Below, piece by piece: positions 1-64,000 of a stretch of 64,000 nucleotides of DNA. The DNA is from Bullera alba (taxonomy: Eukaryota; Basidiomycota; Tremellomycetes; Tremellales; Bulleraceae). The notes beneath the pieces are model-generated. The model was not told where the DNA came from. It saw only the letters and a program-made list of their open reading frames with translations, and ran no database searches. Numbering within the stretch: the stretch's first letter is position 1; each line of letters starts with the position of its first letter. The stretch is from positions 248,001 to 312,000 of the forward strand of contig BCIX01000003.1 of the NCBI GenBank assembly GCA_001600095.1, read 5' to 3'. The position numbers and the translations under genes are program-made.

Positions 1-64
1 AGCGTGTGTGAATGCTCCCTGGATGGATTCAGCATACTGGCCGGATGAAGCAAGGGATCACGAC

Positions 65-1006
65 CTACTTGGTGTTTCTGACCTCCTCGATCAGACGCTG
101 GTTCTCGTCTTCCAAGGTCTTGTTCTTCTCTTGCAGTAGCTTCACATAGTCCAACAGCGCGTCGTTGGATTGCATGCCACCGGTTGATAAGGTGGACCGA
201 TCAGGTTGAGGAGGGTGAGAAAGCACAGGCGAGATGCTGATGCTGGATAGCTTGTCGCAGGAAGATGGATCTAAGAATCAGTCAATCAGCTGCTCGATGA
301 CAAGGGAAGCACGGACGATTACGCACGGCGTCGTACCTCGCCCTGGTATCGCGGTTCGAGGTTGAGATCCTCCTCTTCCCTCTCTCCTTTTGAGACTGCA
401 GCCGGAGTCTGGTGCGACGCCACGTTGATCCGTCCGTAGGGATCCTGGTCCTCGCATAGCGATTGCACTTCCTCAATCCCGTCTGACCCGATGTGTACAT
501 GGTCGTCCAGGAGCGAGGAGGTCGGTATGATGAATACCTGGAGAGGGAGTAAGCATCAATCACTGCTACCGCGATTGGATGTACGCACCTCCCTTGTATC
601 GGTACGGCCCTCCTTGACCGGCTTTGGGGGCTTTGCTGGGCCCTGATGGTTGTTGCCCGCGCTGCGTAAGATTGCCGAGCGTGCTGGCCATCGCTGTCCG
701 ATATCAGCTCCGAGCAGGCCAAACAGGTCAAACAGGTCATTGCTTCATTGGGGTACTCGCGGCCAATCACCGCTTGCAAGATGGAAGACCCGATGCACCC
801 CTGGCTGTCCCAAGGCCCGAGTGGATGGACCAAGGTGGTATATAGTTTGCAAGTGCTCGCGATATTGCCCATTGATTGGACTTGGCGACTGGCGTTGGCA
901 GGAGTGTTGAGATGCGCATTGAAGGGAAGGTATCCGATGGAGGAATGTAAGAGAGTAGGGGTGTAGAGGCCGGGACATCGACAGAAGGTGTAGGCAATGT
1001 GGCCAT
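65..1006 (-). CDS. hypothetical protein with C-terminal coiled coil
   Basis: I do not recognise this gene. The most legible parts are the last exons. One encodes an acidic stretch (starting VFIIPTSSLLDDHVH, exon about 566-326). An intron with donor GTGCGTAA and acceptor TTCTTAG leads to the last exon, which ends ..DYVKLLQEKNKTLEDEN..NTK and stop TAG at 65-67. This tail has heptad-like L/V/K spacing and should form a short coiled coil or zipper. The proposed start (MATLPTPSVDVPAS, ATG at 1006) opens a Pro/Ser-rich N-terminus, and a TATA-like CTATAAGAG lies near 1100 on the minus strand. The joins between about 770 and 600 are uncertain because two frames look coding-like there. It could be a small transcription factor that uses its C-terminal zipper, but no basic DNA-binding region is visible, so I assign no function. 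Confidence 0.45.
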
Positions 1007-1493
1007 GACCCCATGTAGAGACCTGTCTGATTTGGGGGATGTGTGGGATAAGACCGATAAGTTGCGTCAAGGGAAAGAGGGATGTCAGCTCTGCTCTTAT
1101 AGACAGCCCGAAGCTGTCAGCCTCCAGAAATTTGCGAGAACCGCTCCATCATTAGTACAGGGTCCGTGCTAAACTGATGGCCGTTGCTTCCCATGTTGGC
1201 CGAGATTGGACCCAGCTTCGCAACCGAGAGTTCGAGCATGATGTGAAGCTCAACCGGGGCGAGAAGAGCGGTGAGGATAAGATGGCCATCAGAGTCTCGT
1301 CAAAGCCCGACATTGTGGCTGGACCATCCAGGGAATCTCCTACGCCCGGTCTACCGCTTGAGGCAAACGATGGCGAAAGTCAGCGAGCGAGCTCTGGGGT
1401 CGGACTGCCGATCCTCTGATCCTCTGTGTGCTTTCGGTATAGAGTCTAGAGCCTGGCCTAAGCCGGGAAGTCGGATGGAGTCGGATGGACTTG

Positions 1494-1523
1494 GGTTGGA
1501 CAGGGTTGGACAGGGTTGGACAG
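1494..1523. repeat. 3x 10-bp tandem repeat (GGTTGGACAG)
   Basis: Three exact consecutive copies of GGTTGGACAG, preceded by a degenerate 'GTCGGATGGA' pair. It lies in the divergent promoter region and could be a repeated regulatory site or simple slippage. Confidence 0.85.
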
Positions 1524-1748
1524 GTCTCGACCAGCTAGGCTGGCAGCCTGGCCGGCTGGAAAATGAACGGTGAGGCAGACCCACGTGGATCTGATCCCGC
1601 TCTCCCCTGGGGCCGGCCGGGGGCCGAGCGGGTGCCGCCGTCAGCCGGTCGGGCGAGTTTGCATGCCCGAGATCCTGCTGCTGCAACTGTGTTGAGACCA
1701 AAGACTCACTTCTATAGGTCTAGTACATGGAAGGATGGGCCGTACATG

Positions 1749-1756
1749 TATATAAG
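1749..1756 (+). promoter_or_regulatory. TATA box upstream of methyltransferase
   Basis: TATATAAG lies about 105 nt before the ATG at 1862. This is a normal distance for a fungal TATA element plus a short 5' UTR. Confidence 0.55.
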
Positions 1757-1861
1757 ACCAACAACTGACTATGCTCATCTACTTCATCCTTCCATACCTA
1801 CTGCTGAACCGAGATTCTCACTTTGTTGGATCCACATAGGCACACTACAAACCTTTCGACG

Positions 1862-3079
1862 ATGAGCACCCCTCAGGCGCCTGGTCCGGCTCATCCCTGT
1901 GATGAGGACTCACATGGTGGTTGTGGGCACGGTGACCATCACGATCAAGGTCATTCTCATCATGATCACAGTCACAATCACCACCATAGTCAAAGCCATA
2001 GCCACGACCACGTCGGTTCGAACGGCTCGCACGAGTTCTACAATGCAGACGAAGCGGATCCCTGGTCCGGGGACAAGTATCTAGCCGACGAGAGAGTGTG
2101 AGTGCCGTTGGCTGGTGGAGTGTGTTCATCGAGGTGGCTGCCCGAGATGTGGATAGCTGACTCAGACTGCGTAGCCAATCGACGGCGGTGGTCAACATGG
2201 ATCATATCGTGTATTCCCTCAAGCAGGCCGGATACTCCGAGTCGGACATGGCCAAGATGAACGTATTGGAAGTCGGCAGTGGTGAGCCAGAGTCTCACCC
2301 ATCTACACTTTGCGCGTTCTCTAGTCCCATCACCCCTAGCATCCCTGTCCTCTAGTTTCATCACCCCTGGCAGATTTCTGTCGAGCATGCCCAGACTGAC
2401 ACGACCCTTAGGCGCCGGCACGGTCACTCGGCACCTCTCCAAAGTCTTCGCCTCTGTCCACTGCGTCGACACCTCCACCAACATGCTCCTCAGCCTATCG
2501 ACCCACGCTGGCCCTAACGTCTCGTACTCCCTGTACACCCTCACCCCGGACTCCGCCTTGGCCTTCACTCAGCCGCTGCCCAGCCCCACGCCGGACGAGT
2601 CGGCACGAAGCCTCGTACCCCCACGGAGGCAATTCGACCTCGTCGTGGTCAACCTCGTCCTCCACCATATTGACGCTCCGAAACCATTCATGCAGGGGAT
2701 CAAGGGGTTAATGGCCCCTGGGGGATGGTTGGTCATTACGGAATTCGGAGTCGAAGATGGGGAAACGGGAGAATGGGCCGAGAAGAGGAGACATGGGCAT
2801 GTGAGTGAGCCGCCGTCGACACGCCACAATTTCTTCCCTTGGATTTGTATCCTTTGCTCGAGGTTACAGACGCGCTGACGACGATAGCTCGACGCAAACT
2901 CGTCCGCAGCGAAGCCGGGACATTTACACGCCGCGCACACCCCCGCGTCCATCACCAACGCCCTACAGAGCTTCGGGTTTGATCAGGTCACTGCAGAGCT
3001 GAGGGGCAAATTACCTCTTACACCCAATGAAGCGGAGAACCCGCCCTGTCTAGTCGTTAGGGCCCGGAAGCCGGAGTGA
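1862..3079 (+). CDS. SAM-dependent methyltransferase with His-rich N-terminal tail
   Basis: Four exons read cleanly: 1862-2097, about 2175-2281, 2412-2800 and 2888-3079 (TGA). The core is a class I Rossmann methyltransferase. VLEVGSGAGTVTRHL is motif I (SAM binding) and is completed across intron 2. VHCVDTS is the acidic loop. FDLVVVNLVLHHID is motif IV, and PGGWLVITEFG is the post-motif strand. The first about 60 residues are unusual, with long runs of His, Asp and Ser (HGGCGHGDHHDQGHSHHDHS and onward), typical of zinc or nickel-binding tails. The fold resembles Methyltransf_11/25 small-molecule methyltransferases. The substrate is unknown. The metal tail suggests metal buffering or metal-regulated activity, which is inference. 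The fold is certain; the biological role is open. Confidence 0.85.
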
Positions 3080-3450
3080 GGTTATACCGGGAACGAGGGT
3101 GCGAGGTCTCTCCACCAACTACGACTCTAGGCGTGGCTGAAGGTCAGCTCACAGACAGGCCAAGGCGACGGCCATTGTAGATTTGACGAAGTCCGCGAGA
3201 TGCATTCGCTTTTGACTTCGCAGCTTCATGGATCACTGCGCTGTAAGGGAGGTGATATTCGGATGCCGAGTCACTGCGAGTCATGGTGCTTTCCTCTCCT
3301 CGATCACTCTCCCACCCCGCACAAATCACGAGGAGTCCACTTCAGATCCCATCAGCAGCTCCAACATGCGACCAGGGTCCACATCTCGACCGGCGCGAGA
3401 CCAAAGGAAGCCGCATCATCGCACCGTTCGTACCGTCACCGTGTCAACAA
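3080..3450. other. convergent intergenic region
   Basis: Space between the 3' ends of the methyltransferase (+) and the Whi2-like gene (-). I see no supported gene. Confidence 0.5.
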
Positions 3451-5065
3451 TTACATGCAGATGCAATGATATGATCCTGTATCCAACTCAGGCGGCGAGG
3501 CGGGACGAGCGTCGTAGCTCGCCCGGGTATCGGGGGGNATAATCGATGTGAAAGTGCGGAAAGCGAAATGCGAAAGAACGAGAAGGGAGAAATGGTCCGA
3601 TGCGAGCTTGAGATCCCAGATCAGATCTGTCAATGCCGTCAATATTCTCCCTGCAGTCTGCACGTTTACAGAGATGTCACCCACCAGAGAAAGCTCCAAC
3701 GTCCATACCCGTCTAGCCCAGACTTTGACGCTGATCGTCTCTTTCTCCGCTGTGCTCGAGGCTGGGATATCAACGTCCACCCCGTCCCACCAGCATTTTC
3801 GCTACGTTCAGTCAGCCATTGAATCCTTCGAATCTCCTTCACTTCTTTGTGCCGTTGTAGGACCTGCGAGATCGGAGCAGGAGATCAAGACGAGGGGCTA
3901 TCACTCACCGCTGGCTTTCTCCAAAACAGGAGCAGCTTTTGCGCCGTCATCATCTGATTCTGATCGATATACGGCACGGTCACGTTCTCCGGGACGCCCG
4001 GCTGGCCGGGATGGATGATGCCTGTTTTGAGCAGCACGAGGGCCATCGAGGAGATAATGTTGCGTCCGGGCTCGCAAGATCGGAATCCCCACGCGTCGTC
4101 CCGGTTGAAGCCGCTGAAGCAGGAGGGTCAGCATTGCGTCCTTCCGAGCTGTAGCCTTCTTGGGAGGGAGGGACAGGCAGGATCACAGGTCTCCTGGACC
4201 CAAGGTCCAAAGCATGCCGCAAAAAAAGTCTCTCCCTCGTCGACTATGACCCACCTCATACAGAGCATGTCGATGAGATGCTGTTCCGCCAGATTATTCT
4301 CCTTGTTCACATTCCTCTGCAGCGCCGCAAAGATCATCCTCCTGTCCTCCAAAGCTTTACCACAGGCCTTTTTCAACACCCTCAACTCGTCGTTTGGCAT
4401 GCCCGTCGTCATGTCCGTTTTGGCCAAGGCCCCAGGTTTCGTGATTGAAAAGTACTCCAGTTCCTCTCTGAGCACGATGATGGCCTGCTTTGACAACAGG
4501 GGGTTCTGCGACGTGTCTGAGGTAGGGTCCCCCGGGGACGAGGGGATCGTGGATTGCGCTTGGAACAGGCCGGGCGAGTTGGCCGTGCCGTAGAATGTGG
4601 TCTGGGCGTTGGACCAAAAGTCGAGTATGTACTGGAAGCAGTCTGGGTCGAACTGGGTGCGGCGCGTGTCAGGCAGTACAGATACAGTGATGGTGTATGA
4701 GTATTGTGGTATGGCGTGGCGAGGATAAGCGGTGGAGACGGTTCCATCAGCCAATTATCAAACTAATAGCCACCTTGATGGCCACTCACGTCGACCTGGA
4801 ATACACCGTCCTCCCCCTCCCACCCCGCTGGCTTGCTGAGGATCAAACCCTGCGGGAACAAACCCAACAGCACGCTCTCGGGTAAGAGCATCAACACCTC
4901 CCTGTCCACAGGGAAGATTCGGCCCCTCAGATCGAGATTCAGCCTCGAGAGGAGTTGTTGATTGTTTGAGGGGTACAGTGGTGGAGCGGGATACTGCACA
5001 GACGTGATCGGGGAAGAGGAGGGCGCGACCGAGGTTATCGGGTTGGACGAAGCGGCGACGGCCAT
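3451..5065 (-). CDS. WHI2: Whi2-like BTB-domain stress/growth regulator
   Basis: Exon 1 (5065-4790) ends ..GVFQVD and exon 2 (from 4652) continues FDPDCFQYILDFW, giving a continuous BTB/POZ-type core: LRGRIFPVDREVLMLLPESV, LLGLFPQGLIL, then FDPDCFQYILDFW. Exon 3 gives SGFNRDDAWGFRSCEPGRN and exon 4 begins RKCWWDGVDVD and ends VKVWARRVWTLELSLV. These blocks are the characteristic parts of yeast Whi2 and its fungal relatives. Whi2 works with the phosphatases Psr1/Psr2 in the general stress response and in amino-acid-sensitive TORC1 restraint (family knowledge). The tail after TLELSLV runs about 70 residues to a stop at 3451, crosses an ambiguous base (n at 3538), and may be wrong; an intron or an earlier stop is possible. 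Start chosen at MAVAASSNPITS, the first ATG before the conserved region. Confidence 0.8.
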
Positions 5066-5745
5066 CGTGGGAGATGGTTGATGTGGTGGAAAGGTCTATG
5101 TGGGTGATAGGCGATCGTAGTCCGCTGGAGGGCCGACTATGTGAACTGTGGCGAGATTGAAATGATCCGAACCTTTGAGGGAGTGGATGATCGAGAGATG
5201 GAGACACTGAAGCGGGGATGGATGGTTTGAGCGGTTGATCAAAGACGGGGAGGATCCCGTTCTTCGTACTGATCTGATTCGGTGTTTCAGATGCGGGACG
5301 TGCTCGAGTGGTATGTATCGCGATGTATCTGCAATTCGTGTGCCGCTGTTCACTGCCAACAATGTCACTGTCGAGCAGGGTGAAGGGTGGGCGATGCTGA
5401 TATGGGAGAGTCGAGATGAACGAAGATGTGAAAGGGGGGAGTGAATTATCAAAACAAAGCAAGATCCAAAGAGTCAGGTGGGACCGTGCCTAACGGCATC
5501 TTCTCAACACCAACCCTCAAGACAACGATACGACACCGTCGATACCGAGAGAACACTGTTATAACAAGAAGAGCAATTCAGTCCATAGCACTGAACCAGA
5601 CAAGGGAATAGATGCAGCTCAACACTGCTAGATTCAGTGACCAAACCAGCCTGAAGTAGAGACCCATAGTTGCCCCGATCACATCCGAGCCCGCACCACC
5701 TCACCGCGAAACTATGTGTAATGCATCAAACCCCTCCTATTGCCT
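5066..5745. other. intergenic region upstream of WHI2-like gene
   Basis: Holds the WHI2-like 5' region and the QCR8 3' region (both genes minus). Long minus ORFs here run into WHI2 exon 1 in another frame and look like UTR, not genes. Confidence 0.5.
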
Positions 5746-6672
5746 CTAGTGGTGACCGCCCTCGGCCTCGGCAAGAGCGTGGTGGCCAGCCTTCGAGTTG
5801 TTGTACGCGTAGCTGTTCCCGGTCAGTATCTCCCATTCCAGACTCGTTCCGCGATTTTGAGGGATTGTACGACATCTACTCACCCGGCGTTTCCCCACGA
5901 GTAGGCCCAGTATCCTGATGATTTAGTCAGTAATTGCTCTGAGACCATACCACCAACAGGCCTCGCTGCGCGCTGGGGAACGAAGACGGACTCACCGATA
6001 CCGAAGGGGACGATCCAGTATGGCACCTGGTGCATGATCCTGGTGAAGCCGTTGAAGATGTATCCCTGCAGGACACCGGCCATAGGTCTCTGCCTGAACG
6101 GCGAGACGGCTGCGAGGGGAGGCGCGGAGCAGAGAAAGGTGATGAGATCGATTGATGCGAGGGCGAGGAAATCGATGCAAGGCGTAGTTTCGAATTGAGT
6201 GAATATCGTGAAAGAAAGCAAAAGAGGGTCGGTTCATGAGCACTCGCACCGGGCTTCACGACCAGCACTTACAATATGTCACGACACCCTTCTGCTTGGG
6301 TCCTCCCATGTCACCCCACCATCCGATCTGCGCCGTGTCAGTATTGTCCAGTGACGATTGTCCGTTCGGCCCAGGTCCCAAACCAAATTACAACACCCTC
6401 CACCGCCAACATCCAGCTCCAAACGTCGCAAAGAGCCTCTTGCTCTGCTGGCAAGCGTTCCCTGTTCACCCTTGAACGTTCCTACACCGCTTCCTCCTCC
6501 ACGAAGGCCTCTGATCCTCGAATCGCTCTTGTCCAATTCTTTCCGAAATCCATGAAGTCAACTCACGTATCCTTTGCCTAAACCAACTCGTCAGCTCAAA
6601 TACCCCAGTCAAGCCAGGCTGCTATCACTCACCCGTGGGCATACCACTCTGCACTGGGAACGTGGGTCTCAT
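5746..6672 (-). CDS. QCR8: ubiquinol-cytochrome c reductase subunit 8 (complex III)
   Basis: Six exons: 6672-6633, 6577-6567 (11 nt), 6327-6273, 6109-5996, 5914-5884 and 5812-5746. The spliced protein starts MRPTFPVQSGMPTG and contains IGWWGDMGGPKQKGVV and SPFRQRPMAGVLQGYIFNG. It continues with VPYWIVPFGIGYWAYSWGN and ends AEAEGGHH. This matches Qcr8/QP-C along its whole length of about 110 residues, including the single membrane helix after RIMHQVPYWIVPF. Qcr8 sits beside cytochrome b in the inner mitochondrial membrane and is needed for complex III assembly (family knowledge). The 11-nt microexon adds 'GKGY' between exons 1 and 3 and keeps frame (phase 1 to phase 0). No stop or frameshift is seen once all six exons are joined. 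Confidence 0.93.
6567..6577 (-). other. QCR8: 11-nt microexon of QCR8
   Basis: The exon GCAAAGGATAC lies between the acceptor GGTTTAG and the donor GTGAGTTGAC. It is required to join ..MPTG to IGWWGDMGG in frame. Confidence 0.8.
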
Positions 6673-6982
6673 CTTGGCTTGCTTGTTACAGAACAGTACA
6701 TACACCCCACCCGCACTTGACTTGTAGATCCAATGGGAGCGTCGGCGTATCCAATTCCCTCCGAAGCGGAATCAAATATTTGCCCCGCCCAGCAGATATC
6801 GCCGAGTGTGGCAGTGATGAAAGCAGAGCATTCGATCGCGAGCACAGCACATCTGGTCTCCTCAACACCTCTCATCCTCCTCTAGTAACACATCGATTCA
6901 AGAGCTGTAGACATTCCACTCACTCAGCTCCAAGCAAGCACCCACATCAAGTGACGTTCAGTACCCGTCGCTAGCACCCAAC
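6673..6982. other. divergent promoter region QCR8 / small mitochondrial protein
   Basis: A short 310-bp shared upstream region of QCR8 (-) and the plus gene at 6983, both plausibly mitochondrial. Coordinated expression is possible but unproven. I recognise no clear TATA box. Confidence 0.5.
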
Positions 6983-7751
6983 ATGTCGGCCATTGAATCC
7001 AACTCGCTCCCAGCGCTCACGCCGGAAAACCTGACATGGCCACAGCCGGAGAACAAGCCGCAGATGTACAGGAACATGGCAGGCTTTGCTGCTTTTGGCT
7101 GCGCGGTCAGGGCGTACCAGCTGGGTATCCACAAGAGGCCGTACTTGTCCTGTAAGTCAATCCACCTGCTAATTTCTGCTCTACCTCCAGTTCGGTGTGG
7201 AGAGTGGGAGAGGTAGAGGACGCGAGGTGGTTCACATGGGATGGGATTAGCGACGGAGGGGTGCCGCTAGAAGAACGTTGGCTCGGGCGTGACGCAGACA
7301 AGGATGAATGGGACCTGGAGGCCAATTGCAAATTCGACCTTGAGCTGACCCAAAATCCAGCACCGAGATCATATGCCATCAGCGCTGTCGCCTACGCCGG
7401 TGTCGGATGGGGTGTGTATCACATTGTTAGACGGCAGTGAGTCGCTCGCTTTCACTTCTTCTCCCGGAGTGCACATCCTGCCATGGGCCCGAGAATCTGG
7501 AAACTCGAGGAGCCCGGAACGTCAAGTTCTGCTTTTTGGCTCAGGTGCGGACGAGGCAACGGGAGTGCTGGCACGGAGTGTCTTGAGAGATATATTACTC
7601 AGTGGTAGAGAAGTCAGGAAGTGAGCTGACACTCGGCAGGAACTACCTCATTGCGAGGATGACCAAGGATATCGCGGACAGGACGTCTCACGAGAAGATA
7701 TCACACGACGAGGCCGCGAGCCAAGGCTCTGCTCTGCCTGCTGGGCTATAG
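6983..7751 (+). CDS. small predicted mitochondrial membrane protein (possible complex I NUXM-like subunit)
   Basis: Three exons (6983-7151, 7361-7436, 7640-7751) give about 118 residues. The protein starts MSAIESNSLPALTPENLTWP. A first hydrophobic segment, YRNMAGFAAFGCAVRAYQLG, is followed by a basic turn (IHKRPYL). A second hydrophobic segment, YAISAVAYAGVGWGVYHIV, then ends in RRQNYLIARMTKDIADR and a polar tail. Two short helices with a basic loop and no classic presequence fit a small accessory subunit of an inner-membrane complex. The pattern reminds me of the fungal complex I accessory subunit NUXM, but I cannot confirm this by eye. The head-to-head arrangement with QCR8 supports a respiratory role. 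All three splice junctions are canonical and in phase. Confidence 0.75.
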
Positions 7752-8579
7752 GCTCGACACACTCATGGGCGTTGGGGAAGGACGGGGCTAGGCGGAGGGA
7801 AACAGGCGATTGGGGCACAGGGGTCTATCGGGCGAGGAGTGATGGACCTCATGTGGAAGGCGACAGAAAGGGGTATAGGAAGGCTGGATGTGGACCTGGT
7901 CACGTTCGGCGCGGTCGGGTGGTGCAGTAGGGTGCAGTACACCAAGGTCATCCGCCGATTAGGCTCAGATAACCGACAGATAGACAGCTGTAGCGGTCAG
8001 GCACAACCATGACAATCATGCAACTCAGAATCAGACAAGTTTCCAGGTGGAGTGACATGAGTCGCGACGGACCGTTCGGGGCGTACTTCGCAACGTCTGA
8101 CACTGTGCCCCGACGAGATAGTAGTCATTCTCACAGGTCCAGCGGGCCTCAAGATTCGACATGTCTTCTATGTGGTTCTCAGTGTACAAAATAGTCTTCC
8201 TGCGAGCGAAAAGACATTGGCAAAAGACGACGTACGACAGCGAAGAGCATACGTCGCAACGTCGCATAGAACAGAGATGCGACTGACACCATGGGTCGGT
8301 CTACGCGCACTGGGGTAACGCAGGGTACCGCTCACTAGGCCACTTAGGGATCTCAGTGCGTGCGCTTGCGCTAGCTTACCTGTGGCGCTCTTCTAGAATC
8401 GCAGGCATGTCGATGGCGCTTAGGCACCCTAGGATGGCGTGCGGGGCTGGTGCAGAATTGCATGCTGACTACGTCCCACCCTGGAGGCCACGGCGTGCAC
8501 TAGGCAGCGCTCTATCTCCTCGCATGGTAATCCAGTCCACTGTGGGACTCAGGCCCTTTTCCCCTCGTAACTCCACTCC
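7752..8579. other. convergent intergenic region
   Basis: An 828-bp space between two convergent 3' ends. The ORFs here (for example 8356-8715 plus) overlap the end of eIF3i on the other strand and have no gene-like features. I see nothing else. Confidence 0.5.
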
Positions 8580-10294
8580 TTACACCTCGACCTCTGGCTC
8601 CAAATCCCCGAAAGGCCTGCTTCGGAAGTACGACTCGTCGAACTGCAATCCAAGTCAGCTCGTCCATGCCCTTTCTGAGGCTAGCGGAGAGCGGAACCTA
8701 CCCAGTGTACTCTGACGAAACCGTCCTCGGAGCCGGAGGCGTATGCCTTGCCCTGAGGGTGCACGGCCAGAGTGTTGATGGGTCCGCTAAGAAAATGAAT
8801 CAGCATATATTGCCCTCACACGATATGCGTTGTGATCGAGGATAGAGACTTGTCACTCACAAATGCCCCTTAACTCGACCGACCTCCTCTTCGAACAATT
8901 TGTGCCAGAACCGCGACTCGAATTTACCCGCTCTCGACGACGTCGTCGTCACGCTCATCGCGTCCTGACCTCCACCCAAGATGACCTGAGGGTCGGTTAG
9001 TAAGAATGCCTGCTAGCAGCTGGCTCGACTCACATAAGGCCTCAAAGGGGCGATACAAGCTGAATTCAGGGGCGTCTCCGTCACATAGCTCTTCATCTCC
9101 TGTAATGTCTCAACGTCGAAGATCTGCCAAGAAAAATCAGCACATGCAACGTTTCCGGAGGGAACTGGACCCACCCTCGCCGTCTTGTCCTTGCTCGAAG
9201 TGATGAAATACGTGCCGTCGGGGCTCAATTGGATATCCGTAATCTCGCCCCGGTGACCGTCCTCCACCACCCGATTGACCTCTTTACCCGACTTGACGTC
9301 GTACTTTCCAATCTTTCCATTCTCATGTCCGGTGATGATGTGGTCGGACAGGGGGGCAAAGACGGCAACCGTGGCCTTTGGTCCGTTTTCCGAAACGTTG
9401 ATCTCGATCACCGGGTCGTTGGACTCTGGAGCACTAGATCAGCGGATGATTTGAAGGGTTGAGCGGGATTGACCCACGCGACGAGGCATCTTCCTGGTTG
9501 ATAGAGTAGACTCGGAGCATACTTGGCTGTCCTTGTCTCTGCTCTGTTATGCTCAAAATCGACGAATCGTCCTCGCTGCATTCCGGGTCAGAGGCTACTC
9601 CCAGAAGCAAAGCCAGCATTTGAGGACGTTGCTCACCTCCACGCTACCCTCTTGACTGCCGTCAGGAAGTCCCACGTCTTCAAGCATTTTCCAGTCTTGA
9701 CATCCCATAATCTCATCGTGTTGTCCGCAGCGCCCGTCACCAGCCATCTCGATTGAGCTAGGAGGCAGGTCGTCAGCCGGTTCCTCATATCGATACGGCG
9801 ACCTCTCGACATCTTCGCGGGTATCCTGACTATTCGAGCCAGGACAAAGTAACGCCTCCTTTCCGATTCTTTCTGCAACAACTCCATTTGGCAACTGCGC
9901 ACCCCTGACCGGCAACCTCTCTTTCATCCTCCTGACACCACCCGTGTCCTGACCAGTCCCCCCACCGACTCCATTCCAAAGACGAGCCGAAGGCAGCACT
10001 CACAATCCACGGAAACCGTCCAGACCGATCCATTGTGTCCGTTGAACGTGCCCAATCTCTCTCCATTAGAGGTGAACCACACATTGACCACGTTATCCTT
10101 CGAGGCGGAGAACAGCAGGTCTCCTTCGGCATTGAAGATGATCTGCGTCAACGCCCGCTCGTGTCCTTGCAGAATGATCGGTTTCTACCAAAGCAAGTGT
10201 TAGCGAAGCTGACCTCCAGTTTCCACTTTCCGCCCCGGTCCAACGATCACGATTCTTCCCGCTGTCTCCGGAGAGGGGACCCGTCACCTACCAT
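8580..10294 (-). CDS. TIF34: eukaryotic translation initiation factor 3 subunit I (WD40)
   Basis: The spliced protein begins [19 protein letters not shown] and carries WD repeats. Examples are [75 protein letters not shown], and a last repeat [20 protein letters not shown] followed by HW. The end reads [20 protein letters not shown] and stop (8580-8582). This order and the N-terminus are those of eIF3i (yeast Tif34), a seven-blade propeller in the eIF3 complex that helps recruit 40S subunits and scan mRNA. Exon 1 is the start codon alone: ATG at 10292-10294 is followed directly by donor GTAGGT, and exon 2 begins AAACCGATC at 10184. Several further introns interrupt the propeller. Confidence 0.92.
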
Positions 10295-10636
10295 TTTATC
10301 TCGCTAGATGTCGGGTGTTGCTTGTCGTCGTCGTTGTCGTTGTTGAACACGCTTCGACACCTCGAATGGCCATGTTCAACTTTTTGCAAAAGCGCCTCGA
10401 GCCGCCACATCGAAGTTGGCAGGTCGGCGTTTCGGCGATATCACAGGGCGTGAGCCTGGATGGTGCTGCCGGGTCGTCGTTCGTATAGCGTGCTACGCCT
10501 ACCAGGCATTCGCGCTGATGTATGGCCCGCGGTTCAATGGTACTGCTGCACAGACGGAGAGTATCACAGTACATGCATGTCCAAAGCGGGAAGATCAGGG
10601 GTATATAAAAACAAAATTGTGGTAACGAAGACACGG
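10295..10636. other. intergenic region between PNO1 3' end and eIF3i start
   Basis: Contains a GTCGTCGTCGTTGTCGTTG microsatellite just upstream of the eIF3i ATG and a TATATAAAA at about 10602 in plus orientation. I see no gene. Confidence 0.5.
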
Positions 10637-12180
10637 TTAGAAGCGCTGCTTCATCCTCGCTCCTACAGTCTTCAGATGCGCGTATACCTTACCTAGGGGA
10701 TGGTCAGTACCAAGCAATCCGAAAACATGGGCAGTAGCAGAGCAAGTGGGAGTTGAGGAGTCCGACACCTTTGGTCGCACAATGGCCTGGGAGGAGACAT
10801 GACAGGGCAGGGCTGGGAGGGAGCGTACTTACCAGGAGGAGAACCCAAGATGAGGGAAACGACGGCGTCTCTGGCAATCTTGATGTTCTGCACTGATCCA
10901 AGAATGTGGATGTGGCTATGGGAGGGGTCAGTACTGGGGTATAGCACTGCATGGGCGGAGAAAGCGTAAGCGGTGGCTGGATTTGACAGCTCTATGGTAA
11001 TCCCGTCGCGGTAGGAGGCAGCATGGAGTGGACGGGGATATGGATGGCGTGCCCGCGTGGCCGCGGACATTGATGTATAAGGAGGATGACTCACGTTTCG
11101 GCAAGGACGATACGTGTCCGACTGGCGTTCTCGATCGAAAACTTGACTTTGCCGCCTTCTCCAGCAATACGGCCTAGTGACGGTCATCAGCACGGCTCCG
11201 AGCAATCCGCATGAAGGCAGATGCTGAAAGCTGCGCGTTAGGAGCACTAAAGACTCACCAATGGCTCTGGAGAGATGGTCACCGTGTAGCGTTTTCACGT
11301 CCTTGATCTCGAAAGAGTCGAGGTACAGATCGTCCAACCTCAACAGGGCGAGGGCATCCTATGGATAATGCCGTCAGCAAACCTGAAACAGAAGTTGTGG
11401 CGCAGCCTGATGTGAGTTGTACTCTGAAGCCGTACGTGGAAGTACATCCCCAATAGTAGCGGTAGAGATGGGCACGGCTTCACTCACGTTCACGTCGAAG
11501 CCTAGAGCGTACGCCTTGACAAAGTCTGCGCCCTTCTGCACTGCTCCTGTGTCGACAGTATGCGCTGATGTCTATCGTCGGATCAGCTTGTCTTCTTTGG
11601 CTTTCGAGAGTACAGCTGGTTCCAGAAACGAGCCAGGCAGTGTCTCCTCTCGATGAGCTTTCACTCGGGGTGAAAATCCCACTCCCACTGCCCCTGCCCC
11701 TCCTGGAGAGACATCACCCACCTTGATCTCAACCGCCCTTCGCTTCACATTCATCCTCACTTGCAGCCCCAACATCTCCACCATTGGCGTGTAGAGGTTG
11801 ACCCAATCCCTCTTGAGCGGGCTCATCCTGTGAGGGGGTATAGGCACTCTTCTAAACTCGTTCTTCAAAACGCTCGACTGCGCAGCCGCCGATAATGGCT
11901 CGAATCCACTACCACTCGGGCCCGCACTTGTCGAGGCAGCACCGGTCGATGGTCCTGGTACCGCGGAAGACGAGGAGATGAGCACTTCATCGTCCTCGTC
12001 CATGGCATCGTCGTCTGCGACCCCGGTGAAGCCATTGGAGGAGGAGGAGGGCACTTGGGATGACGTGGCGGGGGTGGGTTTGGCCAGTGGAGCCTTTTTG
12101 GCAGATGAGATCAGGGAGATTGCGGGTTGAGGCTCGAGTTGCGACTGCAGCGCCTTCTGTCTGTGGGATTTGTGCGCCAT
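10637..12180 (-). CDS. PNO1: pre-rRNA-processing protein PNO1/DIM2 (KH domain)
   Basis: Start [11 protein letters not shown] at 12180; stop TAA at 10637-10639 after GARMKQRF. The spliced protein has a low-complexity Ser/Pro/acidic N-terminus of about 100 residues. The conserved body follows: [70 protein letters not shown] and [20 protein letters not shown]. It ends with [19 protein letters not shown] and [15 protein letters not shown]. These are the hallmark blocks of Pno1/Dim2, the KH-like factor that binds the 3' end of 18S pre-rRNA and positions Nob1 cleavage and Dim1 methylation (family knowledge). The apparent read-through after ..VEIK is an intron (GTGGGTGATG..CGACGATAG). At least five introns, all in phase. 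Confidence 0.93.
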
Positions 12181-12578
12181 AGTGGGGATGATCTGGGTGA
12201 GATTTGCGAGTTTGCAGTTGGATCGATGAGATCGAGCTTGTGATTGATGAGCCTCTTCTGTCGCGGGGTTATAGAACCGTCTCTGTCGCTGCCTAGTGTT
12301 GATACTCTTGTGAGGGACAGAACAACAACAGTCAATTGATAGTGGAACAAGACCCCCCTGGACCATCGTCTTCAACTTTTCCACCCGGCTCAGGCACGTT
12401 ACGTAAACACCATTAGTCTGGGTGGCAAATCTACCAAAAGTTGTCTCGCGCGTGTCCTTGGTCTCGTGCGTCTTTCCATCTCGACCTTCATCTTCATCTA
12501 ACTCTACCCGTACTGCTCCGTTCAAGAAGACTACACGATCCACCTTGCCCTCACCCCCTGGTGAGTAGTCGTCTCGAG
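12181..12578. other. divergent intergenic region PNO1 / RING ligase
   Basis: Shared promoter of PNO1 (-) and the RING gene (+). In-frame upstream ORF extensions exist on both sides (for example a Met at 12441 plus) but look like UTR; the conserved or natural starts are at 12180 and 12579. Confidence 0.5.
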
Positions 12579-14876
12579 ATGCCGGCAACGCGGAATCGAT
12601 CGTCGCGAACGGCGTCGGCAACTGCGGCCACCTCTTCGCCGTACTTCAACCCGAAGGCTTCGTCCCAAGGGGCCCCCGCGGCTCCGGCTCTGGCTTCAGC
12701 AGGCGCTGGATCCTCGCGACAGAGTACTGCCCAGTCGAACATCTTGGACGTTGGATCCAGTCCTTTGAGCAAGAAGGGCAAAAGAAGGGTGAAGAAGCGA
12801 GCCTCGTTGTTGGCCAACCAACCCTCCGAAACGGATGCTGCGGGTCAAAGCAAACAACCCGACCAGCCAAGCGAGGAGTTGAAGATGGAAGAAAACGTGG
12901 GAAAGGAGTCTAAGAGGAGGAAGAGAGATGACGTCAAAAAGGGGGATGATACAGCGGAGAAGGACGATGAGATCAAAGTCGACGCTGAGCCTTCACCTGC
13001 TGGAAAGAAGAAATCGAAGAAGAGGAGAAAGTCGATCAAGTTGGGGGAGTCTGAATCCCAGTCTGGGCCCTCTCAGCCTTTATCAACCGCCACGCCACTC
13101 GTCACCGCAACTGCCGACTCCAATGTCACCCTCGTCAACGATGCTGGGCAATCATCAACTCCCAAGGCCGACCCGTCGAGAACGGATGAATTGATGAAAC
13201 GCTTTCAAGCGCAGGGTGCCCGTGCGGCGAACAAATTGGCCAAGCCCCAAAAGACCATCCTCACGTCCAAGGACACTGGCGCTATTGACAACATTCGACC
13301 CAAGGCGCTACCCAAGCAGAGCCCGATTAAGCCTCAGCAATTGGATACCGTTCAGGTCCAGCTGTACGAGAGGAGGATTGCCAATATGACGAAAGAGACG
13401 GAGGCGCAGACCTCGAGTCTGAGGAAACAGTTGGAGCAGATGGAGAAAAAGCTGGCAGAAGCAGAGGAAAGGGCGCAAAACGAGAAGAAAGTGGCGCAGG
13501 AACAGCGCGATGCCTCAGCGAAGGTGGGTAGCGAAAGCAACGTCCAGCGGTGTATCTGACTCTTGTATCCGTAGGTCATCGAAAAGCACGAGAGGACGCA
13601 CGAGGCCCTGAAAGAGGCTGTCACTTGTGGAGTGTGCTTTGAGTCATACAATGACCCTCACATGTGAGTCGAACCTCGTCGAGAAGAACACCAAGGCTGA
13701 TGTGAACTAGTCTGTCTTGTGGGCACGTTGCGTGCAAGGGGTGGTAAGCTTTGCCTTGAGTTCGACGACACGATAGCTTGCTCACCTCCTATACAGCCTC
13801 CAAAACTGGTTTAAGACTGCTGGCGCCTACCTCCACGAAGTCCCCGACATCGACGAACCCGACGTCAACCTGGCGTACCGATCGAAGGTATGCCATATGT
13901 GTCGAGCCACCATCATCCGCCGCCCGGCTCGGATGTACCACCTTCGAGCAATCCTCGGGCCGCTAGATCTCGACGTACACCTACCTACACCGTCTCAAGC
14001 GACACACGAGGCCCAGAATGCGAAAGATGCGGACCCATGGCACAACCTCTTTCCGGTGGAAAAGGACAAGTACAAGATCTGGGACGAGGGGGACGGCGTG
14101 GAAAGGTGTCCCGAGTGCTGCTGCGAGATTGACGGCGGATTGTGCGAGGGCTGCGGAGTGGAGTTCAGCCAAAGTGAAGGGGAGGACGACGTGGATGATA
14201 GGTGGGAGGACGAATCCGAAGCATCGGGCCACGAGGTCTTCGGGTTGGGCAACGTCGACCTTGGGGAGATTATGGAGGTCGAGCCTGTGGATCTGTATGA
14301 CGACTCGGTCGGCCTGCTGGTCGACGGAAGTGACGATCAGTCCAGCGATGACCAGGACGTGGACTATGGACCTCCTGGCCCCCGAGGGGGAGTACGCGGA
14401 AATAGGAATGGACGAGTTGGACGACTTCCAGGGGGTGGAGGATACAATCGCGGAGGCCTTGATCTGGTCGACATTGCCGCGATCGACGACGAAGATGAAA
14501 TTGGCGAAAGGGGCGATTACCCAGACGAGCCGGAATCGGACTATGAAAGCAGTTTCATCGACGACGACGACGAAGAGGAGGCGGACGACACTCACGACGT
14601 CATTGAGATCATGAGTTCGGGGAGCGATGCTGGAGATGTCTCGGAAGAGGGAGCAGTCAGTGGGTCTGATGATCTGGCTCGAGGCGGATCAAGCGATGTA
14701 GAGGTGATTCAACAGCTTCCTGGCACTCAGCGAAGGAGTGCGGCCTCAAGACCGTGAGTAGCCCAACTGGCGATAACTGGTGGATGGGTAATGCTGATAC
14801 AGATGTGGCCAGTACCTCTAGCTCTTTGGCCCGCAGGAGGACCAGGATCATCGATCCGGATAGCGAGAGCGAGTGA
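12579..14876 (+). CDS. RING-finger E3 ubiquitin ligase with coiled coil and acidic tail
   Basis: Exon 1 (12579-13523) encodes a basic, Lys/Ser-rich N-terminus with NLS-like runs (SKRRKRDD, GKKKSKKRRKS) and a coiled coil near residues 265-315 (KETEAQTSSLRKQLEQMEKK). The next exons assemble a C3HC4 RING: C333-x2-C336, C348-x-H350, C353-x2-C356, and C388-x2-C391, with LSCGHVACKGCLQNWF in the middle. A second Cys cluster follows (ERCPECCCEIDGGLCEGCG), then about 200 very acidic residues with an SGSD/EE-rich tail ending DPDSESE. RING proteins of this kind act as E3 ligases. The NLS and acidic tail suggest a nuclear or chromatin role, which is inference. Resemblance to CHFR-type ligases is limited to the RING-plus-second-Cys-cluster layout; no FHA domain is seen. 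The last intron uses acceptor GGCCAG; the earlier ACAG would give a stop. Confidence 0.85.
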
Positions 14877-15297
14877 GCAATGGAATAGGGGAAGGGAGGA
14901 GGAGGCATAGTCGTGTTTCGATTCCGCATTCAGTCAAAGCATAGTCTCCTATCATACAATTAGGCCACATGGCCAAGTCACATTCACATGTCTGTATAGT
15001 ATGCCTACGTATCATTCATGTACACCCATGCTCCCATGCTCGCAAGCCTCGCGTCGCTCTGGCCATCGAGTCTGTCTATGCCACCCGCAAGGACCAGCCA
15101 GGAGCTCCGAGAAATCCGGAATGTGCGCCGGCTATCGTATCCCGGTGACCCACTCGAGCCCACTCGGCACTCGCTCTCCTGCTGTTGTCACCTGGCCTAG
15201 TCCGTTGGTGTTCACCTCTTCCCTCTTCTCATCTTATCAAGCCCTCTCTACCGCCTATCTACACAGAGACAGCAATCAGTCACCAGAAGACACCATC
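14877..15297. other. intergenic region
   Basis: Tandem space between the RING gene and the reductase gene, both plus. It holds a CT-rich stretch before the reductase start and no supported gene. Confidence 0.5.
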
Positions 15298-16933
15298 ATG
15301 TCCACGCCGACGACCAACCAGCGGCTGGTGCTGCACAAGCGACCGGAGAAAGGACCAGTCACATCCGAGACGTTTAAACTGGAGAAAGTCGACCTCAAGC
15401 CATTGGGCACAGGAGAAGTGCTCGTCCGAGTAGACTATTCTGCCATCGTCAGTTCATCCCCGCTAATAACGCTGCGATCGCTGATTTTGGTGTAGGAAGC
15501 AACTATGCGAAACTGGTTGAACGACGTGAGGAGCTATATCGAGCCAGTGAAACTAGGCGAGGTCATGCGTTCTCTTGGTCTGGGAAGGGTGATCAAGTCG
15601 AATGATGGAGGGTTCAAGGAGGGCGACTTGGTGAGTGATCAAGAGGGCTTTGCTGTAGTTGCAGTACCAAGACTGATGGGGTGATCAGGTATACGGTACG
15701 CTCAACTGGCAGGAGTACTGGCAAGGACCGGCCAAAGAGCTCCGCGTGAGACAGTGAGCACGATCAACAGGCTCTTTCGCCGCTGTATACTCATGCGGCA
15801 CTCATAGGACACCCCCGGGAGGCAAGGACATTGACCACCTAGGTCTATTTGGCATATCAGGTATGTCGGTTTCAACAGCTGTCTCATCTATAGTGGACGG
15901 AATCGTCAGCTGCTAACTTCATATACCAGGAATGACAGCTTACTTTGTGAGGCAAAGCCTAGTCCCTTGACATCCGCCTGACACCCAGCTCACGCTCTTA
16001 GGGCATGTTCGACATTGGCAGGCTGAAGGACGGCGAGACGGTCGTCATCTCCGGCGCAGCGGGCTCGGTTGGCTTGGTGAGTGCGATATCTCCTCAACCA
16101 GTTTCAGGACATGAGTATGTTGAGCTCACGCACTCTCGTAGATCGCCACGCAGATCGCACTTGCCCACCCCAAATGCAAGGTCATCGCCATTGCGGGTGC
16201 CGAAGATAAATGCGCAAAGCTCAAATCTATGGGCTGTCACGTCGTGCTCAACTACAAGGACGCCGATTTCAAGAAGAAGTTCAGGCAGTTCGGCCTGATC
16301 GACGTGTACTTTGACAACGGTGGGTCTGAACGCCATGTAGTTGATGCGATGCTGACTCTGGGATAGTTGGAGGGGAGATCTTGGACCTTGCGCTGGCTCG
16401 ACTCAAACCCTACGCTAGGATCATTGCCTGTGGTGCCATCTCGTCGTACAGGTGCGTCTAGCGAGATTACCCCACGTGCAGCCTCACTGACTCGTCTTCC
16501 TCTGCTCCCTCTTTTTCCCCTGGCCCTCTTAACCCCCCGGTGCCAATCACATCCCAACTTCCCCTCGCAGCGCGAAAGAGACGTACGGGCTGAAAAACTA
16601 CCCCACGCTCATCTCGATGAAAGCCCAGATCAAGGGTTTCATCGCTATGGACTACTCGGCGCGATACCCCGAAGCAAGGACCTACCTCGCCGATCTGCAG
16701 TCAAAGGGAAAGATGCCGTACGAATACACGTTCCTCCAGCCCAAGCAGGGGGATGCCAATGGCTTGGGACGCTGTGTGGAGGGTATGGACATTGTGAGCA
16801 GTGGTAAGAATACGGGCAAAACGTGAGTTTTGGGTGCCGATCCCGGTCAAGCTAGGTCATGAGCTGATGTCTGGTGCTCAGGATCGTGCAGATCTCCGCT
16901 GTGGGAGGGGAGAAGACAAAGGCGAAGTTGTGA
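15298..16933 (+). CDS. zinc-independent MDR reductase (prostaglandin/2-alkenal reductase-like)
   Basis: The protein starts MSTPTTNQRLVLHKRPEKGP. It reads through about nine exons with GEVLVRVDYSA, EATMRNWLNDVRSYIEPVKL, GLFGISGMTAYFGMFDIGRL, VISGAAGSVGLIATQIA, LNYKDADFKKKF, DVYFDNVGGEILDLAL and ARIIACGAISSY. It ends ISAVGGEKTKAKL with TGA at 16931-16933. This is the pattern of the medium-chain dehydrogenase/reductase subfamily that includes prostaglandin reductase 1, leukotriene B4 12-hydroxydehydrogenase and yeast YML131W. These enzymes reduce activated C=C bonds of enones and alkenals with NADPH and lack the catalytic zinc ligands, as here. AAGSVG is the dinucleotide-binding glycine motif. 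The likely role is detoxification of reactive aldehydes in the cytosol. Confidence 0.88.
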
Positions 16934-17147
16934 AAAGCCGGTGAATGTCAAGAAGGAACCGGTCGGAGATTTCGTTGGTACTTGTGCTAGAGATGCCAGC
17001 TTCCTGCGAGTCTGTCATGTTCATGCATTCGTTTGGGCTATGGCTATAGGCGTTGTATAGTCTCAAGGAGGCTCGTGATCACAGATGAGAAGGGCTGGGT
17101 CCATAGCCCCATACATTCGGTTTCTTCAGCCCCCTGCTCCTAACCAT

Positions 17148-17556
17148 CTATCGTCCCGGTTGCTTTGCCGAAGATGCAGGTGTTCGTGGCCGGGTTTGAG
17201 GTTTGGGATCAGGAACTAATCGCATCTGGATTGCCGCCGCCTCGTGCTGTTAATCAGCACCTCACCATTATCTCGACACTTTTTGCAGTTGTGCGCAACC
17301 CCGTTCGCTGGGCGATTGCCTGCCCACAGTCCTTCGCAGCTTGTTTCTTCGTCACAACCTTGACTCTTCCTAGCCTTCCCCCTATCCTGACAGCTTCGAA
17401 ATGTCCTGGCTCATCCAGCCACTTTAGCAGAGCGTCGGTCCTGCTTGGCCCACGGGTCGAAACAGTCTCTATTGTCTGATCAGGCGTATTGGGTTGTGAC
17501 TGCGATGGTCTCGGAGGGTCTTGAATGACTGCATGGAACGTGACGGTGCGCGGCAT
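17148..17556 (-). CDS. small hypothetical protein with DNA-binding-like helices
   Basis: An uninterrupted ORF begins MPRTVTFHAVIQDPPRPSQS and contains ALLKWLDEPGHFEAVRIG, KKQAAKDCGQAIAQRTG and LRTTAKSVEIM. The W..(E)PG-(K)K-(A)-RTAKSVE spacing resembles trihelix/Myb-like modules that are abundant in basidiomycete genomes, some linked to mobile elements. The ORF stops at 17254. One possible intron (GTGAGGTGCT..AATCCAG) would extend it to a stop at 17148-17150. The function and even the gene status are uncertain. It lies in a gap between a plus and a minus gene. Confidence 0.35.
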
Positions 17557-18032
17557 ATTAAGCAGATCGTGCGTGTGAGATGTCGAGCTGGCGATTAGAA
17601 TAATTCCGTGGCCCGGTGCTGTAGGTGATGAATCATGAAGGTGATTTGATGGTGATACCGTTCGAGAGTTCGCGCGAGTTCGACGACTTCGAAGAGCGAT
17701 CGCGAATTGGCGATTTCCGGGTGGCGATTTTTGGACTGTACGAAGACCTATCCTTCAACCTATCTTACCCATCCAATTGACTCTACTGATGCAAGAACAT
17801 GCAGACCTTGAACTGCGAATCATGGCTATGCTCTATCGATACATGCGGGGTGTCTATGCGACGAGTCATGCGGGATATCTTCTAAGTATTGACTATAACA
17901 GGCTGGGCGGCGCCCTCCGCCTTTGCGAAGCTTGGCTGAAGTTCGCATCTTCTCTTTCCTCTGAGGTGTCGAGGAGACGGTTTCGACCATGCAGCCTATG
18001 CACGGTCGTCCTATACCCTTCTCCTAGGCAGC
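17557..18032. other. intergenic region with GCGA-rich short repeats
   Basis: Near 17665-17735 the words 'GCGAGTTCGACGA', 'GCGATCGCGAATTGGCGATTTC' (in part) and 'TGGCGATTTTTGG' give a cluster of GGCGAT/TCGCGA words. No gene is seen. Confidence 0.4.
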
Positions 18033-20135
18033 CTAGACTCGTGGACCCTTCTCGTTGTGGTCGCCAACGACAGTTCCGCTGTCAACGGACGATTGTCGCG
18101 TCGACTCGTGGTTCACGTCGCCGGGGCTTCGAGTTGGCTTCTCGAGATTGTTGTACTCGCTGGCTTCGGCTGGTGGAAGCGTCGTGTCGGGCTCTCCAGA
18201 GTTCACGGCAGCTCCAAAGGTGTTGGAAGCCTCGGCGTCCGCCGCTCCGCCGTGAATATCGTACCTTTCGGTCAAAGTGGCGATCTGGTGGTCGGTCAAC
18301 TTGGGCAGCTCGTCGGCAATGATAGTCGGTCGTCTCTTGAGGATGTGGGCATGGGCAAAGAGCACGTCGAGCTAGGAACGTCAGCGCGCGCTTTATCTCG
18401 TCGTACGGGTCTGACAAGCTCACCTCCTCGAGTGTTCGACCTGTGAAGGATGTCAGCACAACTTCAACGGAATCGAAATTCGAAATTTTGGTGACTCACC
18501 AGCAGTCTCGGGGTAGAAGAAGTAGATGAATGGAAGGAAGATACAGTTGGCAATGGCGAAGATGAGGAAGGTGTACGATCCAATCGAGGCAGTCATGGTT
18601 GGAAGCACCTGGACGACCAAGAAGTTGGAAAGCCAGTTGGTCATGGTGGAGATGGCGTTGGCCTGGGTTCGAACAGCCATCGAGTTGAGCTCGGCCGGGT
18701 AGAGCCATGGCAGCGGGAGCCAGGTAGCACCGAAGAAGGCGATGAAGAGGTATAGACCGACGGCACCACCCTTGGCGTTCTGGGCACCTCCAGCTCGGAG
18801 ACAGGCAAAGGTGATGAACATGGCACCTCCTTGACCGACAGTTCCAATCAAGAACAGCTTTCGTCGACCAACCTTCTCGACCAGAAGGAAAGAGGTCAGG
18901 GCGAAGATAGCGTAGACAACGGCCAAAACACCACCAAGAATTAGAGCCAATCGGTGTTGACCTGGGATGATCTGGTTCTCGAACAAAATGGTAGAGTAGT
19001 AGATGACAGCGTTGCAACCACCGAGCTGCTGGAAGAGTTGGGTCGAAGCTCCCACAAGAGCTCGTCGAAGGTGCTGCTGCTTACCGCCCTTGAGGATTTC
19101 ACCCTTGGTGTGAGCGGTGAGCGAGTTCTGAGCGGCGATGGCGTCGGAGATCTTGTTCTTCTCCTCGATGCAAGTGGGGGAGTCGACCGAGGTAGCGCCA
19201 AGAGCAGCGATGACTCGGATGGCCTCCTCATCGTATCCGTGAGCCATGAGCCAACGGGGCGATTCTGGCAAGACCCAAACACCTCCGGCGAGGATAAGGG
19301 CGAAGACAATCTGGAAGGCGATAGGGAACCTCCACGAGACGGACGACTAGAGTCAAGTTGGTCAGTTCTCAGCCCCTGTTTCTGGACAAAGCCTAGCTCA
19401 CGTCGACATATGACAGTCCGAAGTCCATCCAGTATGCGATAACGGTACCGACAGCAACGGTGGAAGCCTCGATACAGATGAGGAAACCACGGTTGTGGGC
19501 CTTGGACGACTCAGCGACCCAAGATGGGATGGTGGCGGTGTTGGCGCCGTTACCTAGTCCAGTGACGACTCGACCGATGATGAATTGGACGAAACCACCG
19601 ACGTTGCCATTTGACACTCCTGGTCCAAAGGCAGCGACAGAGATGACAGTGCCGATGATCATGACGAGAGCTCCGAGGAGCATCATCCTCCTTCGTCCCA
19701 TGCGCTCTCCAGTGAAGTAGGCGAACAGGGCACCGAAAAAGCAGCCAACTTCGTAACAAGCAGTAACGGATCCCTGGACGGTACCAGCGTGGACGTCATC
19801 TGGGTTGGCTTGGTAGGTCTGAGAGGAGGGTCAGCGAGTGCACAGTTGTGCAAGGGCAATCGCCTGGTCGGACTTACAGCTGGGAACTCCCGGTTGAATT
19901 GAGGCGAGGCGATGATACCGGACATCAGACCTAGGTACCAGTCAGTGTACTGGGCCCAGCTAAGTCTCATTATCAACTCACCCTGATCATAACCAAACAA
20001 GGAGAAACCGGTCGTGGCAATGGCGACAATGAAGTATAGCAAGGCATTGCCGTTCCTGCCTCCAAACTTGACGAGCTTGCTAGGCTCCTGCTTGTTAAGA
20101 GCAGCGGCCTTCTCGTTGCTGTACGAGAGGACCAT
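18033..20135 (-). CDS. MFS sugar transporter
   Basis: The protein starts MVLSYSNEKAAALNKQEPSK. It has about 12 hydrophobic segments and the standard sugar-porter motifs: TTGFSLFGYDQGLMSGII in TM1, FTGERMGRRRMML after TM2, GRVVTGLGNGANTATIP in TM4, and LPESPRWLMAHGYDEEA. TM7 carries FQQLGGCNAVIYYSTILF, followed by KVGRRKLFL, LYPAELNSMAVRTQANAI and IYFFYPETAGRTLEE. The C-terminal tail (residues after LDVLFAHAHILKRRP) is long, hydrophilic and Ser/Glu-rich, which suggests regulated turnover. The family is the Hxt/Rgt2-type hexose and related sugar permeases. The substrate cannot be read from the sequence. Introns are few and fall at standard donors. A TATA element (20301-20310) lies about 165 nt upstream. 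Plasma-membrane location is expected. Confidence 0.9.
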
Positions 20136-20300
20136 GTTGATAGGTGTCGACTTTGTTTGGCGAGGCTGTAGTGTCGAGTGGGATCAAAACCGTTGAAGCG
20201 AATTCGTGTACGTCGCTGAGAGTGTGAAGACCGGAACGAAGGACGGTCAAACAGAAGGAGTGGATCAACAACACCTCTCGGATCCCTGCACTACTTGGTC

Positions 20301-20310
20301 TTATATATTC
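20301..20310 (-). promoter_or_regulatory. TATA box of MFS transporter
   Basis: GAATATATAA on the minus strand, about 165 nt before the ATG at 20135. Confidence 0.5.
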
Positions 20311-21042
20311 GTCAACAGTCGGGTCGGGTAAACAGATCAAGACACTCTGAAAAGAGGGTGCAAAAGTTTTCACCTTGTTTTCCACCCGACATCTAGGACC
20401 ATGAGATCAGGTCACTCCTCCTAGTTCCTCCTCCACTCCTCCTCCTCCTTCGCCCCACATGAAGTCTCCAGCGATCACCCTGGCGACATCCACATGGCGG
20501 CATGACGAAGCTGTCGGTGCTATGCGGCTTATCCGACTGGCTGACGGCTATCACACGAGATGAAGTTATGCTTCCTCTTGCGAAGTGCCCGAAACCGGCA
20601 TTAAGCTGCGTCTAGGGTGAGCGCTGGTGAGCGGCTGTATGTCATGCTGGAGCATGCTGGTCGTGCGGAATTAACGATAGATCAATTAGCTGCAGGGCAA
20701 CCGCGTAAGAGGCTTGCCCGGTGAGAAGGAAGGCGTTAGAGGTTGTCACGGCCCCTCTCCTCCAGCTCCTCCGCCCATCTTCTGAGCTCGCTGCTCCACT
20801 GGACATCGATAGAAAGGGTTAGCAGCATTCAAGTTATCTCGCTAAAAAAAGAGGATGGGAGACCGACCTAAGACCGCCCGACTGAAAAAATGTATTTTGG
20901 GCGAAAGAGCCAAGACTCGCCACCCGAAGATTGACGTCACTTCCTGATTCCAGGGTCAGGGCAGGCGGCTAACAAACCTGCCGGCGGCAACAGCCGGATC
21001 CGTACGGATCTCACCGTTCCTCGAAGTGGATCCTGCCCTATC

Positions 21043-21073
21043 CCGCCAGGTCCTGCCAGGTAGTGCCAGGTCC
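21043..21073. repeat. GCCAGGT(CC/AG)T triplicate
   Basis: The words GCCAGGTCCT, GCCAGGTAGT and GCCAGGTCCT are directly adjacent (10-bp period, one variant copy). Positions are approximate to a few bases. Confidence 0.6.
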
Positions 21074-21368
21074 TCTGCTGCCGACTTCGCAGCTGAAGAG
21101 GACATCGGGAGCTCGGGAGGATCAGCTGCTGCAGATGCATCGGAGAGCAAGGAGGCGGAGGACAGCAGACGCGAAATTCTCACTAGTAAACTTACGGCTC
21201 CACGACTGCTCTGTGGATTTTCAAACCAGCCCACCGCATCTCGGACGATCGGAGCAGCGTGCGGGGATAGCGGACTTTCGGCCGCGGGGCTACCTAGGGC
21301 TACCTTGAAACCTTCCCCTTCTATCTCGCCAGCTATCTCACCTTCGGTGGAGGTCTGTAGAGGTCTAT

Positions 21369-21420
21369 GAGGGTAGATGAGGGCTGATGAGGGTAGATGA
21401 GGGCTGATGAGGGTAGATGG
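21369..21420. repeat. 20-bp tandem repeat, 2.5 copies
   Basis: The unit GAGGGTAGATGAGGGCTGAT is present two and a half times and is flanked on both sides by related AGGTCTAT words (GGTCTGTAGAGGTCTATGA before, GGAGGTCTATC after). It is non-coding. Confidence 0.8.
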
Positions 21421-22361
21421 AGGTCTATCTAAGTCTATGGCCTGTGTTTGAGGGAGTTCGAGGGTCGCAGATTGTCAGGGCTGGGGTTTCGGGTCTATGG
21501 GCGAGCGGGGCGATTCTGGCGAGTGGAGCTGGGTTCGGTTAGAGCGGCGAAGACCCCGTGAGACGCCAGAGGAGCAGCGATGGCTGTTGCTGGGCCACTC
21601 TGAGGAACCCTAGGGCCCTCCAGAACCCCAGTTTCACTGGCTGTTTCGCTGGTAGCTTACGGAGGCTTACGGTTGTTGTTGGTTGTTGTTTCACGAGGCT
21701 GCTATAGAATTGATCCTGATTGTCTCCGCAGGCTCACTTGCGGGAGAACGAATGGAGACTGGGTCCTACTGGGTCCCATTCGGTCCCCCAGTTTGTCCGA
21801 CAGGTCTATCCCAAAAGGTCTCTTCGTGGCTAGTATAGGCTAGGACAGATAAAAGAAGACGAGAGTCGGCTCAAAAGATCCATCCACCCAATGCCGTCCA
21901 TGCAGCACATCTTGTGACACATCACTTTGACGAGGATCAACAGTCTAATCAATTCTCCGTGATTAGATAACACAGCTGGCTTTGCCATCCGGGATCGACC
22001 TCAGTCTTCCGCGGCAGTCTGCGCCACACCCTTCGTACTCCGCTTATGCTTTATACATGCGCCTCCAGCTCACCTCATGCATCTTTGTCTCGTCTTTTCA
22101 CATCTTGGCGATACCAAGCATGCTCGTATCTACTATCTATCGCTCAGAGGGACACGTTCTCCAGTGATTCGCTGAGATTGCAAAATTGACGGATCTGTTG
22201 CGAAACCTCCAGCCGTGACGTCATGACCGTTGATGCGATCGATCGTTCCTGCGCGGGCAGAGATCTGTTTGTTGACAAGACGATGCGATACGATAGCGAT
22301 TCCAGTTTCTAGCAGCGTTAGATCTAGCACCCACTTCACCCAAGCTGCGTCAATCTGATTG

Positions 22362-25183
22362 ATGGCGCTGAGTAGGGCCCTGAGTCGATTCTCCATCTCA
22401 AACAGAGCAGTTACCCAACCGGCATTCTGGCATATGCCCCAACTCACACTCTTCGCGGATCCCAATTCTAAATCTCTCGCACTCTCACCTTCCAAATCTC
22501 CCAAGCGGACTGCAACCACTTCTGCCTCCTCATCTTCGTATAGACACCAGAACGGTTCTGGAAGTGGACAGCCGAATCTCTGGGCATTACACCACGAACA
22601 AGAAGACATGGCTGCACGGAACAAGAGCAGGGCGGCTGCTAAAGCCGAAGGCAAGTCGCTCGAGATGTTCGACGAAGAAGGCGGAGATGCTGGAGAAAAG
22701 GAGACGGTGAAAAAGGAGCATTCTGGTGCTCACGTTAAGGAGAATGATGAAGGGCAACAAGGGGAAAAGAGGGCGAAAGGCGCTCCAGGGAAGAAAAGGG
22801 ACAGATCACCTGAAGGCGGCGGTGTCGCCGATAGCAGGGACGTTAAGAGGCATAAGAATGCCTATGAGATCAGTGAGTCTAAGTCATGAAGTATGACTTC
22901 GATTGTGTCGACGCTGACTTCGCTGTAGAGGGCAAAGTAGCTACAGTAGAAGATGCCGCAAGGGCAGACGAGGACCCTCCCCTTGATCAATTGATCAGGG
23001 TGATGAAGAACAACAAGGGCAAAGTCGAAAAGGGAGAATCGATTGTGTATTGGATGCGCATGGAGGATGTCCGGAGTGAGACCATCATCGATGTCCCCCA
23101 GTGACTTCTACTGACACTCTATAGTTGAGGACAACACGGCCTTCGCGATGGCAGGGGCAAAGGCGAAAGAGCTGGGCTTGCCGCTGATCGTGCTATACGT
23201 CCTCTCGCCGGGAGACTATAATTGGCATGATCGAGGTCCTAAAAAGATTGACTTTCTACTGCGGAATCTTCGGTATCTCAAGGTATGTCCCTCTCTAGCC
23301 CGTGTCCGCAGCAGCTTACGCCTTAGTCGCTGTAGCCCAAGTTGGACGAATTGAACATCCCCTTACACGTGGTCTCGTACGATAAGAGGCTTTCGATACC
23401 CCGTAGACTGCTCACAGAGTTGTTGCCTAACGTGCTCAAAACCACACATGTGTTCGCCAACATCGAGTACGAGGTCGACGAGCTCAGGCGGGATATCGCT
23501 TGTGTCAAATTGGGTCAACAGAAAGGCATAGAGGTGACCTGTGTCCACGACAGACTGGCCATCCCACCCGGGATAGTGTTGAGCAAGCAGGGCAAGCCCA
23601 TGTCCGTGTACAGGTGGGTCAAGGTGGACGTTACAGTTCGGAAGGAGACTGATAGCAAGGTGATCCTAGTCCCTGGCAGAGAGCGTGGGCGTTGGTGCTG
23701 GAGAAAGAGCCAAAGTATTTGAAAATGTCGGAGATCCCAGAGGCCAACGACAAGAGTATACGAGAGCATAAAGACTTTGGCAAGTTGTTCGACGCGACAC
23801 CTGTGCCTGAGTACGTCGAGGGCTTCAAGGTGGAAGAGGGAGAAAAGTTGCAAGAGCTCTGGCCTGAGGGCATGGACAATGCCAAGGAGGTGAGCGTGGC
23901 TCCCCAGATCAGACAATGTTAGGTAAATGTGCTAAAGTCACCCGGTTGCAGCTACTTGACCGGTTCCTAAACACCAAAGCCCGGAAGCAGCAGCTCGAAC
24001 TGGTCTCCCCATTACGGGAAGACGGCTTGGAGCGGGACGTCAAGCACTCTCGAATCAACGAGTATACCACTGGGCGGAATTTGGTCAACGGGGACACGTC
24101 CTCCCGACTCAGCCCATATCTCGCCCTCGGGGTGATCAGCGCTCGCATGGTGCTCAACGAGGCCAAGAAGATGACAAAGGGAAAGCTGCAATCAGGACGG
24201 GATACCGGCGTCGGGATGTGGGTCCAAGAAGTCGCATGGCGCGACTTCTACAATACAATGGTGGCGACGTGGCCTCGTCTCGGGATGGGAAGACCTTTCC
24301 TTGAGAAGTTCGCCGATGTGCAGTGGGAGGTGAACGAAGAGCACCTGCAAGCTTGGAGAGATGGAAAGACGGGGTATCCCATTGTCGATGCGGCCATGCG
24401 AGCTGGTAAAGCCAGGGGTGAGTCAACGCGCAGCACAACTGGCTCTGGAGGAATGATGCTGACTTGAGGCGACAGGCTGGATGGAGAACAGGGTCCGAAT
24501 GGTTACCGCTTCGTTCTTAGTCAAGTCGCTCATGCTAGATTGGCGTGAGTGATGATCGCGGAATGACTATTGAGAGTGAGCTGACCGTGCCATAGGTCTC
24601 GGCGAGAAACACTTCATGGTAAGCAGATGAAGTCTTGTGTCGTGCTTTCAAGGTGTTCTCGGTCATCGAAGCCCATTCTGATGACGATGTAGGAAATCTT
24701 CATCGATGGAGACTTGTGTGCGAACTCCGGAGGGTGAGTCCCAGTATTCAGCAGTGTGACTGACGTATTTTAGATGGCAATGGGTTTCTAGTGTGAGTGA
24801 TTAGTCCCCATCGTAGGTCAAGTGGTCATCTTCTAATCCGCTTCGCTTTGTCAACAGGTCGGCACCGATCCTCAGCCGTACTTTGTGAGTGCCCGATAAC
24901 CTGGGTTCCATTCAAGGCAGGGTAGCTCACCTCGCCTCCACAGAGGATCTTCAACACAATCACCCAGTCGGAGAAATGTGATCCGAATGGGGACTACATC
25001 AGGTATTGGGTCCCCGAGCTCAAGAACTTGAAGGGCAAGGCGATCCACGATCCATTCCACAATATGCCCTCGAGCGAGTTCAAGAAGTTGGGCTATCCAG
25101 CGCCGATTGTCGATCACAAGCAATCGAGGGAGAGGGCGCTGTTTAGGTATAAGAACGTCGGGGAGAAGGAGGATGGGTCGTAG
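22362..25183 (+). CDS. PHR1: class I CPD DNA photolyase
   Basis: About a dozen exons. The N-terminus (MALSRALSRFSISNRAVTQP) looks like a mitochondrial presequence. It is followed by about 150 low-complexity residues with a basic cluster (KKRDRSPEGG..VKRHKN) suitable as an NLS. The photolyase domain follows: SIVYWMRMEDVR, DNTAFAMAGAKAKELGLPL, KGIEVTCVHDRL, SVYSPWQRAWA, SRINEYTTGRNL, DTSSRLSPYLALGVIS and VQEVAWRDFYN. The FAD and DNA-binding region has GKTGYPIVDAAMRA, GWMENRVRMVTASFLVKS, HFMEIFIDGDLCANSGGWQW and GTDPQPYFRIFNTITQSEK. It ends with KYNVG-type tail and TAG at 25181. It repairs UV cyclobutane pyrimidine dimers with blue light. The presence of both targeting signals suggests dual nuclear and mitochondrial use, as known for yeast Phr1. 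Confidence 0.93.
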
Positions 25184-25654
25184 CGGGGTGTTACCTCGAG
25201 GCTCAGGTTGCTGTGCGGCCACGTGGGCTCAGTTCATCCCATAGAGGATACACAAGAGGTTGCAGTTCTCGCGACTTGTACAAGGCACCATGTACAATGT
25301 CAAAATGCCCTTCTAACCGTCAGCTGGCCTGGGCCTGCTCCTGCACCAGCAGGTCCTTTGACGAGCCTACGAGAGCATTAGCAATCGCAGGTACGACTTA
25401 TAATGAGCTAATCTTCAAAACTAATTGGGATTGGGACATGATTACGATCTTGCCGCTCTATCGGACATTACGTTTTCATTTTTTAATTTTGGTTAAATTT
25501 CGATTTCTCCCGAGCTCCTTCGATCACTCGTCATCGAGGGACGAGGATGATGAGAGTAGCGAACACAAGTATTTCGACGTCGAACGACTGTACATTAATC
25601 GGATCCTTCCTGTTGATAACCTCAATCACAGCTCGACGGACACACTAATCCACC
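25184..25654. other. intergenic region with AT-rich stretch
   Basis: 471 bp before TOM70, with an AT-rich run (CATTTTTTAATTTTGGTTAA) at about 25475-25500. This could be a poly(dA:dT) promoter element. No gene is seen. Confidence 0.5.
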
Positions 25655-28319
25655 ATGGCGCCCATTATCAACCCACCACCAGCGTCGCAAGTGCCAATCG
25701 GAGTGCCGGGCAATCTTGCCAACTTCCCATCCCAATCCACCTCGGAATCGATCCTCGACAGAACATCCCGTTTCGTCAGGGATAACAAAGTTGCCGTTAC
25801 TGCGTTCACGGCTCTGGTAGTCGCTGGAACGGGATACTACGTGTACACCAACTCGAACCGGTATTCCGGCAACGACGGCGGCAGCGACAGTGGATCTCAG
25901 GATGGTTCTTCGGAGAAGGTCTCTGGCGGAGCTGGAGCTAGTGGTAGTGGAGCAAAGAAGACCAAGAAGAAGAACAAGAGCAAAAAGTTCCTGAAGGGCG
26001 ATGGGACGAACGGTCCTCTTCTGGAGGAAATTCCAGGCGCGGCGGCAGCTGCTGGATCAGAAGGGGTGCCCAAGAAGTCGGAGACGCCGTCGACTCCGGT
26101 CGACGAGGCCAGTTCTTTCAGAGCAGACTTTCCCGATCCGGCTCAAATAGATAGCATGTCCGAGGCTGTGAGTCTCATGTTCCAGTCCCGGTGTTATATA
26201 CTCATCCGTTCTGCAGGAGAGGAACGAGAAAGGCTCGCAGTTGAAGGAGAAGGGAAACAAGCTGTACTCTGCGAAGAAGTTCAAGGACGCCGTCGAATGG
26301 TGAGTGAGAAGCGTCTAGTACTATCGAGCGCCCATTGACCGGAGGGTTTAGCTATACCAAAGCTATCGAAGTCTCGGTGAAGGCCGACCCGGTCTTCTAC
26401 TCGAACAGAGCGGCTTGTGAGTGGAATAGGCACTTCTTAGCTGTGTTAGGTCTGACGAGTACAGGTTACTCCAATTTCGAGCCCAAAGAGTGGAACAATG
26501 TCGTGTCCGATTGCGACGAGGCCATCAAGCTAGACAGGATGTAGTGAGTACCTGCTTCACCCATATACTCTGGACTCTCACTGATTCCGCCCAGCACGAA
26601 AGCGCTGAAACGAAGGGCCAACGCTCTCGAGCAACTAGGCAGAGACGAGGAGGCCATTAGGGGTGAGCAGCTACTCGAGGCCTTGCCTTTGTCTAGCTGA
26701 CAGTTGACCAGATCACTCTGCCACGGCGCTGCTGGCCGGTGGCCAAACTCAGGCGGCCATGGACTCGTGGGAGTCCGCCGAGAAGTGCACGGATAGACTG
26801 GCCGCCAAGCGCGCCTCTGAGATCCTGGCCGTGAGTCCGACATTACGGCGACAAGCGCTCTATTGACACGCTGTCACCAGTCCCGAGAACCCAAACTCCC
26901 CTCGACGACTTTCATCTCTGCCTACCTCTCCGCCTTCCGACCTCGTGAGTATCCATCCAATCCTGGACCCGAACGTCGCTGACTATCAAAACGACAGGGC
27001 CCAAGCCAACACTCCCCGCCGAACCTTCGCAGGGAGACAAAACTCTTGACATGGCATTCGACGCCCTGGCCGCTGGAGACTACGCCCACGCCGTTTCGTA
27101 CAACAACGAGGCTATCGACCAGGGAATCTCGACCAAGCAGAACGAGGCAGAGGCGTACAATCTTCGAGCAACGTTCAAGTTCCTCATGTCCGACTCTACG
27201 GGTGCCAAGGAGGATTTCCTAAAGTCGCTCGATCTGATGCCCGAGTTTGTCCAGTCTTGGGTCAAGATGGCCAGCGTCGACATGGAGCTCGGTGGGTAGC
27301 TGAGTGGCTTATTTGCTTCTGAAGCTAATACCGATATTAGGCGACGTCGCGACGTGCTTCGGCGACTTTGAGGCTGCTATCAGGCACAACCCTGAAGACC
27401 CAGACATTTACTACCACCGAGGACAGGGTGCGTGACGCTCGTTGAATAGATCCCAGCGAGGGCGATAGCTTACACTGAATAGTCTCCTTCATCATGGACG
27501 ACTTCAACAAGGCGATTGCGGACTACAAAAAGTCGACCGAACTCGAGCCCAACTTTGTCTTCAGCCACATCCAGCTCGCGGTCGCGCAGTACAAGCAAGG
27601 CGACAAGGACGGTAGTATGATCGCCTTCAGGTCGATCATCCAGCGGTTCTCGGACAGGGTTGAGCCATACAACTATGCGTGGGTACTCAGCAGCGCATTG
27701 CCACTTGTGGACTGCACTGACAAAACGACGTAGTGGAGAGTTGCTGTACGACCAGGAGAAGTTCAAGCAGGCCATTGAGCGATTCGACCAAGCCATCGAG
27801 AAGGACAAGAACAAGTGAGGCCCAACGCTTCACTACACCCACAATGCCGCTCTGACACTGACACTACCTAGCCACCCGAGAAACGTCCTGCCATACGTCA
27901 ACAAGTCGCTGGCCATCTTCCGAGCCGAGCAAAACTTTGCAGAGGCCGAAGCTCTCTGTCTCAAGGCTTTGGACATTGACCCAGACTGCGACGTCGCCAT
28001 TGGCTGTATTGCCCAGCTATGTGCTCAGCAGCGAAAAGCAACCGAGGCGCTCAAGTGGTTCGAGAAGGCCGTCGCCGTCGCCAGGACAGAGCCAGAGTTG
28101 GTCAATGCGCTCAAGTGTGAGTGCCTAGCATCCATGTGGAATGCTGCGAATGACCATGAAGGGGAAGATGCTGACGAGAGGGTGCAGTCACGATCGCTAG
28201 CAAGTCTCAATTGGCCCTCATCGAGGTGAGTACCAGACGCCGGCATCAAGCAAAGAGCTTTGACTGACTGGGAGATTCAGGCGTACCCCGAGTTCAAGGA
28301 GATGCTCTCTTTGTCGTAA
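25655..28319 (+). CDS. TOM70: mitochondrial import receptor TOM70
   Basis: The protein starts MAPIINPPPASQVPIGVPGN. A single N-terminal membrane anchor (KVAVTAFTALVVAGTGYYVY, about residues 48-68) is followed by a basic Lys-rich linker (KKTKKKNKSKKFLKG) and then TPR repeats. These include QLKEKGNKLYSAKKFKDAVE, WYTKAIEVSVKADPVFYSNR, ALKRRANALEQLGRDEEAI, AEAYNLRATFKFLMSD, DIYYHRGQVSFIMDDFNKA, HIQLAVAQYKQGDKDG and GELLYDQEKFKQAIERFDQA. It ends AYPEFKEMLSLS with TAA at 28317. Length (about 620 residues), anchor and repeat order match Tom70. Tom70 sits in the mitochondrial outer membrane and receives Hsp70/Hsp90-bound precursor proteins through its TPR clamp. About ten short introns, all in phase. 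Confidence 0.93.
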
Positions 28320-29420
28320 TGACCGGGCAAGGCGCTTCGGGTTCTCAGATAGAGACGGGGACAGAACAGAGTGATGCAGGGATGAGAGTTAGTGAAGAGG
28401 AGCTGGAAGGTCACCGACGACTGCTTGAAGAGAGGTACGACTTGCTAGACCTTGAATGACACACGACGGTTTGATGAGTGGTCGGAACAATGGTAGTTGC
28501 AGTAGGGGTATCTAGGAATAATGTAGCACCGAATCACCTTTCGCCTACTGTCTCGCAACGTCGACAATGGTGGCCATGGTATCGTGACTGCTCGGCTGCT
28601 CACTCGACGCGGTGACAGTAGTCAAACAAGTTCTCCGAAAATTTGCATTTGCGCTAGTCGCCCCAACATCGACCTCCTCCCGCTTCACTCAGACCTCCTA
28701 GCCGGTATAACCTGTACGAACCACCGTCCCCCGCCTGCGCCGTCCAGCCTCTGTTGTACGTTTGACGGTCCAATTTTCGGCTGTTCATCGCGCGGGCGGA
28801 TGGGAGCTAAGACGTCCGAATCGCTCTTGACGCAGATTGACGCTCGACTACGTTGTTGGACCGGCAACACCCCCGGGAAGGGGGGACCGGGTGAACGAGG
28901 AGCAACAAAGGAAACTCAAAGAATAGAGCTGCGTCTTGCCGCACAGACATAAATGTCCATAAAGAAGTAGAGGATGTTGAGTTGTTGAAATTTGGCGAGC
29001 GAGAGTGCGAGTGGGAGTGCTGGGTGGAGGGCGATTGACAGGCGCGTTTCACTCGGCGTTATAGCGGGATTATCAGTGTGGCAACCGGTGAACCCAGTCT
29101 CATGCTGGCAGTCGATTGTGCTGAGAGGTAGATGTAGCGTATGTACATGCATAGGTCATAAGGGTGTACTGGCAGGCAATAGACCACTGTCTGTGCCACC
29201 GAACTTCCAGCGGCCGCAAGTATAATCTGAACCGGTAACCTGCGCTTGTTCTCCTCTTCTCCGCCATCCTGGTCTCCAAAGCGATCTCTCCCAACCCCGC
29301 TTCGACCTTCCAGAATGACCAAACCGTACTCAATTGTCCTCATAAACCGCCTTATCCCGCACACCACCTATCACTTCTGACCATCTCCTTGCTGGGTAGC
29401 GCCAATTTGTCCGCACGCCT
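28320..29420. other. convergent intergenic region, 1.1 kb
   Basis: Between the 3' ends of TOM70 (+) and the large disordered-protein gene (-). Small ORFs on both strands (for example 29059-29367 minus) lack gene-like composition. I see no RNA gene or repeat. Confidence 0.45.
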
Positions 29421-32400
29421 TCATATCATCCATTTGGACTGCGAGGAAGGTCCTGCTCCAGGCGTCGGCCTCGACATGCCATACACCACACTTGAACGCG
29501 CCGTTGACGATTCCGGAGATGTTGACCACTTGGGCGTTCTGGACGTCGGCTGCGCCGGCGGCGCTGAGCGGGATAGGGTGATACTTGAGCTCGACTGGAA
29601 TGGCTGTAGTAGCTCGTCAGAAGGGCGGGTCCCGCCTGGGGGAACTTGGCGAGTCACTGATGGGTATGTTGCTCCGAAGCGGAATCCACTCTGAGGCGGA
29701 CGAGGTACAGTACTGTGCTGGGCGATCGTACTGGCAGTGAGGTTCTTCGACCTCGAGTACACCGTCTTCGTAGGGGTAGCTCGCGGCCCGACAGCGCTGA
29801 TGCTTAGGCTTTCCGAGTGAGTAGTAGCAGGATGGCTATTGATGCCGGCGGTGGGTGAAGTCTCGATGTGGGGGTCATTGGCGGTATTAGAGATCTTGGT
29901 TCTGGAGTAGACCGTCGTGACGGGGGTGGATCGCGTGGCTTCGGAGCTGGTCTTGAGGCTCTCGGAGGAGTATGTCCTGACGGTGGGGAAATGGCTCTTG
30001 ATGGTGTTGACGTGTTTGGTAGACGTCGTTGCTGAAGATCGCTTGGGAGACGATGTATTTGCAGTTGTCGACTTGGTCTTCTGGCTGGTAGTAGTAGCCT
30101 TGACTTGTGGTCGCGAGGGGAGTATCACCACATCATCATCACTGCCCGCGGCATGACGGGCCAATACCCCATCGAAGAAGCTTGACGAAGAGCCGAACCC
30201 GGACTGAGCAATGCGGGCTGTAAGAGGGAGGGTTTGTTCAGCTTGACTGTGTGTGGTCGTGTTGGTACTGGTCGAAAAGTTGCCCTGACCACAGGCGGAA
30301 TTGGCTGTATGCTGACTGGTACTGTTGGGATCTTGAGTTTGGCTCTGGTTGGGCGTACTTGACCAACTTGGCATACTTGGCTTTGTGGTCTGACTACTGT
30401 TGATGACCGGTGGAGACGCTTCTTGAGACGTGTTGGTATCGACGACCGCTTGATCGGTGACTCCATTCAGGCGGGACACTCGAGCCGATCTGCGAAGGGG
30501 GAGCGACGTCTGCGATTGTGATGATCCTTGCTGTTCTTGCCCCTGGTTCGAGGAGGAAGGAATGCTTGTTCGCTCGTTGCTGACTGGATGCTCGAGTCTT
30601 TGGCGGTCTGGCTCGTTGACCCACGTCTTGGCTCGTGGAGATTACCTGGTCTGACCTTGATGGATATCAGATGGTCCTTGCGGCGAGGCACCTTGAGCAC
30701 CAACTTGCTCTTGGCTCTGCGGGTTTGGCGAGCTGTCATCACCATTGCGAGTTCGGCGAGATCTTCCAGAGGCGACGGTGGTGTTGCTGCTCGTAATGAG
30801 ATTGTTGATAGTCTGCTCTGCCACGGCGTCGCTGGAAAGCGTCTCGCCAGTACCGGTAGTCGACGAGCCGCCCTTGGTGCCAGCCTGCGAGCTCTGCGGG
30901 TTTAGCTGCGTCGACTCGGTCTCCACCGAGTCGACCCCGTCTGGCACTTCTTGAGCCGCCTACAAATCGGTCAGAAGGGATCAAGCAGGTCAATCTCTGG
31001 ACTCACTGCTGTAGTACGAGCTCGCTTCTTCGGACGGGGCGCTGTCGAAGAGTCTCCCATTCCCTGTGTACCGGCGCCGGACGCGGTCTAGACAAGTCAG
31101 TCGACCCGTTCTGACGTGGTCTGCAGACGAGCCCCTCACCTTTTGGCTATCGACATTCGAGATCGTGATTGACGTCTCTGCACTTTGCCCTCCGGTCTTG
31201 TTGCTCCCCCCTCTGGCTTTCCTCTGACTCCATCGAAGTTTATCCCTAGCTCTCCTTTCTTCTCGGCAAGCACGCTCCTTCTCCCTAGCCGCTCTTCGCC
31301 TCGCATTCTTCTCCTCCCTCCGGGCGCGTTCCCTCGCCTCGCTCGAGTAATTCGATCCAGCGGGATCGTCCGATGACGTCGAGCCGGACGAATGGGTAAA
31401 GTCCGGAATCTCAGACTCCTCGCTCTGATTGTTGGCATTATCAGACTCTCCATTGTCACTCCTCTTGCGTTTGCCTTTGGCCTTGTGCGATCGAGTCGCT
31501 GGCGCTGAGGATGTGTGGCCCCGAGATCCAGGCGGCGGGCGTCGGGTGGAAGGTTGAGACTCGTCCGACTTCTCGGGAGAAGAGTCAAACTTGAAAATAG
31601 GCTGCCCGGGTGGTGGACTCAAGGTGATCAAAGTCTGTCTTCGCCTAACACCAGTTTTGGTCCTTGTCCTCGCTGCTGGTGGATCGGTGTATTGCTCCTG
31701 AGAGACCGTGAGATTGGGAGGAGGTGCTGCCTGCTTTGCTCTGGCCGGATCTCGCTTTCGATTGGTCTTTGGTCTAGATGTTGCGTTCGATTGAGTGTTA
31801 CTGGGCGTCAGGCCATTCTCGGCGGCCATTAGGTCTTGAGCTACCGGAGACTCGGTGAGATCGATTATGTGGTTGGGCTGAGAAGCGGGTTGGCTCATGT
31901 CTCGGTGCTCGTTCGCATGAGCTGAGCCAACGGCACTATTCGGACTATTGGTTTGGAGAGGTCGCATAGGTGGGGTTGGGATATCATCCCCGTAATGGTC
32001 AATACCACCATGGTCGTTGGAGGATAACGATTCGGTGACCTGGGTATTGGTCGGCGATACGGTGGTGGTGTTTGGCGTTGGTAGTCCGCCCAGGAGAGAT
32101 TGACTCGAATGCGAGGGCCTCACTGCCGATGGAGGTGTTCGGGTATTGGCTTTCGGATGTTCTCTGGAGCTATGCGATGCCGGAGGGATACCCAAGATAG
32201 CGTTGATGCCAAATACGTCGTCTTCTGGACGTGACGTGGGCCTGGTGTGTCTCTGACCTTGGCGGACAGGCGGTCGAAGTAGATCGTCGAAACCACCAAA
32301 ACCACCAAAACCGCCGAAATCGCCGAAACCACCAGGGTAACCATTCGTTGCGATGTCATTGACGTTGGCGTTGAATTTGATAATACTCGACCCGAGATCT

Positions 32401-33905
32401 TGTACCACCCTGACCATCTCGTTCCATCCTCTTAGGCTTACTTGTCGGACCTCGCCCTCTTGCGCTATCATCTTATACTTGCTGGCGAGAACCGACTCCA
32501 GACGGGTGACCGCTGACAGGAGCTCCGAATCATTGGCAGCACCTATGATACCTCCTTGGTGTGAGGTGTTGGGTTGAGACTTGTCTGGTGCTGATTGAGA
32601 TAGTGAGTCTTGCAGAAGATCAGGCAATTGAGTTACCTTCGCCTGTAGAGCGTCCATGGATTGCTTGAACACCGCCACGTCGCGAACGGCTTGTTGTAGA
32701 TTTGCGATAGGAACATGTCGTAGCGTGTCGTTCAGGCTTTGGACTGAGTCGAGCTTCCCGATGAGCACATTGATGAGTTGAATGGAAGGCTGGGGTAGTG
32801 GGTCAGCTTGTTGCACGAGAAGGATGCAGACTGGATACAGCTTACGTCTTCATGGTCGGGAGCTCTGTTCTCCTTGTTCGACAACTGGATTCGATCCACT
32901 ATTCGCTCGACTCTCGGTAGAAGGGTTTTGGCTATGGTGTCTGGTAGTGAGGAGACTTTGTGGTGTAGCTGATCGAGGGATGTCCTGTCCATTTCTTGCA
33001 GTGCCGTGGACACTATGAGGAGCGTCAGCTGTCAAACATTTTTCCATAATGTCGGAGCTGGTCTTCGAATGTCCCGATGGACTCACGCTGCTCGCTGATC
33101 TCGTCTATGATGTTCTGCTTTGTTGCTAGTGTTCGTTGACCGATCTGGACATCGTGCAGGCGGTCTCTGAGGGTGATATAGTCCTTTCGTAGAGTTTGAT
33201 TTCCGGCTTTGAGATCCTGTACCGAACTCGTGAGGATGGAGACTTGGCCAGTGATGCCTACAAGGAGATTAGCACATAGCTTCTCTCTGTTTCGAAAGCT
33301 GATCGAATCCGGATCTGGATGACACAGCTTGACTCACTTTCCAAAGCTGCGAGGATCTTCTCCCCCGTTGACGGTTGCATCCTCTGTTCCGCCTCTGCCA
33401 TCATGATCTCCTCGGCTGTCTTAGCTTGATTGCTCGGACCCGGGCGTCGAGACGAGATGGAAGCTCTACTGGGTGCTCTGGGCTCAGAGGGCGGTGGCAT
33501 GTGAAATGGCTGTCCCGGTGGAGGGCGATACGAGTCAACAGGTCTCGGCGGAGGCGTTGGTGGGTAGCCCGGCGTTCCCATGCGAGGAGGAAAGGAGAAT
33601 GGAATCTGGGAAGATGAGGCGATGAGCTTGTCTAGATATGTCTGAGGGACGGGGGTTGAACTCGGAGTGTGAATGGCTGGAGATACGGGAGGCCAGTAGA
33701 ACGGCGATGGGGATGGCTGGGAGGATGGTACGGAGGGGAACCATGATGTATAAGCCTGAGGTAGAGGTTGACTGCTGGGTGGAAGAGGTGGGTCGGCCTG
33801 ATTGTTTTGATCCTCTTGATGGTCTGCGTTGGGATCAGTAGCTTGGAAAGAGGTTTCTTGGTTGGTATGAGAAGGAAGGTCTTGAGATGAAGGTACGAAG
33901 AGCAT
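29421..33905 (-). CDS. large disordered coiled-coil protein with SUMO-interaction-like motifs
   Basis: About seven exons (roughly 1,300 residues) read as one gene. Exon 1 starts MLFVPSSQDLPSHTNQ and is Pro/Ser/Gln-rich. Exons 2-4 have helical, coiled-coil-like stretches (TGQVSILTSSVQDLKAG, LRDRLHDVQIGQRTLA, LIGKLDSVQSLNDTLRH). A Gly-Phe repeat follows (GGFGDFGGFGGFGGFDD) and long Ser/Thr/Pro/Asn-rich regions. NHIIDLTES and DDDVVILPSRP look like SUMO-interaction motifs. An Arg/Glu-rich helix (ARRRAAREKERACREERRAR) and NLS candidates (KAKGKRKRSD, RPKKRART) point to the nucleus. The final joint (donor GTAATC, acceptor CATCCAGTCAG, 66 nt) removes the only stop between the last two parts. I do not recognise the family. 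A chromatin, meiotic or transcription-regulatory scaffold is possible, but this is inference. Confidence 0.7.
32285..32336 (-). repeat. Gly-Phe coding repeat (GGFGGF)
   Basis: A trinucleotide-periodic repeat (CCACCAAAA units on the plus strand) that encodes GGF-type steps inside the large disordered protein. Such GF repeats are aggregation- or phase-separation-prone. Confidence 0.75.
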
Positions 33906-38217
<4,312 letters not shown>

Positions 38218-38685
38218 TGTCCAACGCGATGTAGCCTGTAAGTGGATACGAAAACGGCGAGGAGTCAGGAGTCAGTGTAATGCAGCGTGCTTGACTTTGA
38301 GGCCATGGCTTTGACGATCTTCTCGGACAATTTGATCTTTGTGAGATGCGACGTGGTCATGGGACATTCGTGTCTCATGCTACCGCTCGCGGATTCTAGA
38401 TAGTAGCACATTTTACGAAACATACATGCATCCATACGACAGCGGGCGGAGCAGTGTTGCTTGACCCTAGCCAGCGTGTAGCGCGATCACTCTCAGAGCT
38501 CTGAGGATGAGCAACTAGCAAGCTGAACATGCTGAAACGCGTAATCAAATTCGTTCGCGATCTGAAATCTTAGTTGTGCTTTCCTCTGAGCAGCTACACG
38601 GCAGCCCAGGACCTCAACGATCTACGCCCACTGCTCATCTGCGATTTCCACCGCCACCGACTACACTCCGACAGCTACTCGCAAC
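38218..38685. other. intergenic region
   Basis: Tandem space (468 bp) between the GMC gene and ARL2. A direct/inverted AGAGCTCTGAG word lies near 38490. No gene is seen. Confidence 0.45.
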
Positions 38686-39785
38686 ATGGGTATCACTCAC
38701 TCCGTCCCGGACACAGCCGCTCGACTGACACTCTGCTAGGCCTCCTCACGATCATACGGAAGAACAAGGCAAAGTCGAAGGAGATGAGGGTGTTGTTCCT
38801 GTGAGTGGATCAGAGGCGTCGAGGTGAAGCGACGCTTACTCATGTCATACTGGACAGCGGCCTCGACAACGCCGGCAAGACCACCATTTTGAAGAAGCTC
38901 AAGGGGGAGGATATCTCGTCCATCAGCCCGACTTTGGGGTTCAACATCAAGACCATAATTCGGGACGGGTGGGTATTGTCTCGTTCAGCTGAGATAAGGG
39001 CACGATGGGTCCCCCGTCAGGGATCAGGACGGGACGATGTTCAGCTTTGCACCTTGCACCAACTAGAGAACTTAGCTGACCTGACCATTTTAGGTACACC
39101 CTCAATATCTGTAAGGAAGCTGCAATGCCGGCGATCATCTCGACCTTCTCGATGACTGACAATGTCACCTTGCAGGGGACGTCGGGGGCCAAAAGACGCT
39201 GAGGCCCTACTGGCGCAATTACTTCGAGAGCACAGACGCCGTGGTCTGGGTAGTGGACTCCAGTGATCGATTGCGGTTGGGCGATTGCGGCCAGGAACTG
39301 AGAAGTCTGCTTCAGGAAGAGGTGGGTACCGAGGCGCAGACTCTACAGCTCGTCTTATCCTACGTGGTCAAGCCCGAATGGCTCTTAAGCGACTGATCCA
39401 CTGTGCTGTAGCGACTCGCCGGAGCGACGTTGTTAGTCTTTGCGAACAAGCAAGACCTCGGCGGGGCCATGACGCTAGAAGAGATCCGTGATGTGAGTCC
39501 AGAAACATCATCTAAATCGACATGTTTGTTGACGCTACGAAGGGCCTCGACCTGCGGTCCATAGTGTCTCACCGGTGGATCATCAATTCGTGCTCTGCGT
39601 ACTCTGGCCAAGGGATCCACGAGGGGTTGGACTGGGTGATTGCCGAAGTTGCGGGCAGGCTGTACTGGAGCGGAACGCCGCAGGAGATTGCCGGGAGTGC
39701 GCTGGAAGGGGTGGGGAATGTGAGGGATCAGGGAGAGAAGCAGGCCAGTGGAGAAGTGGATAGGCAGGCTGTGTCGACAACATGA
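38686..39785 (+). CDS. ARL2: ADP-ribosylation factor-like protein 2 (ARL2 GTPase)
   Basis: The spliced protein is [20 protein letters not shown] then [16 protein letters not shown] (P-loop), [13 protein letters not shown] (switch I), [20 protein letters not shown] (WDVGGQ, switch II), [34 protein letters not shown] (NKQD) and [18 protein letters not shown] (SCSA). These are all five G motifs of the Arf/Arl family; N-terminal MGLLTIIRK and [20 protein letters not shown] are the ARL2 type. ARL2 acts with cofactors D and E in tubulin folding and with BART in mitochondria. The first exon is only ATGG (38686-38689), followed by donor GTATCA; the second exon starts at the acceptor CTCTGCTAG. A C-terminal extension of about 30 residues ([15 protein letters not shown]) goes beyond the usual length. 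Confidence 0.92.
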
Positions 39786-40318
39786 GGCGGCTTGCGTTAC
39801 ACCTCCTACGTCGCTTGGGCCTGACCTGAACTTCTCCTGTCAACTTGGGCTTCCGCCTCGCTCGAAGAGGAACCCGGCTGGGTCATTGGGATCCTGGACT
39901 TCATCCACCATCCGAGTCGGGCCACATCGACATCCGCGGAAATGGCTCCCCTTCATTCGCTCAACGGACAGCGACGCAAGGCATTGGATTTGAGCGACTG
40001 GAGACCAAAGCTCAAGTCAGCCAATCGGATAGCAATACATGCATGATATGATCGCTAGACATCAATGGATAGTTTGGGCGCGTGTATGAATGCACAAGTA
40101 TGCTAGATCTCAATGCAAGGTAGACAGATGATGGTAGTTAGACACTATGTTGACAGATGATAGTTGATAGAGGCTGGGCAGATAGAGCTGTACTGGGCGA
40201 CCAGATGCGGAAGAGATGGGATTGTGATGGGCCTGCCGAGTCTCGTTCGACATCAAGGTGAACCGGGACCGGGCGGAGAGTCGGAAGGAATTGAGTACGC
40301 TCTATTCCCACTCAGAGC
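39786..40318. other. convergent intergenic region
   Basis: 533 bp between the 3' ends of ARL2 (+) and the MAK32-like gene (-). A/G-rich direct repeats (AGACAGATGATGGTAG/ TGACAGATGATAGTTG) lie at about 40120-40165. No gene is seen. Confidence 0.5.
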
Positions 40319-42246
40319 TCAGAGCACGCCCTGAGAGGTCCACCTGGCTCGCAGCTCGTCTAATCGCCTCTGAGGAAGATCGCCATTCCACCAGTCCCCC
40401 GCTTCAGCATGCTCGATTGACGGCAAGCCGATTTGCTCCACAACAAACGACGCCGCGATGCTGCCATACAGTGCGGCTACATCCAAGATCAGCATGACAT
40501 TCAAAGACGCTTGTCAGATGGCACCTGATGGCACTCACCCTCGTAGGGGTCTTCATTGGTGAGATCGAGGCCGGCGATGTAACCTCCGATGAAAGCGTTG
40601 CCAGCTGACAGACGGTCAGCTGTGAGTTCTCACGTGTGATGCGACCATTCTGAAATACTGAGGTCCGCCTACGGGCCATAGTGACCCCTCGCTGTTCGCT
40701 GTTACTCACCACCGGTGACGTCCTTGACCCGTCCCTCGGCGTCGCCGCCATAGTAAGCCGGGAACCACCGCAGTCCGCCCTTTCGCGTGCCCACACATCC
40801 GCCCAATCGGCCGCATCGGACGAGCAGGATGCCCTGTCCCGACTCTCCGATGCCGACCGAATCGATCAGGTGGAGCATGATGCGTTCCAGCGTTGGTATC
40901 AGTTCGGGATCCTGGAAAGAGATCTTGGAGTGGCCATAGAATGATAGCAGCTCTTCGTGATTCGGCCTAATGCGGGTCAGTGGGATGTCGCTTGGGATCG
41001 GCACCGTGCTAGCACTTACGAGAGGACGTGGAGACCACTGCAAACCTGCTCCAACCACTCCCTCTGGCCGGAATGGCAGCTTGGCGGGGTAGGCTCGAAC
41101 ACGATCTTTGGTTTCCATATAGCAGAAACAGCTTCACCGTTGGTCAAGCCCGCACCGTGCTTGACGACCTCGGCGTAGCGGGCCATCTCGTCCTGCAGCC
41201 TCGCTAGGTCTTCACTCGAGTTCGGCGGGGCGATGTGGAGGTATCGAGCGCCAAAGAGCGGAGAGTTGACAATTTGGCTGAAGGTGCGGTATGGTGGCTG
41301 GACGATGTTTTGGAAACTGGGCAGAGGGGTCAGTGCGGTGTTTCGAAAGATAGGACAGCAACGTGATATTGGAGGTGTTGGCGGGTGTGTACTAACAGTC
41401 TGGTATCCCCGTCATAGCGAATCCTGCTCTTTTGCATCTGAGTATCCTCCGTTTCGTTCCAACACCAGATTTCCTTGCCAAATTCGCAGACCTGAGCTTC
41501 AAGCTCTTGTCGCATGTCCGAGCCGCCTTTAGCCCTGTCCACCAGGATCTTCAACTTGTCCGGGCGCAAAAACACCCTCGAGCCAATCAAAGCGTAAAGA
41601 CCCCCACCGCCGAGGTACTCGTACTCGCCCATACTATGTCCTAGGGAAGTGGGCGAGGTGGTGACTGACGATGGGTCGGTCGAGACGCGATCGGAGAAAT
41701 CGAGCTGAGGGGTCGATGCGCCCGAGCCACAGGGTGAATCGTTCACAGAGGACGATTTGGACATTGCGCTCGAGAGTAGAGAGCGAATGGATCCATTACT
41801 GTTTTTCCTCTCTCGCTTGACGAGATCGGCAGCCAAAAACTGGCCGGGAAGACCATTGGGCGTGTGGGGTCGATAGATCTGTGTAGGCGAGTGACTTGAT
41901 TTTGGAAATGGGACTCTGGGTGGGCTTGGGCTGGGAACTCGAGATACATCGAAACCGGCCTTGCGGTGAGGTTGTCGAGAACGAGAGTATGCAGGATGTG
42001 AGGGAAGTGGAGTGTTGTCGATATTGGGCTGGGGTGGTGCGTCGAAGGAATCGATCAAGAATGTGCCTAGAAACGTAAGGGTGGGGAACACAGATGAGCA
42101 CAGATCCACTCCACCACATACGCACGTATGGCCGAGGGGGAGATTCACTTACCGATCGATATCACGGTGGGGTAGACCTCTTGGGAAGGGTTGTAGCGAC
42201 GGGACGGGCCGGCTTGGGCATTCCAAGCGGTGGTGTCCAGCACCAT
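40319..42246 (-). CDS. PfkB-family kinase-like protein, MAK32-like
   Basis: The start is MVLDTTAWNAQAGPSR at 42246. After an intron comes ISIGTFLIDSFD, then a Pro/Ser-rich insert of about 130 residues (PAYSRSRQPHRKAG.. SVNDSPCGSGASTPQ). GEYEYLGGGGLYALIGSRVF is the first PfkB signature region. Later blocks are IWKPKIVFEPTPPSCHS, LSPNHEELLSFYGHS, ILLVRCGRLGGCVG and DVTGAGNAFIGGYIAGL. The last block is the PfkB nucleotide/catalytic motif (GAGD in active kinases), with Asn at the catalytic Asp place. This layout resembles Mak32, the PfkB-like protein needed for stability of the L-A virus particle in yeast (family knowledge). The enzyme activity is doubtful given the Asn. A TATA element (42345-42352) lies about 100 nt upstream. 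Confidence 0.8.
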
Positions 42247-45107
42247 TGAGAGTATAGGCAGAACAATTTGCACAAGCGAGCAAGGCGATCACGACAAGTA
42301 CTGGCTACACTGGTGGATAGGGGCGGTTTGGTGGACCACAGGTGATATATAATGCAGAGACTTGGCTCTCTTGAGGTAGGCCGCTCCTTTCGACGAGACG
42401 CTCCCTTCAGTTGGCCGCGACCATCGGGCGTTTTGGTGAGCGAGGAGGGTGAAAGGTTCTTGAACAGTGGGTCGAGACAGGCTAGTATATATTGGACAGT
42501 ATGGCACAGTGGAGCGACGGGCGAGGCGACGCGTGGGTCGTGTTGCGAGAATAGACACCGAGGAGGATATGCACAAGCTAAGGTGGATGTCGAGGACAGA
42601 GGATGGTGCGGTGTAAAGGATTGGGATGGAGCTGGGCACTCTCGCTACGACTTGCTCGGACGGACGTCGGCCCAGTTTTCAATGTAAACAGTTTTTAAAT
42701 CCGAACACCGGAGGAGAAGCGAGGTGGCTGAGGGGGTAGCTGCTGCTTCAGGATGAACTCGTCAATGAGCCTGGTCAAGGCTCTACTGCCGCCGGGAAGG
42801 TACGGACAGTTACGGGGCGGGCTCGGCCTTGTCGCTCGAGCGCATGCATCCTCGACAACCATGGACTCATGTTGGACAGATTGGACTCGTGGGCAAATTC
42901 TCCGTCGGGCCGTGGGCCGACGATCCTCTAATTCGCCTTTCTGCAGTGCGCACTGGGCGTCTTCGACTTCCACATCCCAGCTGCACGGCTGAGAGATTCC
43001 CGAACGAGGCGACTGTTTTAGGTCGCCCAAGGCCAACCCTATCCTACGCGCACTTGGCAGACGACTTGCCGACGATGCCGACTGTTCAAAGCTCGATGAT
43101 TCGCTCCGAAAGGCTCCTCGTCCGATCGCTTGACATGGACGCCGTGCTCTCGGGCCATCGAAGTCGCTAGCCTCGAAGCCTCTCGAAGCTAAGCTGACAA
43201 AGTTTCGCCCGTTCGCTTTGGTCGCTTGCTGCTTGCTGTCGCTTGACGCTTGACCTCAATCGACTGAAAGCCGAAGCTGTCGGACGCCGAACGAGTCTGA
43301 TAGCTGGACAGCAAAATGGCTGAGGGGGGCTGGAGGTGCGCACTACAATTTGCTCAGCCCCGAAACGAGTTCGGGTTTGCTCAATCCCAAGGGATCCCTC
43401 GCACTTGCTTGTCTTCGCATCGGCCTCAATGGCACTGCGCTGCATACTCGCTCCGTTCTCTTCGGGGGATATATCGATTGCTCTTGAGACTAACGCAACC
43501 GACAAGGACTAGTGCGTACTGCTTTGCGTGTACACCCGAAGGAGAAGACACGTCGAGGTTCTTCGTCGTCATGTCCCTCGTCGGATCCTTTCGGCTGGTA
43601 TGCAGACTGGCATCATACTCGCGCAGTAACTCGCGGCGGGCTTGTGCACGATTAGTGCATGTGTCTCCCGAAGAGCTTGGGCCCCATCACAGCGTGAGTC
43701 ACTGCTTCAATCTGCGAAGCTCAAACTCTGCAAAGAGCCACCGAGGTCCGAGAGGGTCCGAGCCCGGTGACTGTGAGGGACTCTGAGCAGCTCTGAGCTA
43801 GCGTGAATGAATCGTCCCGAAGCTTCCTGATCCTCAGACCTCCTTAGCCCTCCTTCCACCTCCTCCAACCTCCACCAGTCCTCCACCCTGATCACCCTGC
43901 GCCACATGAGCAAGCTTTATCCATAAGTTAGTACGGCTGCAGAAAGCTCTCCAGCTCTCTCGAGAGCTTCCCCTGCTGCTGCCCTTCTAGGCTTCTGTTA
44001 GCTGCGCGCTCTGTTCAGCTCTGCTCTCGTCTCTCTCGCGGTCTCTCCTTCTCGCCGAGCACTGGTGAGCATTGATAAGAAACTGCCTCCACCCCTGCCC
44101 TGAAAACGCACTGATCACTGCGCTCCCGAATGCTTCCGGGGTGGGGGAAGAGAGGCGGGCCAGGGCGGGCCAGGAGGAGAGTGAGGGGGTTGCCGTAATA
44201 TCCCATCTACCGGCGTCCCTGAAGATGCGATTGTAACGGCGTCCTCTTCGACACTAGCTTCCACTTGAATTCTTTCGAGGTCACTTGTACGACTAGGAAC
44301 ATTGAATGGAAGCCACTCACTCGACCGCGGGCGGCTGAACAGCTGAACAAGAGCGATAAGAGTGCTCCGAGGCAGTCACGACATGGCCAGGAGCGATCGG
44401 GTCGAAATTCGGCAGACCACTTCCAAGTCAAAGAACCACACAAATCCACATCGGCCGTACGACCTCGACTCGACACACTTCACTCCCCACTCACACAGCA
44501 ACCTACTCGAAACCTGGTGACCAACCCTCCCGGTCCTGGTCCCTCGCAAGGTACGCCACGTAAAGACAACTTTCGATCATTCCATCAAAACACACCTCAC
44601 CCTCTCCCAGGCCGAATCATCTTCCCACTTGCGCCACTCGTTCATCTCGACTCTTGAACCACCTCTTCCTCCCGTCATTGAGTCTTGGACAGGTCATAGC
44701 TGGACAAACTCATTCAAGGGAGGCCTAGTGGAGTATAATCATAATTCATTGGTGAGTAATTGATGGCACTGACCACTCTCCCATCAATGTCCATTTGAGT
44801 GGCATCCCGGCGATGGCCAATACTGCGACGTGTGACCCTCAATCCTCAAACCAATCAATCATTCCATGTGATCACCCCTGATACCCCTCCGATATACCCA
44901 TCATCCAGGCCTGTGCCTCGCCCACATCGCTGTGACTTCCTGTTCTGGCGTCTATTTCAGAAGCATTCGGAAACTGACTAAAACCCAGCCAGAATCGCAA
45001 CCTATCTTTCTACATCTCTTCCTTCGACTCGTCGACATTCCACTCTTCGACACACTCCCCAACTCCGCTTCCATCTAGTCTGGCACTAGCTTGTGCATCT
45101 GTACATC
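42247..45107. other. 2.9-kb gene-poor region
   Basis: Apart from the MAK32-like promoter, I find no supported gene. ORFs such as 42695-43036 minus and 44265-44657 plus are low-complexity and lack splice-consistent extension. The stretch 43700-44060 is rich in CTCTGAG/GAGCTC words with several short palindromes (for example AGCTCTCTCGAGAGCT). The right end is the long CT-rich 5' region of the permease. Confidence 0.5.
42345..42352 (-). promoter_or_regulatory. TATA box of MAK32-like gene
   Basis: ATATATAA (plus strand), read TTATATAT on the minus strand, about 100 nt before the ATG at 42246. Confidence 0.5.
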
Positions 45108-47043
45108 ATGTTCTCGCTTCCTAGACCAGAGCCTAGGAGGTGGTTCACCAAATCCTACTGGTATTTAGAGACACCGCCAGCCTCTTATGCCACGCACGAC
45201 GGATGGTCCAATGCCGACGTTGACGTCACGCCAGTCGAGCAGCGTAATTGGAAAGCGTGAGTGATCCTGATCTTCATACAGCTTCTCTCCAAGCTGACCT
45301 TACCCCTCAGTGTCAACTACCTCTTCCTCTGGCTTTCCGATGGTGCAAACGTCGGTACCATGCAGCAGGCCGGCTCCATCGTTGCCATGGGTCTCAGTTG
45401 GCGAGAGGCTTCCGTTGCAATGTGAGTAGCGGCAGTTGCCCGTCCTCGCACCACATCACTGACCCCGGCATACAGTGCAATCGGCAATACCATCATCGCC
45501 CTTGCCGTTGCCTTCAACGGAATCTTCGGGTCCCGACATCACATTCCCTTTTCCATCGCATCCAGAGCATCTCTCGGTTTCTACTTTTCCTACTTTGCCG
45601 TCGTGTCCCGACTAGTCCTTGGTCTGATCTACTTTGGGTGAGTCTGATCCCACTTCTTCCTGGACTCTCAGCTAATGGATGGCTGCAGTATCAACTCGTA
45701 CATCGGAGCTTCCTGCATGCTCATCATGCTGCAAGCCATTTGGCCATCATTGAAGACGTACCCCAATGCCCTGCCCGCCAGTGCTGGAATCACAAGTAAT
45801 AGGATGATTGCGTACTTTGTCTTCTGGACCCGTGAGTCTAGATTGTTCGTATTCGTTCCTTTCACTGACGTTGTGTGCCACAGTCCAGCTGCCTCTCGTC
45901 CTCATCCATCCTCGAAAGATGAGATGGCTGTTCTTCATCAAGTCGATCGCCGCAGTCATCGCCGCCTTTGCCCTTCTCGGCTGGTCCGTCAAGACTGCCG
46001 GAGGTGGTGGACCTATCTTCGCACAGAAGTCCAGGCTTTCTGGCAGCGCCAAGAGTTGGGCTTGGGTTTCTGGTATCAACATTGCCATTTCTGGTAAAAC
46101 GACTCTGGCACTCAACATTGTGAGTTTGTCACCAGACGCACGGCGAGATAAATACTGATTCACTCTGTAGTCCGATCTGACGCGATATGCCCAAAAGCCA
46201 TCTGCTACCTACTGGCAATTGCTCTACATCCCCCTCGTCTACTGGACGTTTTCCTTCATCGGTATTGTCGTCGCCTCGGCTGCCGACGAGATCTACAAGC
46301 CCAAGACCACCTTCTGGGACCCCACGGCCATCATCGCGCTCTGGGAGAACCGAGCTGCGGCATTCTTCTGCGCCTTTGCCTTTGGTCTCGCCACACTCGG
46401 TACCAACATCTCCACCAACTCGATCGCCACGTCCAACGATTTCGCCTTTATCGCTCCCAAATGGATCAACATCCAACGTGGTGCTTTCCTCACTGCGATC
46501 ATTGGCGGGTGGGCCACTGCGCCATGGAAGATCCAAGCCAGTGCCAAGAGCTTGACCACGTTCCTCAGTGGCTATATCATCGTCCTCGCCCCGGTGGTCT
46601 CGATCATGATCTTCGACTACTGGGTGATCAGGGGTAGAAAGCTCCACGTGCCCATGCTATACCAAAACGAGGGTATCTATCGATACAAAGGTGGTGTCAA
46701 CTGGCGAGCAATCGTCACTCTTCTCGTGGTGATTCCTATCAACTTGCCCGGTCTGATCAACGCGATCAACAACAAAGTCGATATTGGAAACCACGCGTAT
46801 TTCTACCGATCCTCCTGGATGACTTCGTTCTTCATCTCGGCTGCCGTCTACGTCGCCCTCAGCAAGATCTTCACTCCCAAGGACACTTTTGTGCCAAAGA
46901 CGGTCGAGTCTCTAGACGAGGATACCGGCTACCCAGGCGTCACCGAGCCTGTCAATGGCGCCGATACGCCATGGGAGAAGGAGATGAGCCCGACGACCAG
47001 CGGCGAGCACGAGAAGTATGGCGGATCGTTCCGAAAGGTCTAG
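45108..47043 (+). CDS. NCS1 permease (uracil/uridine/allantoin type)
   Basis: Exons assemble MFSLPRPEPRRWFTKSYWYL, then DVTPVEQRNWKAVNYLFLW, GTMQQAGSIVAMGLSWREAS, IALAVAFNGIFGSRHHIPFS, FPYFAVVSR-like and NSYIGASCMLIMLQAIWPS. These are followed by SDLTRYAQKPSATYWQLLYI, LGTNISTNSIATSNDFAFIA and IDYWVIRGRK-like segments. The protein ends YGGSFRKV with TAG at 47041. NxxRYA-type 'SDLTRYA', the GxRHHIPF motif and 'NSxAxxNDF' are the diagnostic NCS1 (Fur4/Dal4/Fui1) sites. About 12 TM segments take up uracil, uridine, allantoin or a related base with protons. The substrate cannot be assigned. The C-terminal cytoplasmic tail is acidic and Ser/Thr-rich, suited to ubiquitin-linked turnover. Exon 1 ends at 45256. 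Six introns or so, all short. Confidence 0.92.
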
Positions 47044-47487
47044 ACCAGGTACCAATTCGACTCGTCATCGCTGCCATACGACCTCTCCCCTGTCGCCACG
47101 AAGAAGAGATACAACGCCTACGTTCAGCATCAACGATCAACGAAATCAAATCCCACGTGTCGGCCCGGTATAGAGCATGTATATTACTTCCCGATCACCA
47201 TCACCCTGGTCATCATTCGAATTGTGAATATTGTTTTTCGAATCGCCTCTGTCGCTTCACTGGCAGTCGCTGGCCTCGCCCGACATCCGACTTCTGGACA
47301 CTTCTTCACAGGCTACGCCTCGCTTCTCTCTAGGTTTCTCTGGGTTTTCATCATTCGCATCTCCATTTGTACATGACTTGCCCTACGACCGCCCCTCGTT
47401 ATGACTATGCAACCGTACCTCCCGGCGACCATCCATCTACACTATTCTCACTGTCACACCTCACAAACTGCGACGATCCACGGAATC
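47044..47487. other. convergent 3' region, with a segment shared with copy B
   Basis: Between the permease stop and array gene A. Positions about 47334-47361 contain CTCTGGGTTTTCATC..TTCGCATC, nearly identical to 49001-49028, downstream of array gene B. See findings. Confidence 0.6.
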
Positions 47488-48099
47488 CTACTCGGCCGCC
47501 TCGACTGATCCGACTGACTTGACCGTCTCGGCTGTCTTGGCTGTCTTGGCTGACTCGACTGACTCGACGTACTTCTTCCACGGGGCCGAAGACTCGGTGA
47601 GCGCGGTGAACTTGGCCTCGCTGTTGGACAGGATGTCTGGAACGGAGATCTCAACTGTCCCGAGAATGTGGCGCAAGTTTCTCCTGATTTGATCGATGGT
47701 TCCAAGGTGGGTGTTGACTGTCTTTTGATTGATGCCTTCCGACTCATCGTCATCGGAGTCATTTCCGGGATCGATCTTCGATCGCCAGGATGTACCTTGC
47801 GCAAGGTCTGCAAGGCCGTATCCGAGGGCGAGACACTCATCAAGGAAGCCCCCTCGAGTCCCTCGGTTCTTCGGATTCGGCAGGTGGTACCCTGGGATAG
47901 TTGTATCCGGCGGCAAGAAATGGGACCAAAGCGCGTCGAAGCTGTTCTTCCCATGGTTGAGTTTAGTAGAGCACTCCGAGATTTGCGCCTGGGATAGAGG
48001 AAGATTGACGAGCATCTCCTTCAGTTTGCCCACTTCTTCTTCCTCACGTCGAAGGGCCGATTTCATGGCGGACCATTCAGTTTCATCTGGTTGCCACAT
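47488..48099 (-). CDS. array paralogue A: unknown intronless family protein
   Basis: I do not recognise this family. The protein (203 residues, MWQPDETEWSAMKSALR..) has three blocks shared with its four neighbours. Block 1 is a helix with MLVNLPLSQAQISECSTKL followed by a hydrophobic helix and a Pro (..LWSHFLPPD). Block 2 is GTRGGFLDECLALGYGLADL. Block 3 is HLGTIDQIRRNLRHILG and VEISVPDILSNSEAKFTAL with SSAPWKKYVES. A repetitive, Lys/Ser/Val-rich tail (SAKTAKTAETVKSVGS) follows. It has no signal peptide, membrane segment or introns. Secondary structure looks all-helical. Stop TAG 47488-47490. The start is the only ATG upstream of block 1. The TATA-like ATATAAGC at 48272 is about 175 nt upstream. 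Confidence 0.75.
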   Translation of the reverse strand: MWQPDETEWSAMKSALRREEEEVGKLKEMLVNLPLSQAQISECSTKLNHGKNSFDALWSHFLPPDTTIPGYHLPNPKNRGTRGGFLDECLALGYGLADLAQGTSWRSKIDPGNDSDDDESEGINQKTVNTHLGTIDQIRRNLRHILGTVEISVPDILSNSEAKFTALTESSAPWKKYVESVESAKTAKTAETVKSVGSVEAAE

Positions 48100-49202
48100 G
48101 CTTGGTAAGAAGCGTGAAGTAGTGGATGGGGCTTGCAGAGAAAGTGACAGAGCACTAGGGAGTAGACACGATGAAAGCTAGGTGAAGGCTGAAGCTGACT
48201 TGGCCTGAGTGCAAGTGGCGACGAGGAGGCCGATCGAAACGGTCGAACGGTGATATCGGGTGTGTGCCAAGCTTATATGTATGCCCTTGCGCGGTGATCC
48301 AGAAGGCCAGAAGACAAGTGAGTTCTAGAGCTTTTATCGCCTGCACTAGCCTCAAATGATGAAATCCTTTGAGCCCCTTTCTCCGGCACCTCGCTTGCAG
48401 TTGCAGCCATGGAACCCGAAAAGGATGTGCTCGCAGACTCCTCCTTCCAGCTTTGGACCCGGGTCAATCGCATTAGCCCCTACGTTTCAAGGCAACACGC
48501 AAGTCCTTGACACGGAAGTCTGATGACGCTGACTCCTCCATTCGGCTTGCCACCCATGGTTCTTCGCAATATCCCCCTACATGTCGAGGTGAGGCCCGAA
48601 GGTCTGTTGATTAATGATTCTCATCCCCTCGAGCCTCCATAGACCAGTCAGCAATACACTGCATCAGCATTGCACCCTGCTACTTTGCGTCTATCGCGTC
48701 ACTCTCCTACTCAAGTTACATGTCAGAGAAGCCGAAGTAGGAGTGGCTAGCACATACGTATCCCCACATCATGGGATGTGGAAGGCGGCTCTCCGGCCCC
48801 AGTCCCCAACGGCAAGGAGGGAAATCAGCCTGCTCGAAAGGTCTGCGACTTGCGTCATGGAGTCAGTGACTCGTCACTCCACTCGCCAAACACCCAATAC
48901 TCAATGACCCCTCTCACTTTCAGTGTCTCACCCGTCATCCCACTCTTGGGCAGTTAGGGCTGGGCACTTGCTCGCAGACCGAGGATCGGTGCGCTGTGGG
49001 TTCTCTGGGTTTTCATCGTTCGCATCCGCATTGTAACCTACCGTAACTACTACCTAGGACCCCGTCGTGACGACTTTGCACATGTACGAACTACGATGCA
49101 ACAACTCACACCGCTTCAACCTCCATGTCCCACTGAGTTCTCGATGGCACTGCACGGAGCCACGACGCCATCCCTGCCTTCCGTGCAGCCCAGGCAAGCT
49201 GC
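48100..49202. other. intergenic region within the array (A to B)
   Basis: Promoter of copy A (TATA near 48272; AGAAGGCCAGAAGACAAG at 48301) and 3' flank of copy B, with the CTCTGGGTTTTCATC block at 49001. Small ORFs (48614-48907 plus) look spurious. Confidence 0.5.
48301..48318. promoter_or_regulatory. GGCCAGAA promoter motif, copy A
   Basis: AGAAGGCCAGAAGACAAG; a related site occurs upstream of copies B (50049) and E (54306). It may be a shared regulatory site or duplicated flank. Confidence 0.4.
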
Positions 49203-49763
49203 TCAGTTCACCGTCACCGCACCGGCGTTGGATTTGGAAGTCTCGAGATAGTCCTTCCACGGAGCCAGAGAGTCGGAAAGATTGCTGAACTTGGACTCGC
49301 TCTCGGTCAAGACATCGGGAATTGAGATCTCGACTCTCCTGAGGATCGGGAGCATCTCCTCTCTGGATCGCTTGATGGTCTCGAGATGCTCGTGGATCTT
49401 GCTGTTCTTGCTCTCCTCGCTCAAGCTGCTGTCTTTGCTCTTGGATCGCGTGGCGAACGCAGATCTTCGTGCAACCTCAATAGGCTCGTAGCCGAGATCG
49501 AGACACGCCTCAAAGAAGCCCCCTCGGTCCGTTGGGATGTCGGATGGTCCGGAGGTGGTGGCACCGGGAAACATGAGCTCGGCAAGAGCTTCGACGCTCT
49601 GCTTAGCTGTCCTGAGCTTGTCAGTGCACTCGGACACCTGGCCGTCCGAAAGAGGGAGATTGGCCAGGAGCTGGTTGACAGTGACATTGTCCTGCTCCTC
49701 TTGCCCGAGAGCGGACTCAAGGGCGTCCGCCTCATCGCCACTTAGGACTGGCAGTGCCGACAT
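49203..49763 (-). CDS. array paralogue B: unknown intronless family protein
   Basis: 186 residues: MSALPVLSGDEADALESALG, then block 1 LLANLPLSDGQVSECTDKL, block 2 PTDRGGFFEACLDLGYEPIE, and block 3 HLETIKRSREEMLPILRRVE with ISIPDVLTESESKFSNL and SLAPWKDYLETSKSN. It is the closest relative of copy A (block 1 NLPLS..Q.SEC..KL, block 2 RGGF..ECL.LGY, block 3 VEIS.PD.L..SE.KF..L..S.APWK.Y.E.). It is cytosolic or nuclear by composition, with no targeting signal or transmembrane helix. ATG at 49763 is chosen over the in-frame upstream codons because it begins the shared N-terminal layout. Stop TGA 49203. No intron. The function is unknown. Confidence 0.75.
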   Translation of the reverse strand: MSALPVLSGDEADALESALGQEEQDNVTVNQLLANLPLSDGQVSECTDKLRTAKQSVEALAELMFPGATTSGPSDIPTDRGGFFEACLDLGYEPIEVARRSAFATRSKSKDSSLSEESKNSKIHEHLETIKRSREEMLPILRRVEISIPDVLTESESKFSNLSDSLAPWKDYLETSKSNAGAVTVN

Positions 49764-50414
49764 GTTGCGATGTAAAGGTGAGGTGTTAGAGTTTAGACTG
49801 TTTGGAAGTGTGATAGAGTGCGGGCGCAAGTACCAAGTGGCGAGTGGTAGAGTCAAGAGTATGGAGGAATGAGGAGAACAACCGATTCAGTCGATGGAAA
49901 TGACTTGAAGAGCACAGTTGACCTGGGCGTGCTCCAGGCTTATGTGTTTGGCAAGGACGAAGGCTATGGTAGTCGCTCCATTCACCAAAGACATTTCGCT
50001 CCTGTTGATCGCACTAGTCTGACTCTCTTACACGTAAGAGACTTTTATGAGGCCAGAAGACGAAGCAGTGGTCTCATACAATAGGCAGAAGGCGTTTGAG
50101 TGAGAGAATCTCAGAATTCAGAAGAGACGGCGTGAGCGTGGGGGCTGGGTCTTGGAAGAGTGGGACGTGTGCATGTGCATCGTGACTGCTGTGACATCAT
50201 GACCCATGGGCGCTCTCCGGAAGAACAAGGGGAGAAACCACCAGCTTGACTTGTTTCGTGTTCAAAGCAGGCCTTCTGCATCGATACGTAGGTGTCAATC
50301 CACAAGATTAGAGAGTCAGCCCATCATGATCCTCCCCCTTCCACTACGCCAACGAGCCCCCCTGGCCTCCCGCCATCCACTGCGAGCTCTTCACAGCAGC
50401 TCCCGCGAAGAGGC
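49764..50414. other. intergenic region within the array (B to C)
   Basis: Contains the copy B promoter, with the segment CCAGGCTTATGTGTTTGGC near 49937 that resembles the copy A TATA region CCAAGCTTATATGTATGCC, and GAGGCCAGAAGACGAAG at 50049. No other gene is seen. Confidence 0.5.
50049..50065. promoter_or_regulatory. GGCCAGAA promoter motif, copy B
   Basis: GAGGCCAGAAGACGAAG, about 290 nt upstream of copy B. Confidence 0.4.
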
Positions 50415-51143
50415 TCATCCCCACGAGGAGTGCTGTTGCTCCGGTCGAAAGTCTTCCTCTGAAGATGGAACCAAAGGTCCCCTCGAAGACTCAGTCGCTT
50501 GAGGCTGACTTGCATCATCCTCGTCCTCCAGCTCTTGGACATACTTCCTCAGCGGGGCAAGTCCGGTGTCCAACTCGGACAGCTTGTTTGCCGTGCCGAC
50601 TGACACTTTGGGAACCCGAATATCCAGCGACTCGTATTCATTGGAGAGGTTATCGATGGCATCTTTGGTCGACGTCAGGTGTTGTGCGACTTGCTGCGCT
50701 GGAATCTTGGCATCTCCTTGAGTCCGTTCTGGCGATCCGACTCCCGTGTCCGAGGCGCTGCAGAGTTGAGTGTACTGTTCGCGCAGGTCGTTGACCTCGT
50801 CAAAGAGTTCCCCTCGGTCCAAGTCAGTAGGCGCCCTACCGCAGGGCTTCGCCGTGGCGTCGGGATCAAGAAGGTCGCGAACCCTGTCCAAACTCTCCCA
50901 GGCGGATTGCAGAGTCTTGGAGCAGTTCGATTGTTGTCGGCTGCTGAGAGGAAAGCCCGCGAGTAAGCCGAGCCATAGGGCACCATGGCTCTCGTCATCG
51001 ATGGCGGTAGAGTTGACATGGCTGTCGTCCTCAATTGATGGCTAGCTGGCAAGTCTTGCAAGTTGGAAGTGTGCTGGCGCTCTAATTGGGTGTGGGAACA
51101 AGCTGTTCGGGTGGAGAACGAGAGGGGGCGATGAGTCAAGCAT
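50415..51143 (-). CDS. array paralogue C: unknown family protein, 5' end doubtful
   Basis: The reading frame carries block 1 GLLAGFPLSSRQQSNCSKTL with SAWESLDRVRDLLDP, block 2 DLDRGELFDEVNDLREQY, and block 3 HLTSTKDAIDNLSNEYESLD with IRVPKVSVGTANKLSELD and LAPLRKYVQELED. It ends EEDFRPEQQHSSWG (stop at 50415). It resembles the second half of copy D most. The 5' end is a problem. In the same frame there is an ATG at 51143 (MLDSSPPLVLHPNSLFP) but a TAG at 51042-51044 lies between it and the conserved part. No in-frame ATG lies after the TAG. Either a weak intron (GTTCTC..CAGCTAG, 78 nt, in phase) removes the stop, or the copy is a broken gene. Confidence 0.6.
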
Positions 51144-51456
51144 CTTGTGAGCCTTCCTGTACCCCTGCCTGATGACTATCAGCTGGCAGGGTACTCGAGC
51201 ACTCGCGGGGACGATCAAACGTGTGTCGTATCGGCTGTCCTTTGTGGCACACCGCGATGAGTGCCACCAGAGCCTCGCTCGCCACGTTCGTCATTTTGTC
51301 CCCCCCAGTCGGTGTTGCACGATGTAGAGAGGCGGAAGGCCAGCTTACATAGGGGGTTACTGCTCGCCAGCGAAGTCTCTTCAAGACTCATTCTGGATGC
51401 CGGCCTGAGGAGTGAGCGCATGTCATCGGAGGTCATGTGCATCGATTCGCATCATA
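51144..51456. other. intergenic region within the array (C to D)
   Basis: Short spacer between copy C and copy D (both minus). ORFs on both strands are not gene-like. Confidence 0.4.
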
Positions 51457-52710
51457 CTAAGTAATCATAGACTGACAATCAGGCTCAGTCGGCGTACTGG
51501 GAGAGCTACGCAAACCCAAAGGCTGGTTCTCCAGACCGGAAGGGGTCAATATCCCGCCGTGTCCGATCCCATCCTCGAGGGTACGCACGTACCGTCTCAT
51601 CCTGCGAATTTCCTCCTCCAAATGCTCAAGCTTACTCTCTGTCTCATCGCCCCAGTCGGGAACGTGGATGTCTAGCGATCTGCACTCCTCTCTGACTTTC
51701 TCAACGGATAATGATACAGACCCGAGTAGCCATCCGGCTTGAGATAAAGAATAACCACTTTCTGCCCAGGCCCGCTTGGGTTCCCCATCTTCGTAGCGCG
51801 CCTCTTGAGCGTCGATGTGTGACGATAGTTCATGGACGGCGCGACTCAGCTCGTCGCATTCTTTGAAGTAGCCCTCCCGGTCCAGATCGATCGACACTTC
51901 TCGATCGGGCAAGCTGGGAGTCGAACTGTCTGCGACTTCGGGGTCGAACGTATAATTCGTCCGTGCCAAATCGAGCCTATGCCATGCAGTCTGTAGATTG
52001 GATGCACAGTTGGCTTGTTGGAGAGTGCTCAGTGGTATATTGGTCAGCACAGCAGCCCATAGGGCATCTTCCTTGTCGATCTCGATGGGAATGGGTGATG
52101 ATGCTTGGTGATCTTGCTTGTTGATGTGAAGAGGCAGAATTAGACTCTCGGCTGAGCTTGGTCGGCTCCCCTGAAGTGTCTCGACGTATTTCTTCACCGG
52201 TTGGAGCAGAAGCTCCAGGTAATCGAGGCTGTGATCCGGGGTCTGACCCAAGTCGAGGACTCGGATCACCGATGATCTGCACTCTACCATTGCCTCCTCG
52301 ATGGATTGGAAGGCCGAGTCCAGTAATGCTCTCACTTGAACCGCGTCTGTTGATGTGACTGGATACTGGGCTATGGCGCCGGATTCTACATCCTGCACGA
52401 TTGGTCCTTGCTTAGCCGGCAGCGATGAGGAGAGCTGACTGGCGGCGCGATGCAGTTGGCTGCAACTCAGGAAGTAACCCCGTCTGCCGAGTTCAGTGGA
52501 GATTGTAGATCGCTTGGGCATTGCGGAGAAGGTGACGGGATCGTAAAGCTTCCGGGCGTTGTCGAAATTCTCCCACCCTCTCTGCAGGCTCTTCGCACAG
52601 CTGGTTTCTTGCTCACGGGTCATAGGAAAGCATGTCAGGATTCTCGACCACTGGAGGCCCTGGTCGTAAACCGAAGTGACCTCGACATTCGCGGGGTGAT
52701 TGCTGATCAT
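51457..52710 (-). CDS. array paralogue D: two-domain copy of the unknown family
   Basis: 417 residues, intronless, with the family domain twice. First unit: WSRILTCFPMTREQETSCAK, GRRGYFLSCSQLHRAASQL, MVECRSSVIRVLDLGQTPD and LLLQPVKKYVETLQ. Second unit: WAAVLTNIPLSTLQQANCAS, LDREGYFKECDELSRAVHEL, VREECRSLDIHVPDWGDETE and EEEIRRMRRYVRTLED. Both units keep the P-[LM]-[ST]-x2-Q-x3-C helix, the R-x-G-[YF]-F-x-x-C block and the V-x-x-L..V..YVxTL tail. The N-terminus (MISNHPANVEVTSVYDQG) and C-terminus (SSPSTPTEPDCQSMIT) are unrelated tails. No membrane helix or signal peptide. The spacing of about 205 residues between units suggests fusion of two neighbouring copies. Confidence 0.75.
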   Translation of the reverse strand: MISNHPANVEVTSVYDQGLQWSRILTCFPMTREQETSCAKSLQRGWENFDNARKLYDPVTFSAMPKRSTISTELGRRGYFLSCSQLHRAASQLSSSLPAKQGPIVQDVESGAIAQYPVTSTDAVQVRALLDSAFQSIEEAMVECRSSVIRVLDLGQTPDHSLDYLELLLQPVKKYVETLQGSRPSSAESLILPLHINKQDHQASSPIPIEIDKEDALWAAVLTNIPLSTLQQANCASNLQTAWHRLDLARTNYTFDPEVADSSTPSLPDREVSIDLDREGYFKECDELSRAVHELSSHIDAQEARYEDGEPKRAWAESGYSLSQAGWLLGSVSLSVEKVREECRSLDIHVPDWGDETESKLEHLEEEIRRMRRYVRTLEDGIGHGGILTPSGLENQPLGLRSSPSTPTEPDCQSMIT

Positions 52711-53275
52711 TGTCGTATTGTGAGTTGAAGGGAATTTGGAATTTGGAATGTCAATGAACAGTCGTTCGTGGGTCGGTGGGGCAGGATGCCGATGAGTCGA
52801 ATGACTCTCGCCGCCTGACACACTGCTGAATCTTCATAGCCTGACTATCCATCAAACTTGACTACAAAGAGTGAGAAGACCCCATGAAACATCAACGCAA
52901 TGATCCTTTCAACGAATCACGTTGACGATACACTGCCGAGGATACGAGCTCAATTTCCTCCTCATGACCCAGATCGTCACAAATATCCCCGCGTTTCATC
53001 ACGCCATCAAGGCCTTGAGCGACCCGGTGGTTAGATGTTGTGAAGCAAGGACAAGCTCACCTCAGCCGGCCATGCGATAGAAGGGTAACGCAGTCTAGAT
53101 CTCGCTGAATTCTTACGCACTCCCCACCCCATGAACCTTCCACAAGTCACCTGATTGCCAGTACGAGACACCTAATCGCAAGTGTAACCAAAGTGCATGC
53201 TAGATATCCATATCCAGCTGGCATTGCCATCCGGTGCGTAGTCTATGGCTTTCTCCGGGCTGTTCCCTCAGTGCC
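52711..53275. other. intergenic region within the array (D to E)
   Basis: Copy D promoter region and copy E 3' flank. I see no gene or repeat that stands out. Confidence 0.4.
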
Positions 53276-53908
53276 TCACTCCTCCAGCGAGGATGGCCTG
53301 ATGCCCAGTACGATGTCCGACACTAGCTCCGCGACAGCCCCTACTTCTCTGAGGACCGATCCCGCAATCTGGGTGAAAGTCATCCTGCTCCCAACTGCTC
53401 CAGCTTGCCCAGATTGACCAGTACCATTATTATCACCATCCTCGTCCTCTCCTTCGCTATCGTTGACATCGTCGCCGTGTTCGCTACCGTCGACACTCTC
53501 ATGATCCCCGTCAAACTGCTCGAACACTTCGTCTCCCACCTTCTCGACATACCCCCGGCCTGGCGTCCCCTCCTCGTCAGTCGGATCAGCTGCTCCTGCG
53601 GTCAAGATCGTACCCGCCTCGCCGAGGCTTTGAAGCATTTCATCATACTCAGCGTCCACCGACGTTACATCGGCGGTGCGGTATGTTTTTGAAACACCCT
53701 CAAGGAGGCCGTGAAGGAATGAACGCCGGTCAGAGAGCTGTCGCCAGCTAAGAGCTTGTATCCCAATAGGAACCCGGGTTCGATTTACGGTATTTGGGCT
53801 CGAGGCCGCGAGGCCGAGTATCCCCTGCTCGACCGAGGATAGGAGGGTGCTCACTCGGCTGGCCTCGGAGGATGGGAGGTTGACGTTGCGCACGTGGAGC
53901 GAGGGCAT
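53276..53908 (-). CDS. array paralogue E: diverged copy with acidic insert
   Basis: 210 residues, intronless: MPSLHVRNVNLPSSEASRVS, then TLLSSVEQGILGLA, SDRRSFLHGLLEGVSKTYR and EYDEMLQSLGEAGTILTAG. These align in order with blocks 1, 2 and 3 of the neighbours (NLP.S...S..L, DR..F......G...). An inserted acidic run follows (ESVDGSEHGDDVNDSEGEDE). It ends TQIAGSVLREVGAVAELVSD with IVLGIRPSSLEE, a helical end not present in the other copies. The Cys of block 1 is missing. The start at 53908 is used because the in-frame ATG at 54040 would add 44 unrelated residues. Family membership is weaker than for A-D. Confidence 0.6.
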   Translation of the reverse strand: MPSLHVRNVNLPSSEASRVSTLLSSVEQGILGLAASSPNTVNRTRVPIGIQALSWRQLSDRRSFLHGLLEGVSKTYRTADVTSVDAEYDEMLQSLGEAGTILTAGAADPTDEEGTPGRGYVEKVGDEVFEQFDGDHESVDGSEHGDDVNDSEGEDEDGDNNGTGQSGQAGAVGSRMTFTQIAGSVLREVGAVAELVSDIVLGIRPSSLEE

Positions 53909-54494
53909 GATGAATCTGGTAATGGAACAATAAGGGAGTGATGCAATATCGACGAGTTGATCGTTCAACTGGTGGGATGGAGTCCTGGGCGGTTGACTGA
54001 GTGAAATGACAAGACAACGAAGAGATGGGAGACGGAACATGTCATCTCGCGCCCTCTATCGCTCTTATAACCACATCAGAGGGTGGTCTCACTTGACGGA
54101 AGGCGACCGCTATCAACCCATCGGGCCGCAGAGCCGACCGCGTGAGATGTCGCAGATATCCTTTATGCTCTGCTTTGCGCTAGAGCCAGCCTCCCGATCA
54201 CCGCGATGGAAGGCTATAGGATTCTGCTTCAATTGGGCGTCTGTGACGCGAGGCTGAGTGGGGAAGCGTTTCACATGTCGGACGATATCGCGATTCTCTT
54301 AGCGCAGAAGGCCAGAAATTTGAGGCGGTCAAGCACCATTCCAGCATGAGCGAAGACATTGAACTGCACACTTTGCATACCATTTCCGACTGCTGACTGA
54401 CTGTACTGATTACTGATCTTCTCACATGACTAAACTTGACTTCGCACGTCGACTGGCTGTCTCGAAGATTGACGGGACCGGACACTTTACCAGA
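53909..54494. other. intergenic region (array end to ADH)
   Basis: Copy E promoter region: TTATAAGAG-type TATA (minus) at about 54062-54070 and AGAAGGCCAGAAATT at 54306, a motif also near copies A and B. No further gene. Confidence 0.5.
54306..54320. promoter_or_regulatory. GGCCAGAA promoter motif, copy E
   Basis: AGAAGGCCAGAAATT, about 400 nt upstream of copy E. Confidence 0.35.
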
Positions 54495-56291
54495 TTATAG
54501 CTGCTTGTTCGCCCAGTCGGAGACCTTTGTCAACTGGGGGTATCCAGGCGAGGGAGCCTCACTAGCAACCAAGTATCAGTCATCTGCACTACCATCCGTC
54601 TCGTTGCTTCAACTCACCTGGCAGCGGTGCTGACGAACACCTTGACGACACCGGCGTATCGCTCATCAAACTTCTTGTACAGGGCGGGGAAGTCGTTGAT
54701 GTCGACTCTGTGGGTAACGAGGTCGGTCATGTCGATCTTGCCGGTCTTGAGGTAGTCGTTGAGGATTTCCTCCCAGTAGAGGTGAACTGGCGCCTGACCG
54801 TTTCCGATGAATCGGATTCCCTTCTCTGCAATCGGGTCAGTATGCTCGCATCAAGCCACATTGTGTGGACTTACCCATCAGAGCACCAATGTTGAAGTGG
54901 TTGGTGTATCCGGCGTAAGCAGCGATGAGGCCGACTCGACCGAACTTTCTGGCGAGGAAGATCATCTCGTTGGGCGTCTCTGGCACATCCGTCTCGAGCA
55001 TGAGAGCCTTCTCGACCTTGTGCAGCATTGTCTTTGGCTCGTGGAAGGTAGTGCAGTCGATACAAGCTGCGCTGGAGTTAGAACCACGAGATTCGCTCAT
55101 AGACGGTGCAGGACTCACCGTCCAGACCCTTGGGGGTCTCTCCGAGGATGAACTTGCAGACATCCTCGGTCTTGAAATCGACAGTGACGACCTTGGGGCC
55201 AGCTTTCGCGGCAAGGGCGAGTCGAGCGGGCACAGTGTCGATGACGTAGACCTTGGAGGCACCCTTGGCCAGAGCGAATCGCAGGGCGACTTGCTAAACA
55301 TGGGGTTAGTATGGACTATGTGGGTGTCTTGAATTACATACACCAATAGGACCGGCTCTGTGCTCGAAAGTCAGTTGTAATCATTAACGTGTACCTGGAC
55401 TGCATGACTCACCCCCAGATACCAACAACATCACCCTCCTCGACGCCGGTGTCGACGACCGAGTGGTAGGCAGTTGGCAAAATGTCGGAAAGGTCTACAA
55501 GAACGTGTCAGAGCATGCCCTGGGATGGCGAAGTTTCAGCTTACAGAGAACCTGCTCATCTGCAGGGAACATCAGTCGGCATTCCAAAGAGGTCGCAAGA
55601 CTTTGACTTACCGGCGACTCCCTGAGGGATCTTAAGACAGTTGACTTCTCCGAATGGAACCCTGACGTATTCGGCCTGTCCACCTGGGTAGCCTCCAGTC
55701 ATGTGGCTGATCGAGGAGTCAGCTGGCCATCGCTTCTATCATTTGCTGCGACTCACCCATAACCGAGGAAACCAGCGTCTCTCTGGCCATACATGCTGGC
55801 CATCAAACTACTGTTGTTGGTCCTGTCGCACATTGAACTCCATTTCTTCTGGCAAAACTCGCAAGTTCCACAAGCGATCTGGAAACTGACGACGACCTTG
55901 TCTCCAACCTTGAGGTGGGTGACCTCGGGACCGACTCTGTCCACGACACCCATAAACTCGTGTCCGAGGATATCACCTTTTTGCATGGCCAGCATCTCTG
56001 CGTGGTACAGGTGGAGATCGGAACCGCAGATGGTTGTGCCGGTGGTCTTGATGATGACGTCTTTGGGCTCGGAAATGTCTGGGATGGGAGCGTCCACCAT
56101 TCGGACGTCCTTGTTGCCGAACCAGGCGAGAGCACGCATAGTCGCTCCTCCCTCTCGGTGCTTGTAGGTTGGCTCCGTGGCGGCTGTAAGGGGGTCAAAA
56201 CGGGATCGAAAGCGGTGAGTTCTGTTGATACAGGGCACTCACTCTTCACGGGACCCATGTAGTCTTGGACAGCGTTGGCGGCGGCCTGCAT
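54495..56291 (-). CDS. zinc-dependent alcohol/formaldehyde dehydrogenase (MDR)
   Basis: The protein starts MQAAANAVQDYMGPVK. It continues MRALAWFGNKDVRMVDAP, TTICGSDLHLYHAEMLAM, GDILGHEFMGVVDRVG (catalytic zinc ligands C..GHE), CGTCEFCQKKWSSMCD (four-Cys structural zinc site), GQRDAGFLGY, VPFGEVNCLKIPQGV, DTGVEEGDVVGIWGAGPIG (GxGPIG NAD site), GASKVYVIDTVPARLALA and AACIDCTTFHEP. It ends KVSDWANKQL with TAA at 54495-54497. The MDR family members with this layout are NAD(P)-dependent, glutathione-independent formaldehyde or alcohol dehydrogenases. Eight or so short exons. TATAAA (revcomp at 56381-56386) lies about 90 nt upstream. Start codon and all junctions are consistent. Confidence 0.9.
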
Positions 56292-56380
56292 TGTATATAA
56301 GTTTTGTGACTTTGTTTGTTGTGAGAAAGGCAGTGATGAATGGGGAGAATGGCGACAAGGACGATGGCTGCGTGGCCTTC

Positions 56381-56386
56381 TTTATA
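56381..56386 (-). promoter_or_regulatory. TATA box of the dehydrogenase
   Basis: TATAAA on the minus strand (TTTATA on plus), about 90 nt before the ATG at 56291. Confidence 0.5.
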
Positions 56387-56941
56387 CCCCCTACCACCCT
56401 TGGCGTCTGGCCTGTTGACCCGCTCGATGACCAGCATGACCTAAACGCATCGTAAAGCGACCTCCACCTTCTAGCTCTGCTGGAATCACCTGTACGTCAT
56501 CATTCGGACACCCTTGCTCCGGGTGGCAAATCCTGCCGAACCCGGCATTCTCGGCAACCAGAAGCAACTGCAGTACTCTGCAAGACGTTGTGCGATGTTG
56601 TGGGTTCGCTGAAACGACTGGAGGTCAGGAAGGCAGCCTCCGCCTGCCTGTATTGCTCATGCTGGACATCGTGGAGGCCTGTGGAGGTGGGTGGAGGTGG
56701 ATGGGCGACGATGCGATAATCTCGGATCATGCTGAAGTGGGATCTGGGAGGATCTGCGACTCGAATGCCACGTGGCAGATGCCACACAACGTTTCATCCT
56801 CGACATCTCCAAGCCTCCCCAGGCACGCTCCCGCATCCAATCTGTGACGCAATGTGAATCGCCTCGTGCTCTCTCGTGCTGCAACCTCACCCATGGACCC
56901 TGTAGACGTCACACCACGTTCGGTCGGCTCACTCGACCGGG

Positions 56942-56948
56942 TATATAA
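56942..56948 (+). promoter_or_regulatory. TATA box of small Trp-rich gene
   Basis: TATATAA, 94 nt before the ATG at 57042; the strong consensus suggests a highly inducible or highly expressed gene. Confidence 0.55.
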
Positions 56949-57041
56949 CCTCGACCCCTTGTCGTTCTCCATCTTCCCACCAAACTCCACTCTACCTTAT
57001 CTTCACCGCACCCACCAACACAACCAAGACACACACTCACG

Positions 57042-57448
57042 ATGGGCTTCGAGACTCCAGACCACGACACCATGGCTAGATACCGTGACGAGGCGGAGGG
57101 TAAGTGGAGAATTTCAGCTTTGACCGTCGCCCGTCATTCTAATTCACTTCAACATCCTCGGCTTCTCACACCTCTTTTTGAGAGCAGCAGCTGACCTCTT
57201 CTGCAGCTGCTCACAAGGACTATTGGATGCAGCATGAGTACAATCCAACCGGGCGTTATTTTCCTGGATTTGAAAGGGGATGGAACGACGCCTGCGCCGC
57301 GTTGTCCTCTGGCAACCAGGTGCCCGACGACATCGAACAATGGGCCGTCCAGCGAGCCGAGGAGCTCGGTGAAACTGGCGACAACTGGGAATGGCGACAC
57401 GGTTTCAAGGCCGGTGTCGAGAAGGCCCGAGAGGCTGGTCAGAACTAA
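57042..57448 (+). CDS. small Trp/Gly-rich hypothetical protein
   Basis: Two exons (57042-57099 and about 57207-57448; donor GTAAGTGGAG, acceptor CTTCTGCAG). The protein of about 100 residues begins MGFETPDHDTMARYRDEAEA. It then carries AHKDYWMQHEYNPTGRYFPG, FERGWNDACAALSSGNQVPD and ends NWEWRHGFKAGVEKAREAGQN, stop TAA 57446. It is soluble, charged and unusually rich in Trp and aromatic residues, with a GWNDA..GFKAG pattern of two related helices. I do not recognise it. The strong TATA and short introns fit an abundant small stress protein, but that is inference. Confidence 0.75.
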
Positions 57449-57905
57449 GTGTAAGTTGGTGCAAACCAAGTCATGGGTCTGGCGACTGACAGCCTTGTGC
57501 AGTCTTCGACCAGTCGACACGACACTAAACGAAGACGGGGACGAAGCAACGAATAAACGCGTGACGAAAGAAAGATTATGAATGCATGAAGTTCACGCTG
57601 GCCTTTATGAGCTCGCTGCTGCTCTGGTCCGGTCATTGATCACCTGTTGACCACAGACCACCTCCATGAAGAGGTAGGTGTATTGCTCTCCTCTGGTGTA
57701 TGAGGCCCTGCGAGGCCCTGGCGCGCGAACGTGCACCTGCCACGTGGCAGCCGGTCCGAAAGTTGGTTCCGTGTGGGGCTCCATAACGGCTGTTGCTGGT
57801 CCGCTGCATCGTGCTGGGATCGTCGAGCTGGATGTCACCGATCTTGATGTCGATCGACTCTAGAGTACATCTTACACGACCCGCGCAAAGCATACTGTAG
57901 CTTGG
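57449..57905. other. intergenic region
   Basis: 457 bp tandem space; no gene seen. Confidence 0.5.
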
Positions 57906-58817
57906 ATGTCAACTTTGATGGCAATTCGCCCTACGATCAGCACATTACTCAAAACGGCTCCCTTTGCCGCCCTCGCGATCCCCCTTGTCCACCACTACGC
58001 CATGTCCACCTCGTCCTCCAGCCCGGCGGGCGAAAGCTCTCGGTGGCCTACTCGAGCTTACACCCCCCGCCACGCTTCTTGGCCATACACAGAGCGTGAT
58101 TTTGAGCGGTACGACCCCGATCCCGATCCCAAGTTCTACCACATGCCGCGGTTTGTCAACCACATTGACGACCATGCGATCGAGACATTGAGGCGGTACT
58201 ATGGGGAGGTGTTGCCGACTCGAGGGCGGATCCTGGATTTCTGCTCGAGTTGGGTCAGCCACTTTCCCGAGGAGCTACATGAAAAGGCGTCAAAGACCGC
58301 AAAGTCGACATCAACAGATTCACCGGGTACTACGAAGGATCCACTGTCAACCAGTGCGGCGATTGGCGAGAGTGGAGATCGCTTGGAGGTGATTGGCATG
58401 GGGATGAACAGGCGAGAATTGGACAACAACCCCGTATTGTCGCAGAGGATCATCCAAGATCTGAATCAGGACCCAAGTATACCCCTCCTTGGACCGTTGT
58501 CAGCGGCGACCTGCGTGGTGTCGATAGACTACCTCGTCCACCCGGTCAAAGTGCTCAAAAGCCTCAAAGAGTCCTTGGTCGATGGCGCCAAAGTGCATCT
58601 GATCATCTCGAACAGGTGCTTCCCGACCAAAGCGATCAAAAGGTGGTTGAACCTCAGTGAATCGGATCGCTTGGATCTCGTCGGGGATTACCTCCACTTC
58701 GCGGGGTACGAAGGTATTGAAATCCTAGAGCTCAATGGGAAGAAGAGTCGGTATGATCCGCTATGGGTAGTGACGGGTAGGAAGGGGTCAGGCTCGTCGG
58801 TGCCCAGTGACCAATGA
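57906..58817 (+). CDS. SAM-dependent methyltransferase-like protein, intronless
   Basis: 303 residues in one exon, which is unusual here. N-terminus MSTLMAIRPTISTLLKTAPF is followed by a hydrophobic stretch (AALAIPLVHHYA), possibly a mitochondrial or membrane-targeting signal. The body reads TERDFERYDPDPDPKFYHMP, HIDDHAIETLRRYYGEVLP, GRILDFCSSWVSHFPE (motif I region), LEVIGMGMNRRELDNNPVL, VVSIDYLVHPVKVLKSLKES (motif IV-like) and DGAKVHLIISNRCFPTKAI. This is a conserved plant/fungal family annotated as methyltransferase type 11-like. Motif I is DFCSSW rather than the usual E/DxGxGxG, so its SAM use is uncertain. Stop TGA 58815-58817, only 69 bp before the SEC24 stop on the other strand. Confidence 0.85.
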   Translation: MSTLMAIRPTISTLLKTAPFAALAIPLVHHYAMSTSSSSPAGESSRWPTRAYTPRHASWPYTERDFERYDPDPDPKFYHMPRFVNHIDDHAIETLRRYYGEVLPTRGRILDFCSSWVSHFPEELHEKASKTAKSTSTDSPGTTKDPLSTSAAIGESGDRLEVIGMGMNRRELDNNPVLSQRIIQDLNQDPSIPLLGPLSAATCVVSIDYLVHPVKVLKSLKESLVDGAKVHLIISNRCFPTKAIKRWLNLSESDRLDLVGDYLHFAGYEGIEILELNGKKSRYDPLWVVTGRKGSGSSVPSDQ

Positions 58818-58886
58818 CTTCGGTTTGATATGCGTTGTGATGCATTGATTATGACTACTCGTCTATATCGACGTCTAGGCCTGACG

Positions 58887-61800
58887 TTATGAAGACCATG
58901 GCATCCAGCCTTCACTCTTACCACCGCTCAACTCGTTCGTTATACTTTTATGCGCCGTCATCAAGTCTATACCACTCGTCAGACAACGCTCTGTCCATCA
59001 TTGATCGGGCGGGCCACTTACAATCTGTGTAATTCAGCGCGTCATTGTTACTATCCTCCACGAGCATGTTGGCGAACTCGATCTCCATTCCATCGACATT
59101 CTGCCTCACTATCACCACGGGCAGAGTGTGTCCGACAATGCTCTCGAGGTGCGTGAGGATGTTCCGGACTTGGGTGGACAGCAACGTCGGCAGTTTAGGC
59201 AGGCGAGTCTGTGTCTGGGATTAGTTTGTTGACTTGACCAAGTCGTCTTGGATCTACATACCATTCGGATATCGAGCTCGTCTGGTGTCTCGACACCATA
59301 CAGGTCGTCTACTATTTGCGGGTTGACGCCACCTCCAAACCAAATCATGGCAACCTCTCCATTACCTATGGGCGGCCAATATCAGCGAAAGTCATCCTGG
59401 GCCGGTAATCGGTTGCGGAGCTGGTCTGCGCCAAGCGGGGGAAAAGACTTACACAGGAGGTACGCGCCCTCTGCTACCATCCAGGCGTAGCTAGCGCGCA
59501 TGAACCGAGGCAGCTTCAATCTCCCGTTCGAGGCCGCAAAGCCGACATTGTCCGCAAGATCGTGTATCGCCAGTAGACGTGGGTACAGCAGGTTCATAGT
59601 GCCCACCACACCCATAGACCGCATCAGACGCATGTAGTGTGCTCGCACGTCGGACGTGACGTTGCCGCCTGGAGGGGTCAGCGACGATATCAGAGGGCTT
59701 GGCGCGGTACTCACCCTTGAGCGGCTTGGATTTGAGCATGCAAAGCGTATACAGAGGCAAGAGCTTGAAGCCCTCGGGCAGGATCAACTATTGAGAATTC
59801 GATGTCAGCTCGAGTCGATGCCGTTGCGGGGCCAGCTCACCTGTCCTGGCTGAACTGCTGGCGCACAGTGACGCCTGTACATCAACAGCACCTTGTTGCA
59901 CCGATCTGTCAAGGTCTTGCGTATGTCCTTGAGCGATCGATTGCCCATTTGCGAAATGGCTACACAGCACGCAGCATCAGCTACGTATCACAGCGGGCGT
60001 AGTCAGTAATCGTACTCACCGTCCTTGAGGAACAGCGTAACCGAGGCATCGAGATCCGCAAACCGGAAGACGTTTCCAATCAAGCTAGTCGTCGTGAAAC
60101 TCATGTTCAAGCACCTAACCCTTCTCTCCCCGTTCTCACTAGTGTGGAGGACGGCGACCTGGACAAAACTCGGTTTCTGGTCGTTGAGCCTTTGACCCGA
60201 TTCGTGCTTCAGCACCGCAGCGAAAGACTTCGAGTCGTCCAAAGTACCGAATTCGAGGTCGGTGAGGGATCGTTGGTAAAAGTTGCCAATGTGATCCACG
60301 GCTCTTAGGCCGTCACTACATCTCACTCTGACAGTGGCGTTGTATGCCGTTTCGCGGGTCATCACTCGTAATAGCTCGCTGTGAAGCAAGTCCCGATCGC
60401 GGACGGGGTTGAATTTCGGATGGAAGAACACTTCTCCGCCAGTGGTCGAGGACAAGGTGCCAATGGATGCCACGTCGATATACGAGTCGGGGAAGAAGAA
60501 CGTGTTGACTCCAACGCCACTTTCTGCCAGTTCCTCCGCAGTCACTCGCCAGAATGGATCAGCGGGGATGAAAAGCGCCTTCTCCTTGTCTGTGTTGTAG
60601 GTCGTTGGGTCGTCTCGGGCAGTGAGTTTGCCGGGGCCTAAGATCGGGAGCGAGGAGATGAAGAGGTTGATTTGTCCACCCAGCATGCGCTGTAGTATGT
60701 CAGATAGTTTGCCTACATATCGACGACCGTCCCTGCTCACCAAGCCAGCCAGAGCGCCCTTGATTGCAGATCCAGCTGCCACTCGGTTCCCGTCCGGCGA
60801 ACGTTCCGCCATACCCGGTAGCATGTCCAGCAGAGCAGTGATCTGAGCCCTATACCATTGTCAGCGTTCTCCTATACCTCACTGTGTTCCGTACACACCG
60901 TGACTCTTTCGGATCTACGAGGAAACCAGATACGAGGGGAATGTACATGTCGTCCAGGTCGGACACGACCATAAGAGATGGACCGTTTTGTTCGGGCTGC
61001 AGTGAGCATCATCAATTATCAGCTCAAAATCGTTGATTGCTATCAGTTGTGTAGTGACTCACCGCCAGACTCCAGAATCCAACCGTCTCAGCAACAGTGA
61101 CAATACCTATCCTCTGTTTGTCCCCTATCCTCGGCTCATCATCCTCATCGTCCTCATTATCGGTCTCTCCTTCAGTTGGATTCGATCCCTTGCTGCCGTA
61201 GAGCGACTTGCGGATACCCTCGCAAACCTCCCTCACTACGCCTTTACCGACGCTCGGCGCGCTAATGTCGATGACAAACACCCTGCTGAGGGGTTGCGGC
61301 CGTCGTAGCTTTTTGAGCTTTTCCCTCTCCTTCTCCTTCTCCTTGTAATTCGGCTGTGGGCTTGGGCCCCTCGATGTGCCCTGTCCGAGTGATGTCTGGA
61401 GACCGGACAGCAGGTCGGAGGCGGTGGACGTGAGTGCGTCAGAGGTGTTGTCCGGTGCAGTGTCGATCAACGAGCCGCTGGGCTGAGTCGCCCAATAACC
61501 CTTCGAGACGGCGAAATCCACTGTTCCGTGTTGTAGCTCGGGCCGTGAGTCGTGGTCCAGCCGTTGACCATTGGGCGCCAAATGACAAAAGTACTGCTCT
61601 GGCACTGTACGCACCGGACTGTCAGCACTCTCCCTTGTCCAAGTAGACTGGGTGACTCACCAAAGTTCTCATTGTTGCACAGATTACACAGCCATTTCCT
61701 CCCGCCGTTCGTCCACGTTACCCACGGGTTGACATATCCCCGGCACTTCTCGCATCGGGGTGGACCTCCATCTTCACTTTCTGATCCAGAGGCCAATTGC

Positions 61801-62547
61801 GAGTTGTCGAATGCCGAGATATCGGCAGAGAAGGACGCGACGACGGGCACAGGGCTCTCGTCAAACCGAAGCTGAGCGAAGGGCTGGATTATTAGGCCAA
61901 AGGGCAGAGCTGTGGTGTCTAGCAGCTGAGAATTGGTCGGTATGGTGGGTAATGTCGGGCGAAGGTGTCTTGGCAGTGAGTTACCTATAGATTTGTCAGT
62001 ACTCTGATGACCGGAAGCGCAGTGACTTCGCAGGTCTACTCAAGGTACAGTCTAGAGCAATGATGGACCAGTTGGACTCACCCTGATCGACACCCCTCCA
62101 ATCCGTCCCAGCGAGAGGGATCACCCCTCTACTCTGACAGCTCAAAAAGTCCTCGTCATCCCACAAGTTCTGATCCATCTCCTGCGCTTCTATCGGATTT
62201 GGCATCTGACTCGGGTCTATCCTCACCCTTGGCCCAGCCAGCGCTGGTCCCGAGGAATGAGGTGGTGCCGGAATGTGATTTTGAGGAGGCACCGGTCCTT
62301 GGAACGGTTGACCATGTTGCTGCTGCTGTTGCTGTTGAGCATACTGCTGATGCTGCTGAGATGCATATTGACCTTGAGGGGCGGAAGGCGCGTAGGGGCC
62401 TGTCGGGGGTGGTGTGCGACGGTCGGACGAGGGATGTAGCTGAGGGTTCTGGTTTGGTGTCGGGTATGGCTGTTGTTGATATTGTTGCTGGCTCTGAGCC
62501 TGAGCTGTGAGACTCGGGTCTACGGCATACCTAGATCGCGGGGGCAT
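58887..62547 (-). CDS. SEC24: COPII coat protein SEC24
   Basis: The start is MPPRSRYAVDPSLTAQAQSQ at 62547. A Gln/Pro-rich disordered N-terminus (polyQ coded by CAG repeats near 62315-62350) is followed by PRCEKCRGYVNPWVTW and LCNLCNN (Sec23/24 zinc finger C-x2-C..C-x2-C). The trunk has LSRVFVIDISAPSVGKGVVR, LMVVSDLDDMYIPLV, GSAIKGALAGLVSRDGRRYV, LFISSLPILGPGKL and GVGVNTFFFPDSYIDV. The beta-sandwich/helical part and gelsolin-like end include TTGGEVFFHPKFNPVRDRD, NMSFTTTSLIGNVFRFADLD, PEGFKLLPLYTLCMLKS and NGEVAMIWFGGGVN. It ends with the DYLMTAHKSI helix and stop 58887. Sec24 captures cargo in COPII vesicles at the ER. About 12 introns; frame is kept at every join I checked. Confidence 0.93.
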
Positions 62548-63042
62548 TGTGTTTCCATCCGCGTGTCCTTCTCTCGATCGACACGGCCTAGCAGGTCCTG
62601 AGCACAAGCTGTAATCAATGTGGTATGTGGAATGGTATTGACCAGCGCACAACCAGCGCAACATGTATAGTCAAGCGTGCAGGACACGTCCCTCGGGGGG
62701 CGACGGGCGGAGATGGTCAAGCAACTCCGCGTGTCACCCTTTGTATGACGTCCACTACTCTGGCAATGAGAGAGCGATCACTCAAGTCGCAGCACGACTA
62801 TACATGGCTGCAGTCTAGCTATCGCCACGAATAGGCAGTAACATCAGCTACACCGGCGGATATAGCACAAGATTCTGGCGCATGAAATACCTCCAGACGC
62901 TAGGTCAGTCAGATCCGATGACAACGACGCGAATCTCCTCCGGTCAAGATAGCGTGAGTGGCCATTTCATGCCAGCGAGACACAGCTTTCCGTAGTGAGA
63001 CAGCCAAATGCAGTTGGAACTCCCATTGACCTTCTTTGACAG
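62548..63042. other. divergent intergenic region / 5' end of RabGAP gene
   Basis: Promoter of SEC24 (-). The 5' exon(s) of the plus RabGAP gene should also lie here, but I cannot choose between candidate starts (for example ATG at 62881 or 62969) because none joins in frame with the exon at 63043 by an obvious donor. Confidence 0.4.
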
Positions 63043-64000
63043 TCTAGACGTTCGACATCGTCCGAAGACTCGAGCTCATTGGTCGAGGTACCCATATCCC
63101 AACCGATATCATCACCTGCTTCAGACTTTGTCCACGTTTCCCACCCATCCCATCTGTCCGAGCCGGACTCGATTTCGTCCTCTTCGCCGCTTTCATCGTT
63201 GTCATCTTCAATGTATCGCCAGAAGGCACGATTGCTGTATTGCAAGTCTCATGTAGCGATTCATCCTACGCAGTTCAACAAGGATAACATCTCGGGATAT
63301 CTCGCCATAGTGGAAGCAGATGTCGGTGGCACAGGAGGAGTTACCACCGACGCCGAAGGCAATGTGGTTCAGCATGCGGGCAGCAGCAAGGAGATCCTAA
63401 TCACTTGGGTGCCCGACGAGCTTCTCGACAGGATGAGCGAGGATGACAAGGAGAGTTATCGCAGGGTGGAAGGCAGGACTGGCGTCTCAAAACTAGATGA
63501 GTCAGAGGAGGATGGTGAGTTGGAACCACGGTGCTGTGATCGGGGCAGGCTGAGTTCAGCTCCAGGCTTCGTCTTTGTCACACTTCCGCCGCCAAAGGGA
63601 GAAAAGTACGCATTCTCAGTGCCTCTCGCAAATGTGTACAGTATCTTGGTCTATCCCGTGAGCCAGATCGCCGCGTTGCAAATTCGCCAATCTGACCTCT
63701 GATCTAGCCGAGCTTGCAGCACTGGTATGGCTCTGCTACTGTCAAGTGAGCATCTGAGCCCTGATCTCACATCAACCGGCACTGACGTCTGAGTTCCCCA
63801 GTCTCACTGGTGGCGTCTCCCTCCCGACACTGTTCTTCCACGATGACGAGTCGCCTCTACTGTCGGGCTCCGCAACAGCATCTATCCCACGGCCGGCATC
63901 CACCCCTCGATCACAATGGGGATTCCCGCCTTTCCTGCAGCTAATCCAGGGCAAAGCGAGTCTTCTCCGATCCAAGCTCATCACCGGGCGAGGCAACCAC
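63043..64000 (+). CDS. TBC/RabGAP protein, Gyp7-like (partial at both annotated ends)
   Basis: The gene runs off the window. The first clear exon starts after the acceptor CTTCTTTGACAG and reads SSSLVEVPISQPISSPASDF, then MYRQKARLLYCKSHVAIHP, TQFNKDNISGYLAIVEADVG and ILITWVPDELLDRMSEDDKE. After introns with GTGAGT donors it continues GFVFVTLPPPKGEKYAFSVP, ILVYPPSLQHWYGSATVNLT and LFFHDDESPLLSGSATASI. The KSHVAIHPT..NISGYL block and the SLxHWYG.. LFFHDDES block are the N-terminal domain of Gyp7-type GAPs for vacuolar Rab Ypt7. The catalytic TBC domain would lie beyond base 64000. Five or six short introns. Confidence 0.85.

What the first reader, a model, noticed from the sequence alone, without database searches (positions are those of the whole stretch)
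47488..53908. Tandem array of five intronless paralogues of an unrecognised protein family
Five consecutive same-strand ORFs (A 47488-48099, B 49203-49763, C 50415-51143, D 51457-52710, E 53276-53908) share, in order, a helix with P-[LM]-[ST]-x2-Q-x3-C, a R-x-G-[FY]-[FL]-x-x-C block, and a V-[EP]-x-[IV]..[VP]-D..(L)-x5-(L)-x-P-[WL]-[KR]-x-Y-[VL]-[EQ] tail. I recognise no domain. Arrays like this suggest lineage-specific expansion, for example allorecognition, stress or host-interaction functions, but no function is evident.
Basis: partly seen in the sequence, partly recalled or inferred. Interest (0 to 1): 0.8.

Follow-up and report, generated by a model that had tools for sequence, protein, structure and literature searches.

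The report
Orphan helical-bundle gene array in yeast
Four neighbouring fungal genes (not five) carry five copies of a small, probably all-helical protein domain that matches no family we could search; the array looks like a fast-changing, lineage-restricted gene family of unknown function, a kind of thing that is common in fungi.

Summary
The core observation holds with corrections. On the minus strand, A (47488-48099), B (49203-49763), C (50415-51041) and D (51457-52710) are paralogous; D holds two copies of the domain, so there are four genes and five domains. E (53276-53908) is unrelated. C as given contains an in-frame stop, and its open part has no methionine; frame differences at both edges, relative to a close relative (P0008), suggest a decaying copy. 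A, B and D are uninterrupted without good intron candidates, while the neighbouring dehydrogenase has nine introns. No copy elsewhere in the 19.4-Mb genome was found at this sensitivity. Pfam, NCBIfam and fold searches gave no match; two weak PDB sequence matches look compositional. Three searches of 5.8 billion proteins returned six relatives. AlphaFold predicts a five-helix bundle (pLDDT 81). One relative, P0006, is mosaic: 39% identical to A over most of the domain but 85% over the last helix and end, consistent with exchange between tandem copies. Best reading: a lineage-restricted, soluble helical interaction module diversifying by birth-and-death; function is inferred only. A new orphan family of an ordinary kind. 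An arms-race or self-recognition role is possible but not shown.

The parts
47488..48099 (-). Gene A: 203 aa, one helical domain
   Evidence: ATG-start uninterrupted frame; family match; JGI protein P0005 identical at 191 of 192 residues
49203..49763 (-). Gene B: 186 aa, one helical domain
   Evidence: ATG-start uninterrupted frame; 39% to A; protein P0004 identical at 185 of 186 residues; AF2 five-helix model pLDDT 80.7
50415..51041 (-). Copy C: open frame of 208 codons without Met, one helical domain; probably a decaying copy, or has an unseen first exon
   Evidence: in-frame TAG 51042-51044; similarity; only weak splice donors for an upstream exon; relatives P0008, P0009
50347..50490 (-). 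48-codon stretch in another frame overlapping the 3' end of C; its product matches the hydrophobic C-terminal tail of the relative P0008 (92%)
51457..52710 (-). Gene D: 417 aa, two copies of the domain (D1 at 52111-52710, D2 at 51457-52110)
47333..47367 (-). 35-nt element downstream of A, 89% identical to the one downstream of B; its 20-base core is found exactly at these two places only, and with three mismatches at three more places in the genome
48998..49032 (-). 35-nt element downstream of B, partner of the above (spacing 1665)
53276..53908 (-). ORF E: 210 aa, NOT a member; acidic middle, no Pfam match

Best explanation
A small lineage-restricted gene family in one tandem array: three apparently intact single-exon genes (A, B, D) and one probably decaying copy (C), carrying five copies of a soluble ~170-residue domain predicted to be a five-helix bundle. 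Shown: paralogy, no significant copy elsewhere in this genome at the sensitivity used, no hydrophobic membrane-like segment in A, B and D, no recognised family. Inferred: the domain is a protein-protein interaction module (no catalytic residue pattern is evident; the conserved positions are mostly hydrophobic ones plus Pro, Gln, Cys and Arg), and the array diversifies by tandem duplication, exchange between neighbours and loss. The most likely role is a dispensable, fast-evolving regulatory or recognition adaptor in the cytoplasm; this last step is inference with low confidence (about 0.25).
For: Similarity of all five domains; significant genome matches only in the array; tree A/P0007/(B,P0006) versus (C,P0008),(D1,D2); A and B share a 3'-flank element; P0006 mosaic, 60/154 identical to A before the tail and 35/41 in the tail, Fisher p 1.1e-7 with a boundary that I chose after seeing the alignment, and a second partial tail copy; five-helix model with pLDDT 80.7, pTM 0.76; maximal 19-residue hydropathy 0.72 or less in A, B, C, D; no intron candidate in A, B, C and only two long ones (over 90 bases, loose branch site) in D, by a screen that recovers 9 of 9 introns of the neighbouring dehydrogenase with the loose branch site; codon usage.
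Against: No transcript or protein evidence. Codon score of D (0.002) lies below all nine training ORFs (0.078 to 0.36), which themselves are not all verified genes. The low number of relatives may reflect the word-based search: one search missed P0004 although B was in the query alignment. The genome searches reach only fairly close copies: the query A found three of the array's places and missed D. P0006 may be a different paralogue with a shared tail rather than an exchange product; its DNA could not be read. Two PDB chains matched the profile by sequence below E 0.001 (9r1o_A 2.4e-5, 8jmv_A 2.7e-4); I take them for compositional matches of long helices but did not test that.
Confidence: 0.65

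Rival explanations
1. The family is a fast-diverged branch of a known, widespread helical family (for example a vesicle-tether, SNARE-Habc or nucleoporin coiled-coil part), not a true orphan; function would follow that family.
Against: Pfam scores listed are far below curated cut-offs; a Pfam family is shared by at most 2 of 9 members, and in the one listed member B the partner may be its 99% twin P0004; Foldseek best E 0.48. Such scores are usual for helical bundles.
Confidence: 0.25
2. C is a working gene whose first exon lies upstream and whose real product may carry the hydrophobic tail seen in P0008 (a membrane-anchored variant made by a frame change).
For: Domain core of C open and 85% identical to P0008 over 165 residues; tail frame 92% identical over 48 codons; tail hydropathy 1.54 over 19 residues, a borderline membrane value; C scores as coding.
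Against: No Met; best upstream splice donor GTACAG (one-intron models of 38-200 bases only, my own donor weights) is poor against the GTGAGT/GTAAGT type of the neighbour; P0008 itself starts in a shifted frame; window and JGI P0009 share the tail-less frame.
Confidence: 0.2
3. The frames are not genes: chance open frames or the remains of a repeat.
For: No expression data; C is damaged; D's codon score is low.
Against: Protein-level similarity persists while DNA alignments were found only between A and B (two coding pieces of 73% and 77% and the 3' element; the other pairs gave nothing but the overlap of the regions compared); sense frames best of six for A-D; near-identical proteins in other data sets, Logan and JGI (that these are independent samples is inferred).
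Confidence: 0.07
4. The first reader's five-gene array including E.
For: E is the next same-strand ORF of similar length.
Against: No similarity by shuffles, phmmer or hhalign.
Confidence: 0.03

Closest known systems
Lineage-specific (orphan) gene clusters of fungi, e.g. Neurospora lineage-specific genes clustered with HET-domain genes (PMC10684091, only title and abstract start seen, in the listing)
   Same: Clustered genes without detectable relatives outside a lineage
   Different: Here a single paralogous array, about 295 kb from the start of a 2.28-Mb contig, not shown to be near a telomere; no HET or NLR gene came up, but I did not search the window for one
Talin/BAR/apolipoprotein-type helical bundles (fold only)
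   Same: Amphipathic helices packed side by side, no evident catalytic site
   Different: No sequence match in Pfam; fold scores at the level the tool states is common for unrelated helical bundles

Membership tests
The new family itself (A, B, C, D1, D2) | Significant whole-domain sequence similarity to the other copies | tested here: met
   z 5.4 or more in 10 of 10 pairs (two pairs, A-D1 and B-D1, are weak by blastp); E fails in 5 of 5 pairs
Any Pfam-A or NCBIfam family | Score above the curated cut-off | tested here: not met
   five window proteins, best 16.0 bits against cut-offs of 24.1 or more; best E 0.013 over 9 members, bits shown for the first member only; (NCBIfam): one member, E 0.03. 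PHROGs and PADLOC not searched
Talin/BAR/apolipoprotein-type bundle folds | Fold match well above background over most of the domain | tested here: inconclusive
Allorecognition (het/vic) gene arrays | Allelic or copy-number polymorphism between strains linked to incompatibility | not testable with these tools
   No strain panel or phenotype; P0006/P0007 divergence is only suggestive
Allorecognition (het/vic) gene arrays | HET, NACHT/NB-ARC or amyloid-signalling domain in the protein itself | tested here: not met
   No such Pfam match at E up to 1 in A, B, D, E and 158 residues of C, nor at E up to 0.5 in whole C

The most novel reading that the evidence does not exclude
The array is a hypervariable recognition or conflict locus: bundle parts are swapped and diversified between tandem copies (39% identity over most of the bundle against 85% over the last helix and end in the mosaic relative), the single-exon structure aids exchange, and copies toggle between soluble and tail-anchored forms, serving self/non-self recognition or an arms race with a parasite.
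Probability: 0.12. Interest if true: 0.7.

Novelty: new member of a known kind. Interest (0 to 1): 0.35.

Why it matters
If the mosaic pattern is confirmed by strain sequencing, it would give an unstudied fungal locus with fast domain exchange, a candidate for recognition or conflict in a yeast. If not, it is one more orphan tandem family, useful mainly for naming a new domain and for correcting gene models (four genes, D a double-domain protein, C doubtful, E separate).

Full report
Observation. All five ORFs are on the minus strand. A, B and D are complete ATG-start frames. The interval given for C contains an in-frame stop, and the open frame after it (50415-51041) has no methionine. D is a double-domain protein: its halves match each other (33%, 9e-23) and C better than they match A or B. 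The ten pairs among A, B, C, D1 and D2 stand 5.4 to 51.9 standard deviations above shuffles; A-D1 and B-D1 are the weakest, with blastp E 0.005 and 0.17, and one of 500 shuffles reached A-D1. E stands at -0.6 to 1.4 in its five pairs, with hhalign probability 0.3%. So there are four genes and five domains, and E is a separate ORF without a Pfam match.

Introns. The neighbouring zinc alcohol dehydrogenase (named from its sequence by recall, not by a call; 441 residues when spliced) has nine introns of 48 to 59 bases. A donor plus branch-site screen recovers 8 of 9 of them with a strict and 9 of 9 with a loose branch site. The same screen gives none in A, B or C; in D none with the strict and two with the loose site, both over 90 bases; in E one with the loose site, 69 bases, whose removal would keep the frame. 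The 'intronless' remark is thus supported for A, B and D, without transcript evidence.

Coding. By codon usage trained on nine ORFs of the window (3043 codons, not all verified genes, scored without leaving themselves out), the sense frame is the best of six for A 0.139, B 0.186, C 0.117 and D 0.002; for E an antisense frame scores as high (0.084 against 0.074).

Distribution. Three genome searches with A, B and D, and a fourth with the relative P0008, found the array and no significant match elsewhere in the 19.4-Mb assembly. Their reach is limited: query A did not find D. Three searches of 5.8 billion proteins gave 1 of 271, 3 of 5431 and 2 of 5868 candidates: six proteins, of which P0004, P0005 and P0009 are about 99% identical to B, A and C, and P0006, P0007 and P0008 are diverged. 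The search needs shared exact words and missed P0004 although B was in the query, so this is a lower bound.

Evolution. In the tree of 8 rows, 2 of 5 inner branches reach the program's mark for good support: the split between the A/B side and the C/D side (100/100) and C with P0008 (98/97, short branches 0.08 and 0.10). D1 pairs with D2 (85/86) and B with the front part of P0006 (87/96); A and P0007 lie on the B/P0006 side. P0006 and P0008 are each listed on one contig, longest 3326 bases, so they probably lie together; this is inference from equal lengths. P0006 is 60/154 identical to A before the tail and 35/41 in the tail (p 1.1e-7), and carries a second, partial copy of the tail segment. 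The tail begins inside the last helix; I set the boundary after seeing the alignment, so the p-value is optimistic. Tail identity equals the C-P0008 identity (85%), so the rest of the bundle is the odd part. The same split for P0007 and B shows no such contrast (p 0.25 and 0.54). Exchange between tandem copies is the simplest reading; a shared tail on a lost paralogue is not excluded. A and B also share a 35-base element 3' of each gene (89%); its 20-base core is exact only at these two places, with three further places at three mismatches.

Copy C. Compared with P0008 the frame differs at both edges: P0008 begins in a frame that in the window is not the domain frame, and its hydrophobic tail corresponds to a different frame at window 50347-50490 (92% over 48 codons). 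Together with the missing Met and weak upstream splice donors this favours a decaying copy. Against it, the core of 165 residues is open and 85% identical in both, and codon usage looks coding.

Mechanism. Shown: no hydrophobic membrane-like segment in A, B, C, D, paralogous, significant matches only in the array; predicted: helical. Inferred: an interaction module without catalysis, evolving by birth-and-death. I put about 0.25 on a cytoplasmic recognition or regulatory adaptor and 0.12 on a true hypervariable recognition or conflict locus. Nothing here tests function.

Noticed in passing
47333-47367 and 48998-49032 (-): 35-base element 89% identical downstream of A and of B, against 73% and 77% for the two coding pieces that align between these genes (one 40-base coding piece reaches 85%); possibly a 3'-end or regulatory element.
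   Followed up: partly
50347-50490 (-): Second frame at the end of C encodes a hydrophobic 19-residue stretch (hydropathy 1.54) conserved at 92% with the tail of P0008.
   Followed up: partly
54495-56291 (-): Complete zinc alcohol dehydrogenase-like gene, 441 aa, nine introns of 48-59 bases; family named by recall.
   Followed up: partly
53276-53908 (-): E: orphan ORF with an acidic middle and a hydrophobic C-terminal stretch (hydropathy 1.49); an antisense frame scores as well as the sense frame by codon usage and a 69-base intron candidate lies inside, so its coding state and model are doubtful.
   Followed up: partly
46219-47043 (+): C-terminal part of a purine/cytosine permease (PF02133, profile positions 240-426 of 440), convergent with gene A.
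   Followed up: no
G000 contigs: The assembly has 7 contigs for 19.4 Mb, one of them (C1) of 8.0 Mb.
   Followed up: no
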